From Psychrobacter sp. AH5 (GTDB taxonomy: Bacteria; Pseudomonadota; Gammaproteobacteria; Pseudomonadales; Moraxellaceae): a stretch of 64,000 nt of DNA. A program made the translations under genes and the position numbers. Positions 1 to 64,000 of this stretch are shown here, in pieces; the stretch's first letter is position 1; every line of letters starts with the position of its first letter. The DNA is taken from assembly GCF_040371085.1 (NCBI RefSeq), contig NZ_JAMBMT010000001.1, positions 1,488,001 through 1,552,000 of the forward strand, read 5' to 3'. A model generated the notes under the pieces. The model did not search any database. It worked only from the letters and a program-made list of their open reading frames with translations, and had not been told where the DNA came from.

Positions 1-1
1 C

Positions 2-505
2 GATAACGCGACGAAACAGCTATTTACCCAAGATACTAACCATAGACGTACTGATATTACATGCTCTCGTGGGGCGTTAAATGGCTATCAAAAAAGTCGC
101 TGTTTTTATTGCTTTACGCCTATCAGCATTGCCTCCTATCACTCCATGCTTGCTGATGTTGATCATTTTTTTCCGCATACGTTAAAACCACAAGTAGCAA
201 ATGCGGGTTGCTGTCGTCCGGTGAATGTCGATGGCGTTTGGAACTTAGTATTGTCTTGCACCGATTGCAATCGTGGCGAAAACGGCAAATTTGCCCAAGT
301 ACCCGCCCCGCAATTACTACAACGTCTACATACGCGTAATGAATACCTGATTAATAGTCATCATCCACTACGTGAAACGTTGATAATGCAAACAGGAAAA
401 AATGAACGCTCGCGGCAGTATTTTTTGCAAAAGTCTTTTAAATTTTCAAAAGAACATTTACTTCACATTTGGCAGCCTATGCCAAAAGCCAGTCAGTTAT
501 TTTAA
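2..505 (+). CDS. HNH endonuclease, C-terminal part (5' end outside window)
   Basis: The frame is open from the first bases of the window, so the start lies upstream; an internal ATG at 146 is not a convincing start because conserved nuclease residues precede it. The visible product has a CFYC zinc-ligand pair, then DVDHFFP (the catalytic H of the first HNH block), then NLVLSCTDCNRGE, the second Cys pair with the Asn and CN of HNH/McrA-like nucleases. The protein is expected to cut DNA using one metal ion. The next gene, a methyltransferase, starts one base after the TAA, so the two are co-transcribed. A restriction or defence role is possible but unproven. The family is clear; the substrate is unknown. 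Confidence 0.75.
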   Translation, partial: DNATKQLFTQDTNHRRTDITCSRGALNGYQKSRCFYCFTPISIASYHSMLADVDHFFPHTLKPQVANAGCCRPVNVDGVWNLVLSCTDCNRGENGKFAQVPAPQLLQRLHTRNEYLINSHHPLRETLIMQTGKNERSRQYFLQKSFKFSKEHLLHIWQPMPKASQLF

Positions 506-506
506 T

Positions 507-1118
507 ATGAATACCCATTCCAATACGCTAGATTTTTATAATAAACATGCTCATGACTTCATTAAGCAAACTCTCGATGTTGATATGCATACGTTGTATC
601 AGCCCTTTATTAATCACTTATCAAATTCTGATGACTCCCATATTTTAGATATAGGCTGCGGCTCTGGTCGCGATGCGGTATATTTTGCAAGTTTAGGCTA
701 TCAGGTGACCGCTATTGATGGTAGCCAACAACTGATTGATTGGGCGAAGTGTCATCATGATAGCGATATTGATTGGCAGAGCTGCACTTTTAGTGATTTA
801 GTGCAAAAGAATGGACCAAACAAGTTCAGCGGGATTTGGGCGTGTGCGTCGTTATTACACGTACCTTTTACTGAGTTATCCACTTTAATAAACACACTAT
901 TAGCGATGCTAGAAAAGGGTGGCGTTTTTTATATCTCTTTTAAACATGGTAATCATGAGCGCTTCGATAATGGGCGTTTTTTTTGTGATATGAATGAAAG
1001 GCGCTGGCAATTCATTAAGCAAAAGCTCAATTATAATTTCAGCGATACAATTTGGCTAACCGAAGATCAAAGAATCGATAAAACTAAAACGTGGTTTAAT
1101 ATTCTAATTAAGCGATGA
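507..1118 (+). CDS. Class I SAM-dependent methyltransferase
   Basis: This 203-residue protein has a Rossmann-type methyltransferase core: motif I HILDIGCGSGRDA (about residues 46-56), an acidic end of strand 2 (VTAIDGS) and a downstream WACASLLHVP segment, as in TehB/UbiE-like small-molecule methyltransferases. I chose the ATG at 507 because it begins one base after the stop of the HNH gene (TAATATG) and the product then starts where the family normally does; a longer in-frame ORF from 402 lies wholly inside the HNH gene. No DNA-methylase NPPY/DPPY motif is present, so it is probably not the modification partner of a restriction pair. The substrate is unknown. Confidence 0.8.
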   Translation: MNTHSNTLDFYNKHAHDFIKQTLDVDMHTLYQPFINHLSNSDDSHILDIGCGSGRDAVYFASLGYQVTAIDGSQQLIDWAKCHHDSDIDWQSCTFSDLVQKNGPNKFSGIWACASLLHVPFTELSTLINTLLAMLEKGGVFYISFKHGNHERFDNGRFFCDMNERRWQFIKQKLNYNFSDTIWLTEDQRIDKTKTWFNILIKR

Positions 1119-1238
1119 CTAACTTAAGTTCTCACATTAAGCAATAAATAAGTTAGAGCGCTTAAATGGTCTGGCTTTCTTGTGTGTCCCATTTATTAAC
1201 AACAGCTCAAATCTTTATGTCACTTTAGACTCTAATAC

Positions 1239-1517
1239 TTACGTTCTATAAAGCACTTTAACCACATGCCAGCCAAATTTGGTTTTGACTAAATGCGGGG
1301 TGAAGAGCTCACTGTTAAAACAAACTTTATCAAAAGCTGGCACCATAGCGCCTTTTTTAAACTCCCCTAAGCTGCCGCCTTTTTTACCTGATGGACAGGT
1401 TGAATGTTTCTTAGCCAACACGTCGAACTGAGCGCCTTTTTTGAGCTTAGCGATAATATCCTCCGCCAGCTCTTTGTCTTTGACCAAAATGTGTAATGCG
1501 CTAGCGCTGCGAGCCAT
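1239..1517 (-). CDS. ppiC: Parvulin-type peptidylprolyl isomerase (PpiC-like)
   Basis: The 92-residue single-domain protein matches cytoplasmic parvulins in length and motifs: ASALHILVKDKELAEDI at the N-terminus, a central CPSGKKGGSLGEFKKGAMVPAFD block, and the C-terminal TKFGWHVVKV strand. It catalyses cis-trans isomerisation of peptidyl-prolyl bonds to assist folding. There is no signal peptide, so it acts in the cytoplasm. It stands alone on the minus strand between the methyltransferase and a 535-base gap. Confidence 0.9.
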   Translation of the reverse strand: MARSASALHILVKDKELAEDIIAKLKKGAQFDVLAKKHSTCPSGKKGGSLGEFKKGAMVPAFDKVCFNSELFTPHLVKTKFGWHVVKVLYRT

Positions 1518-2052
1518 AATATAAACCTTTTATAAAGTATTGATGATCGCGGCATTATATCATTACTACGGCAATCCGGTGATGACTGCGAGCAAAGCAA
1601 TCTACCTCCCAACTTTTGGGTAAGTTGATTAATGTTTGTCTGGCAACAGCCATCCACATCCACGTACTCATTATTAACCCTAATTATTACTCACTTAACT
1701 AAGCTATGACAGCTTTTAGAATTATAAAACTAATATGCTCTTACTAAATTTTGCTGAGCTTTATTTTATTTGTAATAAAGCTATTTTGCTGATCATTAAA
1801 GATCTGTATAAAACATAAATCAATCAGTGCTTTATATTTTATTTGAGCACAAATAGACTATCGTTCAGTAAAAACCGACAATGCTTAACCATTTTCTAAT
1901 TATTAATGATTAAGTTTAGTTGAATTTGATAGATTAAAATTAACTTTAAAGTCAGAAAAAAAACCTCGCTACCTAATAAGTAGCGAGGCCTTTATAATTA
2001 GTACTTACAGCTATTCAACGTTATTTTTCAGTAGTAACAGCTAATTCAACAC
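1518..2052. other. Gene-free stretch beside the NADAR gene
   Basis: The 535 bases are AT-rich and hold no ORF with coding character on either strand. The only structure seen is the terminator at 1964-1988. A DarT toxin gene would be expected beside the NADAR gene in its known pairing, but none is here. Confidence 0.6.
1964..1988 (-). terminator. Rho-independent terminator after the NADAR gene
   Basis: A perfect 9-bp stem (CCTCGCTAC with GTAGCGAGG) and a 7-base loop are followed on the minus strand by a run of T. It lies about 65 bases past the stop of the gene at 2053-2766. Confidence 0.85.
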
Positions 2053-2766
2053 TTAAAACCAACCTTTCTGCAAAAGCTGCTCAGTGTTACTTACTTTAAA
2101 TCCATCGCACAGATCATAAAAAGCAATGGGGTCTTCGACATTATCTAGCAAGTTTCGTTTATTAAGCGCTACAAATAGAGCTAGCGAATAAGCGGCACAG
2201 TGGATAGATTTTTTTGGATTAAACTCAATATCGGTAAAAGCTTGATACTGCTTAACCTCTCCATGCAGATGCACATTTTGCTTTAGCGCGTTGACATACA
2301 GCCAATCATAAAACATTGTTAAAGGCGCTATATTCCACTCCATACCAAAGTCATTATAGCCAATCAGCTCGCCTAAAGTTTTTAAGCGCTCATCTTTTTT
2401 GGCTTGTCTGGGCGCGGCGGTTAACAAATCAGTAAACGGACCACCGTACTCAAAAACTTTACTGGCTTGAAAGATGTTTTCAACGCTATATTGCCCGCCA
2501 CTCTCTTCATCTGTTAACTGTAAGCTGAGTGGACTGAGCAAAAAGCTCAACTTGTTACCTGATTTACTAGATAGCTCTAAGACATTATTGAATCCATACT
2601 TTTTACGAATAACTTGATGCATATCATTGATGGTTTTTTTCTTTTGGCGACTGGCAAATCCTACATGGCGCTCGATGCTAATCATATCCGTTTTGACCAG
2701 ATTGTCACTGTTGACTCTTGGCATAAATACCGGTCTTTGTTCTATAGCGTCTCTTCTTTGTTCCAT
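2053..2766 (-). CDS. NADAR-family protein, DarT1-associated antitoxin type (orphan)
   Basis: The 237-residue protein resembles the DarT1-associated NADAR antitoxin family (DUF6977): an N-terminal RPVFMP..., IERHVGFASRQKKKTI block, then YSVENIFQASKVFEYGGPF, LGELIGYNDFGMEW, FYDWLYVNAL and AFTDIEFNPKKSIHCAA. NADAR enzymes remove ADP-ribose from guanine in DNA and so reverse a DarT1 toxin. The neighbours are a terminator and a gene-free gap downstream and a glutathione S-transferase upstream; no DUF4433/DarT toxin is visible. It may be a solitary immunity gene, a remnant, or a protein with another ADP-ribosyl or nucleotide substrate. The family call is by memory of motifs. Confidence 0.72.
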   Translation of the reverse strand: MEQRRDAIEQRPVFMPRVNSDNLVKTDMISIERHVGFASRQKKKTINDMHQVIRKKYGFNNVLELSSKSGNKLSFLLSPLSLQLTDEESGGQYSVENIFQASKVFEYGGPFTDLLTAAPRQAKKDERLKTLGELIGYNDFGMEWNIAPLTMFYDWLYVNALKQNVHLHGEVKQYQAFTDIEFNPKKSIHCAAYSLALFVALNKRNLLDNVEDPIAFYDLCDGFKVSNTEQLLQKGWF

Positions 2767-2925
2767 AGTTTTCTGTCTTTAAGTTATGACGGTAGGTATT
2801 ATATCAACAGTTTGCTGCAAGTGGGCTTTGATATAAATCTCCTGTCTATTGGTATCTTTGATGCTGCTATATAGTCGCTAATAAATAATCAAATAATGCT
2901 TGAATTTAGAACATAAAACCTCACT

Positions 2926-3588
2926 CTAACCTGCAAAAACAACGACCTCATCTCCTTCTTGCCAAAGCGGATACTTAGTCATAGCTTGTACAAATAGCGG
3001 ATGCTCTAGCCAATATTGTAGCCAGCGCTGCAAATTTGGATAAGGTAAGCTATAAAAAGTCTCGCGATCGACGTGAGCGAACTGACGCACAAAAGGCATA
3101 ATGCCAATATCAGCAATACTTACCCTCTCTGCTAATAGGTAAGTATTTTTTGTTAGCAGACTCTCTAAAGCTTGTAAAAACATCTCGCCCTGCTCTTTAT
3201 ACTCTGCCTGAGTCCCCTCTGGGTAGCGGTCAGCGTATTTGTAGCGATCTAGCCAATGCTTGAACTCATTGTCATTTTTATCAATCAGTACACCAGCTTG
3301 CTCTAAAACCTTTTTATCAAGCAGCCTTTGTGGATCGTTGTGCCCAAGCGCCCACCTCATAATCTCACGACTCTCTTCAATAACTGTACCATCAGGCAGT
3401 TGCAAAACTGGTACCGTGCCTTTAGGACTAATCGCTAACATCTCTGGCGGCTTGTTTTTTAAAATAATCTCGCGTAGCTCCACTTCTGTGTTGGCAAACA
3501 ATAAACCAAGGCGAGCACGCATAGCATAAGGACAGCGACGAAACGAGTATAAACAAGGCAATGAAGAAGTTACGGTATTGGTTTGCAC
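2926..3588 (-). CDS. Glutathione S-transferase family protein (CPYA active site)
   Basis: This 220-residue protein has an N-terminal thioredoxin fold with a CPYA motif (residues 19-22), the KGTVPVLQ cis-proline loop and the EESREIMRWA glutathione-binding segment, followed by an all-helical C-terminal domain. The Cys-type motif is typical of omega-like or Grx2-like GSTs, which act as thiol transferases rather than classical conjugating enzymes. The gene begins one base after the stop of the upstream cupin gene, so the two form a transcriptional unit. Confidence 0.88.
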   Translation of the reverse strand: MQTNTVTSSLPCLYSFRRCPYAMRARLGLLFANTEVELREIILKNKPPEMLAISPKGTVPVLQLPDGTVIEESREIMRWALGHNDPQRLLDKKVLEQAGVLIDKNDNEFKHWLDRYKYADRYPEGTQAEYKEQGEMFLQALESLLTKNTYLLAERVSIADIGIMPFVRQFAHVDRETFYSLPYPNLQRWLQYWLEHPLFVQAMTKYPLWQEGDEVVVFAG

Positions 3589-3589
3589 A

Positions 3590-4273
3590 TTATACTCCTG
3601 CTACTTCAGCACCAATGATTGCGGATAAATGATTAATCTTAAGATAAACCGTAGCTCCTTGCTCGCCAGCTTTTATTAAAGGAGCTACATCGATAGGCAG
3701 GCGTAGCCAACTTCTGCGCTTATAAACCTGATGCTCTTCTATCAGCTCACCTTCTAAGACTAGTATCTCAGCGCCACCACTAATAGGTGCAGTAAATAGT
3801 GGCTCATTAGCTTTCAAGCGCTGCAGCATAACCTGTTCGCTACTATCGGTAAATAAAGGACAAATCTCACGATTGTCTTTCACTTGCCAGCTTGACTTAT
3901 CGTTAGTATCGATGGTCACATGACGCTGTTCATCAGCTCTCATTTGACGCAGCTTAACAAAGATAATCGCACCCTCATCACTATAAGGCTGATGTCCTGA
4001 CTTGGGCGGATTACGTAAATACCAGCCTGCTGGATAATCAGTGTCGTCGGCTGAAAAGGTCCCGGACAATACTAATATCTCCTCGCCGCCTGGATGATAA
4101 TGACGCGGAAAGTGAGAATGAGGAGCATAGCGTACTAAACTAGTAGCCCGAGCTTTTTCTGCGCCAATACGATCGAGCATTATCCGCTCGACACCGCTTT
4201 GCGGAGAGGCAATCCACTGCTGCTGCTCTGGTAGTAGTGACACCCGTTGAGAAAAATCAGCATTGATCAGCAT
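3590..4273 (-). CDS. Cupin-domain protein (ChrR-like)
   Basis: The 227-residue protein looks like a double cupin. The first half carries the metal-site pattern FPRHYHPGGEEILVLSGTF, as in ChrR-type cupins that sense oxidative stress or act as anti-sigma C-terminal domains. The second half (GGAEILVLEGELIEEHQVYKRRSWLRLP) is a degenerate repeat of the same fold. There is no N-terminal zinc anti-sigma domain, so it is not a complete ChrR. Its tight coupling to the GST gene suggests a role in detoxification or redox stress; the ligand is unknown. Confidence 0.8.
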   Translation of the reverse strand: MLINADFSQRVSLLPEQQQWIASPQSGVERIMLDRIGAEKARATSLVRYAPHSHFPRHYHPGGEEILVLSGTFSADDTDYPAGWYLRNPPKSGHQPYSDEGAIIFVKLRQMRADEQRHVTIDTNDKSSWQVKDNREICPLFTDSSEQVMLQRLKANEPLFTAPISGGAEILVLEGELIEEHQVYKRRSWLRLPIDVAPLIKAGEQGATVYLKINHLSAIIGAEVAGV

Positions 4274-4380
4274 AAAGTCGTCCTAATTTTTAATTATTCT
4301 AAAGTTTAGCGCTTAATTTTTAGTGTTGAATTTTGGCGCTTGTTGTATTAACCGTTTTATCTAAGTAGCTTAATCAATAG

Positions 4381-4794
4381 TCAATACTCCACCTTACCTC
4401 TTAGTGCTTTGGTTCTACCGCGCTGAGTCTTTTCATCTACCCGTTTGCGTTTGGCATTTCGGCTTGGCTTAGTCGCTTTTCTAGTTTTATTGACGTAGCT
4501 GGCTTGTTTGATAAAGCTCTGTAAGCGCTCAATAGCATCAATTTTATTGCGCTCTTGGGTACGAAACTGCTGAGCCTTGAGTACAAACACTCCCTCTTTA
4601 GTTATTCGGCTATCTTTACTTGCCAATAAGCGTTGTTTTTGGGTTTCGCTAAGACTAGACGCCCTTATATCAAAGCGCAGATGAATAGCAGAAGCGACTT
4701 TGTTGACGTTTTGACCGCCAGCACCTTGAGCTCGTATGGCGCTAATGTCTACTTCATGGTCTTGGAGGCAAATGTCATTAGTAATAAATATCAT
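4381..4794 (-). CDS. arfB: Peptidyl-tRNA hydrolase ArfB (ribosome rescue)
   Basis: The 137-residue protein has the RF1-like catalytic domain with the GGQ motif (residues 26-28, in RAQGAGGQNVNKVASAI) and a lysine/arginine-rich C-terminal tail (KATKPSRNAKRKRVDEKTQRGRTK), as in ArfB/YaeJ. The tail is known to enter the empty mRNA channel of stalled ribosomes and the GGQ loop releases the nascent chain. It backs up the tmRNA system; ssrA is also in this window. The length matches the family (about 140 residues). Confidence 0.95.
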   Translation of the reverse strand: MIFITNDICLQDHEVDISAIRAQGAGGQNVNKVASAIHLRFDIRASSLSETQKQRLLASKDSRITKEGVFVLKAQQFRTQERNKIDAIERLQSFIKQASYVNKTRKATKPSRNAKRKRVDEKTQRGRTKALRGKVEY

Positions 4795-4979
4795 AGTTTT
4801 AACATCACAATTTTAACATCATAGTTTTAACTGGTTATCGTTTTGAGGTTAATGTATATTATTGATAATTAGATAATAATCATGATAGCGACAGCTTATA
4901 ACAATACAATATCCGACCATACTAGTTTTGTCTTAACCCTGTACTATAGTGGTGAGACTAAACAGTAAAAACCAAAAAA

Positions 4980-4999
4980 CCGACATCAGGTCGGCTTTT
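4980..4999 (-). terminator. Terminator after the TetR gene
   Basis: The stem CCGAC/GTCGG has a 5-base loop, with T-runs on both sides. It lies about 30 bases past the stop of the TetR gene and could also work on the plus strand. Confidence 0.75.
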
Positions 5000-5026
5000 T
5001 GTTAAATGACAGCTTATATCTATAAC

Positions 5027-5719
5027 CTAACGGTTTTTACGCGGTAGTTTCTCTGGTAAGTAGCAGCGCAGATAAGCAATTGACGCCGTTCCTGCTTCTT
5101 GGACATAATGCTCAGTAATACTAGCGTGTTGACGATAAGATAAAGTAAATATCGCGTTAATGATGCTATAAGTGACTAATAAAATCTCTTTTATACTCTC
5201 AAAAGCTGGCATCTCATAACGCTCAGATAAGCGCTCATATACCAATTCAACGATCTGATGATCGATATCTTCACCAAAGCTGTCTCCTTCAAAATCAGGA
5301 GTATTGGTATCATAGATAAGCTTAGCTTTTGTCTCATCATCATGAAAAATATTGACACAACGCTCAATCAGCGCCGTTAGATATCCCTGCCATCTATCAT
5401 AATCTACCGTCTCAACGGTCGCTAATATCTCTAAAATATCAATGGCATTTAAAAAGCGTAATGCCAAAAATATCGCTTCAACATTAGGGAAAAAGTGATA
5501 AGCAGAAGCTCGTGGAATACCCGCTTCTTCACAGACCGCCGCCAATGTAATATCATTGATAGGCATTGTTTCACTAAGCTTTTTTGCACCCATCAATAAT
5601 TTTTGACGGCGAGCACGGCCTTGTTGACTGGTAAACTTAAATTTATTAGGTACCAGTTTTTTTGCTAGCTCTGAATCCACTAGCACATCTTCGATTTTAT
5701 CGTCTTTTTGTTCACTCAT
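5027..5719 (-). CDS. TetR/AcrR family transcriptional regulator
   Basis: The 230-residue protein has a TetR DNA-binding domain at about residues 35-80 (RQKLLMGAKKLSE, then NDITLAAVCEEAGIPRASAYHFFPNVEAIF), preceded by a charged extension of about 30 residues. The C-terminal ligand/dimer domain is not of a recognised subfamily. No divergent target gene is adjacent, so the regulon is not evident. A Fur-box-like sequence and a dyad lie 84-120 bases upstream of the start, suggesting iron control and possibly autoregulation. Confidence 0.88.
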   Translation of the reverse strand: MSEQKDDKIEDVLVDSELAKKLVPNKFKFTSQQGRARRQKLLMGAKKLSETMPINDITLAAVCEEAGIPRASAYHFFPNVEAIFLALRFLNAIDILEILATVETVDYDRWQGYLTALIERCVNIFHDDETKAKLIYDTNTPDFEGDSFGEDIDHQIVELVYERLSERYEMPAFESIKEILLVTYSIINAIFTLSYRQHASITEHYVQEAGTASIAYLRCYLPEKLPRKNR

Positions 5720-5802
5720 TACAGACCTCTTAATATTAATCCTATTTTTTATAATTTGCTTTCATTCGTTTATCAGCGCCGAATTAAGCGCTTAGTTGGT
5801 AG

Positions 5803-5821
5803 TATAATGATAAGCATTATT
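5803..5821. promoter_or_regulatory. Fur-box-like site upstream of the TetR gene
   Basis: The 19-mer matches 16 of 19 positions of the classical Fur consensus GATAATGATAATCATTATC. It is nested in a wider dyad (TGGTAG at 5797-5802 and CTACCA at 5835-5840) that could instead be a TetR operator. It lies in the 215-base gap that should hold the promoter of the TetR gene. Confidence 0.5.
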
Positions 5822-5933
5822 ATCATAATAATCGCTACCATACGATGAGAGCGCATCATAAACACTTGTCTTTTCACAAGCAAGGGCTAGATATGGGATA
5901 GAACCACAATGTATTGACTAATCCGACAAGGCA

Positions 5934-6956
5934 CTAGCCGTAAAGTTTTATTTTCGCTCGTATAATACCATGATCAGTGACTCTGTCGGCAAAGTCCCAT
6001 TTTAGATGATCATTAAAATAATCTACTCTCTCAACATGACCTAGTGCAAATTTACTTTCAGGCAAAAATTCTTCTGAGACAAATAATTGATCGATAACCT
6101 CTGGCATACCCTGATAAATATGGGTATAAGCCACATCTTTCATCCAACCATAACGAGCTTGAACTCGAGCAGCGTCAAATAACGACACATCGCGCATACT
6201 TTTATCATAATTTACCTCGCCTGTCTCTGTCATCAACTGAGTAGTCACGCTACCAGTGACATCATTCATATCTCCTAGCAATATCAAAGGCTCACGAGTA
6301 CGATGCAGACGCTCAATAATAGCCATCCTAATCGAAGCGGCCTCGCTTGCTCGCATACACAAACTGCGAAGCTTGGCACGAACCCGGATATTAGGATCAT
6401 CCATATCCTCTAGTAAATCGCCATTCTCATCTCGTAAGAAAAAAGCTCGTTTACTTTTTAGATGAGCGGTAATAATAGTAATCGGCTGCCCAAAAGCATC
6501 TACTCTAACTAATAGCGGCGGACGTTGAAATTTTTGATAAGCACCAATATCGGGTATATCAATTACCGCTGAGCTTTTGACATTCTCTAATAAAGTACTC
6601 TCTAGCGTTTCAAAGCGGCTGATAATACCGACAGCAGGAGTTCCTTGAGCGCCTTTGCCTTGAGTATAAGGACTAGCTTTATCATTGCTAGCCAATGGAA
6701 TAATCACATCACTGGCTTTAAAGCCCAGCGAGATAGCTAAAGATTCAAGCGCTTCACTATCCCAAACTTCTTGCACTGCCATGATATCAGCATGGGACTT
6801 GGCAAGTAAATCACTTATACCCTGCAATTTATGCTCATAATCCTCATTAGAGTAAGCAGGAGCATTGTCATAATAAATACGATTAGGATTGGCAAAATTA
6901 AGTAAGTTGGCAGTAGCAATATAAAAGTGTTTGTTAGCCCCGTCATATTGGCTCAT
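5934..6956 (-). CDS. Endonuclease/exonuclease/phosphatase family protein
   Basis: The 340-residue protein has the metal-dependent EEP fold: an N-terminal ATANLLNFANPN strand, the catalytic Glu in IMAVQEVWD, the central ITAHLKSKR, the LLGDMNDV strand (Asp/Asn metal site), DQLFVSEEF, and a terminal DHGII histidine. Members cleave phosphodiesters in DNA, RNA, sphingolipids or phosphoinositides, and sequence alone does not say which. There is no signal peptide. It is separated from the downstream TetR gene by 215 bases. Confidence 0.85.
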   Translation of the reverse strand: MSQYDGANKHFYIATANLLNFANPNRIYYDNAPAYSNEDYEHKLQGISDLLAKSHADIMAVQEVWDSEALESLAISLGFKASDVIIPLASNDKASPYTQGKGAQGTPAVGIISRFETLESTLLENVKSSAVIDIPDIGAYQKFQRPPLLVRVDAFGQPITIITAHLKSKRAFFLRDENGDLLEDMDDPNIRVRAKLRSLCMRASEAASIRMAIIERLHRTREPLILLGDMNDVTGSVTTQLMTETGEVNYDKSMRDVSLFDAARVQARYGWMKDVAYTHIYQGMPEVIDQLFVSEEFLPESKFALGHVERVDYFNDHLKWDFADRVTDHGIIRAKIKLYG

Positions 6957-7347
6957 AAAAGACCTATTGTTTTTATTATAAAGTTATAAGAAGTATATTG
7001 TGTTGTTGTACCTAAAGCAGCGATAAATCCTAATCTTTGAGGGCTTAACATAGCATAACCATGCTATGACAATGTTAAACACTTGTACACCGATACTAAC
7101 TATTATGTTGCTAACATTGCTAATATAAAATCTATATTGTACTCAGTTATTATCTATTGTACTTAGTTAGAATGGCACTAATTTATAACGGTACTAATTA
7201 TTGTTTACTAAATAAGTATTACTTAAAAAAAGGCTTCTAGAATAAATTCTAGAAGCCTTTTAATAGTAGTACAATCTATAGTTATAAGTGATATTTTTAT
7301 TATCTAAATAACTAGTAGCTAAATAAACATAGCTTAATAACTTAAAA
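6957..7347. other. Intergenic stretch with a bidirectional terminator
   Basis: The 391 bases are AT-rich with no coding ORF. They hold the strong hairpin at 7231-7258 and probably the promoter of the EEP-family gene near 6960-7010. Confidence 0.6.
7231..7258. terminator. Bidirectional terminator
   Basis: A perfect 13-bp stem (AGGCTTCTAGAAT with its complement) with a 2-base loop is flanked by an A-run and a T-run. It lies 90 bases past the stop of the glycine-zipper gene. Confidence 0.85.
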
Positions 7348-8046
7348 TTAGCTAACTCTATTCCATGCATCACGTGATGCTAAGCGCGCTTCTTCCCACT
7401 GCATACGCGACTCACCTTTTACCTCTTCCCAAGAACGCTTTAAGTCATTTTCGTGATCTTCAAAGCGAGCATCGGCAGGATAACGAGCACGATTAGCATA
7501 TCCTACAGCGTAGGCTGGATGCAAATCACGATCAAAATCATAGCCATCTCTATAGTAGCTTGCATTGGCATGTTCAGCACGCCAATAAGCTTCTTCATGA
7601 GTGGGATTAATGGCTTCGGCTGAAGCATGACCAGCACCGCCGCCTACTACTGCACCAATAGCGCCGCCAATCAGCGTACCTAACGGGCCTGCCATAGAGC
7701 CAATGGCCGCTCCTGCTGCTGCGCCGCCTACTCCGCCAATCCCTGTACCTACGGGATGCGAACCTGGCTCACCAGTAATCATATCAGCGTTAAGATCATC
7801 TTTGGTCTCTTTTGACATATGCTTGACTTCACTGCGGTCAATATTATCAGGATCATTAGTGACTACTCTTCTATCAACCACTTCTTGATCGGCCATACGG
7901 CGAGCATTGTCATCAATAATACGCTGCTTATCAGCAATCTCCATATTGTCACTAGTGATGACGCGATCGTCAGCATCAATAACATTGCCATTCGCGTCTA
8001 CTCTTGGTTCGTTATTTATTATATTATCGCGATTATCATGGTTCAT
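7348..8046 (-). CDS. Glycine-zipper domain protein
   Basis: The 232-residue protein has a hydrophilic, Asp/Asn-rich N-terminal part with loose repeats of a V-I/V-D/T-N-D pattern (residues about 10-75), a glycine-zipper hydrophobic stretch (about residues 97-143, GGVGGAAAGAAIGSMAGPLG and following) and an acidic, aromatic C-terminal part that includes RWPADARFEDHE-like and DRDLHPAYAVGYANR segments. No signal peptide precedes the zipper, unlike outer-membrane members such as SlyB. Proteins of this shape are often stress-induced in Moraxellaceae; the function is unknown. A clear AAGGA ribosome site precedes the ATG. Confidence 0.75.
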   Translation of the reverse strand: MNHDNRDNIINNEPRVDANGNVIDADDRVITSDNMEIADKQRIIDDNARRMADQEVVDRRVVTNDPDNIDRSEVKHMSKETKDDLNADMITGEPGSHPVGTGIGGVGGAAAGAAIGSMAGPLGTLIGGAIGAVVGGGAGHASAEAINPTHEEAYWRAEHANASYYRDGYDFDRDLHPAYAVGYANRARYPADARFEDHENDLKRSWEEVKGESRMQWEEARLASRDAWNRVS

Positions 8047-8411
8047 AATTAATTCCTTTAATGGATGAATTTATATGGCTTATATTTATACTATAAAGCT
8101 TAAGTATTTTTACTTTGGCTAAAAACAAACTTTGATGATGTAAGTTATTATTATTCAAAATTTATTTAGCCAGTATCATTATTACCCTTACAGTATATGA
8201 ATAACTAATAATGACTAGCTACAGCGGATATGTAAGCTATGTCATCTTCGATATTAGCTTACGTTACAAGATGTATTTTTATGGCGCAATTGCACAAATT
8301 AATAGCCTTTTAGGTATCTATGTATCTATACCATAATTTTGATTTTACTATCGTACGACTCGAAAAGTGAACTTAAAGAGTTCATTTAAAGAATTAACTT
8401 AAACAGCTACC
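8047..8411. other. Intergenic stretch between glpK and the glycine-zipper gene
   Basis: The 365 bases are AT-rich without a credible ORF, RNA gene or strong hairpin. They should contain the promoter of the glycine-zipper gene. Confidence 0.5.
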
Positions 8412-10022
8412 TTAAAAAGATATTAGTGCTCTATTCACAGCCCCTTGCCACTTTTGCAAATGTTGATTACGCTTATCGGCACTCATAGTAGGCTCAAAGC
8501 AGCGATCAATCTCCCATGAGTCTTTCATAATCCTATTATCGTATAAGCCACTATTTAGACCCGCCAATATAGCCGCTCCTTTTGCGGTAATTTCGGTATC
8601 TTTTGGCCGTAATACAGGTACGCCTAACAAGTCCGCTTGAAACTGCATCAATAAATCATTATTGGCTGCGCCGCCATCGACTCGTAATTCTGTAAGCGCT
8701 TGCGGGCTGTCTTTTTGCATAGCCACTAGCACATCGTAGGTTTGATAGGCGATAGCCTCCAGCGCCGCACGAGCGATATGAGCTTTACTAGTACCGCGGC
8801 TCATGCCGGTGATGCTAGCACTGACATCTGAGCGCCAATAAGGAGCGCCTAAACCGGTGAAGGCTGGTAGTAACACCACCTCTTCGCTACCACTGACCTG
8901 CTGAGCCAAGCGCTCGATATCACTACTGTTTTTTATCATGCCCAAATTATCGCGCAGCCACTGCACGATAGCGCCTGCCATAAAGACACTACCTTCTAAG
9001 GCATAAGTGGTTTGTCTTTTGGAAGGTTGCAATATGCGTTTGCCAGATTGCACCAGTTGTCCAAGAGAGGATTGATCGGTGCGGCTAGCACTAGCTTTAC
9101 GCTGCCAAGCTATAGTAGTTAAAAGCTTTTGCTCACTTAACCTTGGCGTTTGTCCTATATTCATCAGCATAAAACAGCCAGTACCATAAGTGTTTTTTGC
9201 CATGCCAGCCTCAAGGCAGCCTTGACCAAACAAGGCGGCTTGTTGGTCTCCTAGTACCGCTTGAATGGGGATTTGCTTGGCGAATAAGCCTTTTTTGGTT
9301 TTACCAAAGTCGCCATCTGAGGGCAGAGCTTTAGGCAAGATAGTCATAGGAATATCAAAGCGCGCGCAAAGCTCATCTGACCAAGCCAGCTTATTGATAT
9401 CGTATAACAAGGTCCTTGAGGCATTGGTCACTTCTATGACATGCTCGCCGCCTGTCAGCTGATAAATAAGCCAGCTGTCAATCGTTCCAACGGCGATACC
9501 GTGATCGTCTGTAGCTTTTATACGCTCAGCAATCTTAGGGTTATCTTTAAGCAGCCAAGCGATTTTACTGGCACTAAAGTAAGGGTCTAAGCGCAGACCT
9601 GTAGTGCTTCGTATCATTTCAGAGAGCGTTTGCTTCTTTTGATGATTATCTTTTTGATTCAGCAATGCTGGCTGCGTAGCCAATGATTCGCAGTAGCCTG
9701 CGGTACGTCTATCTTGCCAAATAATAGCGGGTGCAAGAGGCACGCCCGTACGTTTGTCCCAAATCACGATAGACTCGCGCTGATTGGTAATAGCGATACT
9801 GCTGACATCAGTGGCCAACAGACCGGCTTGATTGATCACATCGTGCGCACAGCTGATTTGCGTCTGCCATATTTGCCTAGCGTCTTGTTCGACAAAACCT
9901 GCTTTAGGTGTTTTGAGCGTGGTAGGCTTTTGTACTATCTTGATAGGACGCGCCTTATCATCGTACAAGATGGCTCGGCTGGAGGTCGTTCCTTGATCTA
10001 AAGCTAAAATATACCCTGCCAT
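8412..10022 (-). CDS. glpK: Glycerol kinase
   Basis: The 536-residue FGGY-family kinase converts glycerol and ATP to glycerol-3-phosphate. It begins ILALDQGTTSSRAILYD (phosphate-binding strand), contains AITNQRESIVIWDKRTG and IIWQDRRT substrate segments, and later GTYGTGCFMLMN, LLPAFTGLGAPYW and LRVDGGAANNDLLMQFQADLLG. It is slightly longer than the roughly 500 residues usual for the family, partly through an insertion near residues 310-335. No glpF, glpD or glpR lies beside it here. Confidence 0.95.
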   Translation of the reverse strand: MAGYILALDQGTTSSRAILYDDKARPIKIVQKPTTLKTPKAGFVEQDARQIWQTQISCAHDVINQAGLLATDVSSIAITNQRESIVIWDKRTGVPLAPAIIWQDRRTAGYCESLATQPALLNQKDNHQKKQTLSEMIRSTTGLRLDPYFSASKIAWLLKDNPKIAERIKATDDHGIAVGTIDSWLIYQLTGGEHVIEVTNASRTLLYDINKLAWSDELCARFDIPMTILPKALPSDGDFGKTKKGLFAKQIPIQAVLGDQQAALFGQGCLEAGMAKNTYGTGCFMLMNIGQTPRLSEQKLLTTIAWQRKASASRTDQSSLGQLVQSGKRILQPSKRQTTYALEGSVFMAGAIVQWLRDNLGMIKNSSDIERLAQQVSGSEEVVLLPAFTGLGAPYWRSDVSASITGMSRGTSKAHIARAALEAIAYQTYDVLVAMQKDSPQALTELRVDGGAANNDLLMQFQADLLGVPVLRPKDTEITAKGAAILAGLNSGLYDNRIMKDSWEIDRCFEPTMSADKRNQHLQKWQGAVNRALISF

Positions 10023-10312
10023 GTGCTACTCCTAGATTTTGTCTAACGGCTACTATCTAACGCATACTAATATAGCAAAAAGCCACAGGCTATTAGTTAG
10101 ATAACGTTTATCAGTTGTTGTTAAACTATTTTATCGATGCGATTATTCACAATAACGTTAAACTATAGTCCTAGTTGATTTACTATAGCTATAATCAAAG
10201 AATTTTGGTTAAAACTCAATACTGGTGCGTCAACCTTAGCAGGTCTATAATGCCGTAGTCGATTTTAAGCACCTCCTAGCACCCTAATTTTGATGAGTGG
10301 TTTACTCCTATT

Positions 10313-11977
10313 ATGAAATTCGCTTTATTATCTCTGCCTACTATCATTATTGTGCCTTTATTAGGCAGTGCCGCAGGTCAGGCGCTAGCGGCTGAGTCTA
10401 CAGTGACTACGCCAATCAGTGAGGCTTATAACGTTAATAATAATAGTGACGACAACGTTAATTATGATATAACCAGCGCTACTATAAACCGCTCTACTAT
10501 AAACAGTACCACTATAAACACTACCACAACGGCTAACCCTGCATTAACGACGCTAATAGATCCTACTACCCAAAAGCTTATCGATAATAGCTACGCTTTA
10601 GAGGTTTCTAGCTTTTTGAGTTTGGAGCAAGCGCAGCAAATATTATTACAAGTCTCGCCTAAGCTTGCTGCCAATCAAGCTGCCATTACTGCTAGTAGCT
10701 TACAAACCGATGCCTTAGCTACTGTCGATAATCCCTTTGTGTTTGCGCGAGTCTCAGCTAGCACCTACCATCTAGACGCTGATGTCGATTTGTCCTCGCT
10801 TAGAAACGGAGTGGTGAATGAGGTTAATAATAGCGTCGATAATGTCCTCCCCTCTATCCCAGCTATTCCAGATCTGCCAAACTTTGGGGAATTGGTAGGT
10901 GATCGTATTCCTGATTCTTATGATTTTAAGCGCTCAGGCTCTACTACCAGTGCTGGGCTCGGTGTCGCTTGGCCCATTTATACCGCTGGACGCACCAAAG
11001 CATTGACTGGCATCTCTAATGCGCGTACCCAAGAAGCAATAGCGGATGGTACTTTGGATAAAAACGAGCTTTATAATACTTTAATTGAGCGTTACTTTAA
11101 TGCGCAGTTAGCCATTATCGCCGCTTACTTACGCGCTGATGCTTATGATACTTTGCAGCAAACCGACCATATGGCAAAGCGGCTCTTTGAAGAGGGCTTT
11201 ATCTCGCGTGTCGATCGCTTGCAAGCTCAGTCGGCGCTAGCAGATGCCAAGAGCGAAGCGACTAATGCTAGTAATAGTGCTCGTCTAGCGATGATTGCTT
11301 TGCAGCGGCTACTGCGGACTGATTACCGCATCAAACCCACTACCCCGCTGTTCGTCTCTAGTAAACCCTTACCCGATGTCAGCTACTTTCAAGATCTAGC
11401 GCTCAATAACCATCCCGGCTTACAAAAGGTAGCCGCAAAGCGAGCGCAAGCACAGCAGTTACGCGCGCTTTCAGATACGGGTTATAAACCTACTGTACTG
11501 CTGTATGGCTATAGGCAAGTTGAAAACGACCCTAGCTGGATAGCTGGGGTTTCTGCGAGCTGGAAGCTGTGGGGCGGTCTTGATAAGACTGCGTCAATTG
11601 CCTCAAGCGAGGCTAGTATTCGTCAAGCGGATTTATCAGAGATTGAAGTCAGCGATAATTTATTGCTACTAGTAGAAAAGAGTTGGTACGATGTCAATAA
11701 TGCTCAAGCTCGTTATCAAGCGCTACAAAGCAATGTTGATTTAGCGCAAGAGGTATTACGGCTGCGGCGTCTTGGTTTACAAGAAGGCGTAAATACCACT
11801 ATAGAGGTGGTGCAAGCGCAAACCCAAGCGCTAAAAGCGCGCACTGAACAAGCACAAGCGGCCAATGATTATGTACAGGCATTAGCGAGTTTGATGCTCA
11901 GCTGCGGTACTCCGCTAGCTTTTAACGCTTATGTTAATGCCGCTGATATAAGGCTACCGACGTTGTATAGTGAGTAG
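10313..11977 (+). CDS. TolC-family outer membrane efflux protein
   Basis: The 554-residue protein starts with a signal peptide (KFALLSLPTIIIVPLLGSA... with an ALA-AE site near residue 27). A Ser/Thr/Asn-rich linker follows (about residues 35-80), then two long helical repeats typical of outer membrane efflux proteins: FLSLEQAQQILLQVSPKLAA, LAIIAAYLRADAYDTLQQTD, RLFEEGFISRVDRLQAQSAL and, in the second half, LRLRRLGLQEGVNTTIEVVQAQ. Such trimers form the outer membrane duct of tripartite pumps. The HlyD and ABC-2 genes 1.1 kb downstream are the likely partners. The linker is encoded by short repeats around ACTATAAAC. Confidence 0.88.
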   Translation: MKFALLSLPTIIIVPLLGSAAGQALAAESTVTTPISEAYNVNNNSDDNVNYDITSATINRSTINSTTINTTTTANPALTTLIDPTTQKLIDNSYALEVSSFLSLEQAQQILLQVSPKLAANQAAITASSLQTDALATVDNPFVFARVSASTYHLDADVDLSSLRNGVVNEVNNSVDNVLPSIPAIPDLPNFGELVGDRIPDSYDFKRSGSTTSAGLGVAWPIYTAGRTKALTGISNARTQEAIADGTLDKNELYNTLIERYFNAQLAIIAAYLRADAYDTLQQTDHMAKRLFEEGFISRVDRLQAQSALADAKSEATNASNSARLAMIALQRLLRTDYRIKPTTPLFVSSKPLPDVSYFQDLALNNHPGLQKVAAKRAQAQQLRALSDTGYKPTVLLYGYRQVENDPSWIAGVSASWKLWGGLDKTASIASSEASIRQADLSEIEVSDNLLLLVEKSWYDVNNAQARYQALQSNVDLAQEVLRLRRLGLQEGVNTTIEVVQAQTQALKARTEQAQAANDYVQALASLMLSCGTPLAFNAYVNAADIRLPTLYSE

Positions 11978-12123
11978 TGAATAACGCTAAAATTAATGAA
12001 AGTTTTTAATAGTATAGGGCTTGCTTAACAACATTCATGCCAGCTCGGTTGTATCTTTTTTATACTGGATTGACTATATTTGATTTCTCTACTATTAAAT
12101 CCTCAACTAAGAATAATAATGCT

Positions 12124-12999
12124 ATGAATATTGCCATCACTAAAATTAAAAAATTACCGTCGCTACTATTACGAACATGGGGCGAAGCCAATAACTCCAA
12201 TATCTGGGCTCACTGTGCTAGTGTAGGGTTTTTTGGCTTTTTGTCTATTTTTCCTGTAATGGCTGTATTTGTGCTGCTGTATGGACTGGCCTTCTCGCCA
12301 GCTGAGATGCAAGAACAAATCTCACTGTTACGTCAGTATATACCGCCGTCAGTCTACGACGTTCTTGACTCTCGTTTAACACAGCTAGTCTCTAATACCG
12401 CCTCAGCTTTGACTTTTAGTTTATTACTCTCCTCGTTATTAGCGCTTTATGCAGGTTCTAAAGGCATCAAATCATTAGTCATTCTTATCAATATCGCTTT
12501 TGGAATCAGTGAGCAGCGCAGCTTTATAGCAAGTACTATTCGAGCCCTGACGCTAACTTTTGCCGCATTGGTAGTGTTAATCATAGCCATATCTTCCATC
12601 GCTATTGTACCTCTAGTGGCGGCATATTTTCCATTCGAGCATATAGCGAAGACTATCGCGCTTTGGAGTAGGTGGCCTATACTGGCAGGCATAATATTTA
12701 TCAGTTTTTTAGGCTTCTACCGTCTTGCGCCTAATCGTGACATTATCTCATTAAAAAAATTGATGCCAGGAGCCGCTTTAGCAACCGTTCTTTGGATTTT
12801 ACTCTCTATCCTTTTTTCTATTTATGTACAAAACTTTAATAACTATAGTGCTGAGTTTGGAGCACTGTCAGCGGCAGTAGTTATTATGCTATGGCTGTAT
12901 TATTCCGCTTTTATTGTAGCTTTTGGCGCGGTGTTTAATTTTGAGGTGTCCGAGGGCTCAAAAGCAGATGCTATTCGAGTCTATCCTGAAAATCCTTAG
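12124..12999 (+). CDS. YihY/BrkB-family inner membrane protein
   Basis: The protein has about six membrane segments with family landmarks: a first segment SVGFFGFLSIFPVMAVFVLL, then LSLLLALYAGSKGIKSL, and a final WLYYSAFIVAFGAVFNFE. I placed the start at ATG 12124 because family members begin shortly before the LLRTWGEANNSNIWAH segment; a start at 12037 would add 29 residues and is also open. The family was once thought to be RNase BN but is now regarded as membrane proteins of unknown role. The gene sits between the TolC and HlyD genes, all on the same strand. Confidence 0.85.
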   Translation: MNIAITKIKKLPSLLLRTWGEANNSNIWAHCASVGFFGFLSIFPVMAVFVLLYGLAFSPAEMQEQISLLRQYIPPSVYDVLDSRLTQLVSNTASALTFSLLLSSLLALYAGSKGIKSLVILINIAFGISEQRSFIASTIRALTLTFAALVVLIIAISSIAIVPLVAAYFPFEHIAKTIALWSRWPILAGIIFISFLGFYRLAPNRDIISLKKLMPGAALATVLWILLSILFSIYVQNFNNYSAEFGALSAAVVIMLWLYYSAFIVAFGAVFNFEVSEGSKADAIRVYPENP

Positions 13000-13078
13000 T
13001 TTTATAGCCTAGCTGACTAACCCTTATTGCTGATTAACCCTTTACTTAAAATTTTACTGCTCTAGGAATTACGCTGTC

Positions 13079-14263
13079 ATGCCTGACCCTCATAATGAAG
13101 CTGATGATTTGAATCACTCAGACCTTACTGATAATAAGCAAACCGCTACTGATACGGCTAACCTAGAGCAAACGACACCCGCCTACCCTCGCAATAAAGC
13201 GGCTGATAAGTCTGGCGTTATAAAAAAAGTCATTCTTGCGCTAGTGATTATAGGCGTGCTAGCCCTTATCGCTTATGGACTCTACAAGAGTAATCAGGCA
13301 AGCGCGCCTACAAGCATTACTTTGCAAGGGCAGATGCAAATGCAGCAAACCTCTATTGCCGCAAAAGTACCAGGACGTATAGCACAAATCTTTGTCACAG
13401 AAGGCGATATGGTAGCAGTTGGGCAGCAGCTCATTGAGATGGATTCGCCGGAGATTAATGCCAAAATCAATCAAGCTCGCGCAGGCAAACAAGCCGCGCA
13501 GAGCCAACTAGACAAAGCTGAGAACGGTGCTCGCCCTCAAGAGATTGCACAGGCCAAAGCCGCATGGCAAGCTAATAAAGCAGCTTCAGACTTGGCGGCC
13601 AATACTTATCAGCGTGTCAATCGCTTGTATCAAGAAGGCTTAATGGCTCGGCAAAAGCGTGATGAAGCTTATGCGCAATATCAAGCCACTCAAGATCAAA
13701 CCGAAGCGGCGCGCTTGCAATATGAGCTGGCGATGGAAGGGGCTCGTTCTGAGGATAAATCAGCGGCGGCGGCGCAAGTGGCGCAAGTGGATGCCCAATT
13801 AGAAGAGGCTTTAGTTGCCAAAGAAGAGGCTAATCTAAAAAGCCCTATCACAGGTGTGGTCGATAATGTGATTGTCAACGCCGGCGAAGTAATTGGGCAA
13901 GGAGTACCATTATTAACCTTGGTTAATACTAACGATCAATGGGTGGTGTTAAACGTCACTGAGACTTATCTCAATCAATTCGCTATTGGCCAGCAGTTTA
14001 CTGGTCTCATTCCGGCCCTATCTACCACTGAGCGACCTTACACTAAGTCGTTTACCGTTTATGCAACCTCAACTTTATCCAACTTTGCCACTTATCGTCC
14101 CACCAATAGCGATGATGGTTTTGATGTACGTACCTTTGAGATAAAGGCGCGACCCAGCTCCCCTGACGCGCGTATTCGCTCGGGTATGAGTGTCATTGTC
14201 ACTATTGATCCGGCAGCCTCGCCAGTGCTAGCAAAGTCCTCAAGCCCGCAGCTCCAAGAGTAA
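13079..14263 (+). CDS. HlyD-family periplasmic adaptor (membrane fusion protein)
   Basis: The 394-residue protein has a soluble acidic N-terminus, one membrane anchor (about residues 48-67, VILALVIIGVLALIAYGLY), a biotinyl-lipoyl half (MQMQQTSIAAKVPGRIAQIFVTEGDMVAVGQQL), an alpha-helical hairpin rich in Ala/Gln (about residues 130-255), the second lipoyl half (LKSPITGVVDNVIVNAGEVIGQG) and a beta-barrel. It bridges an inner membrane exporter and TolC. The next gene, an ABC-2 permease, starts 6 bases after its stop, so they are one operon. Confidence 0.92.
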   Translation: MPDPHNEADDLNHSDLTDNKQTATDTANLEQTTPAYPRNKAADKSGVIKKVILALVIIGVLALIAYGLYKSNQASAPTSITLQGQMQMQQTSIAAKVPGRIAQIFVTEGDMVAVGQQLIEMDSPEINAKINQARAGKQAAQSQLDKAENGARPQEIAQAKAAWQANKAASDLAANTYQRVNRLYQEGLMARQKRDEAYAQYQATQDQTEAARLQYELAMEGARSEDKSAAAAQVAQVDAQLEEALVAKEEANLKSPITGVVDNVIVNAGEVIGQGVPLLTLVNTNDQWVVLNVTETYLNQFAIGQQFTGLIPALSTTERPYTKSFTVYATSTLSNFATYRPTNSDDGFDVRTFEIKARPSSPDARIRSGMSVIVTIDPAASPVLAKSSSPQLQE

Positions 14264-14269
14264 CCCATT

Positions 14270-15535
14270 ATGCGTCTACTAGAGGCTTTTGTCCGCAGTG
14301 CCGCTTATGAGCGCCGGTTTTTATTACAGAACCGTTGGGACTTAGCGATGGTATTATGGATCCCTTTGCTAACGGTTTTGCTAGTTTGGTGGATATTTTC
14401 GCAAACGCAAATCACTGATCTTCCTATCGGTGTAATCGCAGAAGAGGATGGCCCAGTAACTAGCACTTTAGTGCGCTATCTAGATGCTCATCCTAATATT
14501 AATATAGCTGGCTTTTATGCTAATTCTCGCGATGCTGAGGCTGCTATTTTGCAGCGTGATATTTATGCAGTAGTAATTATACCCGATAATTTTTCAACAA
14601 ATATATTCTCCGGCAAGCCCTCACCAGTAGTACTACAAGTCAACGCTCAATATGGTACCCATTCTGGTATTATCCAAAATAGCGTGCAGGCAGTGACCGC
14701 TACGCTATCGGCTGGAGTTGAAATCCAGCGACTTATCAAACAAGGAGTAGCGCCCTCACAAGCGGCTATTGACTACTCGCCTATTAGTATTCAGCGTATT
14801 AGCCTGTTTAACGCTGCTACTAACTATCAGCAGTTTTTGGCCTCAACGGTTATCCCAGCGTTACTGCATATCTTAGCGATGGTCATCGGCGCGACGACTA
14901 TCGGCCGTGAACTACGTGATAAGCAGCTTGATAAATGGTACGGTTTTATCAACGGCAATCAATCCGATTATAGGCTGTTACAAGACCCGCCGATTAATCC
15001 ATCAGCAGATGAATTACCGCCTACGAAGTCATCAGTAAGCGTTGCCGTATTACTAGTTGCGCTAATTGGTAAATATTTTTGGCCGATGCTAGCTTTTATT
15101 TTGTGGTCAGCGCTAGGGGTAGGTTTGGCCTCTTATCAACAAAACATTGATCTACAGTCATTGATGGCGGTATTTTTGGGCTTGATTTTGCTTATGATAC
15201 TATCCTTTTGGCTAGGAGCTATCTTTACTTTGATCCCGCTATCACTGCGAATGGGTCTGTCTACCACTGGCTTTATCTCTGCTCCTTCTTACGCTTTTGC
15301 CGGTGTCACTTTTCCCTACATTGCTATCAGTGACAAGGCTAAGTACTGGGCGGATGCGCTACCATTGACTCATTACCTAAAGCTGCATATCGCTCAGCTA
15401 CAAATGCAAGCGCCTTTAGCGCTATCCTCTCCTATTATTTATGGGCTCATGCTAGCCACTATTATTGCCGCGCTGCTTAGCGCCTTATTAACGAAACGGG
15501 CTCTTGCGCATCCTGAACGTTGGGGAGCTCGCTAA
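14270..15535 (+). CDS. ABC-2 type transporter permease
   Basis: The 421-residue protein shows the YhhJ/YbhS architecture: one membrane segment near residues 25-45 (WIPLLTVLLVWWIF), a large periplasmic domain (IGVIAEEDGPVTSTLVRYLDAH..., AVVIIPDNFS) and about five membrane segments at the C-terminus. It is the first of two paralogous permease genes, overlapping the next by one base (TAATG). No ATP-binding subunit is encoded anywhere in the cluster, which is unusual for an ABC exporter. Confidence 0.88.
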   Translation: MRLLEAFVRSAAYERRFLLQNRWDLAMVLWIPLLTVLLVWWIFSQTQITDLPIGVIAEEDGPVTSTLVRYLDAHPNINIAGFYANSRDAEAAILQRDIYAVVIIPDNFSTNIFSGKPSPVVLQVNAQYGTHSGIIQNSVQAVTATLSAGVEIQRLIKQGVAPSQAAIDYSPISIQRISLFNAATNYQQFLASTVIPALLHILAMVIGATTIGRELRDKQLDKWYGFINGNQSDYRLLQDPPINPSADELPPTKSSVSVAVLLVALIGKYFWPMLAFILWSALGVGLASYQQNIDLQSLMAVFLGLILLMILSFWLGAIFTLIPLSLRMGLSTTGFISAPSYAFAGVTFPYIAISDKAKYWADALPLTHYLKLHIAQLQMQAPLALSSPIIYGLMLATIIAALLSALLTKRALAHPERWGAR

Positions 15536-16761
15536 TGTCAGAGCCCTTATCAAAGTCTTTATCAAAGTCAAAGGCTGCTATTAAGCAAAACAAAGCTTCA
15601 TTAAATAAACCGTCTTCATCAGCCTCTTTAGGTTTCTTAGCTAGTTTTGTGCAGACCCTAAAAGACATCTTTACCGATAAAGGGGTGGTCTTGATGTTGC
15701 TCATCGCTCCTGTCATTTACGGATTTTTTTATCCTTGGCCCTACTCTTCTGAGGTGGTCAATCATGTGCCCGTAGGCATTATTGATTATGATAATAGCGA
15801 TCTATCACGCACTATTATTCGTTACTCAAGCGCTAGTCCGCAGCTGGATACTTCGAGTTTTATCAATGAGCAAGCAGCAAAAGAGGCGCTTTGGGCCGAT
15901 CAAATCGCAGGCTACTTAGTGATTCCTAGTGGCCTTGAGCAGCAAGTGCTCTCCGGTAAAGCCGCTAGCGTCAGCGTGCTTGGGAACGGCAGTTACTTTA
16001 TTCTCAATAAAAATGTGCAGTTAGGCTTTTTACAAGCGATCAGTACGGTATCGGCAGGTATTGAGGTCAAAAAAAATGTCGCCCAAGGCGCTTATCTACC
16101 AACGGCGGCCGCTAATACCCAAGCCATTCCTCTACAAATCAATCCTTTATACAATAAGGCAGAAGGCTACGGCGCTTATGTCGTGCCCGCGGTAGCTATT
16201 ATTATCTTGCAGCAGACCTTATTGATGGCGACAGCGATGCTCATTGGCACTTGGTATGAGCAGCGCAATCATACAGCGAGTATAGGCGGCTGGTTTGGAC
16301 GTATAACGGCGCTTAGTCTGCTAAGCTTTTTGGTGGGCTGTTTTTATTATGGCTGGGCGTTTGAATTACATCACTATCCCCGCGGCGCTAATATGCTAGG
16401 GAGTTTATTATTCTTAGCGCTGTTTTGTCCAACGGTTGCTACGCTTGGCTGCGTCTTAGGACTGTGGTTTCGTCAGCGTGAGCGCAGTATGCAGATTTTG
16501 ATTTTTAGCTCCCTACCGATGTTTTTTGTGAGCGGTTATCCATGGCCTGCCGATCAATTACCACAGCTATTGCAAGTGCTACGTTGGCTAGTGCCTACCA
16601 CCCCAGCGATCAATACCTCGGTACAGCTCAATCAAATGGGTGCTAGCGTAGCGCAGGTAGCGACTGGTTTTTGTGTATTAGTAGCCCTATGGTTATTTTA
16701 TTTTATAGGGCTACTACTTTTGCGTTGGCGCATGGCGCAAAAAGATAACGCTGTTTATTAA
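15535..16761 (+). CDS. ABC-2 type transporter permease (second subunit)
   Basis: This 408-residue product has the same layout as its upstream neighbour: a charged N-terminus, a membrane segment (VVLMLLIAPVIYGFFYPW), a periplasmic domain (VGIIDYDNSDLSRTIIRYSSA..., GYLVIPSGLEQQVLSG) and C-terminal membrane segments. The ATG at 15535 overlaps the upstream stop in TAATG, which points to translational coupling; a TTG at 15520 is less likely. The two permeases probably form a heterodimer with HlyD and TolC. The ATPase must be encoded elsewhere or be absent. Confidence 0.88.
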   Translation: MSEPLSKSLSKSKAAIKQNKASLNKPSSSASLGFLASFVQTLKDIFTDKGVVLMLLIAPVIYGFFYPWPYSSEVVNHVPVGIIDYDNSDLSRTIIRYSSASPQLDTSSFINEQAAKEALWADQIAGYLVIPSGLEQQVLSGKAASVSVLGNGSYFILNKNVQLGFLQAISTVSAGIEVKKNVAQGAYLPTAAANTQAIPLQINPLYNKAEGYGAYVVPAVAIIILQQTLLMATAMLIGTWYEQRNHTASIGGWFGRITALSLLSFLVGCFYYGWAFELHHYPRGANMLGSLLFLALFCPTVATLGCVLGLWFRQRERSMQILIFSSLPMFFVSGYPWPADQLPQLLQVLRWLVPTTPAINTSVQLNQMGASVAQVATGFCVLVALWLFYFIGLLLLRWRMAQKDNAVY

Positions 16762-16796
16762 TAATAGCTGTATATTAATAATAGATTAAGCATAAA

Positions 16797-16828
16797 AAAA
16801 GCGCCTATAAAATATACAGACGCTTTTC
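16797..16828. terminator. Terminator between convergent genes
   Basis: An imperfect hairpin with AAAAGCG and CGCTTTT arms and an internal TATA pairing, with A- and T-runs on either side, lies between the stops of the permease gene and sthA. Confidence 0.6.
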
Positions 16829-16853
16829 TATCGTTATCCATTCATGCTATCGT

Positions 16854-18506
16854 TTAAAACACTCGATTCAAGCCATTTAACGCCGCTACTCGATATGCTT
16901 CTGCCATAGTAGGATAGTTAAAGGTAGTGTTAACAAAATACTCTAAAGTTGCGTTGCATTTCATTACCGCCTGTCCAATATGGATAATCTCTGAGGCGTG
17001 GTTACCATAGCAATGAATGCCTAAAACCTCCAAAGTCTCGCGGTGGAATAAGATCTTTAGTACCCCTGAGCGCTCACCAATGATTTGCGCGCGGGCTAGA
17101 TGTTTAAAGAAAGCCTGACCGACCTCATAAGGCACCTGCTCATCGGTGAGCTCTTGCTCGGTCTTACCGATACTTGAGATCTCAGGAATAGTATAAATCC
17201 CTGTCGGTACGCTAGAGACGGGCTCTGCATCTTCATCACCCACCATAAAGGCAGCAGCACAGCGGCCTTGATCATAGGCAGCTGACGCTAAGGAGGGCCA
17301 GCCAATCACATCACCAGCAGCATAGATATTAGCGACCTCAGTGCGATAGTTATCATCGACTTTTAGCTGACCACGGCTGTTAGCTTTTAGGCCGATAGCT
17401 TCTAGATTTAGACCTTCGGTGTTTCCTGAGCGGCCATTAGACCAAAGAATAGCATCCGATTTTATTTTTTTGCCGCTCTTTAAATGCAAAATAATATGCT
17501 CATCATGAGTCTCTAAATGGTCAATCTCTTCGTTGTTACGAATAAGTACGCCAAATTGTCTAAAGTCATGAGCTAGAGCATCACTGATCTCGCTATCAAG
17601 ATAGCTTAGCAGCTTACCTTGGTTGTTGATCAAATCTACTTTGTAACCAAGACCGGTAAAGATAGAAGCATATTCGCAGCCAATCACACCGGCGCCATAA
17701 ATAATAATCTTTCTGACCACATAATCCATCTGTAGTATTTTGTCCGAATCAAAAACACGCGGATGATCAAAATCTAAAATCTCCGGACGGTAAGGTCGAC
17801 TACCCACAGTGATAATAGCCTTATTAAAGGTGACCGTCTCAAAGATATTTTCATCCGTTTCTACCCGCAAAGTATTGGCATCGACAAAGCTTGCCCAGCC
17901 TTGAATAACATCAATTCGGTTGCGCTCATAAAAACGCGTGTGCGTACTGACCTGACTGCGTATGACTTTTCTGGCGTTCGCCAGTACCTTATTTAGCGGG
18001 ACTTGCTGATACTCTAATGCTTTGGTAAACATCGGATCACGGCGAAAGTTAATCAGGTTAAACACTGATTGACGCAAAGCCTTACTAGGAATAGTACCTA
18101 CGTGAGTAGAGTTACCGCCCACCTGCTCACGAGGATCAATGACCGCTACCTTTTTGCCAGACTTAGTCAGCTTCATAGCAGCCGCCTCACCAGCAGGACC
18201 GGCTCCTAAGATGACAGCATCATACTCAAAATCGTGCTTGTCGCTTTTGATACGCTGTGAATCTTTGGTAAAGCCTGATTTTACGTCAATACGCTTGTCA
18301 TCAAGCGGATTAACCAAGTCCGGATGGTGCATGATATCTTCGGTCACTTGCTCATGCGTTTGCTCGATTTTTTCTTTTTTACTGATATCTTCGGTTTGGT
18401 CTGGAGCCGTAGTTGGCGCGCTGCCACTGTCCTTGTTCGATACCTCGGTGTTAGTATCTAGACCGGTATCATTGGTGTCGTCACCTTTACGCTTGCTTAC
18501 CATCAT
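16854..18506 (-). CDS. sthA: Soluble pyridine nucleotide transhydrogenase
   Basis: The 550-residue flavoprotein transfers hydride between NADPH and NAD+ in the cytoplasm. The FAD site is [17 protein letters not shown] (GxGxxG at 101-106), followed by [19 protein letters not shown], the second dinucleotide fold [16 protein letters not shown] and the FAD segment [18 protein letters not shown]. As in SthA proteins, the disulfide CxxxxC of related reductases is missing; here even the single Cys expected before THxGTIPSKA is Ser. An extra, mostly acidic and disordered N-terminus of about 90 residues is absent from the roughly 465-residue E. coli enzyme. Confidence 0.92.
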
Positions 18507-18723
18507 AACCTCTTTGTTTATTGATTTAGGTGATTTTAATATCGATAATTTGTGCTATATCGGCAAACCTGTATCACCAACAGGCTCGCTTAACTAATTA
18601 TTGTAAACTAACCTCATAGTGCGCGATGCTCTACTATAAAGGAGGCCCACCGTACTTGATGAGCGTCATTTTTGCAATATGCTATATTAAGAATTAGGTA
18701 TTACTATGTTTATGCTAGCATAC

Positions 18724-19620
18724 TTAGCCAATACGACGTTTTAGACCTGTCATTTGCAATATGCGTGTCGCAATCTCTTCTACTGACATCTCAGAGACAT
18801 CAAGGCTTGGGATACCTTGCGAGATATAGATACCTTGAATGGCGCGCTGCTCTTGTTGCACTTGCTGATAGCTAGAATAGCGGCTGCCAGCTCGGCGTTC
18901 TTGACGAATCTTCACTAAGCGATCGGTGTTAATCACTAGACCAAATAGCTTATCTTTGTGCTCACGCAAAGATTTTGGTAATTGATTATCGTATAAGTCG
19001 TCTTCCGTCAGCGGATAGTTCGCTGCGCGAATACCAAATTGTAGTGCTAAGTACAACGAAGTCGGTGTCTTGCCAGAACGCGAGACGCCAATGAGAATAA
19101 TATCAGCCATACTATAATGACGAGTACGCGCGCCATCATCATTATCTAAAGCGAAATGTACCGCATCAATACGCTCTTTATAGGTTTCTGAATCGACATT
19201 ATCATGCGCGTGTCCTGAATGACCATCGGGCTCAACGCCTGTCTCCTCAGCGATACGGCCAATAAGACCCTCATACATATCCAAATTACAACTTTGAGCT
19301 GAATTGATTTTTTCACGAATCTCAGGGCTGACGATGGTATCGAACACCAATGGCAATAGACCATCGCGCTGATAAGCCATATTGATCTGTGCTACTGCAT
19401 CTTCTGCGCGCTCTAAGCTATCGACATAAGGTAAGACTCGCGTCTCAAAAGGCACCGAGGCAAACTGACTTAAAATAGAGCGGCCCAGAGTCTCAGCGGT
19501 AATCGCTGTACCATCAGAGATAAAAAAAGCACTTCTTATCGTTTGCGAATTGTCCAAGCTCATAGCATGACGGTTCTGAATAGTCGGCTTATTTTGTTCA
19601 GATGGATTATTGGAATACAT
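18724..19620 (-). CDS. ppsR: Phosphoenolpyruvate synthase regulatory protein (kinase/pyrophosphorylase)
   Basis: This DUF299-family bifunctional enzyme inactivates PEP synthase by ADP-dependent phosphorylation and reactivates it by phosphate-dependent removal. Visible landmarks are SAFFISDGTAITAETLGRS at the start of the domain and the P-loop-like ILIGVSRSGKTPTSLYLA (about residues 173-190). A tail of about 20 residues precedes the conserved start, so the ATG at residue 20 is an alternative. It is divergent from ppsA, its target, across a 385-base gap, the usual arrangement. Confidence 0.95.
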   Translation of the reverse strand: MYSNNPSEQNKPTIQNRHAMSLDNSQTIRSAFFISDGTAITAETLGRSILSQFASVPFETRVLPYVDSLERAEDAVAQINMAYQRDGLLPLVFDTIVSPEIREKINSAQSCNLDMYEGLIGRIAEETGVEPDGHSGHAHDNVDSETYKERIDAVHFALDNDDGARTRHYSMADIILIGVSRSGKTPTSLYLALQFGIRAANYPLTEDDLYDNQLPKSLREHKDKLFGLVINTDRLVKIRQERRAGSRYSSYQQVQQEQRAIQGIYISQGIPSLDVSEMSVEEIATRILQMTGLKRRIG

Positions 19621-20005
19621 AGCTTATAACCTCAATGCCCGGTGGAGTATTTATTATTATGGCGTAACCACATTTATAGCTAACATTATACTCATAATAG
19701 ACCATGAATAGTAATCCAAGTTATAGCCAAAAGCTTACTATTGTCTTTATAAAACATCCCTGTTATCCAAGCTTATAACTTACGACCTATAAAAAAAGGT
19801 TTTAGCAATACTCCAGCCACATTTGGGCTACTGAGACTAGGTCAAATCATCGTTACTCTACTCTCCAAATCCAAAAATAACGAGAAACTCTAAATTTTGT
19901 ATCTTTTTCGAGAAATATCTCATTATCCTCTCGAAATTATCTAAATATAGCGTTATAATCCACCGTTATAATCCTTACTAAATAACCTTATTTTCTGGAG
20001 TTATC
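19621..20005. promoter_or_regulatory. Divergent ppsR/ppsA promoter region
   Basis: This 385-base gap separates the two starts. Near ppsA there are two closely spaced TATAAT elements (about 19953-19958 and 19967-19972) and, upstream, a cluster of CGAGAAA and CTCTCGAAA elements forming imperfect dyads (19880-19940). The exact start sites are not determined. Confidence 0.45.
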
Positions 20006-22390
20006 ATGGCAACGCAATCAACAGCACTTGTAATCAATCTTGATCAGTTAGGAAAAGACGATATTGAGATGGTCGGTGGTAAGAATGCTTCACTTGGCGA
20101 GATGATCAGCCACTTATCAGATTTGGGTGTTAGCGTTCCTGGCGGCTTTGCCACAACCTCAAACGCTTTTTACCGCTTTTTGAATGAAACCGGTCTGCTT
20201 GATAAGATCAATAGCGAGCTGAAAACCTTAGATGTGAATGATGTTAATAAGCTTGCTGCTACCGGTAAAAAGATCCGTAACTGGATTGTCGAGCAAGAAC
20301 TGCCAAAAGATCTAGAAGCGGACGTGCGTCAATCATTTGAGCAGATGAGCGGCGGCGAAGATATCGCGGTTGCGGTGCGCTCTTCTGCGACTGCTGAGGA
20401 TTTGCCTGATGCCTCCTTTGCTGGTCAACAAGAAACTTATCTAAATATTCGCGGTATCGATAACGTACTGATCGCGATTAAAGAAGTATTTGCCTCACTA
20501 TATAATGACCGCGCTATCTCTTATCGCGTGCATAAAGGTTTTGAGCATGAAGGCGTAGCGCTATCAGCTGCTGTACAGCGTATGGTACGCTCAGAGACGG
20601 GCGCGGCGGGCGTTATGTTCACCTTAGACACCGAAAGCGGCTTTGATGAAGTGGTATTTATCACCTCAAGCTATGGCCTTGGCGAGATGGTCGTACAAGG
20701 CGCGGTTAACCCTGACGAATTTTATCTATCAAAACGTCTACTAACTGCTGGTAAGCCTTCAGTTATCCGTCGTAACTTGGGTAGCAAGCATAAAAAAATG
20801 ATCTATGGTGAGGAAGGTAGCACCGCTAAATCTGTCAAAGTGGTCGATGTCGAAAAACAAGATCGTATGCAGTTCTCTTTGACCACTGACGAGCTGACCT
20901 CCCTTGCCAAACAAGCGATGACTATCGAGAAGCATTATGGCCAAGCGATGGATATCGAGTGGGCAAAAGATGGTGATAGTGGTCAAATCTTCATCGTGCA
21001 AGCGCGTCCTGAAACCGTTAAGAGCCGCCAAGACAGCAATGTCATGGAGCGCTACATCATCAAAACTGGCGATGCCAAAGTATTATGTGAAGGTCGTTCA
21101 ATCGGTCAGCGTATCGGCGCAGGTAAAGTGCGTATCGTTAGTAACCTAAATGAGATGGATAAAGTTGAAGATGGCGATGTGCTAGTGTCAGACATGACGG
21201 ATCCGGATTGGGAGCCGGTTATGAAGCGCGCCTCCGCTATCATTACTAACCGCGGTGGTCGTACTTGTCACGCCGCTATTATCGCGCGTGAGCTTGGTGT
21301 GCCAGCAATCGTTGGTTGTGGTAATGCCACCGAGCTTTTGGTCGATGGTCAAGACGTCACTGTGTCTTGTGCTGAGGGTGATACCGGCTTTATCTACGAA
21401 GGTCAGCTTGATTTTGATATTCAAACCAACTCTATTGAGTCTATGCCGGAGCTGGCATTTAAAGTGATGATGAACGTCGGTAACCCTGATCGTGCTTTCT
21501 CATTTGCGCAAATGCCTAATGAAGGGATTGGCCTTGCCCGTCTTGAATTTATCATCAACCGTATGATCGGGGTGCATCCAAAAGCGCTGCTTAATATGAA
21601 CAGCTTACCACGTGAGGTGTCACAAGCCATTCATGAACGTATCGCAGGCTATGCTTCACCCGTTGACTTCTATGTTGATAAATTAGTGGAAGGTATCTCA
21701 ACGCTAGCGGTTGCCTTTATGGATCAGCCCGTTATCGTACGCATGTCAGATTTTAAATCGAACGAATATGCCAACCTATTGGGCGGTAAATTATACGAGC
21801 CGTCTGAAGAAAACCCAATGCTTGGTTTCCGCGGCGCTAGTCGTTATGTCTCTGACAATTTCCGCGACTGCTTTGAGCTTGAGTGTAAAGCGCTTAAACG
21901 CGTGCGTGATGAGATGGGTCTAACTAACGTTGAGATTATGATCCCCTTCGTGCGTACCGTTGGTGAAGCGGCGCAAGTGATTGAGCTACTTGAGAAAAAC
22001 GGTCTTAAGCGCGGCGAGAACGGCCTACGCGTCATCATGATGTGTGAGCTGCCAACTAACGCGCTACTTGCTGAAGAATTCTTAGAGCATTTCGATGGTT
22101 TCTCTATTGGCTCAAATGATTTGACTCAGTTAACGCTAGGTCTAGACCGTGATTCAGGTATTGTCTCGCATCTGTTTGATGAGCGTGATCCTGCGGTCAA
22201 AAAGCTACTATCTATGGCGATTCAAGCTTGTAACAAAGCTGGCAAGTACATTGGTATTTGTGGTCAAGGCCCATCCGATCATCCTGATTTAGCTTTTTGG
22301 CTGATGGAGCAAGGTATCAATTCCGTGTCGCTAAACCCTGATTCTGTGCTAGATACTTGGTTCTTTTTAGCCGGTGAAGAAGCAAAATAG
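20006..22390 (+). CDS. ppsA: Phosphoenolpyruvate synthase
   Basis: The 794-residue enzyme makes PEP from pyruvate and ATP for gluconeogenesis. An N-terminal ATP-grasp domain opens with [12 protein letters not shown] and contains [20 protein letters not shown]. The mobile domain carries the phosphohistidine in [21 protein letters not shown] (His422), and the C-terminal TIM barrel has the [20 protein letters not shown] and NDLTQL segments with a GICGQGPSD active-site Cys. The length is standard. A GGAG site precedes the ATG. The gene is regulated post-translationally by the divergent ppsR product. Confidence 0.97.
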
Positions 22391-22734
22391 TTGTCTATAA
22401 ATAAATCATCATAAAAGGACGGTTATAACGATTCATTTTTGTGACTGTCTCAAAATAGATCATTGAAGTCATGGCTTTGATTGGTCTTATTATTAGGGTT
22501 TGTTTGCTGATTATCATTCGTTTTGATAAAACAGCGAGCAGACCCTAAGTCGTATTTACTATTGGGATCTATTTGCTGACCGTCATTACAAAAAAGCCTT
22601 ACAATAAGCTATTATTATACCTAAGCTTGTGGCACGGCTACTGTGATATTGACCTTGTTAAAAGCAACTTTGACCCAATAACATGACTTATAAAAGCCAA
22701 AACTTATCATCAGCGAATTAAGATATAACTAACT
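22391..22734. other. Intergenic stretch after ppsA
   Basis: The 344 bases have no credible ORF. A weak imperfect repeat of TTTGCTGA followed by an ATC/CGTC segment (22500-22580) is present, but no convincing terminator. Confidence 0.4.
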
Positions 22735-23775
22735 ATGCAAATTTTTCTTGCTCGAAATAATGTACAAGCAGGGCCTTATAATTTAGATCAGCTCAATATC
22801 ATGCTGGCCTCAGGCGAAGTCGTGTTGGATGACTTAGTCTGGCATGAAGGCTTAGCCAATTGGCAGCGTCTCGGCGACTTGACAGCAAATCAGTATAGCT
22901 ATCGTCCTGTACCGACCGCTGACAACACCATAACGACTTATAACGATAGCGATGACGACTCTATCATTAATAACGTCACTGTTTTTCCAGATGACTCTGA
23001 TGACAGTACTAATAGCACTATTCATAAAGCTAATCAAAGCAGTTTGAATGGCAAAAAGCTCTCTATCGATAGACTCTATGGTAAGCCTGAGCGCGCTAGT
23101 ACCGATAGTAGCAAAAAATCCAAAGTTGATATGACCACCAATCGTAATCATACCTCCTCTAATAACGTCTCACTAAATAAGTCTGCTAATACTAAAGTAG
23201 CGGGCGCTAATGATGTGGTCATTGGCGATGTGATTTTAGCGCCTATTATGTCGCGAATGCTAGCTACTGCCATCAATGGTCTACTCTATATCTTGGCGAT
23301 ATTTCCGCTAGTATTGGCACTAACCAAGATGGATATCGACTATACTAAGTTTCAAGACATCCAAAATATGGACGCCGCTTACCAGTATTCGATGACACTG
23401 ATAGAAAGCATTCCTAGTGGCACTTTAATGATGTCACAGGTGATGGTATTTGGCCTGTTTGCTTTGCAACTGGTGTTTATTACTCTGAGGGGGCAGTCAT
23501 TAGGTAAGCTAATTACCGGTATTCGTGTGGTGGATCAAACGACGCACAAACTACCCTCTTTTTTCAGACTTATTATGACGCGCACTGTATTGTTGATTAT
23601 TATCTATAACCTATTGTTCTCGTTTACCAGCTTTTTAGGGTTTGTGCTGATTGCTATTCATTATTATATGGCTTCAAAAAGTCCTGAAAATATCGGTTGG
23701 CATGATAAACTTGCCAAAACCTTAGTAGTAAAGGCCGATAGCAAGCAGCTTATTAAGCAGCCTAAAGTTAAGTAG
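22735..23775 (+). CDS. GYF-domain and RDD-domain membrane protein
   Basis: The 346-residue protein begins with a GYF_2-like domain (residues 1-50: IFLARNNVQAGPYNLDQLNI, then VWHEGLANWQRLGDL). A Ser/Asn/Asp-rich linker runs to about residue 165. The C-terminal RDD domain has at least three membrane segments (LYILAIFPLVLALT, MVFGLFALQLVFITL, TVLLIIIYNLLF), with the hallmark GQSLGKLITGIRVVD. RDD proteins are thought to act in transport or ion homeostasis; the specific role is unknown. A terminator follows. Confidence 0.85.
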   Translation: MQIFLARNNVQAGPYNLDQLNIMLASGEVVLDDLVWHEGLANWQRLGDLTANQYSYRPVPTADNTITTYNDSDDDSIINNVTVFPDDSDDSTNSTIHKANQSSLNGKKLSIDRLYGKPERASTDSSKKSKVDMTTNRNHTSSNNVSLNKSANTKVAGANDVVIGDVILAPIMSRMLATAINGLLYILAIFPLVLALTKMDIDYTKFQDIQNMDAAYQYSMTLIESIPSGTLMMSQVMVFGLFALQLVFITLRGQSLGKLITGIRVVDQTTHKLPSFFRLIMTRTVLLIIIYNLLFSFTSFLGFVLIAIHYYMASKSPENIGWHDKLAKTLVVKADSKQLIKQPKVK

Positions 23776-23833
23776 CTTCTACCTGTTAGGCTATTAAGAT
23801 ATAAGTCAGCAGTTCTTAATACAGTATTATGCA

Positions 23834-23860
23834 AAAGCAGCGCTCAGGCGTTGCTTTTTT
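23834..23860 (+). terminator. Terminator after the RDD gene
   Basis: An 8-bp stem (AGCAGCGC with GCGTTGCT, one wobble) and a 4-base loop are followed by six T, about 60 bases past the stop. Confidence 0.8.
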
Positions 23861-23926
23861 ATGGCGGGTTTTATTAGCTCTTAAACGCTAGCTATATACT
23901 TTTGTGCTTATCCACAGTATTAACCT

Positions 23927-23955
23927 TTGTGTTAAATCTTGAGTGCTGTTATAAT
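23927..23955 (+). promoter_or_regulatory. Sigma-70 promoter of the rpsF operon
   Basis: TTGTGT (-35, 23927-23932) and a perfect TATAAT (-10, 23950-23955) are spaced by 17 bases, about 110 bases before rpsF. The untranslated leader could hold autoregulation by S6:S18, but I did not identify the binding fold. Confidence 0.65.
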
Positions 23956-24074
23956 ACGGCGCTTTATATCCTAAGCTTAACGTCTACTATTTATCATAAT
24001 AGCTTTGAGCTTACCTTATAAATCTCCTTGCTATTAACATAGGGTTGATAGCTACTAATCCGTAAGGAGTCCAA

Positions 24075-24464
24075 ATGCGACATTACGAAGTGGTGTTAAT
24101 TGTACACCCAGACCAAAGCGACCAAGTAGTCGGTATGGTTGAACGCTATATCAAGTTGGTTCAAGACAATGGCGGTGTTATCCATCGTTTAGAAGATTGG
24201 GGCCGTCGTCAACTGGCTTATCCAATTAACAAGATTCATAAAGCTCATTACGTTCTTTTCAACATCGAAACTGACGGTGAGACTTTAGAAGAGCTTGAAG
24301 AATTATTCCGTTATAACGACGCCATCATCCGTAGCTTAGTCATGCGCCGTGATGAAGCGGTCACTGAAGAGTCGCAGCTAGCTAAGAATGCCGATGAAAA
24401 ACGTGCACGCAAAGCTACTCCACGTCGTTCAGACGACAATGACAACGACAACAGTGAAGACTAA
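24075..24464 (+). CDS. rpsF: 30S ribosomal protein bS6
   Basis: The 129-residue protein begins [18 protein letters not shown] and contains [19 protein letters not shown] and [13 protein letters not shown], all typical of bS6. The acidic Asp/Asn tail ([13 protein letters not shown]) is the region modified by glutamate addition in E. coli. It pairs with bS18 in the small-subunit platform. It is first in the rpsF-rpsR-rplI operon, with an AAGGAG site before the ATG. Confidence 0.98.
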
Positions 24465-24480
24465 TTAAAGGAGAATACTC

Positions 24481-24711
24481 ATGGCACGTTTCTATCGCCG
24501 TCGCAAATTCTGCCGTTTCACTGCTGAAGGCATCACTCACATCGATTATAAAGATGTTGAATTGCTAAAACAGTATATCAGTGACAATGGCAAAATCGTA
24601 CCGAGTCGTATTACCGGTACTTCTACAAAATATCAGCGTCAACTAGCTACTGCTATCAAGCAAGCTCGTTACTTGTCGCTATTACCATACACTGATAACC
24701 ATCAGGGTTAA
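24481..24711 (+). CDS. rpsR: 30S ribosomal protein bS18
   Basis: The 76-residue protein begins [17 protein letters not shown] and has [23 protein letters not shown] and [20 protein letters not shown], the standard bS18 sequence. It starts 17 bases after rpsF with an AAAGGAGA ribosome site. Confidence 0.98.
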
Positions 24712-24731
24712 CCGTTAACTAGGAATGACTC

Positions 24732-25247
24732 ATGCAAATTATTTTGTTACAGCGTATCGTCAACCTTGGTAAACTCGGTGAAACTGTCGATGTAAAACCA
24801 GGTTACGGACGTAACTTTCTTATCCCTCATGGCAAAGCTCTTCCTGCTACTAAAGCTAACATCGAAAAGTTCGAAGCGCGCCGCGCAGAGCTTGAAGCTG
24901 AAGAAGCCAAAGAGATCGCCACTGCTCAAACACGTGCTGATGCGTTAACTGATGTTAATGTCATTATGCGTGCTAAATCTGGTGATGAAGGCAAATTGTT
25001 CGGTTCTATCGGTACTCGTGATATCGCTGAAGCTTTGACTAACTCAGGTCTAGAAGTTGACCGTGCTGAGATTAAACTTCCAGAAGGTACACTACGTCAG
25101 ATCGGCGAGTACAATGTTGATATCCAGCTTCATCATGACGTTACTGCTACTATCTTGGTCACTATCTTATCTGAAGATGGCAATGACGAAGATGAAGCCG
25201 TAGAAGATGATGCTACTGATGAGAACGAAGATTATTCTGAAGAGTAA
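24732..25247 (+). CDS. rplI: 50S ribosomal protein bL9
   Basis: The N-terminal domain [21 protein letters not shown] and [20 protein letters not shown] are diagnostic. A long connecting helix and the C-terminal domain follow ([27 protein letters not shown]). The protein has 171 residues, about 20 more than usual, because of a very acidic tail (about residues 148-171, Asp/Glu-rich). It is last in the operon; a terminator lies 34 bases past the stop. Confidence 0.97.
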
Positions 25248-25280
25248 TTGTTAGACTCTCTATTTTGAATGCAAAAAGAG

Positions 25281-25308
25281 CCAGTGACTTTGAGTCGCTG
25301 GTTTTTTT
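25281..25308 (+). terminator. Terminator of the rpsF-rpsR-rplI operon
   Basis: A 9-bp stem (CCAGTGACT with AGTCGCTGG, one wobble) is followed by seven T. The IS30 element begins 25 bases downstream, so the operon end is intact. Confidence 0.85.
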
Positions 25309-25332
25309 ATTTAAAGAATTAATTTTTTAAAA

Positions 25333-26389
25333 CTTAGATTAACACACCAAGTGCAACGCTAATTAATATTACAGAACGCCTGCATAGGCGTCTTAAACCC
25401 TAATCGTTTTCTTGGTCTGTTGTTTAGTTTGTTCTCAATGTCCTGTATTTCATTATCAGAGACTTGTCTAAAGTCACAACCCTTAGGCAAGTACTCTCTG
25501 ATAAGGCCATTGGTATTCTCGTTGGTTCCTCGCTGCCATGACGCATAAGCATCGGCAAAGAAGAAAGGGCTAAAGAGCTTTTGTTTCACCTTCTTATGCT
25601 GAGCAAACTCTTTACCATTGTCAGAGGTAATGGTCTTAACCTGCAAACTCACTGGCGCTAAGAGTTCTATCATTGCCTCTGATACTTGCTGTGCTGTTTT
25701 ATGACCCACACGCTTCATCTTCAGCAGCCCCGTTTTACGTTCAACGAGCGTGACAATCGCTTGCTTGTGATGCTGACCGATAACGGTATCCGCTTCCCAG
25801 TCACCAATACGTGAGCGTTCTTCAACAATACAAGGGCGCTCATGAATCGAGACTCTGTCATTGATACGGCCTCGAGTCTCAGCGGTTAGACGCTGCCGGT
25901 ATGGTTTGGCTTTACGTCTGAGACACTGCCACAATGTGCCACCCTGCCTCTTATCACGCCAAATATAGCGATAAATGCTCATATGACTGATACCAGCATG
26001 AACGCCAGATATTTGCTCAGGACTCCAGTTCTCTTTAAGCTTGTCTGTCACCCATGCCCAGATGTCAGCCACAATAGTTGTGGCGTTGTTAGCCCGTCTG
26101 TCACAAGCCTTGTTATTAGCATGCTTTGCTCGGTAACCTCGTAGGCTTTTATTGCGTCTAAGCTCTCTTGATATGGTACTGGGACTTCTGTTTAACTCTC
26201 GAGCTATGAAATTAATACTATGTTTTGCCCCTATTAGGGCATAAATCTGGTATCGTTCCCCTAGGCTTAGATGCGTATAGCTCATGGTTGCAATCTCACT
26301 TTGGTCGGTGGATAAAAACTTTGATGCTAGCGCATCTAGGTCTTTTTTTCACCTGCTCTTTGAAATTGCACTTCATGTGTTAATCTAAG
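25333..26389 (-). mobile_element. IS30-family insertion sequence, complete
   Basis: Terminal inverted repeats of 24 bp (25333-25356 and 26366-26389, 21 of 24 positions matching) start CTTAGATTAACACA. They enclose one transposase gene. AAA stands immediately outside both ends (25330-25332 and 26390-26392), consistent with a 3-bp target duplication, but this is low-complexity sequence. The element is 1057 bp, normal for the family. Confidence 0.88.
25359..26285 (-). CDS. IS30-family transposase
   Basis: The 308-residue protein begins MSYTHLSLGERYQIYALI and has an N-terminal helix-turn-helix (SINFIARELNRSPSTISRELRRN) and the DDE core: GDWEADTVIG (first Asp), TITSDNGKEFAQH (second Asp) and ENTNGLIREYLPKG (Glu), then RPRKRLGFKTPMQAF. 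All three catalytic residues are present and the frame is uninterrupted, so the element may be active. Confidence 0.96.
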   Translation of the reverse strand: MSYTHLSLGERYQIYALIGAKHSINFIARELNRSPSTISRELRRNKSLRGYRAKHANNKACDRRANNATTIVADIWAWVTDKLKENWSPEQISGVHAGISHMSIYRYIWRDKRQGGTLWQCLRRKAKPYRQRLTAETRGRINDRVSIHERPCIVEERSRIGDWEADTVIGQHHKQAIVTLVERKTGLLKMKRVGHKTAQQVSEAMIELLAPVSLQVKTITSDNGKEFAQHKKVKQKLFSPFFFADAYASWQRGTNENTNGLIREYLPKGCDFRQVSDNEIQDIENKLNNRPRKRLGFKTPMQAFCNIN

Positions 26390-26572
26390 AAACTATTACT
26401 ATTATCAATTTAGAAAATATATTTAATCCTGTTAAAACAATAACTTATATATAAGGAAGCCTACCGTCTATACCATTTATTCGACCGCTCATAACCTTAT
26501 TGGTTTTTTATTCAACAGTAGTCTATTACTATATGTAGCTTTAGAATTCATCAATAAGATTAGGATAAAGAT

Positions 26573-26812
26573 ATGATTCAAACCGGTGATAAACTAGTCT
26601 GCACGAGTGGCAATGCTTTTTACTCAGTAGGTAAAGTCTATACGGTAGGCGAATACGTCAATGATAAGTTTTTTGAGATACCAACAGGTTGTAACGATGA
26701 GCACTGGTATGCCACTATAGACAGCTCAGGTATATATATTCGTTTTGAAACTATGGAAAGAAAAATGGCAAACGCTTATTTTGATAAATTAAACAATCAA
26801 ATCTACGCTTAA
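26573..26812 (+). CDS. Small hypothetical protein
   Basis: This 79-residue ORF has a TAGGATAAAG ribosome site seven bases before the ATG. The sequence begins MIQTGDKLVCTSGNAFYSVGKVYTV and looks like a small beta-rich (SH3-like) domain as in some phage and accessory proteins. It lies alone between the IS element and the island boundary. No function is assigned. Confidence 0.5.
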   Translation: MIQTGDKLVCTSGNAFYSVGKVYTVGEYVNDKFFEIPTGCNDEHWYATIDSSGIYIRFETMERKMANAYFDKLNNQIYA

Positions 26813-26965
26813 TACCACTCCTTCTCTAAATATTGCGTTCGCAGTTTTGACTTAGATCATTAACCTACACCGTATTTACTCAAGCTTCGGCTATTTGTTC
26901 TATGTCAATACCTATTGAACATACTCAAGACAAATTTTTTGCAATTTCTGCTAAAACTTAGATAT

Positions 26966-26999
26966 AAAAAAATTCGACCACATTACGTGATCGGATTTT
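26966..26999 (-). terminator. Ancestral ssrA terminator, displaced by the island
   Basis: On the minus strand a 7-bp stem (CGATCAC with GTGGTCG, one wobble) is followed by seven T. It lies directly beyond the far att copy in the orientation expected for the native terminator of ssrA, now 15 kb away. Confidence 0.7.
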
Positions 27000-27004
27000 T
27001 AATA

Positions 27005-27021
27005 TTTGGTGGAGATGGCGG
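27005..27021. repeat. Attachment site, distal copy (ssrA 3' end)
   Basis: TTTGGTGGAGATGGCGG is identical to 42279-42295, where it forms the 3' end (CCA included) of tmRNA. Same orientation, so it is the direct repeat made by site-specific integration. Confidence 0.88.
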
Positions 27022-27082
27022 AAACTAAACTACACTTATAAGTAATTGATAATAGAAGTTATTAATCTTTTTAAAATAGACG

Positions 27083-27105
27083 ATACCAACCATAATACCA
27101 ACAAT
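27083..27105. repeat. Integrase arm-type repeats, left end
   Basis: Two copies of ATACCAAC (27083-27090 and within AATACCAACAAT at 27094-27105) match the copies at 42159-42182 by the integrase gene. They sit about 60-85 bases inside the att site. Confidence 0.6.
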
Positions 27106-27617
27106 AGATTTTAGTTTTAACTGTTGTTGAATACTGACTATTTTACTTAGATGTTATTTGTAACTTATTGCGCTGATGTGCTGTTATTTGACGTCACGCT
27201 TAATTTCGCTCGATATATTTAACTTCGCTCACCATGTCGTTAAAAGTTAAGCGTTTATCGCGCATTTTTTGTGCGTGCTGCCTGTATAGCCCCGTAACGT
27301 CCATATTACAGTATATTTTTTCGCTCAATAAGCATCAAAGAATGCGCGAGAACGAGCGAAATATGAGCGCCCGTACAACTCTAACCTGCACAATACACGC
27401 AATATGTGCGCTTCTAACTGTGATTCGATTGCGTTTCTCGTGCATCGGCCGCATCTGGTGGGTGTAAAGTGTCAGTATTACTGTTTATTTGCGCGATAAA
27501 AACGTCATTTACAGTCGCGCACAATCGCTTATTTATCGTGCATCTACTCGCATGGATCAACTATTTGCGCTTAAAGGTAAGTGTTTAGTAGTGTCAGTGC
27601 TAATGCTTGCCAGCCAC

Positions 27618-27652
27618 AAAAAAAGGCAGACGCTTAACGCCTACCTCTGATT
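27618..27652 (-). terminator. Terminator of the RM gene, duplicated element copy 1
   Basis: On the minus strand a 9-bp stem with two wobbles is followed by seven T, about 40 bases past the RM stop. The 35-base element recurs at 31438-31472 with three mismatches. Confidence 0.75.
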
Positions 27653-27687
27653 ACTTTATCTTAACGTAATTTTATTATTATACCGAT

Positions 27688-30600
27688 TTAACCCACTACG
27701 TTGATATTATCAATCTGTTGCATCAGCTCATTTGTTAAGCTAAGTGACGCGATGATATTCAGGTAATGCTTAATATCATGATGGTCTAGCATGCGATCAC
27801 GGCGGTCTTTTAGCCACTTTTGCGCGGGCTGATAGCCACCGATATAGAACTCCCATGCCACTAAAGGCACATTGGTAAAATACTGAGTATCGTTAAGCCA
27901 AACTTTGCCAATGCTGCTATCTGCTTCGTCAGGCTCAAAGCCAACGCTGGTTTTGGTCATCTTGCGAGTAACCGAATTATCACCGCCTATTGGATAGCCA
28001 AGGCTGAGCGCCTTAATCTGTGCGGCAAGCTTCGGGGATTCTAACAAATGAATTTGGCGTAGCTCGCCACCGAGCGCCACCAACTGCCAAAACGTATCGG
28101 CATCGCTAGGATAAGGCACGCGAGGGAAGTCAATTTTTAGGAATTCTTTATAAGTCTCACGATATGTTGGGCTGTGTAATACTGCATAGATATAATCGAG
28201 AGTATCTATCGGGGCAAACGTGCCAGCCTCATCAGATTTTTCATTAGTAAAGGTTAAGCCAATGGCTTTGGCAATGGCTGCCACGATTTCAGGATCAAAG
28301 TTTGGGGTTCGGGTTGGGGTTTCTTGTGCACCTAATAACTCGGTTTGGTTGTCTTCTTCATGATATAGGTAAAGTGGAAATAGAGCTGATTGAGTGGTTC
28401 TCTCGCCACACTTCGTTTCTATAGGTTTATCAGTAATAAAAAAATGATCGCATGATTCAGACTTATTACTTCGCGCAGTTATAAAACCTGTATTGGATTG
28501 ATGCAACATATGCTTCATTACTTCATTTCTAGGATAACAATGAAAACCCTTTGATTTTCCAGTGTAAAAAGTCCATTTATCTTCAAATGGTCTATAAGAT
28601 ATTTTTATTATCTTACCTTTTCCATTCTTATAGTTATTTTCGATATCTTTCCTAGCATAGCTGACCTTCCAGTCTCTTACATCTTTTCCTAGATGAAATT
28701 TCTTTCTAGCCTCTTCATCTTCGAGATTTATGAAACTTTCTATGGTCTCAATAACTTCATTTTCAGTTTCATGAAGGGTGAAGCTATCTCTAGCTGTCAC
28801 TATTCCCACACTGTTTACAACAAATAATTTTTCTACATTAAAACCATTCAAATATATATTCTCAACTTTAGAATCTCTTTTTACCATAAAGTAGTTTGGG
28901 GCATGATTTGGTATTTCTGAGAAATCGATATCTTCTAAGCTAGTTTCTGTTAAGAAATCATATTTATCCTCTCTGATTCCATACAAGTCAAAATGATAAA
29001 CCTTACCAAGCTCACCAGATTTTTTCTTGCCAGTTTTAACCAATATATTTATAGAAACGCCTTGCTGTATATCAAAAACGTTTTCATCTTTACTGCCATC
29101 AGGAGAAGTTTCTTGTTTATTGGAATTGCCATGCAAGTCAATAGTAAAAATTTTATCGTAAGTATTTAACAGTTGCCAGCGCATACCGCGAAAGGTTGGG
29201 TTGTCCAAAAAGCCATGCGGATTGATAAAGGCTAAGACACCCTCGCCATTCTTTTCTATAAAATGTTGCCCATAACGCATGAACTTCACATAATCATCAT
29301 TTATCCATTTTGAATTGCGCTCATTTAATTTTTCAATACCACCTGGCTCTTTTTTATAATCTTTCATAAGGGACATGATCCAGTCACCCTTATTAGTACT
29401 CTCTCCGCTATACGGTGGATTGCCCATGACAACCATCACTGGCGCATCACGTTTGACCGCATTAGCTTCGTTCGCCTCAGCAGACAGCCAGCCAGCAAAT
29501 AGCGTCCCTGTATCGGGATTATGTTCTTCTAGTGAGTTGGTGAGATAGACTTGCATACGCTTAGGTTTAATCGGCTGATAGCCTGTATCGGTCAATAGCA
29601 TATCGAGCTTGAGGTGTGCCATTGCATAGCTTGCCATCAGTAGTTCAAAGCCGTGTAAGCGCGGTAATAGATCTTGCTCGACATAACTGCTCCACATGCC
29701 GCCCATATTCTCAAACTGATCATGAAAAATATGCTGAATAATGGCGGCAAGGAATGTACCCGTGCCAGTTGCAGGATCAAGGATTTGTACCTTATGCACC
29801 AACTCTTTAACCATCTTATAGCCTGTTTTAGTACGACTATCAGGGGTTTGTGTCTGTTTTTCTATCTCAATCTTACTGGTATCAGCGATACCCTCGGGTA
29901 AATCAAATTCAGACTTCAATATATCGTCCACAGCACGCACGATAAACTTTACCACTGGCTCAGGCGTGTACCAAACACCGCGCTGCTTACGAAGCTTGGG
30001 ATTGTATTCCGCCAAAAATGTTTCGTAAAAGTGAATAATCGGGTCTTGGGTTTGGGTAGTTTTACCGAAGTTTTTTAGGATAGCTGCGACATCAGTGGCG
30101 CGGAATACATCCGCTAAGTTATCGACAGTGGTTTTGATACGGTCATCAATATCGACACCAGCAACATGAGAGAATAGTTTTCGTAAAAATGGATTGGTTT
30201 TGGGAATGCGTTCCGCCGCTTCTTGACGGCTAAAAGTATCTAAGGTGTCATCATGCAGACGGGCGGCAAACATGCCATAAGCTAGCGTTTGCGCATAAAT
30301 ATCGGCAAAGTCACTAGGGGTTAAGTCATGGATAAGCACAGACTTAAAGGTATTGAACTGATCACGTAAGTCAGTATTGGCATTATTATCTTCATCACTG
30401 GTCAGTGCTTGATATAGAATATTCTCTAACAGCCTTGCCTTGCCAGCCATTAAGATAGCCAAACGCTGGGCTGACCTGATGGTCTGTCCAACATAGACAC
30501 AGAAGTCACGCAGTAGCTCAGCCAAGCGCTCAAACTCACTGTCATGCGACTGCACTACGCCTGCGACTAACTCACCGACACAGACTTCATGAATGCGCTC

Positions 30601-30948
30601 GCTATTGACATAAAACTGAAAGCGTAGATAGTCCGTGATGACGAGGTTATCAAGTGCGGCCTTATAGCGATCAAACTGCTCTTTGTACTGTTTAGAGTTT
30701 AAGTCTTTGCCAACGTCTTTGGCTTCGATAAAACCAATAGGAATCTCTTTTTTACTAATCAAAAAGTCAGGGTTACCGCAGTCCGTTACTTGGCTTGGCT
30801 CATTGGTTACCATCACATCAGGCGCTAAATGATTTATCAAATCCTCTAAATCTTTACGGAAAGTATGTTCTGAGCTATGACCTAATTTAACCCTTGATGC
30901 TACTTTATTGACGTAATCGCTAACGTGTTGGTGATTGCTATCTGACAT
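27688..30948 (-). CDS. Single-chain restriction-modification enzyme (type IIG / type ISP-like)
   Basis: The 1086-residue protein joins three activities. The N-terminus holds a PD-(D/E)xK nuclease (PDFLI near residue 60, FIEAK at about 73-77). A helical region follows, then a gamma-class N6-adenine methyltransferase with motif I ILDPATGTGTFLAAI (near 391) and motif IV VVMGNPPYSGES (near 510). The C-terminal part is the ISP-type specificity region. The superfamily-2 helicase that separates nuclease and methylase in LlaGI/LlaBIII (about 1500-1600 residues) is absent, so a type IIG mode is more likely. The upstream XRE gene is 76 bases away on the same strand and may be its controller. Confidence 0.9.
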   Translation of the reverse strand: MSDSNHQHVSDYVNKVASRVKLGHSSEHTFRKDLEDLINHLAPDVMVTNEPSQVTDCGNPDFLISKKEIPIGFIEAKDVGKDLNSKQYKEQFDRYKAALDNLVITDYLRFQFYVNSERIHEVCVGELVAGVVQSHDSEFERLAELLRDFCVYVGQTIRSAQRLAILMAGKARLLENILYQALTSDEDNNANTDLRDQFNTFKSVLIHDLTPSDFADIYAQTLAYGMFAARLHDDTLDTFSRQEAAERIPKTNPFLRKLFSHVAGVDIDDRIKTTVDNLADVFRATDVAAILKNFGKTTQTQDPIIHFYETFLAEYNPKLRKQRGVWYTPEPVVKFIVRAVDDILKSEFDLPEGIADTSKIEIEKQTQTPDSRTKTGYKMVKELVHKVQILDPATGTGTFLAAIIQHIFHDQFENMGGMWSSYVEQDLLPRLHGFELLMASYAMAHLKLDMLLTDTGYQPIKPKRMQVYLTNSLEEHNPDTGTLFAGWLSAEANEANAVKRDAPVMVVMGNPPYSGESTNKGDWIMSLMKDYKKEPGGIEKLNERNSKWINDDYVKFMRYGQHFIEKNGEGVLAFINPHGFLDNPTFRGMRWQLLNTYDKIFTIDLHGNSNKQETSPDGSKDENVFDIQQGVSINILVKTGKKKSGELGKVYHFDLYGIREDKYDFLTETSLEDIDFSEIPNHAPNYFMVKRDSKVENIYLNGFNVEKLFVVNSVGIVTARDSFTLHETENEVIETIESFINLEDEEARKKFHLGKDVRDWKVSYARKDIENNYKNGKGKIIKISYRPFEDKWTFYTGKSKGFHCYPRNEVMKHMLHQSNTGFITARSNKSESCDHFFITDKPIETKCGERTTQSALFPLYLYHEEDNQTELLGAQETPTRTPNFDPEIVAAIAKAIGLTFTNEKSDEAGTFAPIDTLDYIYAVLHSPTYRETYKEFLKIDFPRVPYPSDADTFWQLVALGGELRQIHLLESPKLAAQIKALSLGYPIGGDNSVTRKMTKTSVGFEPDEADSSIGKVWLNDTQYFTNVPLVAWEFYIGGYQPAQKWLKDRRDRMLDHHDIKHYLNIIASLSLTNELMQQIDNINVVG

Positions 30949-31024
30949 AGATATTCCTAGGTTGGATTATAAGATTTGAAACAAGATATAAAAGTCGTGG
31001 GGGTTCGCCTATAGGGTGAGAGTG

Positions 31025-31324
31025 CTATATCAATATCACGTCACTGTTTGGCATCTTAGCGATGATACTCACCTCACCACCCAACGCTCTAACATAGTTT
31101 TGCAAGGTCGATAGCTGAATATCCTTACCACTTTCTACCTTTGATATGCTGGCTTGTGACACACCCATTATGGCGGCAAGTTCGGTCTGTTTTAACTGTT
31201 TAATTTTGCGCAATTTGGCAAGCTCAATAGACTGGCTTAATATCTTGGATTTATTATTGATCGCTTGTTGTCTATCGGCTGGCAAGTCTGCTACATAATC
31301 ATTTAGTGCGCTAAAATGCGTCAT
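31025..31324 (-). CDS. XRE-family helix-turn-helix regulator
   Basis: The 99-residue protein has a Cro/CI-type HTH at about residues 42-75 (LKQTELAAIMGVSQASISKVESG) and a short C-terminal beta tail (GGEVSIIAKMP), the shape of HigA/RelB-associated XRE antitoxins and of restriction controller proteins. No toxin ORF lies upstream (375 gene-free bases). As the first gene before the RM gene, it is best read as a controller that delays or limits restriction expression; an orphan antitoxin is the alternative. Confidence 0.88.
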   Translation of the reverse strand: MTHFSALNDYVADLPADRQQAINNKSKILSQSIELAKLRKIKQLKQTELAAIMGVSQASISKVESGKDIQLSTLQNYVRALGGEVSIIAKMPNSDVILI

Positions 31325-31699
31325 AGATTAGACCCCTGTTTTTATATGTCACCATGATACAACAATACAGTTATATTTTGTCGAGTTTTGGGCTATTGGT
31401 TTCAGTCCATTATAATAATGATAGGAGTATCAGATATAAAAAAAGGCAGACGATGAACGCCTACCTTTGATTCTTTTTGCTGTACCTTAGTTTTTGCGTG
31501 GGACAGACGGGCATCTTAAAGTGATCTAAATAACTGAAAAATAAGTGTACTTAAATGATAAAGACTATGTACGAAATAGTAGGTCTAGGGGTGACGAAAC
31601 ATTGTTTTGTTTACTTAATGGATTTAGCTATCTTGAAGTCTATCAAAATATATTTACAGTGCAATACATCTAAATCATTAAACAAGTTTGCTTTTTCTA
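31325..31699. other. Intergenic stretch between lipoprotein and XRE genes
   Basis: The 375 bases hold the terminator copy at 31438-31472 and, nearer 31330-31400, the presumed promoter of the XRE-RM unit with ATACAACAATACAG-like imperfect dyads. No ORF. Confidence 0.5.
31438..31472 (-). terminator. Duplicated terminator element copy 2
   Basis: This 35-base copy matches 27618-27652 at 32 positions, in the same orientation. It would terminate the lipoprotein gene, 230 bases upstream on the minus strand. The two copies bracket the RM/XRE unit. Confidence 0.7.
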
Positions 31700-32098
31700 T
31701 TAACTAATCTCTGATCTAAATTCATCTAATTGCTGTTGTACCTGTTTACACCTATCTAACCCCATTCTAATAGCTTCGGACAAATCAGCATTAGGCTTGA
31801 TAGCATTCTCCACGTTTGGCTTCATACCACTAGATTTTAGACTATCTTGAGCTACTTTGTTTAGTGGCCAACCTATGCTTGACTCATCATTAGCCGTATC
31901 ATCGGGGTAAAAATCTACTTCGTTGAAACTGCAAGCAATATGTCCAGATTTAATAGTAAATGGGTATTGCTTAACATTGCCATAAGATGACCAAAAAATA
32001 TCAACGACTGCTATATCATCATCAGTATCAGTGTCGTAATCCGCAATAGGTTGGCAAGCTGTCAATGATAGTAAGATCATGAAGATTAACTTATTCAT
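31700..32098 (-). CDS. Small lipoprotein, DUF2511 (YebY)-like
   Basis: The 132-residue protein starts with a lipoprotein signal (MNKLIFMILLSLTACQP; lipobox LTAC, Cys15). The mature part has an acidic stretch, then YGNVKQYPFTIKSGHIACSF and IGWPLNKVAQDSL, which resemble the YebY/DUF2511 pattern of a short beta domain that ends in a secreted WPLN segment. The tail is helical. Its role as island cargo is unknown. Confidence 0.65.
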   Translation of the reverse strand: MNKLIFMILLSLTACQPIADYDTDTDDDIAVVDIFWSSYGNVKQYPFTIKSGHIACSFNEVDFYPDDTANDESSIGWPLNKVAQDSLKSSGMKPNVENAIKPNADLSEAIRMGLDRCKQVQQQLDEFRSEIS

Positions 32099-32713
32099 CT
32101 ATCCACCTATATTTATCCATTCTATGAACCATACCTTAGTATGATTAATAAAAGTCACGCTTTAACTTTTTAACATGGCATTAACCTACTCATAGTGGCT
32201 GTAAGTCACGCGCCTACGTTACTTGTCGCGAAAGTTTTTTAACTTCTGTTTGAAACGGTTTTTTTCTTGTGCGTGTGAATGGTGGCGGTGTTCATTGGTT
32301 TGCCTGTTCAATCTCGATTTATAGCTCCCCCTCTAACGTGTCCGAAAACTAGCACCCTCTGTCAGGAGTGCGAGCATCAACCATATTTATTATGGTCAAA
32401 TTCCAATGATAGTTCTTTGACTAGATCTGAAATTAGAACAAAATCTAAAGCTTATTATTATTTGTTGTGCATATAATGCTGCAATCTACAGTGTGTCGTA
32501 GCTTATAGTTGCTTGCCGATATTGCTCAAAGCTTACTAATCGGTTAAAGTCGATTAATATTTAGCTGTTTGCTAACAACGATTAGCATGTGGTTTATCAA
32601 ACTATGAGTAATACAAGTAAGAAAGGTGCTGACTCGGATGATGCTAGAGAGATAGGGCTGAAGGTATGTGTAACCTGAGGCCTTTGGATTGAGACTAATA
32701 TAAGGACGTGATT
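32099..32713. other. Gene-free stretch upstream of the kinase cassette
   Basis: The 615 bases separate two divergent genes. A short ORF at 32279-32476 has no ribosome site or family resemblance. The stretch should contain the promoter of the wHTH-kinase-DUF3037 cassette. I see no tRNA-like or CRISPR-like structure; a structured RNA cannot be ruled out by eye. Confidence 0.45.
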
Positions 32714-33211
32714 ATGCTGTTAGATAGAGAAATGCAGTTGGCTATTTTGACTGAATTAAGTGAAACCTACCCCTCATCAGTGAACATTAGTGAAAAATAT
32801 GATTACGGAAGTGATGATTACTATAAGTTAATCGCCAACTTGGCTTACCTCAAAGATCATAAACTCATTTCTGAAAAGAGCCTGCTTGTATCGCCGTCTA
32901 TGCAAGGTGAATCTTTCCAACCTCATTTGGCTTCTATCACTCATATAGGCATGGACTTTCTTGCAGATGATGGCGGGCTATCAGCCATCTTAGGTGTAGT
33001 GACTATTAAGTTTGAAGCCGAACAGTTTAGGACAATCCTAGAGTCTATGATTCTGTCCTCTAATCTACCAACTGAACGTAAACAGACAATGATTGACGCG
33101 CTTCGAGAGCTGCCCGCTGAGAGTATAAAACACCTGACAACAAGAATTGTGGATGCGGGCTGGGATAATCTAGACTCTCTAATGACAATAATTCAAAACA
33201 GTCTTCTTTAA
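32714..33211 (+). CDS. Winged-helix-like protein, first gene of the kinase cassette
   Basis: The 165-residue product begins MLLDREMQLAILTELSETYP. Its N-terminal half (about residues 1-80) has the spacing of a winged helix (YYKLIANLAYLKDHKLI as recognition region, ITHIGMDFLADDGG ending the wing). The C-terminal half is helical (ERKQTMIDALRELPAESIKHLTTRI). Similar proteins occur in proteobacterial accessory regions without known function. ATG 32714 is preferred over GTG 32708 because AAGGA lies 7 bases before it. The kinase gene follows after 47 bases; this protein may be the regulator or antitoxin-like partner. Confidence 0.7.
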   Translation: MLLDREMQLAILTELSETYPSSVNISEKYDYGSDDYYKLIANLAYLKDHKLISEKSLLVSPSMQGESFQPHLASITHIGMDFLADDGGLSAILGVVTIKFEAEQFRTILESMILSSNLPTERKQTMIDALRELPAESIKHLTTRIVDAGWDNLDSLMTIIQNSLL

Positions 33212-33258
33212 GAGCATAAGAAAAAGTTGAGATGATCAACTAATCATAGGATGTTGTT

Positions 33259-34095
33259 ATGAAAAAAATACTAAATCTTGTTATGCCATTTGATATAGAG
33301 CGCATTATTCAAGCTAAAAAAAATGACCCTATTAGCAACGTATTAATGGGTAGCTTGCTTCTAAACAATCAACCTCATTCTGTATATTTTAAATTTTACT
33401 CATTACAAGAAGGCAATCGTGGTTTGCTGAATGAGATTCTTGGTTATTTATATGGCACAATTTCAAATATACCTCAGCCAGAATTTGCAGGAGTTGCCTT
33501 AGTACCAACTAAAATGCTTCGTCCTTTTTATCCGTTACTTACCAAAGAAATGCAGGGGTGTGTTGATCAGGAAGAAACATTACCTGCTTTTTTTACCACG
33601 GCAGCTACTAGCACACACTACGAGTTTCATACCTTAAATGACTGGCTGCGCAATCAGATAATTAAATGGAAAGACTTTAATAAGGCTGTTGTGTTTGATG
33701 AGGTAATAGCGAATACTGACCGTTATCCACGCAACCTTATTCATACGGGAAATAATCTTTTTTGCATGATCGACAATGGATTTCTAGCAACTGAGGATAG
33801 CAGTAATCCAAACTGGAATTACAGCTCTCTCCAGCCTCAACTCAATTACTCAAACCAACTTGCTTCAATTAATCAAAATGAGATAGAGTCTGATGTCAGG
33901 AAAGGTAATCGCTTCATCTCCGTTGCTGAAGATTATTTCTTGTCACATCAACACTTATTACCTGAGATGAAGTTCTGGATAGATAACTTTGCCACAAATA
34001 ATAAAAAAGATTGGCAATCTTTCTTGGATTTTTTACAATGGCGAACGGATAATGTGAACGAATTAATAAGCAATCGTTATGGTTTACTGGGGTAG
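33259..34095 (+). CDS. HipA-like kinase
   Basis: The 278-residue protein fits the HipA_2 family. SVYFKFY (Lys45) and LLNEILGYL (Glu59) form the likely Lys-Glu pair. VFDEVIANTDRYPRNL (145-160) is the catalytic loop with Asp154 and Asn159, and FCMIDNG (Asp172) is the metal-binding segment. The key kinase residues are therefore intact. It is much shorter than HipA (about 440 residues) and lacks its N-terminal subdomain. HipA kinases phosphorylate glutamyl-tRNA synthetase, but the target of this subfamily is not known to me. The DUF3037 gene follows after 6 bases, a pairing that recurs for this kinase family. Confidence 0.82.
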   Translation: MKKILNLVMPFDIERIIQAKKNDPISNVLMGSLLLNNQPHSVYFKFYSLQEGNRGLLNEILGYLYGTISNIPQPEFAGVALVPTKMLRPFYPLLTKEMQGCVDQEETLPAFFTTAATSTHYEFHTLNDWLRNQIIKWKDFNKAVVFDEVIANTDRYPRNLIHTGNNLFCMIDNGFLATEDSSNPNWNYSSLQPQLNYSNQLASINQNEIESDVRKGNRFISVAEDYFLSHQHLLPEMKFWIDNFATNNKKDWQSFLDFLQWRTDNVNELISNRYGLLG

Positions 34096-34101
34096 TTAGT
34101 G

Positions 34102-34992
34102 ATGAGCTGGAAGAGTTTACTAGAAAATACCGAACAGCATAGAGTATCTGGCCATTACCAAGTAATTAAATTTACTCCAAACTTAATTGCTCAGGAAACC
34201 TTTAATATTGGCATCGTATTTCATGATAATGAAGACAATCGTCATGTTCGTATGTTAAAAAATGCTAAGGCCTTTGAGTGCTTATACGGTAAAGAGGGTG
34301 CGACCCAAGTTCAAAATATGCTTAACTATGCAAAAGATATCGCTGTGAAATTGGGCGATACTGTTATTGCTTCACCTCATTTGAGTTATTCCGCACCCTT
34401 ATTTACTCAAGGCTTAACTATTGACCAAATACTATCTAGCTTGTATGGACAGTATATTAATTTGATTTGCGATCATATGGAGACTCAATCAACCCAACGT
34501 CAATCAATAAATACCGACTCTTTACGTAAAAAATTATTCAAAGATTTACGCAAAGCCAACCCAGAAGGCTTCAAGGATATCTTGCGTGAAGAGCCTTTTA
34601 TTATTGGCGGTGATAGCAAAGTTGAGATAAATATGCCTATTTGGAAACATGGGGATATTTTCAAAAACAACTTTTTTGGTACGTTGGTATCAGCAGACTT
34701 CATTCCAGAAGCTTATTTAGGATATAACCTAGATACGCTTGGCGCCATGAACCTACAAACAGCATGTGAGATATCGGGAGGAAAAAGCAGAGCCGGATTC
34801 TTTATCTATTGCCCCACACCTGATAATAGTGACATTAGCGAAGAGAATTACACAAACATAATCAAGCACATAAATAAAACATCAAATAATGTTAAATATA
34901 TGGCAGACCGTACTAACATACCTTTAAAGTTTGTTCAGTCTGATGACCTAAAGAAACTATATGAAGATATATTAAATTTTACTTACGCATAA
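34102..34992 (+). CDS. DUF3037-family protein paired with the HipA-like kinase
   Basis: The 296-residue protein begins MSWKSLLENTEQHRVSGHYQVIKFTPNLIAQETFNIGIVF; the pattern of a beta strand, then E-x-F/V-N-I-G-I/V-V-F, is typical of DUF3037. The rest is mixed alpha/beta with no catalytic motif I recognise. A GTG at 34099 directly precedes the ATG; I chose the ATG. The short gap indicates co-translation with the kinase. DUF3037 could be a substrate, modulator or antidote for the kinase; all are inference. Confidence 0.75.
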   Translation: MSWKSLLENTEQHRVSGHYQVIKFTPNLIAQETFNIGIVFHDNEDNRHVRMLKNAKAFECLYGKEGATQVQNMLNYAKDIAVKLGDTVIASPHLSYSAPLFTQGLTIDQILSSLYGQYINLICDHMETQSTQRQSINTDSLRKKLFKDLRKANPEGFKDILREEPFIIGGDSKVEINMPIWKHGDIFKNNFFGTLVSADFIPEAYLGYNLDTLGAMNLQTACEISGGKSRAGFFIYCPTPDNSDISEENYTNIIKHINKTSNNVKYMADRTNIPLKFVQSDDLKKLYEDILNFTYA

Positions 34993-35372
34993 ACAAAAAT
35001 TTGTTTCTAGTAATAAGGCTTTTAATTACTTGCGAATAACTACTCAAGCTTCTCTCTAACCGCCCTAGTGGCAATTTTTACTATTTACTCATCGCCTACC
35101 TTGCGTTAAGCGCGCTTTATTAATCAATTAAAAAGTCGCTATAGTTGCTAAAGTTGGTCATAAGCCTTTGTTGTCAAGTCTTGTAGGTTAGCTCACTACC
35201 TGCTAAGGGTCGCTAAAGTTGCTATAGTTCTGCTAAATTTCGTCTGTTTTGGCTAAGTTTAGCGATAGATTAGCAAATTTAGCTATGCTTAGCAGCGCAC
35301 TACCTAAAGTTAAGCCCTCGACTGGCAAGGGCTAGATAAAGTTTAGCAACTATAGCAGCTTTTTAAGGGTAG
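34993..35372. other. Convergent intergenic region with iteron-like repeats (candidate origin)
   Basis: The region carries repeated GCTAWAGTT nonamers: 35138-35146, 35147-35155, 35212-35220 and 35221-35229. Variants are GCTAAATTT near 35232 and GCTAAGTTT near 35252, and inverted forms lie at 35275-35290 and 35338-35356 (TTTAGCAACTATAGC). Pairs sit head to tail without spacer, as iterons do. It lies immediately downstream of the DUF3987 replication gene. Confidence 0.6.
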
Positions 35373-37490
35373 CTAATTAATCAGCTTAGGGTTGATACAT
35401 ACTAAACGCCTGCGCCCCTCACTCTCTAACCTGATATGCCCCATACTCTCTAAGTCGTCGAGCAAGCCATTAAGTTTCTTACCTCTTAGGGTATTGGGTG
35501 CGTTCTGTGACACAAACGACTTATTCAAGATAGGCGGATTTTTAGCCCTTGCTTTATCCACTAGCCAGCTGCTTAACTTCTCACTGTCGTTCTGCTCACC
35601 TGTTGGAGTTGCATCAAGGTAGCGCAAGCGTTCGGCTGTTGAGTATTCCACAAGCATAAACGCCCGTTTAATATCATCAGTAGTGATTGTATGACGTCTA
35701 TCGAAGAACGCCATCAATGACGCTATACGGCTGGCATTCTCCGCCATGCGTGAGGCATACGCTTTTAGATACTCTAAAGGCTGCCCGTGTGCCTGTCTGT
35801 CTTCTATTGCCTGTTTAAAGTCACTGAAAACTTGCCTAGTCTGTTTGTCTGCCCATTGCATTTTAATGCGCTGTGGTGCGCCTGTGCTGTCATTGGGTAG
35901 ATTGGCTGGCAATGGATCAAGTAAGCTCTGACAACGTGCCCAGTAGTTTATTAAGTAGTCATTATCATACGGGCTGTCATTATTGCGCTGCTCATCGTTC
36001 CATACTCTTTGGCCGCGCAAGTCCTCAGGGCAGGCAATCAAAGCACGGGCTAAAAACCCTTGTCCATTCATAACGGGATCGGCTAGTGCTGGCTCTAAGA
36101 TAACTCGCTGCCCTTGTAGTAATAGCGTCATACGCACGTTATAAGCGTCTGTGTGCGGTGTTGCATAGGCAGACTTTTGCGAGCGTAAACGGGACACTTC
36201 ACCATCACTGTATAGCGTTGTTAATGATGATAAGGCATTGCCTGCAGTATCGCCTTTCATGGTATGACCGTTAAAGAATTGGGCGGCTTCGTCTGTCGTC
36301 CATGACGCATTACTGATACTGCCATCAATAAACTTATCGAGTATCGGCTCAATGGTCGCTTCTTTGAACATGGTCTTAGGATTTTGGGGCTTTGGGTTGG
36401 ACTCTAAGAAGTCGGCTAGCTCTTTACCTTTAAGACTTACCCTGTCATTCTCCCATGATGACAAGGCAATAAGATAATCAGCATATAGCTGCTTCTCATA
36501 CTCACGTATTTTGAAGTGAGTTAAGCCCATAGCTTGTGACTTACCGCTACCGCTTTCGCCCTCTGTGATTAATATTAGGCTGGTTGGCATGTGTCCGTGT
36601 CCCATCGGTGCATCAATGAACCGTTGCCCCATGTGTGCCAGTGCCCCTAAAACGCATTGACCTGCAATAGCTGTAGGTGCTTGCGTGTAATGTGCTACTG
36701 CCTTAACAACGTGCTGTAGCAAGCCTGTGAACGCATCTATGGGGTATGGCGTGGGCTTGTTTGGGCTATTGGCTAATGGTTCAGGTTCGCCCCATATCTC
36801 AGCTTGTAAATCGAGTATGGCTGTATCATCAAGGGTTAATATGTCGCTATAGCTTAGATTGCCATACTCTAAATGTTCTAAGACGTTTCTATCACTGGTA
36901 ACAATGGCTTTTACGTTCTCACCTTTGAACGGCTTACAAACTTTGTCTTTCTGATCTAGGGTAGTAAAGATAGTCACGGGATAAACTTCGGCAAAATGCT
37001 TTACCATGCCATTGAATAGCAGACTATCAACGCTTGCCAGTACCGTAACATTGTCATTTATTAAGCATTGAGCAAGCATTACAGCGTCATCTAAGTTATC
37101 AACGGCTATCAGCTCACAGGTGCTATCTAACGTCCCAATGATTAAGGCAGACGGCTGCATACGGTCAATGATTAACGGCTTTTGACTGCCATTAGGTGTG
37201 ACGCTGGCAAGGGTTACGGGCTGATCTTGGTTACTGCTCAATACTAGCCCTATCGTGCCAGCTGTAGGCGATATCGTTCCTGTATCAAAGCCTGTAGTTA
37301 TGGTAATATTGTCATCAATGCTCAATAACTTATCTTGTATGCCTAACTGCTCACATAGGTTATATAAATTTAATAGTGTATTGTCATCTGCCAGACCTTG
37401 CCGTGTGGCTGCATTAAACCTACTTATCATTTCAAAGCCTGTGCTGAATGCACGGGCTTTTTCATGGGTATTTTTTGGTGTGGTGGTCAT
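35373..37490 (-). CDS. DUF3987 (YfjI-like) primase/helicase protein
   Basis: The 705-residue protein has an N-terminal part that looks like a degenerate TOPRIM fold (LIAVDNLDDAVMLAQCL, then VTVLASVDSLLF). The C-terminal DUF3987 ATPase has Walker A GESGSGKSQA (about 311-320), WTTDEAAQF as Walker B and RMTLLLQGQR. Such proteins replicate satellites and integrated elements, like P4 alpha-type primase-helicases. The start overlaps the stop of the 60-residue ORF by four bases (ATGA), so translation is coupled. The iteron cluster next to its 3' end is the likely target. Confidence 0.85.
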   Translation of the reverse strand: MTTTPKNTHEKARAFSTGFEMISRFNAATRQGLADDNTLLNLYNLCEQLGIQDKLLSIDDNITITTGFDTGTISPTAGTIGLVLSSNQDQPVTLASVTPNGSQKPLIIDRMQPSALIIGTLDSTCELIAVDNLDDAVMLAQCLINDNVTVLASVDSLLFNGMVKHFAEVYPVTIFTTLDQKDKVCKPFKGENVKAIVTSDRNVLEHLEYGNLSYSDILTLDDTAILDLQAEIWGEPEPLANSPNKPTPYPIDAFTGLLQHVVKAVAHYTQAPTAIAGQCVLGALAHMGQRFIDAPMGHGHMPTSLILITEGESGSGKSQAMGLTHFKIREYEKQLYADYLIALSSWENDRVSLKGKELADFLESNPKPQNPKTMFKEATIEPILDKFIDGSISNASWTTDEAAQFFNGHTMKGDTAGNALSSLTTLYSDGEVSRLRSQKSAYATPHTDAYNVRMTLLLQGQRVILEPALADPVMNGQGFLARALIACPEDLRGQRVWNDEQRNNDSPYDNDYLINYWARCQSLLDPLPANLPNDSTGAPQRIKMQWADKQTRQVFSDFKQAIEDRQAHGQPLEYLKAYASRMAENASRIASLMAFFDRRHTITTDDIKRAFMLVEYSTAERLRYLDATPTGEQNDSEKLSSWLVDKARAKNPPILNKSFVSQNAPNTLRGKKLNGLLDDLESMGHIRLESEGRRRLVCINPKLIN

Positions 37491-37669
37491 TCAGCCCCCC
37501 TTACCTGCGATTGGTTAGGCTGGCGCATGGCTCTATACTTGTTAAATTTGCGCTGTTTACTTTGAACCATAGACAAGCCGTCATCATGTACACCGTTAAT
37601 GGCTTGATTGGCTAATGTTCTATTGGTAGTGGCTTGAGTGTTTGAGGTCGTGCTGATTGAGTTAGCCAT
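37487..37669 (-). CDS. Small hypothetical protein of the replication operon
   Basis: The 60-residue ORF is Asn/Thr/Gln-rich (MANSISTTSNTQATTNRTLA start) with a basic C-terminal half. It overlaps both neighbours (8 bases upstream and 4 downstream), which argues that it is translated. No family is recognised. Confidence 0.6.
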   Translation of the reverse strand: MANSISTTSNTQATTNRTLANQAINGVHDDGLSMVQSKQRKFNKYRAMRQPNQSQVRGAE

Positions 37670-38192
37670 GATAGCTACCTCCTAGTGATTTATGAGTTAA
37701 TGTCACACTATACGGTAAAGATATAGGGTGACGGGTCTTACTCTCGGCATCACTAGAAGCCGCCCCGCATATTCGCCTTGCGGCTATTGTATTTTGCAGC
37801 GTCAACCCGTCATAGTCGGTTAGCAAATGATTTGCTATAGATATGGGGGAGTGCCCCCTTGTGGCGCGTAAATGCGCTTTTAGGGCGGTACTTGATGGCA
37901 CAGTAACAGCTTGAGAGGCTGCACTACTATCAGGCACAAAAAAAGCCAATAAATAACGGCTGGCTTGTCCGCTAGTGATTTTTGAGAGGTCTATATAGTA
38001 ACCGCTGCTATTATCACTTGCAATCGGTTTTGCATGGACTGGCTGGCATGTGACCAATGATAGTAGTAAGCCAATACCTACCACCCATGCTATAAAAACA
38101 GTAAGGCTAAGTAGTAAGCTGCGTTTGTAGAGCTGGCTGTCGCTGTGCTTCCCGTGGTCGGCTTTTAGATTGGTTTTTTTATCTATGCTCAT
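37662..38192 (-). CDS. Hypothetical single-pass membrane protein
   Basis: The 176-residue protein has a basic N-terminus (about 28 residues), one hydrophobic segment (LLLSLTVFIAWVVGIGLLLS) and a Ser/Ala/Thr-rich C-terminal part. A Cys (VTCQPVHA) follows the segment, so it could be a signal-anchor or an uncleaved signal. It overlaps the KilA-N gene by 14 bases. No family is recognised. Confidence 0.55.
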   Translation of the reverse strand: MSIDKKTNLKADHGKHSDSQLYKRSLLLSLTVFIAWVVGIGLLLSLVTCQPVHAKPIASDNSSGYYIDLSKITSGQASRYLLAFFVPDSSAASQAVTVPSSTALKAHLRATRGHSPISIANHLLTDYDGLTLQNTIAARRICGAASSDAESKTRHPISLPYSVTLTHKSLGGSYHG

Positions 38193-38715
38193 TTCTTACT
38201 TCCTCCACGTTAAAAAGGCTGGGATGTATCTGCTTTAGAGTGCTATTAATATCTTGCTGTATTTGTGGCTTGATCTGCTTACCACCAACGCAAAGGAAGC
38301 GACCTGCGCTAGTGAGTGCAGTATCAACCACCTGTAAATCATGGCATAAGTTATTGAGTCGCTGGCTAAGCTGGTTTTGCTGATCGGCGATTGAGTGAAA
38401 GGCACGTATAACCAGTAGGTGAAAGCGTGGGCTAACCCACATTGCGTAGCTATAAACAAGCTCATAGCATACAAATGTACCTTGTGGTGCTCCGTCTAAC
38501 TGTATGCCCTCTACAACCCTTATTGGCTCTAAGCTCCTCATTTCTGAGGATCTAAAATTTTCAGTCTTTATTTCAGTTATTAATTCTTGAGTTTGTTTTC
38601 TACGAATAAAGTTACTTGGTTGATGTCGTTTAAGTCCGCCACTGGCTCTGTGTAGGTCATTGAGTGAGTAAAGCCCGTCTTGCATATCTATGTTGCTGTT
38701 TGAGATAGTAAGCAT
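38179..38715 (-). CDS. KilA-N domain protein
   Basis: The KilA-N domain fills most of the 178-residue product: DGLYSLNDLHRASGGLKRHQ, PSNFIRRKQTQELI, then GTFVCYELVYSYAMWVSPRFHLLVIRAF. KilA-N proteins bind DNA and often act as phage anti-repressors or regulators. I took the ATG at 38715 because a GAGGGGG ribosome site precedes it; an ORF start at 38760 would overlap the upstream gene by 43 bases. Confidence 0.85.
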   Translation of the reverse strand: MLTISNSNIDMQDGLYSLNDLHRASGGLKRHQPSNFIRRKQTQELITEIKTENFRSSEMRSLEPIRVVEGIQLDGAPQGTFVCYELVYSYAMWVSPRFHLLVIRAFHSIADQQNQLSQRLNNLCHDLQVVDTALTSAGRFLCVGGKQIKPQIQQDINSTLKQIHPSLFNVEEVRNEHR

Positions 38716-38717
38716 GA

Positions 38718-38960
38718 TTACACCCCCTCTACGGTTTGCGGTGTCTGCTGATCTATCCAATACTGTTTAAACGTCTTACCGTTGCGTTTGATGGTCTTAT
38801 CTTGGATAACCACGCCTTGCGCTCTTAGCTCGCTGATCCGCTGTAAAAAGCACGTTATTTGCCATAGATCAAAGGCTTCATAAGTAGATATGCTGTGACC
38901 TGCCAGCATGTGATTATGAATAATCTGCTTATAGCTCTTTTTTGGTTGCCGTGTGCTCAT
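38718..38960 (-). CDS. Small phage-type helix-turn-helix protein
   Basis: The 80-residue protein (YKQIIHNHMLAGHSISTYEA, LWQITCFLQRISELRAQGVVI) resembles the HTH_39 wing-helix family of phage and satellite proteins. It is likely a DNA-binding regulator. The next gene starts two bases beyond its stop, so it is part of the same operon. Confidence 0.72.
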   Translation of the reverse strand: MSTRQPKKSYKQIIHNHMLAGHSISTYEAFDLWQITCFLQRISELRAQGVVIQDKTIKRNGKTFKQYWIDQQTPQTVEGV

Positions 38961-38963
38961 GAT

Positions 38964-39254
38964 CTACACCTCGCTAGTGGTTGAGGTGTGAGAGTTCAGC
39001 CATTCGTGAACGTCCGCATAGCTCCATGCGGTCATCGTTGGTGATAGCTTTTTGCCAGCTGGGAAACGTCCATCTTTCGACCATTCAAACAAGGTAGTTT
39101 TGCTAAAGGGTAGGAACGGCAAAATGTCCTTTGCTCTGCCCATGCCTGTAGTAGGCAGTTGCATAGATAGACTGTTTACAGTGGTTGATTCGGTATCGTG
39201 AGAGGTGTTATCAGTAGAGGGAATTACTGGGGTGTTTTGAGTGGGGTGTGTCAT
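38964..39254 (-). CDS. AlpA-like DNA-binding regulator / excisionase
   Basis: The C-terminal half shows the AlpA/MerR-type winged HTH pattern: GRAKDILPFLPFSKTTLFEWSKDGRFPAGKKLSPTMTAWSYADVHEWL. In P4-like elements AlpA proteins activate excision and integrase expression. I chose ATG 39254 (GGAG ten bases upstream) over 39284. The gene heads the minus-strand operon that runs to DUF3987. Confidence 0.8.
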   Translation of the reverse strand: MTHPTQNTPVIPSTDNTSHDTESTTVNSLSMQLPTTGMGRAKDILPFLPFSKTTLFEWSKDGRFPAGKKLSPTMTAWSYADVHEWLNSHTSTTSEV

Positions 39255-39351
39255 CTTAACTGCTCCATATCGTATGATTTGCACCGCTGCGATGTGCTGC
39301 GATATGGATAGAATAGAGAGTGGGTACGGCTATCAGGCAAGGACTTTTGAT

Positions 39352-39431
39352 ATGATGTAATAGCAATATCATTGATATTAGGGCATTAAAAAACCCTTGA
39401 TACACAAGGGCTCAATGATGTTATAGCAATA
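39352..39431. repeat. Near-identical 17-bp direct repeats around a terminator
   Basis: ATGATGTAATAGCAATA (39352-39368) recurs as ATGATGTTATAGCAATA (39415-39431), one mismatch, 63 bases apart. The hairpin at 39388-39411 lies between them. It could be a regulator site for the AlpA-like operon. Confidence 0.5.
39388..39411 (-). terminator. Terminator after the coiled-coil gene
   Basis: The minus strand reads CCCTTG-loop-CAAGGG followed by six T, about 35 bases past the stop at 39446. Confidence 0.75.
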
Positions 39432-39445
39432 GATCGAAAATTTAA

Positions 39446-40756
39446 CTACCTTTTGTATTTCCCTCCACTCCTTGCACTGGTATGACGGCAAACTTTATCA
39501 ATATTTAGTGCTAAAGCATCTGATACATCATCAAATTTATCTGTTATCCAGTCAGTGATGGTGCTTTGTTTAGGTGCTGGGTCATTAGGATCATAATCAA
39601 TCCAAAACTCTGCAATAACTTCATTCATTATGCTTATGGCTGGGGTAACGTATAGGATTGTATTATTTTCAATAATAGCTGGCTTGTCTGTTAATTCTAC
39701 TTTATTAAGCTGCTCAATAAGTTTCGCTTTTTCAATATCTGCCTGTTTAATCTTTTCTTGGAGCGCTTTTATCTCGTTTCTGTGTTGCTTGTAAGTGTTT
39801 CTAGCAGTACTCAACCTAGAATTAAGATTGTCATTCTCAGCTTGTAACTTTTCTAGCTTTGCAAGTAATTCACTATCATGTTGTACAGAGGAATCATTTT
39901 GGTTTTCATTACTATTGGTAAGTGAAGCTATATAACTATTTATTTCTCGCTTTGAAAACCTAATCTCGTCCGCTTCAATACACTTTAGTTCTACTTTTTC
40001 AGTATCATGAAATCCTTGAGGTTTCTTTTCTAATAAAAATACGCCATTGTCATTATCTACATATTCCGCTGTGTGTTTCTCGAGAATTCTATAAATTCTG
40101 ATTTCATTACCAGTTTCACAAGATGGTATAGTTATATAATCGTCCGAACTGCAAACTTCTTCTGCCAGTAGTCTATACGTGAAATAGCCTGTTATAACTT
40201 CTACATAAAAATTCTTTGTGTTTTCAAATGAGAAACTACCAACATAACCACTAAAGTAAAAGCACGGCGTCAGAAGTTTCTTCCTCGCCAAATCTCTTAA
40301 TTTCCTTAAATCATAACTTGAAGTATTAAAACCTTTCTTAGAGTTAAGAAAATCTAATGTTTCACTTAACGTTAGGTAATCATCCTCGCGATTTCTTTTA
40401 TGATGATTAATATCATAGGTACGCTCATAAACATCATTAATCACATTGTTTGTGACTTGGTTTTTTCCAAAAATGCCATGCTTATTAATTGGTTCAAACA
40501 TCATCGCATCTTTTAGGGCAAAGTAAGTAGTTTCTGTCTCATAACCCAAACCTACTAAGGGCTTTCTATATGAATGAAAATTATATCTTTCGTCCATATA
40601 AAATATGGTGAGACGTTCATCAATATTATTAGTATCAAGATAATCCAATACTTGAGATGGTGTACTATTTGTCGCATTTGCCATTAGATTTATTACATCT
40701 GCTACTAGAATAAAATCATTTTTCCGTGCTTCTAGCTCATCAATTAAAGAACTCAC
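39446..40756 (-). CDS. Hypothetical coiled-coil protein next to the integrase
   Basis: The 436-residue product has a mixed N-terminal region (about 1-280) without recognised motifs. A coiled coil follows (about 295-365, DSELLAKLEKLQAENDNLNS and following), then a C-terminal block (ISIMNEVIAEFWIDYDPNDP, then ITDWITDKF) of a type common on proteobacterial integrative elements. I placed the start at GTG 40756 because AGGGG lies seven bases before it; a TTG at 40783 is the longest option. Function unknown; its place between integrase and operator repeats suggests an accessory or immunity role. Confidence 0.65.
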   Translation of the reverse strand: MSSLIDELEARKNDFILVADVINLMANATNSTPSQVLDYLDTNNIDERLTIFYMDERYNFHSYRKPLVGLGYETETTYFALKDAMMFEPINKHGIFGKNQVTNNVINDVYERTYDINHHKRNREDDYLTLSETLDFLNSKKGFNTSSYDLRKLRDLARKKLLTPCFYFSGYVGSFSFENTKNFYVEVITGYFTYRLLAEEVCSSDDYITIPSCETGNEIRIYRILEKHTAEYVDNDNGVFLLEKKPQGFHDTEKVELKCIEADEIRFSKREINSYIASLTNSNENQNDSSVQHDSELLAKLEKLQAENDNLNSRLSTARNTYKQHRNEIKALQEKIKQADIEKAKLIEQLNKVELTDKPAIIENNTILYVTPAISIMNEVIAEFWIDYDPNDPAPKQSTITDWITDKFDDVSDALALNIDKVCRHTSARSGGKYKR

Positions 40757-40875
40757 ATTCACACCCCTACACCCTTTAATCAAAGTAGGTGCAAGGCAGT
40801 GACAGCATAAGGGTGTGTAAATAGCTGTCGTTCGGGTAATTAGTCCTAGCCTTGCATAGTCGTTATAGCATGACG

Positions 40876-42117
40876 TTAGCCATGCTTTTGTGTCTGTTGT
40901 TTGAAGTCTGCACGGATCACGTTGTCCAGCTTGCCAGCATAGGCATCATCAACGAAACTTGCCCATTCGTTCATCATATTAATTCTGTATTGCAAGTGCT
41001 GCGCCCCGTTATAAGCTGCGCTGATCTTATTTTCCCTATCATGAGCCAGCTGTAGCTCTATCGCTTCGTGCATGTATTCCTGCTCATGCAATGTGGTACT
41101 AGCAAGCCCTCTAAAGCCGTGCCCTGTCATCTTGCCTTTATATTGCATGTTCCATAGGGCATTAATAAATGCGCTTTGACTGTACGGCTTACGGGTTGAG
41201 GTATTAAAAAAAACGTATTTATCGGAAAAACCTAGCTCTCTTATTTGCTTTAGTATTGCTATTGCTTGCGGTGCTAGTGGCACGATATGCAAGCGCCCAG
41301 CTTTCATCTTTATAGCTGGTATAGTCCATAAGCCACGTTTAAAGTCCACATCTTGCCATTCCATGTACCTAATTTCATTGGTACGCACAAACGTATAGCA
41401 CATAAACCATAAGCCTAGCTTCACTAATAGGTCACCACCATAAGCATCAATGTCTTTTAATAGTTTAGGTAATTGTTGGCTAGTGATTCGACTATGATTG
41501 ACTGTTTTATGTGGTTTGATTGCTTCGGCTAAATCGGTGGCTGGGTTATGCGTGGCTAGTCCATTGCGTATAGCGTGCTTGAATATCTGCCCTATCTCTC
41601 TAATGGTACGCCTTGCCATTTCACTAGCGCCGCGGCTCTCTACTGCTTTACCAATAGCCAATATGTCAGGCGCGGTTATGTCGTTTATATTTTTATGACC
41701 AATGGAGGGCTTTACATCGCGCATATAGGCGGAATAGTTACGGCTAAAGGTGTTTTGTGCTAGGTAGGTTTTGCGCTCGCTATACCATGATTGAGCTATG
41801 TTATCGAAAATATTAGAACCATCTTGGCTGGCTTGCTGCTCTTTTTTATGGTCTTTAGGGTTCACACCCTCAGCTATTAAGCGTTTGATCTCAATATTGC
41901 GCTGCCTTGCGCTTTGTAGGCTCATAACTGGATAAGTACCAATAGTGAGGGTTTGTTGCTTACCTTGCCAGCGGTAGGCGCTGATCCATGACTTGACGCC
42001 CGTATATCTAACCCATAGTTGCAGCCCGTTACCGTCACTATGCTTGTCAGGTCGTTTGCTCTCGATAGCTTTATCGCTTGGCTGCAGCTTATTAATGACC
42101 GTATGAGTTAAGGGCAT
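40876..42117 (-). CDS. Tyrosine-type site-specific integrase (P4-like)
   Basis: The 413-residue protein has the DUF4102 arm-binding N-terminus (VINKLQPSDKA, GNGLQLWVRYTG), a SAM-like core-binding domain (about 100-200) and the catalytic domain. The latter has RTNEIRYMEW (first Arg), HGFRGLASTTL (His and second Arg), LAHD (His) and the nucleophile in SAAYNGAQ (about residue 369). All catalytic residues are present. The gene points away from ssrA, starting 162 bases from the tmRNA 3' end that served as the attachment site. Confidence 0.96.
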   Translation of the reverse strand: MPLTHTVINKLQPSDKAIESKRPDKHSDGNGLQLWVRYTGVKSWISAYRWQGKQQTLTIGTYPVMSLQSARQRNIEIKRLIAEGVNPKDHKKEQQASQDGSNIFDNIAQSWYSERKTYLAQNTFSRNYSAYMRDVKPSIGHKNINDITAPDILAIGKAVESRGASEMARRTIREIGQIFKHAIRNGLATHNPATDLAEAIKPHKTVNHSRITSQQLPKLLKDIDAYGGDLLVKLGLWFMCYTFVRTNEIRYMEWQDVDFKRGLWTIPAIKMKAGRLHIVPLAPQAIAILKQIRELGFSDKYVFFNTSTRKPYSQSAFINALWNMQYKGKMTGHGFRGLASTTLHEQEYMHEAIELQLAHDRENKISAAYNGAQHLQYRINMMNEWASFVDDAYAGKLDNVIRADFKQQTQKHG

Positions 42118-42130
42118 TTGACTATCCTTT

Positions 42131-42182
42131 GTTGGTATTGAAAAGGTGTATAAACTCTAATACCAACAATAATACCAACATT
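42131..42182. repeat. Integrase arm-type repeats, right end
   Basis: AATACCAACAAT (42159-42170) and AATACCAACATT (42171-42182) are tandem; an inverted GTTGGTAT is at 42131-42138. The same words occur at the left end of the island. Confidence 0.62.
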
Positions 42183-42238
42183 CTATATAGGACGCCATAC
42201 CCCTATAAGGTAGTGAAAACCTGAAAAACGCCCAAAAT

Positions 42239-42271
42239 AAAGGGCTGACGGTCTATGACGGTCAGCCCTTT
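42239..42271. terminator. Island-supplied terminator downstream of ssrA
   Basis: A perfect 11-bp stem (AAAGGGCTGAC with its complement) with an 11-base loop lies 8-40 bases past the tmRNA 3' end, inside the island. It replaces the native terminator now at the far boundary and can act in both directions. Confidence 0.8.
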
Positions 42272-42278
42272 ATCAATG

Positions 42279-42295
42279 TTTGGTGGAGATGGCGG
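42279..42295. repeat. Attachment site, ssrA-proximal copy
   Basis: TTTGGTGGAGATGGCGG overlaps the tmRNA acceptor end and matches 27005-27021 exactly. Confidence 0.88.
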
Positions 42296-42639
42296 GAGTT
42301 GAACCCGCGTCCGCCGGCATTACGCTCATGACTCTACATGTTTAGATTCTGTCTTTGGATTTAATCCGCACCGATCCGACAGGCAGGATGGATTGGACGA
42401 TTCTCTACTTTTGAACCCAAGCGATTGAGACAATCCCTTGTGGCGAACCTATATTCGGACGCTTCAACTGGGCTGGTCAACTATAGGTAATCGGCAGCGC
42501 AGTAAGCAGGGTTTAAGCTGCTAGAGCGTAAGTTTCGTCGTTTGCGACTATAACAATATATGTTTGATTTACGAGAGGACATACACTCTCGACATGCATC
42601 ATTGAGTTTCATCACCAGCGTCGAAGCCAGAACATCCCC
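42281..42639 (-). ncRNA. ssrA: Transfer-messenger RNA
   Basis: The 359-base RNA begins GGGGATGTTCTGGCTTCGAC and ends in the tRNA-like ...CATCTCCACCA, with the T-arm GGGTTCAACTCCCGCC. The reading frame at 42513-42545 encodes ANDETYALAA followed by TAA, the classic proteolysis tag. With SmpB it frees stalled ribosomes. The 3' end is the integration site of the island, which preserves the full RNA. Confidence 0.97.
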
Positions 42640-42652
42640 AATAAGATCGAGT

Positions 42653-42681
42653 ATTATAAGCGAACTTAAGATTTTTCTCAA
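42653..42681 (-). promoter_or_regulatory. Promoter of ssrA
   Basis: On the minus strand TTGAGA (42676-42681) and TATAAT (42653-42658) are spaced by 17 bases; the -10 ends 13 bases before the predicted RNA 5' end. Confidence 0.8.
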
Positions 42682-42819
42682 CTGCTAATAGACAGCTATT
42701 ACATTACGTTACAGGTTAATAATTACCTTCAAAGCTTATTCATTCACTTAATAACTCTAACTTATATATATGGCTTACCAGCATATTTTCAATAGCTAAT
42801 GATTTATGAATACAGAGCT

Positions 42820-43491
42820 TTAAGCTAATACCTTATTTAACCATTTACCGATATTTTGAATTTGCGGCATACAGACCTGATGCGCCATTGGATACGTATT
42901 GTATTCAACGCTGTAGCCTTTATCGCTTAGTAATTGCTGAGCTTGCTGACCTAAGACAACGGGCACGACCGGATCTTGTACGCCATGCTCAATAAGTATC
43001 GGCAAGCCTTTATTTATATCGCTATACTCAAGATTATCATTAGTAGCTAGATAAGTCGACAAAGTCATAAGACCAGCTAACCGCTGCGGGTAGCCCAGCG
43101 CCACATGATAGGCCACTGCCCCGCCTTGTGAGAAACCGGCGATAACGATATGCTCAGGTTTGACACCTCGCTCAATCTCACGCTGAATCAAATCGCGAAT
43201 TTGCTGCGCTGAGCGCTCGATTTGAGTGACATCAATTTTGCGCTCAAGGCTCATCTCTAGTATGTCGTACCAAGCCGGCATCACCATGCCGCCATTAATC
43301 GTTACTGGTATTTGCGGCGCATGCGGAAAGATAAAGCGTACCGCCATATTATCATCAAGACCCAATTGCGGCACTACTGGCTCAAAGTCATGCCCACTGG
43401 CTCCTAAACCATGCAGCCAAATCACCGCTCTATCAATCGGCTTATTCGAAGGGTTATGCTCAACCGTGACTACCTCTAGATAACTGCTCAT
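42820..43491 (-). CDS. Carboxylesterase / alpha-beta hydrolase (EstB-like)
   Basis: This 223-residue serine hydrolase has the oxyanion region IWLHGLGASGHDFEPV, the nucleophile elbow GFSQGGAVAYH, the acid in GVQDPVVPV and the His in YPMAHQV. It belongs to the phospholipase/carboxylesterase family (EstB, acyl-protein-thioesterase-like), acting on short-chain esters or thioesters in the cytoplasm. It is monocistronic. Confidence 0.92.
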   Translation of the reverse strand: MSSYLEVVTVEHNPSNKPIDRAVIWLHGLGASGHDFEPVVPQLGLDDNMAVRFIFPHAPQIPVTINGGMVMPAWYDILEMSLERKIDVTQIERSAQQIRDLIQREIERGVKPEHIVIAGFSQGGAVAYHVALGYPQRLAGLMTLSTYLATNDNLEYSDINKGLPILIEHGVQDPVVPVVLGQQAQQLLSDKGYSVEYNTYPMAHQVCMPQIQNIGKWLNKVLA

Positions 43492-43768
43492 ACTTTCTCC
43501 TTAATTGAACTAGAATAAAACAACATTCGCTATAGCATTAAGAGCTATTAGATTAAACTTATTTTAATCCATAAATTCTTCATAATCTTTGCTTGCTTAA
43601 CGCATAATTTTATCAGCTTTCCATGCTAGGATAGCTTTACCAGACTTCTAACAATGACTATGCTTTATGATGTTAGATATTGAGTTTTCAATGCTCAATC
43701 AAAAAACACAGCAAGCAGTCTTCAATAAACTCTCTACTTTTAGCCAATAAAATAATTGGGAAAATCCT

Positions 43769-44557
43769 ATGACTCATATCCTATTAGTAGAAGACGATCC
43801 GGCCATTGCTATGTCGTTGCAAGTGACCGCTAAGCGTGAGGGTTGGCAAATGACTTGGCTTGATAACGCCAGTAGCGTGTTGCCGATGCTCCATAGCTTA
43901 GATAATGCTGAGTCACAGGACTTGTCGGCTATTATTTTAGATGTAGGACTTCCAGATGGTGATGGCTTAAATCTATGCCAACAGATTCGCCATGCCGCTG
44001 ATATTAATAGTCTAAAAGATATTCCTATTATATTTTTGACCGCGCGTAGTGACGAGGTTGATCGTATTTTGGGGCTAGAGATGGGCGGCGATGATTATTG
44101 TGCCAAGCCTTTTAGTCCAAGGGAATTAGTCGCTCGCTTAAAAGCGATTTGGCGTCGTGAACAGCTCTCAAGCCAGCAAGCAAAACCTCAAGACGCTGAG
44201 CAGAAGCTCGATAACGAAGATCAACTGGTGAAACAGACAGCAGAGCAAGCAATAACTTTTGAGCATTCATCAGGTCATTGGTATTATCAGCCTCTAAATT
44301 ATACGTTAACTTGGAATGAGCAAAAGCTCGAGCTTAGCAATACCGAGCGCAAAATCTTATTAACTTTATTACACGCTCCAAATCAAGTTTTTAGCCGTGA
44401 ACAACTGTTAAATGCCGTTAGCGACTATCCTGATCATCGTTTGGCTCGCACGATAGACAGCCATGTCAAATCTATTCGCAAGCAGCTCGCGACTCTTCAT
44501 CCTGATATCGACGTTATCCATACCCATCGCGGTTTGGGTTATGCCTTGTGTCCATAA
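43769..44557 (+). CDS. creB: Two-component response regulator, CreB-like
   Basis: The receiver domain starts THILLVEDDPAIA (acidic pair 9-10), with phospho-acceptor Asp58 in IILDVGLPDGDG and CAKPFSPREL for the conserved Lys. The C-terminal OmpR-type winged helix contains LELSNTERKILLTLL and HVKSIRKQLA. An insert of about 35 residues rich in Gln/Glu separates the domains. The kinase gene begins two bases after the stop. The symbol rests on the partner kinase's resemblance to CreC. Confidence 0.85.
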   Translation: MTHILLVEDDPAIAMSLQVTAKREGWQMTWLDNASSVLPMLHSLDNAESQDLSAIILDVGLPDGDGLNLCQQIRHAADINSLKDIPIIFLTARSDEVDRILGLEMGGDDYCAKPFSPRELVARLKAIWRREQLSSQQAKPQDAEQKLDNEDQLVKQTAEQAITFEHSSGHWYYQPLNYTLTWNEQKLELSNTERKILLTLLHAPNQVFSREQLLNAVSDYPDHRLARTIDSHVKSIRKQLATLHPDIDVIHTHRGLGYALCP

Positions 44558-44559
44558 TA

Positions 44560-46287
44560 ATGACTAATAATCAAGCTGGCGATAATCCTAAGACTGAATC
44601 TACTAGCGAGTCTAATGCGCAGCTGCAGCAAAGTAATTGGTATACCAAACTGCATCCGATTGGTACGGCTAAGCAGCAGGATCAGCCTAATAAGTTATTA
44701 AACCTAAGTATATTTTTTCGAATCTGGTTGGCGGTAGCTTTAGTATTAATCGTTTCTGGTACGGTCGTTTTTACCCAATTATTTGAACATGTCAAACCTA
44801 CCGCGCAGCAAGTCATTGAGGATACCTTATTAGATACCAGCAAGATGATGGCTGCTAACCTACAAGCGCCTTTGCAGTCTGGGCAACTATTAGACGCCAG
44901 CTATCAGCGCCAGTTGGATAGCGCCTTTATAGCAAAGCCTGCTAGCGTTAAAGATATCAACAGCAAATATTCTTATGAGCTAGAGGAGCAGCCTGAGTAT
45001 CAACAAAAAACAGCCAGCAGCTTTCGCCTGTATGTGACTGATAATAAAGGAATGGTGATCTATGATTCCCTGCCCGCGCCTAGCAACGCTGAAGGCGAAG
45101 ATTACAGCCGCTGGAATGATGTTTATCTAACGCTCAAAGGTCAATACGGCGCGCGTAGTACCCCAGATGCTAATAGCAAGCGTGATAGCTCTATTATGTA
45201 TGTCGCCCAGCCTATAAAAAATAATCTGGGCCAGCTTATCGGTGTGGTCAGCGTCGGTAAACCCGTCGATAGCGTTATGCCTTACCTCGATAATACTCGT
45301 CAGCGTATGCTAGTGACTACTCTGCTCATTAGTATTGCGGCGCTTATTTTAGCCGGCCTAGTGGCTTGGTGGCTCAAACAAAGTATTAGCCTGGTCACGC
45401 GCTACACTGGCGCTCTCGCTGAAGACACTAAAAAACCTTATTTTTATTTAGCTCACGAGCTCAACAGCTTGACCGATACTATCGAGTCGATGAAACACCG
45501 CCTAGAAAATAGAGCTTATGTCAGTGATTATGTGCATACGCTGACCCATGAGCTAAAAAGTCCATTAACCGCCATTCGCGCTAGCAGTGAGCTATTAGAA
45601 GATGAGGGCTTAGATGACGATGATAGGCAAATGCTGACCCAAGCAATTGGCGAGCAAAGTATTAAGATGCAGCAATTAATAGATAGGCTATTATTATTAG
45701 CCAAAGTTGAGCAGCCGACCTTTAGATTAAATCGTCAAGCCATCTCCATTATCCCTATGCTGAACAGCTTAATAAAAGATAGCGCACCTAAAGCGCAGCA
45801 ACGTGGTTTATCTGCAATGAAGTTATTCATTAATGGTTATAGTGTTGAAGACATAGACGAAGAACATCCGTCGGTGTTACTCGATAAAACAATGATTAAT
45901 GGCGATAGCTTTTGGCTAGTGCAAGCGCTGCAAAACGTCTTAGACAATACTATTTATTTTGCTGATAATGAAGTAAATATCGAGGTGACAACGGCAGATC
46001 AGAGCGTAACTATTGATATCTTTAATGACGGTCAGCCTCTCCCCGACTATGCTATCGCCAAAGCTTTCGATCGTTATTTTAGCCTCTCGCATCAAAAGCA
46101 ATCGCCGCAGCAGCATAGAAATAATCTAAAAAAAGGCACAGGACTGGGCTTAACTTTGGTCAAGCAAGTGATTGAACATCACGGCGGTAGCGTTAGTATC
46201 AGTAACGTAGATGATAATACAGCTGAGAACCTTGGAAGTCACTCTCGAGGTGTTATAGTGCGTGTTACTTTACCGTTAGCTAACTAA
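44560..46287 (+). CDS. creC: Sensor histidine kinase, CreC-like
   Basis: The 575-residue protein has a cytoplasmic tail of about 50 residues, TM1 (IWLAVALVLIVSGTVVFTQL), a periplasmic sensor containing the CreC-like VKPTAQQVIEDTLLDTSKMMA and VYLTLKGQYGARST, and TM2 (LISIAALILAGLVAWWL). The kinase core has H-box THELKSPLTAIRAS (His330), N-box VLDNTIYFA and G-boxes GTGLGLTLV. In E. coli CreBC responds to carbon/growth state. ATG 44560 was chosen over GTG 44548, which lies in creB. There is no creD beside it. Confidence 0.87.
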   Translation: MTNNQAGDNPKTESTSESNAQLQQSNWYTKLHPIGTAKQQDQPNKLLNLSIFFRIWLAVALVLIVSGTVVFTQLFEHVKPTAQQVIEDTLLDTSKMMAANLQAPLQSGQLLDASYQRQLDSAFIAKPASVKDINSKYSYELEEQPEYQQKTASSFRLYVTDNKGMVIYDSLPAPSNAEGEDYSRWNDVYLTLKGQYGARSTPDANSKRDSSIMYVAQPIKNNLGQLIGVVSVGKPVDSVMPYLDNTRQRMLVTTLLISIAALILAGLVAWWLKQSISLVTRYTGALAEDTKKPYFYLAHELNSLTDTIESMKHRLENRAYVSDYVHTLTHELKSPLTAIRASSELLEDEGLDDDDRQMLTQAIGEQSIKMQQLIDRLLLLAKVEQPTFRLNRQAISIIPMLNSLIKDSAPKAQQRGLSAMKLFINGYSVEDIDEEHPSVLLDKTMINGDSFWLVQALQNVLDNTIYFADNEVNIEVTTADQSVTIDIFNDGQPLPDYAIAKAFDRYFSLSHQKQSPQQHRNNLKKGTGLGLTLVKQVIEHHGGSVSISNVDDNTAENLGSHSRGVIVRVTLPLAN

Positions 46288-46387
46288 GCATAATTCATCA
46301 AATTTTCATCATTGTTGCACAGCTTTTATACCTGGTTATTTTACGATAGCCCTATCCAAACTTGCTATCAAAACAGGAATAACTGCT

Positions 46388-46597
46388 ATGAAACCTAACC
46401 TTTCTATAACAAGCGCTAGCCAATCAATAAAATCTTACTTAGGCTATAGTCGTCATGATTGTACGCAGCTTTTAGCTAACAAAAATATTGATAGTATTGC
46501 TTTTGCTCATTGGCTTGCGATTCCGAGTCAGCAATTGTTATTAGTGTTTAGACATCAGCATTGTGTGGCGGTGGACTGTTATTCATTAGCCGCTTAG
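46388..46597 (+). CDS. Small hypothetical protein
   Basis: The 69-residue ORF starts MKPNLSITSASQSIKSYLGY, with AGGAA nine bases before the ATG. It lies 100 bases after creC on the same strand. It has no membrane segment or known motif. The ribosome site supports it, but coding potential is uncertain. Confidence 0.4.
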   Translation: MKPNLSITSASQSIKSYLGYSRHDCTQLLANKNIDSIAFAHWLAIPSQQLLLVFRHQHCVAVDCYSLAA

Positions 46598-46658
46598 TAT
46601 AAATGCTTATTATTCAACGCTTAACTTATTATAGAACAAGGCATTAAAGCTAAAAAAA

Positions 46659-46699
46659 CCTTTTACCTTATCGATAATTATTCATCAACAGGTAAAAGG
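46659..46699. terminator. Terminator after aroC
   Basis: A 10-bp perfect stem (CCTTTTACCT with AGGTAAAAGG) and a 21-base loop are flanked by A- and T-runs. It is placed between aroC (minus) and the small ORF (plus) and may serve both. Confidence 0.72.
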
Positions 46700-46732
46700 C
46701 TTTTTACTAACAAATCAAGCGTTCTCAAAGCA

Positions 46733-47836
46733 CTAAGTAATCGACATAACCGGCGCGACCACATCGGCATTTTGACCACGATGACGTAGATAATGATCGA
46801 GCAATACAATCGCTAGCATGGCCTCAGCGATAGGGGTTGCGCGTACACCAACGCAAGGATCATGACGACCTTTGGTTATCATATCGATAGCTTCCCCATC
46901 AGTATTAATACTCTTGCCAGCTGTGGTAATGCTTGAGGTGGGTTTGAGCGCGATACTGACGCTAATATCTTGACCGGAGGAGATACCGCCTAAGATACCG
47001 CCTGCATGATTGGCAGTAAAGCCATCAGGGGTCATCTCATCACGCGCTTTATGACCGAACTGACCGGCGACCGCCATACCATCACCAATCTCCACCCCTT
47101 TGACCGCATTGATACTCATCATCGCATGAGCAATCTCAGCATCCAAGCGATCAAATACCGGCTCGCCTAAGCCTACTGGTACGCCGCTGGCGATAATCTC
47201 AAGCTTAGCGCCGCAGCTAGTGCCTTCTCGGCGTAGACTATCAATCAAGCTCTCAAAGCGCGGCACCGCTTCACTATCAGCGCAAAAAAACGGATTGCTA
47301 TTGACAAATTCCCAGTCAATTAAGCTAGGATCGGTCACTTGGCTGTACTCATTACCAATCTGAGTGACATGACCGCGAATCTGCACGCCTAAACGCTCAA
47401 ACAAATACTTCTTAGCAATAGCACCTGCAGCAACGCGCATAGCAGTCTCACGAGCCGAAGAGCGTCCGCCGCCGCGATAATCACGAAAGCCGTATTTCAT
47501 ACTGTAAGTATAATCGGCATGACCAGGACGAAAGGTGTCTTTGATGTCGCTATAATCTTTGGATTTTTGATTGGTATTACGAATGAGTAAGCCAATAGAG
47601 GTGCCTGTGGTCTTACCTTCAAAGACCCCTGAGATAATCTCCACCTCATCATCTTCACGGCGCTGAGTTGCGTACTTAGAAGTCCCAGGCTTACGGCGAT
47701 CCAAATCGACTTGTAAGTCTTCACTAGATAGCGCCATACCTGGTGGTACGCCATCAACGATAGCTAATAAACCTGCGCCGTGCGACTCTCCGCAAGTGGT
47801 GACACTAAAGAGCTTACCTATACTATTACCTGCCAT
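46733..47836 (-). CDS. aroC: Chorismate synthase
   Basis: The 367-residue enzyme makes chorismate from EPSP with reduced FMN, the last step of the shikimate pathway. Signatures are the [19 protein letters not shown] segment near the start, [40 protein letters not shown] and GGISSGQDI. The length is standard. It lies 85 bases downstream of prmB, a conserved gammaproteobacterial pair. Confidence 0.98.
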
Positions 47837-47921
47837 GTCTATCCTTAAACATCTAATACTATTTATTAATAATAAGAGCTATAACATCTGTAATTAGCGT
47901 TATCACCCTTAATCGATATGC

Positions 47922-49097
47922 CTATTGAGCGTTATTAGCCTCTAACAACTGCACGTAATGAGCAAAGGCTTGACGATGCTCCATTAGCTCAGCATAGCTA
48001 ATAGCAAAGATACCATGGCCGCCATGAGCGAACTTGAGCCAATCAAACTGAATATCAGGATAAGCTTGCATCAGCGCCCATTCGCTATCGCCCACTTCGC
48101 AGACTAGCAGACCTTCAGGGGTTAGATAATCAGCTGCTTCAAATAAAATTCTATGGACCAAATCAAGACCATCCTGACCTGCTGCTAGCGCGTGCTCAGG
48201 CTCATACAAAAACTCCGGCGGCAGATCTGCCATGATAGCGGCATCGACATAAGGCGGGTTGGTCACGATAAGCTCATATTGGTTATCGCTTGGCAGCTTA
48301 CTAAATAAATCCGATTCAATAACGTTGACTTGATGACCCAAATCATGGTGATCGACATTGACCATCGCCACCTCAAGCGCGCCTTTATCAATGTCAGCGG
48401 CGTCCACCAAAGCATCAACAAAACGCGTCGCCAAGGCAATAGCAATACAACCAGAACCGGTACACAGATCCAAGATACGCTCAGGCTGGGTTAATTGTTT
48501 CATCTCAAGCCCATGCTCAAAAAACTTAGCTGATGCCTCGCCAGTCTTGATACCAACAGGCTGTGCTAGCTCATTAACATCAAAATAAGGATAGAATTGT
48601 TGACGAATAAGCTCAGCTATCGGCGAGCGTGGAATCAGCACGCGCTCATCTATATAAAAAGGCAGATCACAGAAATAAGCTAGGTTAATCAGATAGCTTA
48701 AAGGTTTACGATCGCTAATACGCTGCTCTAATAGCTCAAGTACTGACTGTTTCTCCGATGAGGTCAAACGGCAATCTAATATTTGCTCATTGGCTGACCA
48801 ATCGAGTGATAAAGAATGCAAAACGATAGCAGAAGCTTCAGCGAACTCATCAGTCGTGCCTTGTGCGACCACAACATCATAATTACGTAATTGGGTGACA
48901 CAAAAGCGGATAAAGTCGCGAATAGTGACTAGCTGCTGACGCGCCTCTTCAAGCTCGCTATGAAAATTGGCGAATTGGCCATGCTCAGTATCGTCGCCAT
49001 CAAAATCATCATCAGATAAATGATCCCCATTATAGTCATACTGATGTTGGCTTTGTTTTTGGAACTCTTCTGCACTGATTATCTGCTCGTCTGACAT
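47922..49097 (-). CDS. prmB: Ribosomal protein L3 glutamine N5-methyltransferase
   Basis: The C-terminal part has the Rossmann motif ILDLCTGSGCIAIALA and the glutamine-methylase NPPY motif (LIVTNPPYVDAA), with the YEPEHALAAGQDGLDLVHRIL block that distinguishes PrmB/PrmC. RVLIPRSPIAELI is the typical preceding segment. At 391 residues it is about 80 longer than E. coli PrmB, through an acidic N-terminal extension of about 45 residues and an insert near 190-205. Confidence 0.93.
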   Translation of the reverse strand: MSDEQIISAEEFQKQSQHQYDYNGDHLSDDDFDGDDTEHGQFANFHSELEEARQQLVTIRDFIRFCVTQLRNYDVVVAQGTTDEFAEASAIVLHSLSLDWSANEQILDCRLTSSEKQSVLELLEQRISDRKPLSYLINLAYFCDLPFYIDERVLIPRSPIAELIRQQFYPYFDVNELAQPVGIKTGEASAKFFEHGLEMKQLTQPERILDLCTGSGCIAIALATRFVDALVDAADIDKGALEVAMVNVDHHDLGHQVNVIESDLFSKLPSDNQYELIVTNPPYVDAAIMADLPPEFLYEPEHALAAGQDGLDLVHRILFEAADYLTPEGLLVCEVGDSEWALMQAYPDIQFDWLKFAHGGHGIFAISYAELMEHRQAFAHYVQLLEANNAQ

Positions 49098-49475
49098 AAT
49101 GCCTCTTTTATAATTTGTTTGCTAGCGTAAACTTTATTCATCGCATTATAGACGTAAACCGCCTATGACGCCAATCAATACCCCACTCTACCATCACATT
49201 TACTGGCACAAAACCTGCTGCACTAAACATAAATTTAAGCATCGCCAATATAGAGCTATCTTTATAAATTATATCTTACCAAAAAATTGCTAGGGCTAGT
49301 TTCTAAGCAATATCATCGTTAGATTATAGCCAGATTATTACGCTGTTGTTAGCGATACGTCAACAGCTGACGTCTTGCAAGCGATTACTACAAAAAGATG
49401 TGTCAAAAGTTTGCGAAGCGTCCAGATTATGAGCATAATACCCCAATCGTAACCTTCAATTTGTGACTGTATATT
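49098..49475. other. Divergent region between prmB and the L,D-transpeptidase gene
   Basis: The 378 bases are AT-rich, with no credible ORF or hairpin. They should hold both promoters. Confidence 0.45.
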
Positions 49476-50864
49476 ATGAAAATAAAACCTATTGTTTCCG
49501 CTATATCGATTGCTACTCTTAGCTTAAGTGCCAGTATCAGTGCTTTTGCTGCACCTGCAGATAATCTACCGAGCATCTCTAGCTTATCGGGTGTAAATGT
49601 CGAGGAGAGTCGTAGCAGCTCAATCGATGATGGCAATACCCGTATTACTTTACCTACTGAGGCGATTAAGCCTAATAAAGCGCAAACCAAACGCCCGCCG
49701 GCAGCGGATAGTATGGGGCAGCTCATTGATAGTAAACGTGCTAGTCAAGCAAATGTCGTTGCCGCTGACAACATGAGCGTAGAAGAGCTAACCTTAAAAG
49801 ATGAGCAATCTGATAGCACTGATGACATTAGTGAAGGTCAAGCTGTTGCAGGTCCTGAGACTAGCACTGACACCGCAAATTTTGAGGTGACAGATAATGC
49901 TCAATTACAAAATATCGGTGACAACTCTGCTATCAAGAGCATCGAGGATAAAGACGGTAAAAGATATACCACGCTGAACTTGTCTAATTATGCCAAACAA
50001 GTCAACAGCGCCACTTGGTCGCCAAACATGAATGTCAATTCAGCGATGACCATCAAACTACAAGCTTTGTTAGATTGGAATCACGCCTCGCCTGGTCCTA
50101 TCGATGGCGGCTGGGGTATGAACAGTAAAAAAGCTTTGGTCAATTTCCAAAACATGAAAGGTCTGCCAGCGACAGGTAAGATGGATCAAAAAACTTGGAA
50201 TGCTTTGATTAAAAATATTCCTGCTAACAAGCCAGTACTGGTAACTTATACCATCACCGAAGAGGATGTAAAAACCAACTTTGCACCTCTGCCCTCAAGC
50301 TCAGAAGCTAAGTCAAAAGTCAAAGGCCTGTACTACCAAGACATTAAGGAGATGTTAGGCGAGCGTTTCCATATGGATGTTCGTTATCTTGATAAGCTTA
50401 ATAAGAATAAAAGCTACAAAGTGGGCGAAACTATCACTGTCTTGAATAATCGTGGCCCGCTAAACCAGCGTATCAATCGCGTGGTCGCTAATAAAGCTGA
50501 CAAAACTCTATATGCCTATAACGGCGATAAGTTAGTAGCAGCTTATCCAACTACTATCGGTAGTACTAGCACACCCTCACCGCAAGGCAGCTTTAAGATT
50601 GTTAATAAAGTAAAAATGCCATGGTACAAAGCGACGGTCGGTGAAGGTAGCGACAAAAAAGTACACATGCTACCGCCAGGCCCTAACAGCCCAGTAGGTG
50701 TAGTATGGATGGGACTCTCAAAACCCTCTTATGGTATCCACGGCTCGCCGAAGCCTGAAGGTATCAGTCGTCAAGCGTCAGCAGGTTGTGTACGTCTAAC
50801 CAACTGGGACGTATTAGAGGTTTATGCCAATATCGAAAATGGCGCGACTGTTGAGCTACAGTAA
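49476..50864 (+). CDS. L,D-transpeptidase with peptidoglycan-binding domain
   Basis: The 462-residue exported protein starts with a signal peptide (MKIKPIVSAISIATLSLSAS, cleavage near AFA-AP at 25-27). A disordered region follows to about 170, then a peptidoglycan-binding domain (about 185-245, IKLQALLDWNHASPGPIDGG, then GLPATGKMDQKTWNAL). Near 290-330 is a LysM-like segment. The YkuD domain ends the protein with GIHGSPKPEG and SAGCVRL (catalytic Cys438). It cross-links peptidoglycan 3-3 or attaches proteins to it in the periplasm. A terminator follows. Confidence 0.92.
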   Translation: MKIKPIVSAISIATLSLSASISAFAAPADNLPSISSLSGVNVEESRSSSIDDGNTRITLPTEAIKPNKAQTKRPPAADSMGQLIDSKRASQANVVAADNMSVEELTLKDEQSDSTDDISEGQAVAGPETSTDTANFEVTDNAQLQNIGDNSAIKSIEDKDGKRYTTLNLSNYAKQVNSATWSPNMNVNSAMTIKLQALLDWNHASPGPIDGGWGMNSKKALVNFQNMKGLPATGKMDQKTWNALIKNIPANKPVLVTYTITEEDVKTNFAPLPSSSEAKSKVKGLYYQDIKEMLGERFHMDVRYLDKLNKNKSYKVGETITVLNNRGPLNQRINRVVANKADKTLYAYNGDKLVAAYPTTIGSTSTPSPQGSFKIVNKVKMPWYKATVGEGSDKKVHMLPPGPNSPVGVVWMGLSKPSYGIHGSPKPEGISRQASAGCVRLTNWDVLEVYANIENGATVELQ

Positions 50865-50897
50865 ACGACTTTGAATGAAAGGTTTAATAATAAAAAA

Positions 50898-50927
50898 ACA
50901 GCATCTTAAAAGGTGCTGTTTTTTTAT
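50898..50927 (+). terminator. Terminator after the L,D-transpeptidase gene
   Basis: AACAGCATCT pairs with AGGTGCTGTT (one wobble) around a short loop, followed by eight T. Confidence 0.82.
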
Positions 50928-51015
50928 ATTATGCAGAAATGGATTTGGTAATTTTAAGGATAGTACTAAGTCTACAAGCTACTAAGTCTACAAGCTGGAC
51001 TTTGCTAAAAAGTCT

Positions 51016-51228
51016 TTAGGCTTTATAGCCTTCTTCATTACCCGTAATGCTACCTACTTTTTTGGTAAACAATATCCCAAACGGGATAGAAACTACCAAC
51101 CCTACGGCTATTGCTATTTGGATGTGAGGGATTTGATTCCATCCTGTCACTAAAGCGGCGATCATAAATACTCCAACGATGACAGTAGCGGCAATAGAGT
51201 AGATAACGGAGAATAATGGCCAGTTCAT
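51016..51228 (-). CDS. Small membrane protein
   Basis: The 70-residue protein has two membrane segments (VIYSIAATVIVGVFMIAALV and IQIAIAVGLVVSIPFGILF) joined by a short loop, then a polar tail. It is preceded by an AAGGATTG-like ribosome site. The N-terminal MNWPLFSVIYS pattern resembles short proteobacterial membrane proteins sometimes labelled CTP-synthetase-like; the function is unknown. Confidence 0.7.
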   Translation of the reverse strand: MNWPLFSVIYSIAATVIVGVFMIAALVTGWNQIPHIQIAIAVGLVVSIPFGILFTKKVGSITGNEEGYKA

Positions 51229-51562
51229 AATGCAATCCTTATAATTTGTGTGGGTATAGTTACTTTATACCTTAAAACCACAAAATTAGTAAGTATTTAT
51301 TTTGGACTCCAAAGCCAGTAAAATTAACTGACTACTAGAAAAAACCATGCTATTATTAGGGAGTTATCTGCCGAACTAAAAAAGCTTAAAAATTCTGTGC
51401 TAAAGCTATTTATTAAAGCGGTTCTCTCACAAAAACTATTCTAGTTTTGATCATTTCTTACAGCTTGCCTGTTTATCTTTCTAGTAATAAAAACCTGTAC
51501 CCTTCTATATAATTATCTTTACAATATGACTTTCTCTTCATCTTTAAGAAAGCTCAATTCCT
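51229..51562. other. Divergent intergenic stretch
   Basis: The 334 bases are AT-rich with no ORF. They should contain the promoters of the small membrane protein and of the DUF389 gene. Confidence 0.4.
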
Positions 51563-53224
51563 ATGACCTCAAAACTTGACATTACCTCGCCAGCAGCAGC
51601 TATTAAAGATGATAGCAATGGCTCAGCCTCATCGGTAGCTGAGCAAAATCAAAGCTCAAATTTTCTAGACGGTGACTTTCCAGAATGTTGCGTATTAAAA
51701 AGCAACGCTTTAGAAAATGACTCACAAAATGCCGATTCAACCACTAACTCCAATGATGAGCAAGCACAAGACCCTCATAACGAAGACGATAGTCACTCAA
51801 AAGAGGCTAAGATTTATTATCCTGAAGCAAAAGCGACGCTGACGGCTATTAGTGAAGAAGAGGTTTTGGTCACTGTTGAAAATAGCCCTCCTGAAACTGC
51901 TTATCCAGATAGCGCTGAGTTGCAAGTTATCAAAGAAAATAAAGCGGATAATTTAGCAGCTTTAGCCCGTAATGCTGACGATAGCGCCATAGAGACTGAC
52001 AGCGATACCACTGTTATCAGTGCGGGCAATGGTACTAATAATCCCAAAAAGAGCGAAAATGACGCCGAGCCAGTGCCGGACACGGACACGGACACGGACA
52101 CGGACGATAGCGCGAGTGATGATATAAAGGACAAAAAAGAAGCCAAACTTGAGTCTTACAAACAGTTTGTCGCTGAGCAATTTAGCAATCAAAAAGTAGA
52201 TTATCCAGAAGTACGGGTCAAAATTGAGGCCAATGCGCTACCGAGTAAAATGTACTTTATTATGAACATTCTCTCGGCTATTATCGCAAGCTATGGCTTA
52301 GTGACCAACTCAGCTGCGGTAGTGATCGGCGCGATGTTAGTGGCGATGATGTTAGGGCCCATCACTGGCGTAGCATTAGCTATTATTGACCACCGTATGC
52401 CGCTACTGTGGAAGTCACTATTTACGGTAGTAGCAGGCGTCTCTTTGGTGGTAATTGTCGGATTTTTGATTGGTCTGCTGCATAACGAGCAGCCTTTGAC
52501 CGCTGAGATCTTATCTCGTACTCAGCCCACTTCTATGGATTTGATGATAGCCTTAGCAGGCGGCACTGCAGGTGCTTATGCAATGGTGTCGCCGCACTTG
52601 TCGGTGGCCGTGGTTGGCGTGGCGGTCGCAACAGCCTTAGTACCGCCACTCGCCGCTAGTGGTATCTTATTTGCTCATGGCGAGATGCAGCTTGGCTTTG
52701 GGGCGCTGCTACTGGCTATTACTAACATTATCGCTATTCAATTTACCAATGCGTTAGTGCTTTGGCTGCTAGGCTTTCGCCGCTTAATCGATGATGATTA
52801 TAAATCAAGCACCTACTTAACTTTTTTACGCCGTAACGCGGTGACTTTATTATTGCTTGCTGGCCTGGGTACTTATTTGAGTATCAATCTGCAAACCAAT
52901 GCCAAGCAGCAAGTGTTTGAGAGCAGTACCAAAGAGGCTATAAGTAGCTACTTTATTGATAAAGGCAATGTGCTAACTAATACTCAGTTTGACACCTCAG
53001 ATGAAAATCAAATAGTGCGGGCGGTTATTCGCGGTGAGACTACTCCCAGCTCCTATGATGTGCGCCAAATTGAGGCAATCATTAGTGAAAATATGGCAGC
53101 CAACTTTCCAGACTATCTGCCAATAAAGCTACAACTGCGCTATTTGCCCGTGCAAGTGATTGAGGCCAATCCGCTAGTGACCGATAAGCTTGATAAAACC
53201 GATGCGGCTATTTTGACCAATTAG
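51563..53224 (+). CDS. DUF389 / TIGR00341-family membrane protein
   Basis: The first 200 or so residues are acidic and low-complexity, with a (DT)n run encoded by a hexanucleotide repeat at 52078-52105. The conserved domain starts near residue 225 (MYFIMNILSAIIASYGLVTN, SAAVVIGAMLVAMMLGPITG) and has about five to six membrane segments, including LVPPLAASG and LAITNIIAIQFTNALVLWLLG. The C-terminal 90 residues are soluble. The family's function is not established. Its long cytoplasmic acidic head is unusual. Confidence 0.85.
   Translation: MTSKLDITSPAAAIKDDSNGSASSVAEQNQSSNFLDGDFPECCVLKSNALENDSQNADSTTNSNDEQAQDPHNEDDSHSKEAKIYYPEAKATLTAISEEEVLVTVENSPPETAYPDSAELQVIKENKADNLAALARNADDSAIETDSDTTVISAGNGTNNPKKSENDAEPVPDTDTDTDTDDSASDDIKDKKEAKLESYKQFVAEQFSNQKVDYPEVRVKIEANALPSKMYFIMNILSAIIASYGLVTNSAAVVIGAMLVAMMLGPITGVALAIIDHRMPLLWKSLFTVVAGVSLVVIVGFLIGLLHNEQPLTAEILSRTQPTSMDLMIALAGGTAGAYAMVSPHLSVAVVGVAVATALVPPLAASGILFAHGEMQLGFGALLLAITNIIAIQFTNALVLWLLGFRRLIDDDYKSSTYLTFLRRNAVTLLLLAGLGTYLSINLQTNAKQQVFESSTKEAISSYFIDKGNVLTNTQFDTSDENQIVRAVIRGETTPSSYDVRQIEAIISENMAANFPDYLPIKLQLRYLPVQVIEANPLVTDKLDKTDAAILTN
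52078..52105 (+). repeat. Hexanucleotide tandem repeat (GGACAC) in the DUF389 gene
   Basis: Four perfect GGACAC units plus GGAC encode alternating Asp-Thr. Changes in copy number would be in frame, giving length variants rather than on/off switching. Confidence 0.85.
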
Positions 53225-53384
53225 CTTCTACCTTTATTATCAGCCCTAACAGTGACTATTTGCGAATGTTCAATACCCGCAGTATGTGCTAAAATCGCGA
53301 GCAAATTTATATATTCTATGACGATTTAAACGCTGTTTTAATTGTCTCAAAACCGCTAATACCATTGTTTATTAAGGAGCCGCT

Positions 53385-56057
53385 GTGAGCCAGCCACATC
53401 AAACAGCCGATATTCGTCAAGCTTTCATTGATTTTTTTGTGAGCAAAGAGCACACCCCTGTCTCCTCATCGAGCCTAATTCCGCATAATGATCCAACGTT
53501 ACTGTTTACCAATGCTGGGATGAATCAGTTCAAAGAGACCTTTTTGGGTTTAGAGCCGCGCGATTATACCCGAGCGGTCACTTCACAAAAATGCGTTCGC
53601 GCTGGCGGCAAGCACAACGATCTTGATAATGTCGGCTATACTGCGCGTCATCATACTTTTTTTGAGATGTTAGGAAATTTCTCTTTTGGTGATTATTTTA
53701 AAGAGGCTGGTATTGCTTATATTTGGGAGTTTTTGACCTCAAAAGAGTGGCTGGCTATCGATAAAGATCGTCTGTATGTCACGATATACGAGACTGACGA
53801 TGAAGCCTTTGATATTTGGCATGATCAGATTGGCTTGCCAGCGGAGCGTATTATTCGTATCGGTGATAATAAAGGCGCGCCTTATGCCTCTGACAACTTT
53901 TGGACCATGGGTGATACCGGTCCCTGCGGCCCTTGTACCGAAGTGTTTTATGACCATGGCGCTGATATCGAAGGCGGCCTGCCTGGTACTCCTGAGGAAG
54001 ACGGCGATCGTTATATCGAGATTTGGAACTGCGTGTTTATGCAGTTTAATCGTCAAAAAGATGGCACGATGCTGCCACTACCCGCGCCTAGTGTCGATAC
54101 GGGTATGGGGCTTGAGCGTATTAGCGCCATTATGCAAGGCGTGCACGGCAACTATGAGATCGATCTATTTACTCATTTGATGGATGCTGCCGCTGCTATT
54201 TTGCAGATTAAGAATGAGCAGCAATCCTCCTTAAAGGTGATTGCCGATCATATTCGTGCGGTTGCCTTTTTGATCGCTGATGGGGTGCTGCCAAGTAATG
54301 AAGGACGCGGTTATGTACTGCGCCGAGTGATTCGCCGTGCGGTCCGTCATGGCAATAAACTTGGCGCTGAGAGTGATTTCTTTTATAAGATGGTCGCGCC
54401 TTTAGTCCGTGAGATGGGCGACGCCTATCCTGAATTAAAAGCTAAGCAAAGCGTGATTGAAACGGCGATTCAAAAAGAAGAAGCGCAATTTGCCAAGACG
54501 CTTGCCCAAGGCCTACGTCTGCTTGCTACTGAGCTTGAAGCCTTACAAGACGGCGATACGCTCTCAGGTGCGGCTGCTTTTAAGCTGTATGATACTTATG
54601 GTTTCCCGCTTGATCTGACTGCTGATATCACTCGTGAGCGCGGTATCATCATTGACGAAGAAGAGTTTGATGAACACATGCAAGCACAGCGCGATCGCGC
54701 TCGTGATGCTGGCAAGTTCGATGTCGATTATAGTAGCGTTATTCAAGTAGATACGCCAACCGAGTTTATCGGTTATGAGCAGTTAAATGATGACAACGTC
54801 ACTATCATCGCTCTGTACCAAGATGGTAATCCGATTGGAACATTAGAAGAAGGCTCTGAGGGCGTTATTGTGCTTGATCGCACGCCTTTTTATGCTGAGG
54901 GCGGCGGCCAAGTCGGTGAGCTGGGTGAGATCTCAACGTCAACCGGCGTCTTTACCGTACAAGATACTAAAGAGTCCGGCCAAGCCATTATCCATTATGG
55001 CGTGGTCAGCATGGGCACGATTGAGGCCAGTCAATCAGCTGAGGCAAAAGTGCTATCGAGTATCCGTGCTGCTAGTGCCAAAAACCACTCAGCGACGCAT
55101 CTTTTACATGCCGCACTACGGCAAATACTTGGCGATAGCGTCAGTCAAAAAGGCTCGCTAGTCTCAAGCGAAGTGCTGCGTTTTGACTTTGCGTATGATA
55201 AGCCAGTCAGTGCCGCGCAACTTACTCAAATTGAGCGCTTAGTTAATGAACAAATCCAAGCCAATACGCCAGCCTGTATTGAGAATATGGCTATCGATGA
55301 AGCGATGGAAAAAGGCGCAGTGGCCTTATTTGGCGAGAAGTACGGTAAAGATGTTCGCGTATTAACGATGGGTACCGAAAAGATAGTCAATGACAAGCGT
55401 CAGCCCTTCTCTATTGAGCTATGCGGCGGTTTGCACGTTGAGCGTACAGGCGATATTGGCCTATTAAAGATCACTAGCGAGTCAGGTATCGCTGCTGGTA
55501 TTCGCCGGATTGAGGCCGTCACGGGAATGGGCGCTATCAAATACGTGCAGCAAAATGATCAGCAGCTAAGCACTCTAGCAAGCCAGCTAAAGGTCAAACG
55601 TCCAGAGGTTGCTGAGCGCGTACAAACCATGGCGGACAAGCAGCGCGATTTAGAGAAGCAGCTTGAGCGTCTACAGCAAAAGCTTGCCAGCGCCCAAGCG
55701 GCCGATTTACTCAGTGAAGTGCAAACCATTGCCGGAACGCCAGTACTTATCAGCACTCTAAGCGGTATTGATGGCAAATCGATTCGACCGTTGATGGATG
55801 ATATCAAGTCCAAGCTTCCTGATAGCATTATCGTGCTACTAGGCGATAAAGACGAGCAGTTAGCTCTAGCAGCTAGCGTGGCTAAGTCTATGACCGCGCG
55901 TATCAAAGCTGGTGATATTATTCGTCACTTAGCGGGCGAGCTTGGCGGTAAAGGCGGCGGTAAGCCTGACTACGCGCAAGGCGGCGCGCCAAAAGCGGCG
56001 AATACCCATGCTGTAATAGCCGCGCTACCTGCTTGGATTGCCGATCAGCTTGGCTAA
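53385..56057 (+). CDS. alaS: Alanyl-tRNA synthetase
   Basis: The 890-residue enzyme starts at GTG 53385 with AAGGAG eight bases upstream. It has the class II core (SSSLIPHNDPTLLFTNAGMN motif, TARHHTFFEMLGNFSFGDYF), the tRNA-recognition region, the editing domain (NHSATHLLHAALR and later CGGLHVERTGD zinc ligands) and the C-Ala domain ending in GGKGGGKPDYAQGG. It charges tRNA-Ala and edits Ser/Gly mischarging. The order alaS-lysC-csrA is conserved in Pseudomonas relatives. Confidence 0.98.
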   Translation: MSQPHQTADIRQAFIDFFVSKEHTPVSSSSLIPHNDPTLLFTNAGMNQFKETFLGLEPRDYTRAVTSQKCVRAGGKHNDLDNVGYTARHHTFFEMLGNFSFGDYFKEAGIAYIWEFLTSKEWLAIDKDRLYVTIYETDDEAFDIWHDQIGLPAERIIRIGDNKGAPYASDNFWTMGDTGPCGPCTEVFYDHGADIEGGLPGTPEEDGDRYIEIWNCVFMQFNRQKDGTMLPLPAPSVDTGMGLERISAIMQGVHGNYEIDLFTHLMDAAAAILQIKNEQQSSLKVIADHIRAVAFLIADGVLPSNEGRGYVLRRVIRRAVRHGNKLGAESDFFYKMVAPLVREMGDAYPELKAKQSVIETAIQKEEAQFAKTLAQGLRLLATELEALQDGDTLSGAAAFKLYDTYGFPLDLTADITRERGIIIDEEEFDEHMQAQRDRARDAGKFDVDYSSVIQVDTPTEFIGYEQLNDDNVTIIALYQDGNPIGTLEEGSEGVIVLDRTPFYAEGGGQVGELGEISTSTGVFTVQDTKESGQAIIHYGVVSMGTIEASQSAEAKVLSSIRAASAKNHSATHLLHAALRQILGDSVSQKGSLVSSEVLRFDFAYDKPVSAAQLTQIERLVNEQIQANTPACIENMAIDEAMEKGAVALFGEKYGKDVRVLTMGTEKIVNDKRQPFSIELCGGLHVERTGDIGLLKITSESGIAAGIRRIEAVTGMGAIKYVQQNDQQLSTLASQLKVKRPEVAERVQTMADKQRDLEKQLERLQQKLASAQAADLLSEVQTIAGTPVLISTLSGIDGKSIRPLMDDIKSKLPDSIIVLLGDKDEQLALAASVAKSMTARIKAGDIIRHLAGELGGKGGGKPDYAQGGAPKAANTHAVIAALPAWIADQLG

Positions 56058-56326
56058 GATTTTACTAAGTTAGCCTTGGTAAATTGAAAGCACTTTTATA
56101 AGGCAAATTAAACTTTAGAGGTAGTTGATGGCAGTTGGTTATAGCATTGATAATTAATTGCCATATATCTAAGCGCTATGGTGGCTTAAATTTGTAGCGC
56201 TAGTATGGTATAAAGGTCAGCGTTTCAATAATAATATGGTTTTATCATTATTAACGTGAATTAAAATATTAATGAGTTTTGATGAGCGCTAACAATCGAT
56301 AATTGATGAATAACAGGTAAATTCTT

Positions 56327-57613
56327 ATGGCGTTAATAGTACAAAAATACGGCGGCACGTCAATGGGTAGTATTGACCGTATCAAAAACGTAGCCAAACG
56401 CGTCAAACGTTGGCACGATAACGGTCACCAAATAGTCGTAGTAGTATCCGCCATGAGCGGTGAAACCAACCGTCTAATCGATTTAGCGCGTCAAATTAGC
56501 AATCAGCCTGATCCGCGCGAGTACGATCAGATGGTCTCAACCGGCGAGCAAGTATCAATCTCTCTACTGGCTATGGCTATTCAAGAGCTTGGGATTGGCG
56601 CGCGCTCTATGACCGGCCGTCAAGTCGCCATCAAGACTGATACCTCACACAACAAAGCCCGTATTCAAAGCATAGATGACAAAAATATTCGCGAGCAGCT
56701 CGATGCCGGTAACGTGGTGATTGTCGCAGGCTTTCAGGGCATAGACGAGCATGACAATATCACCACCTTAGGGCGCGGCGGCTCAGATACGACCGGCGTC
56801 GCTATTGCAGCAGCTCTTGGCGCTGATGAATGTCAAATTTATACTGACGTCGATGGCGTCTACACCACTGATCCACGTGTCACCTCAAAAGCGAAAAAGC
56901 TCAAAAAAATCACCTTTGAGGAGATGCTAGAGATGGCGAGCCTTGGCTCCAAAATCTTGCAAATCCGCTCCGTAGAGTTCGCTGGCAAGTACGGCGTACC
57001 ACTGCGGGTGTTATCGAGCTTTGATGACAATAACGATGGCAGCTTTGATGACGACTTTAAAAACAACGTGGGTACTTTAATTACCATAGATGAAGGAGAC
57101 AGTATGGAACAGGCAATTATCTCAGGTATCGCTTTTAACCGTGACGAGGCAAAAATTGTCGTGCGCGGCGTCCCGGATCACCCTGGCATTGCCTCTGCAA
57201 TCCTCACTCCTATTGGCCGCGCTAATATCGAGATCGATATGATTGTCCAAAATCTATCGACCGGCGGCACCACTGATTTCACATTTACCGTCAATCGCAC
57301 TGACTTAGATAAAGCGATGAAAGTACTCAATGATGAAGTCAAAGATGAGATTGGCGCTAAAGAAATACTTGGTAATAGTGAGGTGGTCAAAGTCTCTTTG
57401 GTAGGTGTCGGTATGCGCTCACATGCCGGCGTTGCTAGCCTTATGTTTCAAACTTTAGCTGAAAACAATATCAATATTCAGATGATATCGACCAGTGAGA
57501 TCAAAGTCTCTGTACTGATTCAAGATCAACATCTAGAAAAAGCGGTCAAATCCTTACATACTGCTTTTGGTCTTGATCGCGCGGATGGGGATAGTCAGGT
57601 AGCTGGCCAATAA
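56327..57613 (+). CDS. lysC: Aspartate kinase
   Basis: The 428-residue enzyme phosphorylates aspartate at the start of the Lys/Thr/Met pathway. It begins ALIVQKYGGTSMGSIDRIKNV, has VVVVSAMSGETNRL, TLGRGGSDTTGVAIAAAL and DVDGVYTTDPR, and ends with two ACT domains (about 265-420). A strong ribosome site (GAAGGAG) precedes an in-frame ATG at 57104 (Met260), which would make a separate ACT-only beta subunit of 169 residues, as known for other monofunctional aspartokinases. Confidence 0.96.
   Translation: MALIVQKYGGTSMGSIDRIKNVAKRVKRWHDNGHQIVVVVSAMSGETNRLIDLARQISNQPDPREYDQMVSTGEQVSISLLAMAIQELGIGARSMTGRQVAIKTDTSHNKARIQSIDDKNIREQLDAGNVVIVAGFQGIDEHDNITTLGRGGSDTTGVAIAAALGADECQIYTDVDGVYTTDPRVTSKAKKLKKITFEEMLEMASLGSKILQIRSVEFAGKYGVPLRVLSSFDDNNDGSFDDDFKNNVGTLITIDEGDSMEQAIISGIAFNRDEAKIVVRGVPDHPGIASAILTPIGRANIEIDMIVQNLSTGGTTDFTFTVNRTDLDKAMKVLNDEVKDEIGAKEILGNSEVVKVSLVGVGMRSHAGVASLMFQTLAENNINIQMISTSEIKVSVLIQDQHLEKAVKSLHTAFGLDRADGDSQVAGQ
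57094..57613 (+). promoter_or_regulatory. Internal translation start for the aspartokinase beta subunit
   Basis: GAAGGAG at about 57093-57099 precedes ATG 57104 by five bases, in frame with lysC. The product would cover residues 260-428, exactly the regulatory ACT region. Confidence 0.55.
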
Positions 57614-57996
57614 TTATTCTACAGATTTAGCCATTTAGCCTTATGGTGACTATTTGGCTAATAAATTTAAGCTATTGATTATTGTAAGACTAATTAACAC
57701 CCTAACAGAACCTTTATAGGTTCTGTTTTTTATATTATTAATACCCAAATACTGACCGATACTCTCTATAAATGATACTTTACCTTGTAGTATTGTTAAA
57801 ATCCGTGACAGCTTGAGTTATGGCACTTATAATGGGTCGTTCATTTGGGCAAATGAGATTTATAATTTTATTAGCGGCTATTTTAGACGATTTAGGCTAA
57901 ACCATAGTCTGCTAGTGATTTATTCAGTGATATTTAGTAATTGAGAAGTAATATGAGAAGTATTAATTTTTTATTGCGACATAAGGAGCGTGACGC
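57614..57996. other. Intergenic region between lysC and csrA
   Basis: The 383 bases contain the lysC terminator (57704-57735) and, after it, the presumed csrA promoter. No tRNA gene is visible, though one follows csrA in some relatives. Confidence 0.5.
57704..57735 (+). terminator. Terminator after lysC
   Basis: AACAGAACC and GGTTCTGTT form a perfect 9-bp stem with a 6-base loop, followed by T-rich sequence. Confidence 0.82.
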
Positions 57997-58242
57997 ATGT
58001 TAATTTTGACTCGCCGTGTGGGCGAAACTTTAATGATTGGCGATGAAGTCAGTGTGACGGTTTTGGGCGTCAAGGGCAATCAAGTCCGTATTGGGGTTAA
58101 TGCTCCAAAAGATATCGCGGTACATCGCGAAGAGATCTATCAGCGCATTCAACAAGAGCGTACGGTACAATCACAAATGCAGCATCTTGAGCAAGGTAGT
58201 TTTGCGCCGTCTTTTGATGATGAAGATTATTTTAATCGTTAA
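57997..58242 (+). CDS. csrA: Carbon storage regulator
   Basis: The 81-residue protein begins [20 protein letters not shown], with [28 protein letters not shown], the complete CsrA/RsmA fold that binds GGA in mRNA leaders. It is about 20 residues longer than E. coli CsrA owing to an acidic C-terminal tail ([10 protein letters not shown]). An AAGGAGCG ribosome site precedes it. Confidence 0.97.
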
Positions 58243-58352
58243 ATGTTAATTGCTAAACTAGAGCTTGATAGCTTATAGCTAATGGTTTATTGACCACTAT
58301 CACTATCAGCTATTCATTTCTATCCCTTTAATTTGCTTTGAGGTCACCTACT

Positions 58353-58727
58353 ATGAGCATCCGCCAATCAGACGTCTCGGCCCTGCTTAATGGCTTGAAT
58401 AAAAAAGCTTTAGGTTTTAACGATGTTATCAGCTTTATCGATGATTTTTATCGTTATACCCCAGCACCTTTTGTCAACGGTATGCTGCACAATGCTGCTG
58501 GCGAAAATGAAGGTATCGCCAAAATTTTTGGCTTTGCTAAGCATCACAAACTCAGTCAGCTTGATACGCTTAGACTATTTGGTGAGCATTTTGATAAGGT
58601 GCAAGCGACTCCTAACGGTACTGATCACGCCAATATCCGTAACTTTTTACATTGGGGCTGGCAGGGATTTTTGATGCAAAAAAACCCACTAACGCCGCGT
58701 CCAACGGTTGATACAACGGCACTGTAG
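58353..58727 (+). CDS. HopJ-family protein
   Basis: The 124-residue protein matches the HopJ type III effector family by FIDDFYRYTPAPFVNGMLHN, NEGIAKIFGFAKHHKLS, LRLFGEHFDKV and HANIRNFLHWGWQG. Despite the name, the family is common in marine and soil gammaproteobacteria without type III secretion, and its role is unknown. I used ATG 58353; a TTG at 58338 adds five residues. Confidence 0.88.
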   Translation: MSIRQSDVSALLNGLNKKALGFNDVISFIDDFYRYTPAPFVNGMLHNAAGENEGIAKIFGFAKHHKLSQLDTLRLFGEHFDKVQATPNGTDHANIRNFLHWGWQGFLMQKNPLTPRPTVDTTAL

Positions 58728-58773
58728 ATACATCACCTTTGGTTTATAGGCTTTAACATTTATAATTTTAATG

Positions 58774-58807
58774 ACTAAAAATCCACGCTATAGCGTGGAT
58801 TTTTAGT
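58774..58807. terminator. Bidirectional terminator
   Basis: This is a perfect 34-base palindrome (17-bp arms, ACTAAAAATCCACGCTA and its complement) with A/T runs at both edges, between the convergent HopJ and YeaC genes. Confidence 0.85.
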
Positions 58808-58842
58808 ATCTGTCTAGTTTTAATAAGATAGTCAGCTTATTG

Positions 58843-59154
58843 CTACTTATCTCTAAATTTAACCGGCTGAATAGCGCCTTTAGGATTTGGCATATTGGGA
58901 TAATGGTGCTCGTGCTCAACATCACATTCAGCGCCCACAATAGTACCATCATCTTTGACAGGTTTATGAATATAACCCACACGTTCAGCGGGCGGCAGAT
59001 GCTCATGCTCCCATACCATCACCGCTTGCATACAAGTCTCGCGCTGCTCAGCGCTTAGCGGTCGACCATCTGGCCATTTACCAATCTCAATCGCTACCCG
59101 AAATTTATCGACTATCTCAGGGGTCAAACTGGCTAGTATTGTCTCTTTATTCAT
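58843..59154 (-). CDS. YeaC-family protein (DUF1315)
   Basis: The 103-residue protein has the family pattern LASLTPEIVDKFRVAIEIGK, WPDGRPLSAEQRETCMQAVM, VWEHEHLPPAERVGYIHKP. Function unknown. It lies 64 bases downstream of nadK on the same strand and may be co-transcribed. Confidence 0.85.
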   Translation of the reverse strand: MNKETILASLTPEIVDKFRVAIEIGKWPDGRPLSAEQRETCMQAVMVWEHEHLPPAERVGYIHKPVKDDGTIVGAECDVEHEHHYPNMPNPKGAIQPVKFRDK

Positions 59155-59218
59155 CTTACCTACTCTCCTCTAGCTATCTATAAGCGTTTTTGGCTAATTT
59201 TGTTATGACAAATTATCA

Positions 59219-60325
59219 TCATCGCGGACTCTCGCTATCGTCATCAGCACCATAACCGCTAGTATTGTCATTAAACTCAATGTTAGCAATATCTGCACTC
59301 TCAGAGTCTACTATATCTGCCACATCCTCAATATCATCATCGTCATCGCTATCTAAACTAAACTCTTCGGCATGGACGTTCCAGTGCAGCTTGGTGCGGC
59401 AGGCTTCATAAAACTCAAAGCCAGGAGGATGTAATAATGTTAGCTTATCAGGATGCTTACGAATATAGAGGCGCTGGTCTTGTTCAAGCGGCACACTTGG
59501 CTTACCATCAGCGCTTACCATCGGCTGGGTACGATTGTCCTCATGAATACGAATACAAATCTCACTATTACCGCTGACCACAATCGGCCTGCTCGATAAG
59601 GTGTGCGGATGCATGGGCACCAGACAAATAGCGTCCATACTTGGATGAATAATAGGCCCGCCACCTGAGAGCGCATAGGCGGTTGAGCCTGTAGGTGTAG
59701 CGGCAATCAAGCCATCACTGTGTTGACGATAGACATCTTGACCATCAATCTTCATCTGAAAGTCGATCATGTGCACTGATTTACCAGCATGTAGCACGAT
59801 ATCGTTCAATGCCATATCTTCGTGAAGAATGTTGTCGCCTTCTCGAATCTCCATCGTCAATAAAAACCGATGATCAAGCTGATAATCGCCCATCAATACT
59901 TGCCGTAATTTAAAAGCCACTTCATTGGGTTTGACATCAGCCAAAAATCCAAGGCGACCGCGGTTGACTCCCAGTACCGGCACTCGGTAACGCGCCAAAG
60001 CTTCGGCAGCATGCAAGATAGAGCCATCACCGCCGACTACTATGACTAAATCACAAATCTCGCCAATCAAACTACGCTTAACGATTTTTACCTTTTCGAT
60101 ATCCACCAAATTCAGCGTCGGCAGATTAGCGGTTTGCACATCCATAATTAGCGTCAGATTCATCTCATTGACGGTATTCGCCACTTGAATAAGACTTTGA
60201 ATAACGCTACGTTTACCGGCGCGTCCCATCAGACCAATACGGCGAAAGGCTGGGTTTTTTATAGCATGAAATAATTCTGATTCGTGCAAGTGTGGCAATC
60301 GTTCTGACTGCGCAGAGTTTTCCAT
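59219..60325 (-). CDS. nadK: NAD kinase
   Basis: The 368-residue enzyme phosphorylates NAD to NADP. It has the diabolical GGDGSILHAAEALARY motif, VLGVNRGRLGFLAD, and the conserved TPTGSTAYALSGGGPIIHP and PHTLSSRPIVV. It is longer than the roughly 295 residues usual for the family because of an acidic C-terminal tail (about 320-368) and a longer N-terminus. Confidence 0.95.
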   Translation of the reverse strand: MENSAQSERLPHLHESELFHAIKNPAFRRIGLMGRAGKRSVIQSLIQVANTVNEMNLTLIMDVQTANLPTLNLVDIEKVKIVKRSLIGEICDLVIVVGGDGSILHAAEALARYRVPVLGVNRGRLGFLADVKPNEVAFKLRQVLMGDYQLDHRFLLTMEIREGDNILHEDMALNDIVLHAGKSVHMIDFQMKIDGQDVYRQHSDGLIAATPTGSTAYALSGGGPIIHPSMDAICLVPMHPHTLSSRPIVVSGNSEICIRIHEDNRTQPMVSADGKPSVPLEQDQRLYIRKHPDKLTLLHPPGFEFYEACRTKLHWNVHAEEFSLDSDDDDDIEDVADIVDSESADIANIEFNDNTSGYGADDDSESPR

Positions 60326-60689
60326 AAAGCGACTCGACCAAACTTAAAGAGGTGCAATGGTGAATGATGCGATGGCATCAATTATTAGGCTAATGATAGC
60401 GATAAATGAGTCGTTAAACTAGCATGTTTTTTTAATAAGCGTTGTTAACTGTGGTAATCGGCCCCATCTATAGACTATCAAACGCTTACTTTAACAGGCT
60501 GATAGCACTGCTTATCTCTCTTATAAAGAGCGAGTTTGTCGTTAGTGCTTTAGTCGATGCTCAATTCGAGCTATAACCCATCAATACTAGTGCTGAGAGC
60601 TAATAGCGCTCACGCAAAGGCAGTTGACAATGATAGCGGTTTTGCTAAAGTAGCGTTACTTTATACTATTTTATATTAAGGACATATGT
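60326..60689. other. Divergent region between nadK and the BI-1 gene
   Basis: The 364 bases have no ORF. A TTGACA (60624-60629) with TAAAGT (60646-60651) at 16-base spacing is a plausible promoter for the BI-1 gene. Confidence 0.45.
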
Positions 60690-61412
60690 ATGGCCAATCC
60701 TATTGTCAGTCGCGCAGAATTTGCGATCGGCGGCGAGCCAATGACCGTCAAGGGTGTAATACAAAAGACCAGTCTATTACTTGGACTGGCTGCTATCACA
60801 GGTGTAGGCTTTTTCTTCTACGCGCTAATGGCAGGATTATCACAAGGCTTTATCACTATGGTAGCCTTTGGTAGCATGTTTGCCGCTTTTGGCTTAGCTA
60901 TCTTTATGACGTTTAAACCCAAAAAAGCCAAAACTTTAGCTATCCCTTACGCTTTGCTTGAAGGGCTATTTTTGGGCGGTATCTCATTGTTCTTTATGAG
61001 AATGTACCCAAGTGTGCCAGTTACGGCTATGTGTGCGACCTTTGTCACCGCCGCGGTCATGTTAGGGCTTTATCGCTCGGGTTTAGTCAAAGTCACTGAG
61101 AAGTTTCGCTCGATTGTCACCTCAGCGCTTATCGCTATTATGCTAGTGTATGTCGCTCAGTGGATACTGTCTTTGGCTTTTGGTTCAAGCTTGCCTTTCT
61201 TGTTTGAAGGCGGCGCTATCGCTATCGGCTTTAGCTTATTTGTCATTGTTATCGCCTCTTTTACGCTACTGCTTGATTTTGATAATATTGATCGGGGCGT
61301 AGCGGCTGGTATCTCAGAAGATTACGAGTGGTTATTTAGTATTGGTATTTTGGCAACGCTAGTGTGGATGTATATTGAATTTATGCGTTTGCTTAGCTAC
61401 TTACAAGACTAA
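60690..61412 (+). CDS. Bax inhibitor-1 / YccA family membrane protein
   Basis: The 240-residue protein has seven membrane segments with YccA/BI-1 hallmarks: TSLLLGLAAITGVGFFFYAL, AIPYALLEGLFLGGIS, AAVMLGLYRSGLV and LLLDFDNIDRGV followed by EWLFSIGILATLVWMYIEFMRLL. Family members modulate FtsH or act as calcium/proton leak channels in the inner membrane. It is monocistronic, with AAGGACA as ribosome site. Confidence 0.92.
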   Translation: MANPIVSRAEFAIGGEPMTVKGVIQKTSLLLGLAAITGVGFFFYALMAGLSQGFITMVAFGSMFAAFGLAIFMTFKPKKAKTLAIPYALLEGLFLGGISLFFMRMYPSVPVTAMCATFVTAAVMLGLYRSGLVKVTEKFRSIVTSALIAIMLVYVAQWILSLAFGSSLPFLFEGGAIAIGFSLFVIVIASFTLLLDFDNIDRGVAAGISEDYEWLFSIGILATLVWMYIEFMRLLSYLQD

Positions 61413-61451
61413 CTTCAAAGTTTCTCGCTACTCAATTTTGAAACTAAAAGC

Positions 61452-61485
61452 AAAACCGCCTGTTATAGCTAGCAGGCGGTTTTTT
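61452..61485 (+). terminator. Terminator after the BI-1 gene
   Basis: An 11-bp perfect stem (AAAACCGCCTG with its complement) with a 10-base loop is followed by a T-run. Confidence 0.87.
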
Positions 61486-61666
61486 ATGGTCTAGGCTTTA
61501 GATCCAAACTATAGTAAATCCTAATTAAAAAGAATGCAGCTATTACAGCGTGCTACTGGTATAAATTTTACTTGCGTGCTGTGTCTACGCTGTTTCGATG
61601 CTGCATAAAATTCATCCCAGCAGCACTGCATTTATTTTATAGTGGGTTGATTTTACAATCGATAAT

Positions 61667-64000
61667 TTAAGCCCGTTTGAGACGTAAAGCGTTTAGTACT
61701 ACCAACAATGAGCTTAGCGACATACCGATAGCGGCAAGCCAAGGCGGCACATAACCGAAGATAGCTGGCAGCAAGACGATGCCGTTATAGCCGAGCGCCC
61801 AGCGGAAGTTTTGTTTGATGATGCGCTCAGTCTTATTAGCGATATGTTTCGCAGACTTAATAGCTTCGATTTGACCATTTAGAATAATACTATCGCTTGA
61901 GACTTGCGCAAGATCTGCCGCGCCAGCAATTGAGGTAGAAACATCAGCGGCTGCCAGTACTGGCGCATCATTGATACCATCACCGACCATCAATACCACC
62001 CCTCCTTCGCTCTGTAGCTGCTGGATATGATTGACTTTATCGGTTGGTGACAGACCGTTGAAAGCAGCCGACATACCCAAAGAGTCCGCCATGACTAGCG
62101 CTTGCGGACTAGGATCTCCGGTCAACATGATAGATTCTATACCAAGCTCTTTGAGGCTATCAAGGGTCGCTTTGGCGCTATCGCGAACTTTATCATTGAA
62201 ATAAAAGCAGGCGAGCGCTTGCCAACTAGGCTCGCTATTAGCCGTATCATCCACGAGCGCTTGGCAAGATAATACTACCGCGGAACTGGCTCGATGAGTA
62301 AGTAAATCAATATCTAACGTTTGCGAACGGCCATTGCTATTAGCCGTGTCCATAGCGAACTCGGCATGACCGATACGGTATAGCACCCCATCAATCATCG
62401 CCTCAACACCGCCCGCTGGATAATGCTGCAGATCTTGGGTGGCAGGCAGATGCAGCTGATAAGCGGCGGTAAGTAGCGCGTGAGCAATGGGATGACGACT
62501 ACCGACCTCAAGCGCTGCTGCTATCGATAATAGCTGGTCTTGGTAGTCCGTTGCCGTGCTAACCTTTGTCTTTTTTTCAATTAAGCTAGCCTTGTTTTGA
62601 GTTAACCTATTAAACGCTGCAGCAGAAGTTAATAGCTCAATATTCAATAAGTTCGGCTTACCAAAGGTAAGCGTGCCGGTCTTATCAAAAGCTACATGAG
62701 TAATCTCAGCAAGAGTTTGTAGCGTATGACCACGCGTGGTCAAAAAGCCATAGCTCGCCAACCTATTGGTCGCCACCGTCAAGGCAATCGGTGTTGCTAG
62801 AGACAAGGCGCAAGGACAAGTAGCGACCAATACCGCCACCGTCGCCCAAATAGCTTGGCTTGGATCAACAATGTACCAGCCAATAAATACCAGTACCGAT
62901 AACACCAAAATACGTGCCACGAACCAACGCGCGAGCTTATCGGCTTGCTGAGCGAGTTTGGGCTTTTCACTCATAGCGCGGTTCATTAGCCGATCGATCA
63001 GCCCCATTTGGCTGTCTTCTGGCAAGGCCGTCACTAGCATCTCAAATGGCTGACTGTCGTTTTGCGCGCCGCCAACGATATAATCGCCCTGACGCTTGAT
63101 GATTAAGTCGCCCTCACCAGTAAGCAAGCTTTGTGACACAGTAGCGGTTGGGCTAAGTAAGATACCATCGCTGATGATCTCAGCACCAGCTTCAACCATA
63201 ATGATATCGCCTACTTGCAAGCTGTGGGCGGTGACCATTTTATTCGCTATAGATGAATCAGTAGAAGCCTCACTCGCAGCGGTTGATTGTTGCCAGGCTA
63301 AAGCAATCTCTTCGGTCAGCTGCTTAACGCTGGCGTCCATAGTTTGCTTAAAGTTAGGCAATGCACTGACCTGCTGCTCCGGTAACGGCTCTGATTGCTG
63401 CAAACTGTCCAAACGCTCTAAAATATGATTAGCAGAAGCTTTGTCCTCAGCGATTTTTTGGACCAGTATCGGCTCAACCACTACTAGATCGTTCGCCATC
63501 GTGGCCGCTTTTAGACGGGCATTGTGCTCGATATAGCGTCCTGCCAATAAGAAGAAGATAAACATACTAACCGAGTCGTAGTAGGTCTCCCCTTGTCCAG
63601 TCACCGTGGCATAGAGGCTGGCGAAAAAAGTCACTATTAAAGCGACACTGACTGGCACATCCATATTGACTTGACGCGCCCGAATCGCCGCCCATGCGGA
63701 GGTAAAAAACGGCACGCCAGCATAAAAGAACACCGGAATGCTGACAAATAGCGACACCCAGCGCAAAAAGTCACGCTGAAAGACCAACATGTCGCTATAT
63801 TCACCAAAATAAATCGCCACCGCATACATCATCGCTTGCATAGAGCCCAATGCAGCGATACCGAGCCTTAATAGCATCTGATTATTATGACGAGCGAGCA
63901 TCGCCTCATGAGTATCTTGCCGATAAGGTTTGGCCTCGTAACCAATCTCATTAATGACTGCCAAAATACGACTAATCGGCAGCTTGTCCTCATTCCAAAT
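61667..64000 (-). CDS. Heavy-metal (copper-type, CcoI/FixI-like) P1B-ATPase, N-terminus outside window
   Basis: The frame stays open to the window edge; the visible WNEDKLPISRILAVINEIGYEA is the end of an N-terminal heavy-metal domain, so the start is upstream. The rest has eight expected membrane segments with the CPC metal motif (ATCPCALSLATPIAL), the phosphorylation site AFDKTGTLTFGKPN, the HP of the N-domain (GSRHPIAHALL), MLTGDPSPQA and GDGINDAPVLAAADVS. These ATPases export or deliver Cu+, and the FixI/CcoI type serves cbb3 oxidase assembly. The subtype is inferred without seeing ccoNOP. Confidence 0.92.
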   Translation of the reverse strand: MWNEDKLPISRILAVINEIGYEAKPYRQDTHEAMLARHNNQMLLRLGIAALGSMQAMMYAVAIYFGEYSDMLVFQRDFLRWVSLFVSIPVFFYAGVPFFTSAWAAIRARQVNMDVPVSVALIVTFFASLYATVTGQGETYYDSVSMFIFFLLAGRYIEHNARLKAATMANDLVVVEPILVQKIAEDKASANHILERLDSLQQSEPLPEQQVSALPNFKQTMDASVKQLTEEIALAWQQSTAASEASTDSSIANKMVTAHSLQVGDIIMVEAGAEIISDGILLSPTATVSQSLLTGEGDLIIKRQGDYIVGGAQNDSQPFEMLVTALPEDSQMGLIDRLMNRAMSEKPKLAQQADKLARWFVARILVLSVLVFIGWYIVDPSQAIWATVAVLVATCPCALSLATPIALTVATNRLASYGFLTTRGHTLQTLAEITHVAFDKTGTLTFGKPNLLNIELLTSAAAFNRLTQNKASLIEKKTKVSTATDYQDQLLSIAAALEVGSRHPIAHALLTAAYQLHLPATQDLQHYPAGGVEAMIDGVLYRIGHAEFAMDTANSNGRSQTLDIDLLTHRASSAVVLSCQALVDDTANSEPSWQALACFYFNDKVRDSAKATLDSLKELGIESIMLTGDPSPQALVMADSLGMSAAFNGLSPTDKVNHIQQLQSEGGVVLMVGDGINDAPVLAAADVSTSIAGAADLAQVSSDSIILNGQIEAIKSAKHIANKTERIIKQNFRWALGYNGIVLLPAIFGYVPPWLAAIGMSLSSLLVVLNALRLKRA

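Follow-up and report, generated by a model that had tools for sequence, protein, structure and literature searches.

A HipA-like kinase and its DUF3037 partner in Psychrobacter as a probable distant branch of the HipAD-type defence family

A HipA-like kinase gene and a DUF3037-family gene of Psychrobacter sp. AH5 are probably a further example of the recently described HipAD-type defence system, within which they form a distant branch. They are the last two genes of a trio in the window, by which is meant the whole 64,000-nucleotide stretch analysed here, and the genome around it measures 3.24 Mb.

32714 to 33211, plus strand: winged-helix protein (phrog_3983), 165 aa from its ATG; probable operon regulator
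33259 to 34095, plus strand: compact kinase of HipA/CtkA fold, 278 aa; probable toxin
34102 to 34992, plus strand: DUF3037-family protein, 296 aa from its ATG; probable antitoxin

The working unit is the pair of kinase and DUF3037 genes. It probably encodes a HipAD-type kinase toxin that is held by its DUF3037 antitoxin and released on infection, arresting the cell, with the winged-helix protein dispensable. In an uninfected cell, the DUF3037 protein would bind the kinase and keep it inactive. This hold would be lost on phage infection, and the freed kinase would phosphorylate an essential component of the host, most likely one involved in translation; the infected cell would then stop before phage release. 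The winged-helix gene would be a promoter-proximal regulator that came, together with the pair, out of the immunity operon of a prophage. Its product would not be needed for the core reaction, and the upstream regulator slot would be interchangeable. For the window pair, it is the direct inhibition by DUF3037, the trigger, the target and the winged-helix role that we infer. Behind this reading stand the genes, their pairing and co-divergence, the predicted fold, the residues, the selection and the mobile contexts observed for the pair or its relatives.

A sequence-only reading of this DNA had described a tightly packed trio that runs against its island and sits near a restriction system, and all of this is borne out. 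The three genes exist as open reading frames on the plus strand, separated by 47 and 6 bases if the ATG starts are used. The other assigned genes of the element, together with a lipoprotein-like ORF, lie on the minus strand, and a type IIG restriction enzyme is found about 1.8 kb from the trio with two ORFs between. The DUF3037-family gene has an alternative GTG start at 34099; the start methionines of the window proteins are matched by most relatives. A promoter scan of 32100-35380 found 4 promoter-like sites, against 11.0 in shuffled sequences. When the window was compared with another genome of the genus, G043, dN/dS was 0.14 for the kinase and 0.09 for the DUF3037 gene, a signature of purifying selection from which it follows that both genes are used. 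The corresponding value for the winged-helix gene, 0.28, rests on 6 changes only.

The structure model of the kinase predicts a HipA/CtkA-like fold. CtkA of Helicobacter pylori (3akk) shares 10% identity with it, and a common fold proves no common function. The catalytic residues that had been picked out by sequence alone (Lys45, Glu59, Asp154, Asn159 and Asp172) are indeed kept, being invariant in 18 aligned kinases and in 42 of 42 clusters of relatives. The Pfam HipA_2 model (PF20613) does not recognise the window kinase, which places it below the curated cut-off. That model matches one of 18 relatives (E 0.0069), and PDC-M66A has no match to the window kinase. Pfam and NCBIfam profile searches, which a very distant relative could escape, found no HipB-type HTH or HipS-like partner in the first and third proteins. 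The earlier remark that a HipB-like HTH partner is missing is true of the window; in many relatives, however, the gene just before the kinase encodes an HTH protein.

Relatives of the kinase were collected from several sources. A homologue search returned only 7 proteins, without genomic context, and a single-protein scan of viral contigs gave none that was confirmed. In the set that was analysed, the genus was joined by 73 viral-contig loci, by Moraxella phage Mcat22 and by five out of nine additional genomes of the family. The family search matched 19 genomes, of which four (G108, G113, G196 and G215) had their contexts left out. At 80% identity, 86 kinases of at least 200 aa fell into 44 clusters, mostly from viral contigs. 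Left out of these clusters were L149 (on the same contig as L085), L033 (from G076, where the kinase is in pieces), a fragment of 47 residues in L089, and L111, which has 183 residues. As L090 stops at a contig end, 43 of the 44 clusters could be assessed downstream.

The partner is close to constant. In 42 of the 43 assessable clusters the kinase is followed immediately, on the same strand, by a gene of 271-360 aa, the exception being L100. An iterated profile, started from 13 partners, found all 42 partners (21 after the first round) and gave no match away from a kinase among 3812 ORFs, in loci picked for their kinase or winged-helix genes rather than genome-wide. Kinase and partner distances also correlate (Mantel r 0.917, against a maximum of 0.144 in 2000 permutations). 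The recurrent kinase/DUF3037 pairing, which the sequence-only reading had recognised, is upheld. Profile matches to the window's partner are faint: the DUF3037 model PF11236 gives E 0.0011 (19.6 bits, cut-off 22.6) and PDC-M66B a weak E 5.7e-4. PDC-M66B matches 9 of 14 relatives, at best with 2.8e-7, and no Pfam match to DUF1829 was found at E <= 0.01 in 42 scanned partners.

Experiments on relatives have been published by others. In Retron-Sda1, deletion of the HipA-like kinase abolishes defence against Bas51 and deletion of DUF3037 is toxic, while defence survives inactivation of the RT or deletion of the ncRNA or HTH gene (PMC12548924). DS-6, renamed HipAD, consists of a kinase and a DUF3037/DUF1829 protein and loses defence when the kinase is mutated (PMC13092281, which cites Brenes and Laub 2025 on HipAD). 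Kinase-dependent defence and toxicity on DUF3037 removal are thus known from relatives and would extend to the window pair by analogy. The toxin-antidote or abortive-infection role proposed earlier fits these reports, while the statement that the function is not known is outdated, as relatives make up a tested defence system, HipAD/DS-6 (PDC-M66).

The kinase occurs in 10 of 105 genus genomes, including the window's own, and a DUF3037-family gene adjoins it in all 10, although one copy (G076) is broken. In a sample of the class it was found in 5 of 369 genomes; the four besides the window's own all have the partner, and two of them have an HTH gene directly upstream. Among 50,697 phage records, two carry the kinase, Moraxella phages Mcat22 and Mcat18, both with the partner. 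Small plasmids are a further setting. The three annotated genes of Salmonella plasmid pYC33-1 (L196, 3462 bp) are the kinase, the DUF3037-family partner and a VbhA-family antitoxin, and the pair has no upstream regulator there. Near-identical pairs occur on plasmids of 3.5-6.4 kb from Salmonella, Klebsiella, E. coli and Raoultella; of 5426 E. coli genomes, two carry the pair at high DNA identity, in each case on a plasmid. That relatives lie mostly in phage, restriction or plasmid contexts supports the sequence-only reading, with the reservation that a collection of viral contigs is by its nature biased towards phage contexts.

What precedes the pair varies. In relatives the place is taken by a short HTH protein, by a CI-type repressor with an S24 domain, by CI together with a small ORF of lipoprotein-like type, or by type I restriction genes in an operon; restriction systems lie beside the pair in the window and in L029-L032. 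The closest viral-contig relative found (L043, 63% identical) has the order HTH+S24 repressor, 75-aa ORF, kinase, DUF3037. A repressor-like gene stands in the upstream same-strand run in 32 of 44 clusters (31 by the first profile round); among 597 other genes from these loci, taken as control, the number is 16. The control genes are not independent, and genes of the loci examined also went into the repressor profile. In 26 of 44 clusters, a repressor-like HTH gene directly adjoins the kinase upstream. The 12 clusters without a repressor by profile are L028, L031, L040, L050, L069, L075, L076, L087, L088, L089, L090 and L110; L087 has an upstream HTH_3 gene by Pfam, and L089 has no upstream sequence. 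A Pfam tally of 50 of the 67 upstream proteins, leaving out those below 90 aa, fourth upstream genes and clusters L001, L028 and L031, gave HTH_3 in 28 and Peptidase_S24 in 12. In the window and G043, no phage repressor was found upstream in the same operon. The parts of the HipAD/DS-6 literature drawn on here (PMC12548924, PMC13092281) do not describe the pair behind phage repressors, and the link is not claimed as unpublished. In L034, L044, L071, L072, L087, L091 and L094, the short HTH proteins directly before the kinase have, as judged by eye, similar C-terminal tails (G-LT--D--LLE-IA-R), and their genes often run into the start of the kinase gene; these proteins are possible dedicated partners of HipB type.

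The product of the trio's first gene matches the phage protein family phrog_3983 over its full length (E 2.3e-50; residues 1-164, profile positions 2-163 of 165), and 772 relatives were found at E <= 0.001. The structure model (pLDDT 77.9, pTM 0.50) agrees with the winged helix suggested earlier, predicting it at residues 3-93 followed by a helical tail, with fold matches that are individually weak. Phage AbIPP1 encodes an 80.6% identical protein behind a CI-like repressor, with one small ORF between. Across clusters of this gene, 18 of 34 have a same-strand repressor within 2.5 kb upstream (control, 32 of 266) and 16 have none within that distance. Kinase genes are present at 3 of 85 winged-helix loci, two of these three on one contig; the viral part of this survey, made with a winged-helix alignment, covers the best 80 of 313 loci. 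Viral contig L149 (the L085 contig) carries a 231-aa S24-type repressor, the kinase, a 277-aa partner, three small ORFs and then the winged helix. Given the phrog_3983 assignment, the repressor linkage and the gene order in L149, the winged-helix gene is part of the immunity operon of such phages and merely precedes the pair in the window. Within the genus it was found in 3 of 105 genomes, twice with the pair and once (G047) without. Of the 10 genus genomes with the kinase, two have it next to the pair, the window's own and G043, and it is for this reason no constant third part; a fixed three-gene cassette, as in the sequence-only reading, is not supported on the same count. It may nevertheless matter more than the main reading allows, because G043 keeps it beside the pair at 98% identity, with the order and spacing of the trio preserved.

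The trio is cargo of an integrative, phage-satellite-like element in ssrA. The element spans about 15.3 kb between two 17-bp repeats:

27005 to 27021, plus strand: left attachment repeat, 17 bp, exact copy of 42279-42295
27688 to 30948, minus strand: type IIG/ISP restriction enzyme-methyltransferase (PF18135, E 3.3e-86; PADLOC REase_MTase_IIG, 1204.8 bits)
31025 to 31324, minus strand: Xre-type HTH protein (PF01381, E 2.2e-10)
31700 to 32098, minus strand: lipoprotein-like ORF that separates the trio from the restriction genes (by eye, signal-like N-terminus)
35373 to 37490, minus strand: DUF3987 protein (PF13148, E 1.5e-45)
38179 to 38760, minus strand: KilA-N protein (PF04383, E 1.3e-19)
38964 to 39284, minus strand: AlpA-type regulator (PF05930, 29.3 bits, cut-off 21)
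40876 to 42117, minus strand: tyrosine integrase adjoining ssrA (Pfam PF13356, PF22022, PF00589)
42279 to 42295, plus strand: right attachment repeat, 17 bp, exact, at the ssrA 3' end
42281 to 42639, minus strand: tmRNA gene (ssrA), the insertion site (ARAGORN)

It also holds an HTH_39 protein, a 445-aa ORF and two small ORFs. Its attachment repeats and its integrase, AlpA, KilA-N and DUF3987 genes suggest that it may be a phage satellite of P4/PICI type. We take the DUF3987 protein to be primase/helicase-like, with a role in replication. A DUF3987 match of some kind is present in 59 of 105 genus genomes, and thirteen related elements of the genus (L028, L221-L232), chosen among the best of these matches, were examined. 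The 17-bp repeat occurs twice, one copy at ssrA, in six of them: L028, L222, L224, L227, L228 and L229. The siblings are alike in their core and vary from the DUF3987 gene to the far repeat, the smallest measuring 7.8 kb (L227), and only L028 (from G043) matches the trio with the restriction enzyme. As the core is constant and this stretch is not, the trio is cargo in a variable slot.

Several further observations concern this element family. L221-L232 share an AlpA/DUF3987 core and a variable cargo slot, and their sites are ssrA or, in L221 and L223, have the integrase by tRNA-Pro. Between the window and G043, the Xre protein is 95% identical and the restriction enzyme only 70%, which indicates that this cargo diverges faster than its neighbours. 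Relatives of the lipoprotein-like ORF lie directly upstream of the kinase in L035 (10358-10756) and L036 (10850-11272) and beside the DUF3987 gene in sibling elements that have no pair (L221, 8767; L222, 8534). The L036 copy had no Pfam match, and no match to the ORF was found in the phage records. Just outside the left attachment repeat lies a transposase-like gene (HTH_38, rve; 25359-26285, minus strand), presumably of IS30 type.

Other readings of the pair have to be weighed against defence by kinase release, against which itself it counts that the window proteins match HipA_2, DUF3037 and PDC-M66B weakly or below cut-off. The pair could be an addiction module, in which a cell that loses the element or plasmid is punished by a kinase that outlasts DUF3037, with defence secondary or absent. 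Its place at the end of an integrative element, and the 3462-bp plasmid that has little other annotated cargo, would suit such a role, but relatives defend against phage in published tests (PMC12548924, PMC13092281) and restriction systems are neighbours of the pair in the window and L029-L032, and we regard addiction as unlikely. Less likely again is a true three-part system with the winged helix as essential repressor, antitoxin or infection sensor, like HipB in HipBST. The intact arrangement in G043 and the HTH proteins immediately upstream in 26 of 44 clusters speak for it. Against it, the winged helix is found next to the pair in only two of ten genus genomes, most of its relatives have no kinase nearby (three of 85 loci, two being one contig), and the HTH gene of Retron-Sda1 is dispensable (PMC12548924).

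The strong repressor linkage (32 of 44 against 16 of 597) invites two further explanations. The kinase of a phage might act on the repressor or another phage regulator, as a lysogeny-control module with defence as a by-product. This is very improbable, as the pair is also found behind type I restriction genes and on tiny plasmids free of phage genes, and no CI-type repressor was found among the assigned genes of the window element. Alternatively, and still rather unlikely, the pair of temperate phages is wired to the lysogeny circuit as a guard, with the upstream DNA-binding proteins (CI, short HTH proteins and the window's winged-helix protein) as interchangeable inputs to one output. Co-transcription behind the repressor would tie DUF3037 supply to an active repressor operon, so that the kinase would be freed once a superinfecting phage shuts off this transcript or the repressor is lost. 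The satellite-like element would have swapped the prophage repressor for a winged-helix one.

A defence family whose tests cited here date from 2025-2026 acquires a distant branch on satellite-like elements, in Moraxella phages and on tiny plasmids, and its two constant parts are set apart from a variable upstream slot. The most interesting part of the finding is the repressor-linked placement: in many temperate phages the pair lies within the repressor operon, the position of lambda rexAB, which makes it possible to test whether lysogeny control and a kinase toxin are connected. Should the kinase act on an aminoacyl-tRNA synthetase, as HipA and HipT do, a prophage-borne defence would be tied to translation arrest.

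Known systems resemble the window pair to different degrees. HipA and HipT both act on translation (PMC13092281, PMC10627512), and HipA families are treated in PMC8262856, whose main text contains neither 'DUF' nor 'prophage'. HipBA differs in having HipB, of which the window shows none, and its HipA is far longer than the window kinase. Like the window trio, HipBST, with HipS as its antitoxin (PMC10627512), combines a compact kinase, a separate neutralising protein and a DNA-binding gene; however, the window partner is DUF3037 and not HipS, the gene order differs and the winged helix is not a HipB-type HTH. RexAB-type prophage defence consists of unrelated proteins, and its position behind a phage repressor, also described for RexABpp (PMC12894663), is common to most relatives of the pair, whereas the window copy has lost its repressor neighbour. 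HipAD/DS-6/PDC-M66 is distant in sequence (PDC-M66B at E 5.7e-4; the window kinase gives no M66A match), DS-6B has the DUF1829 that none of the 42 partners showed, and the window pair is led by a winged-helix gene. Both keep the catalytic residues of the kinase and a HipA-type fold (predicted for the window), and here, as in the Retron-Sda1 pair, a HipA-like kinase is followed by an adjacent DUF3037 protein in a mobile context.
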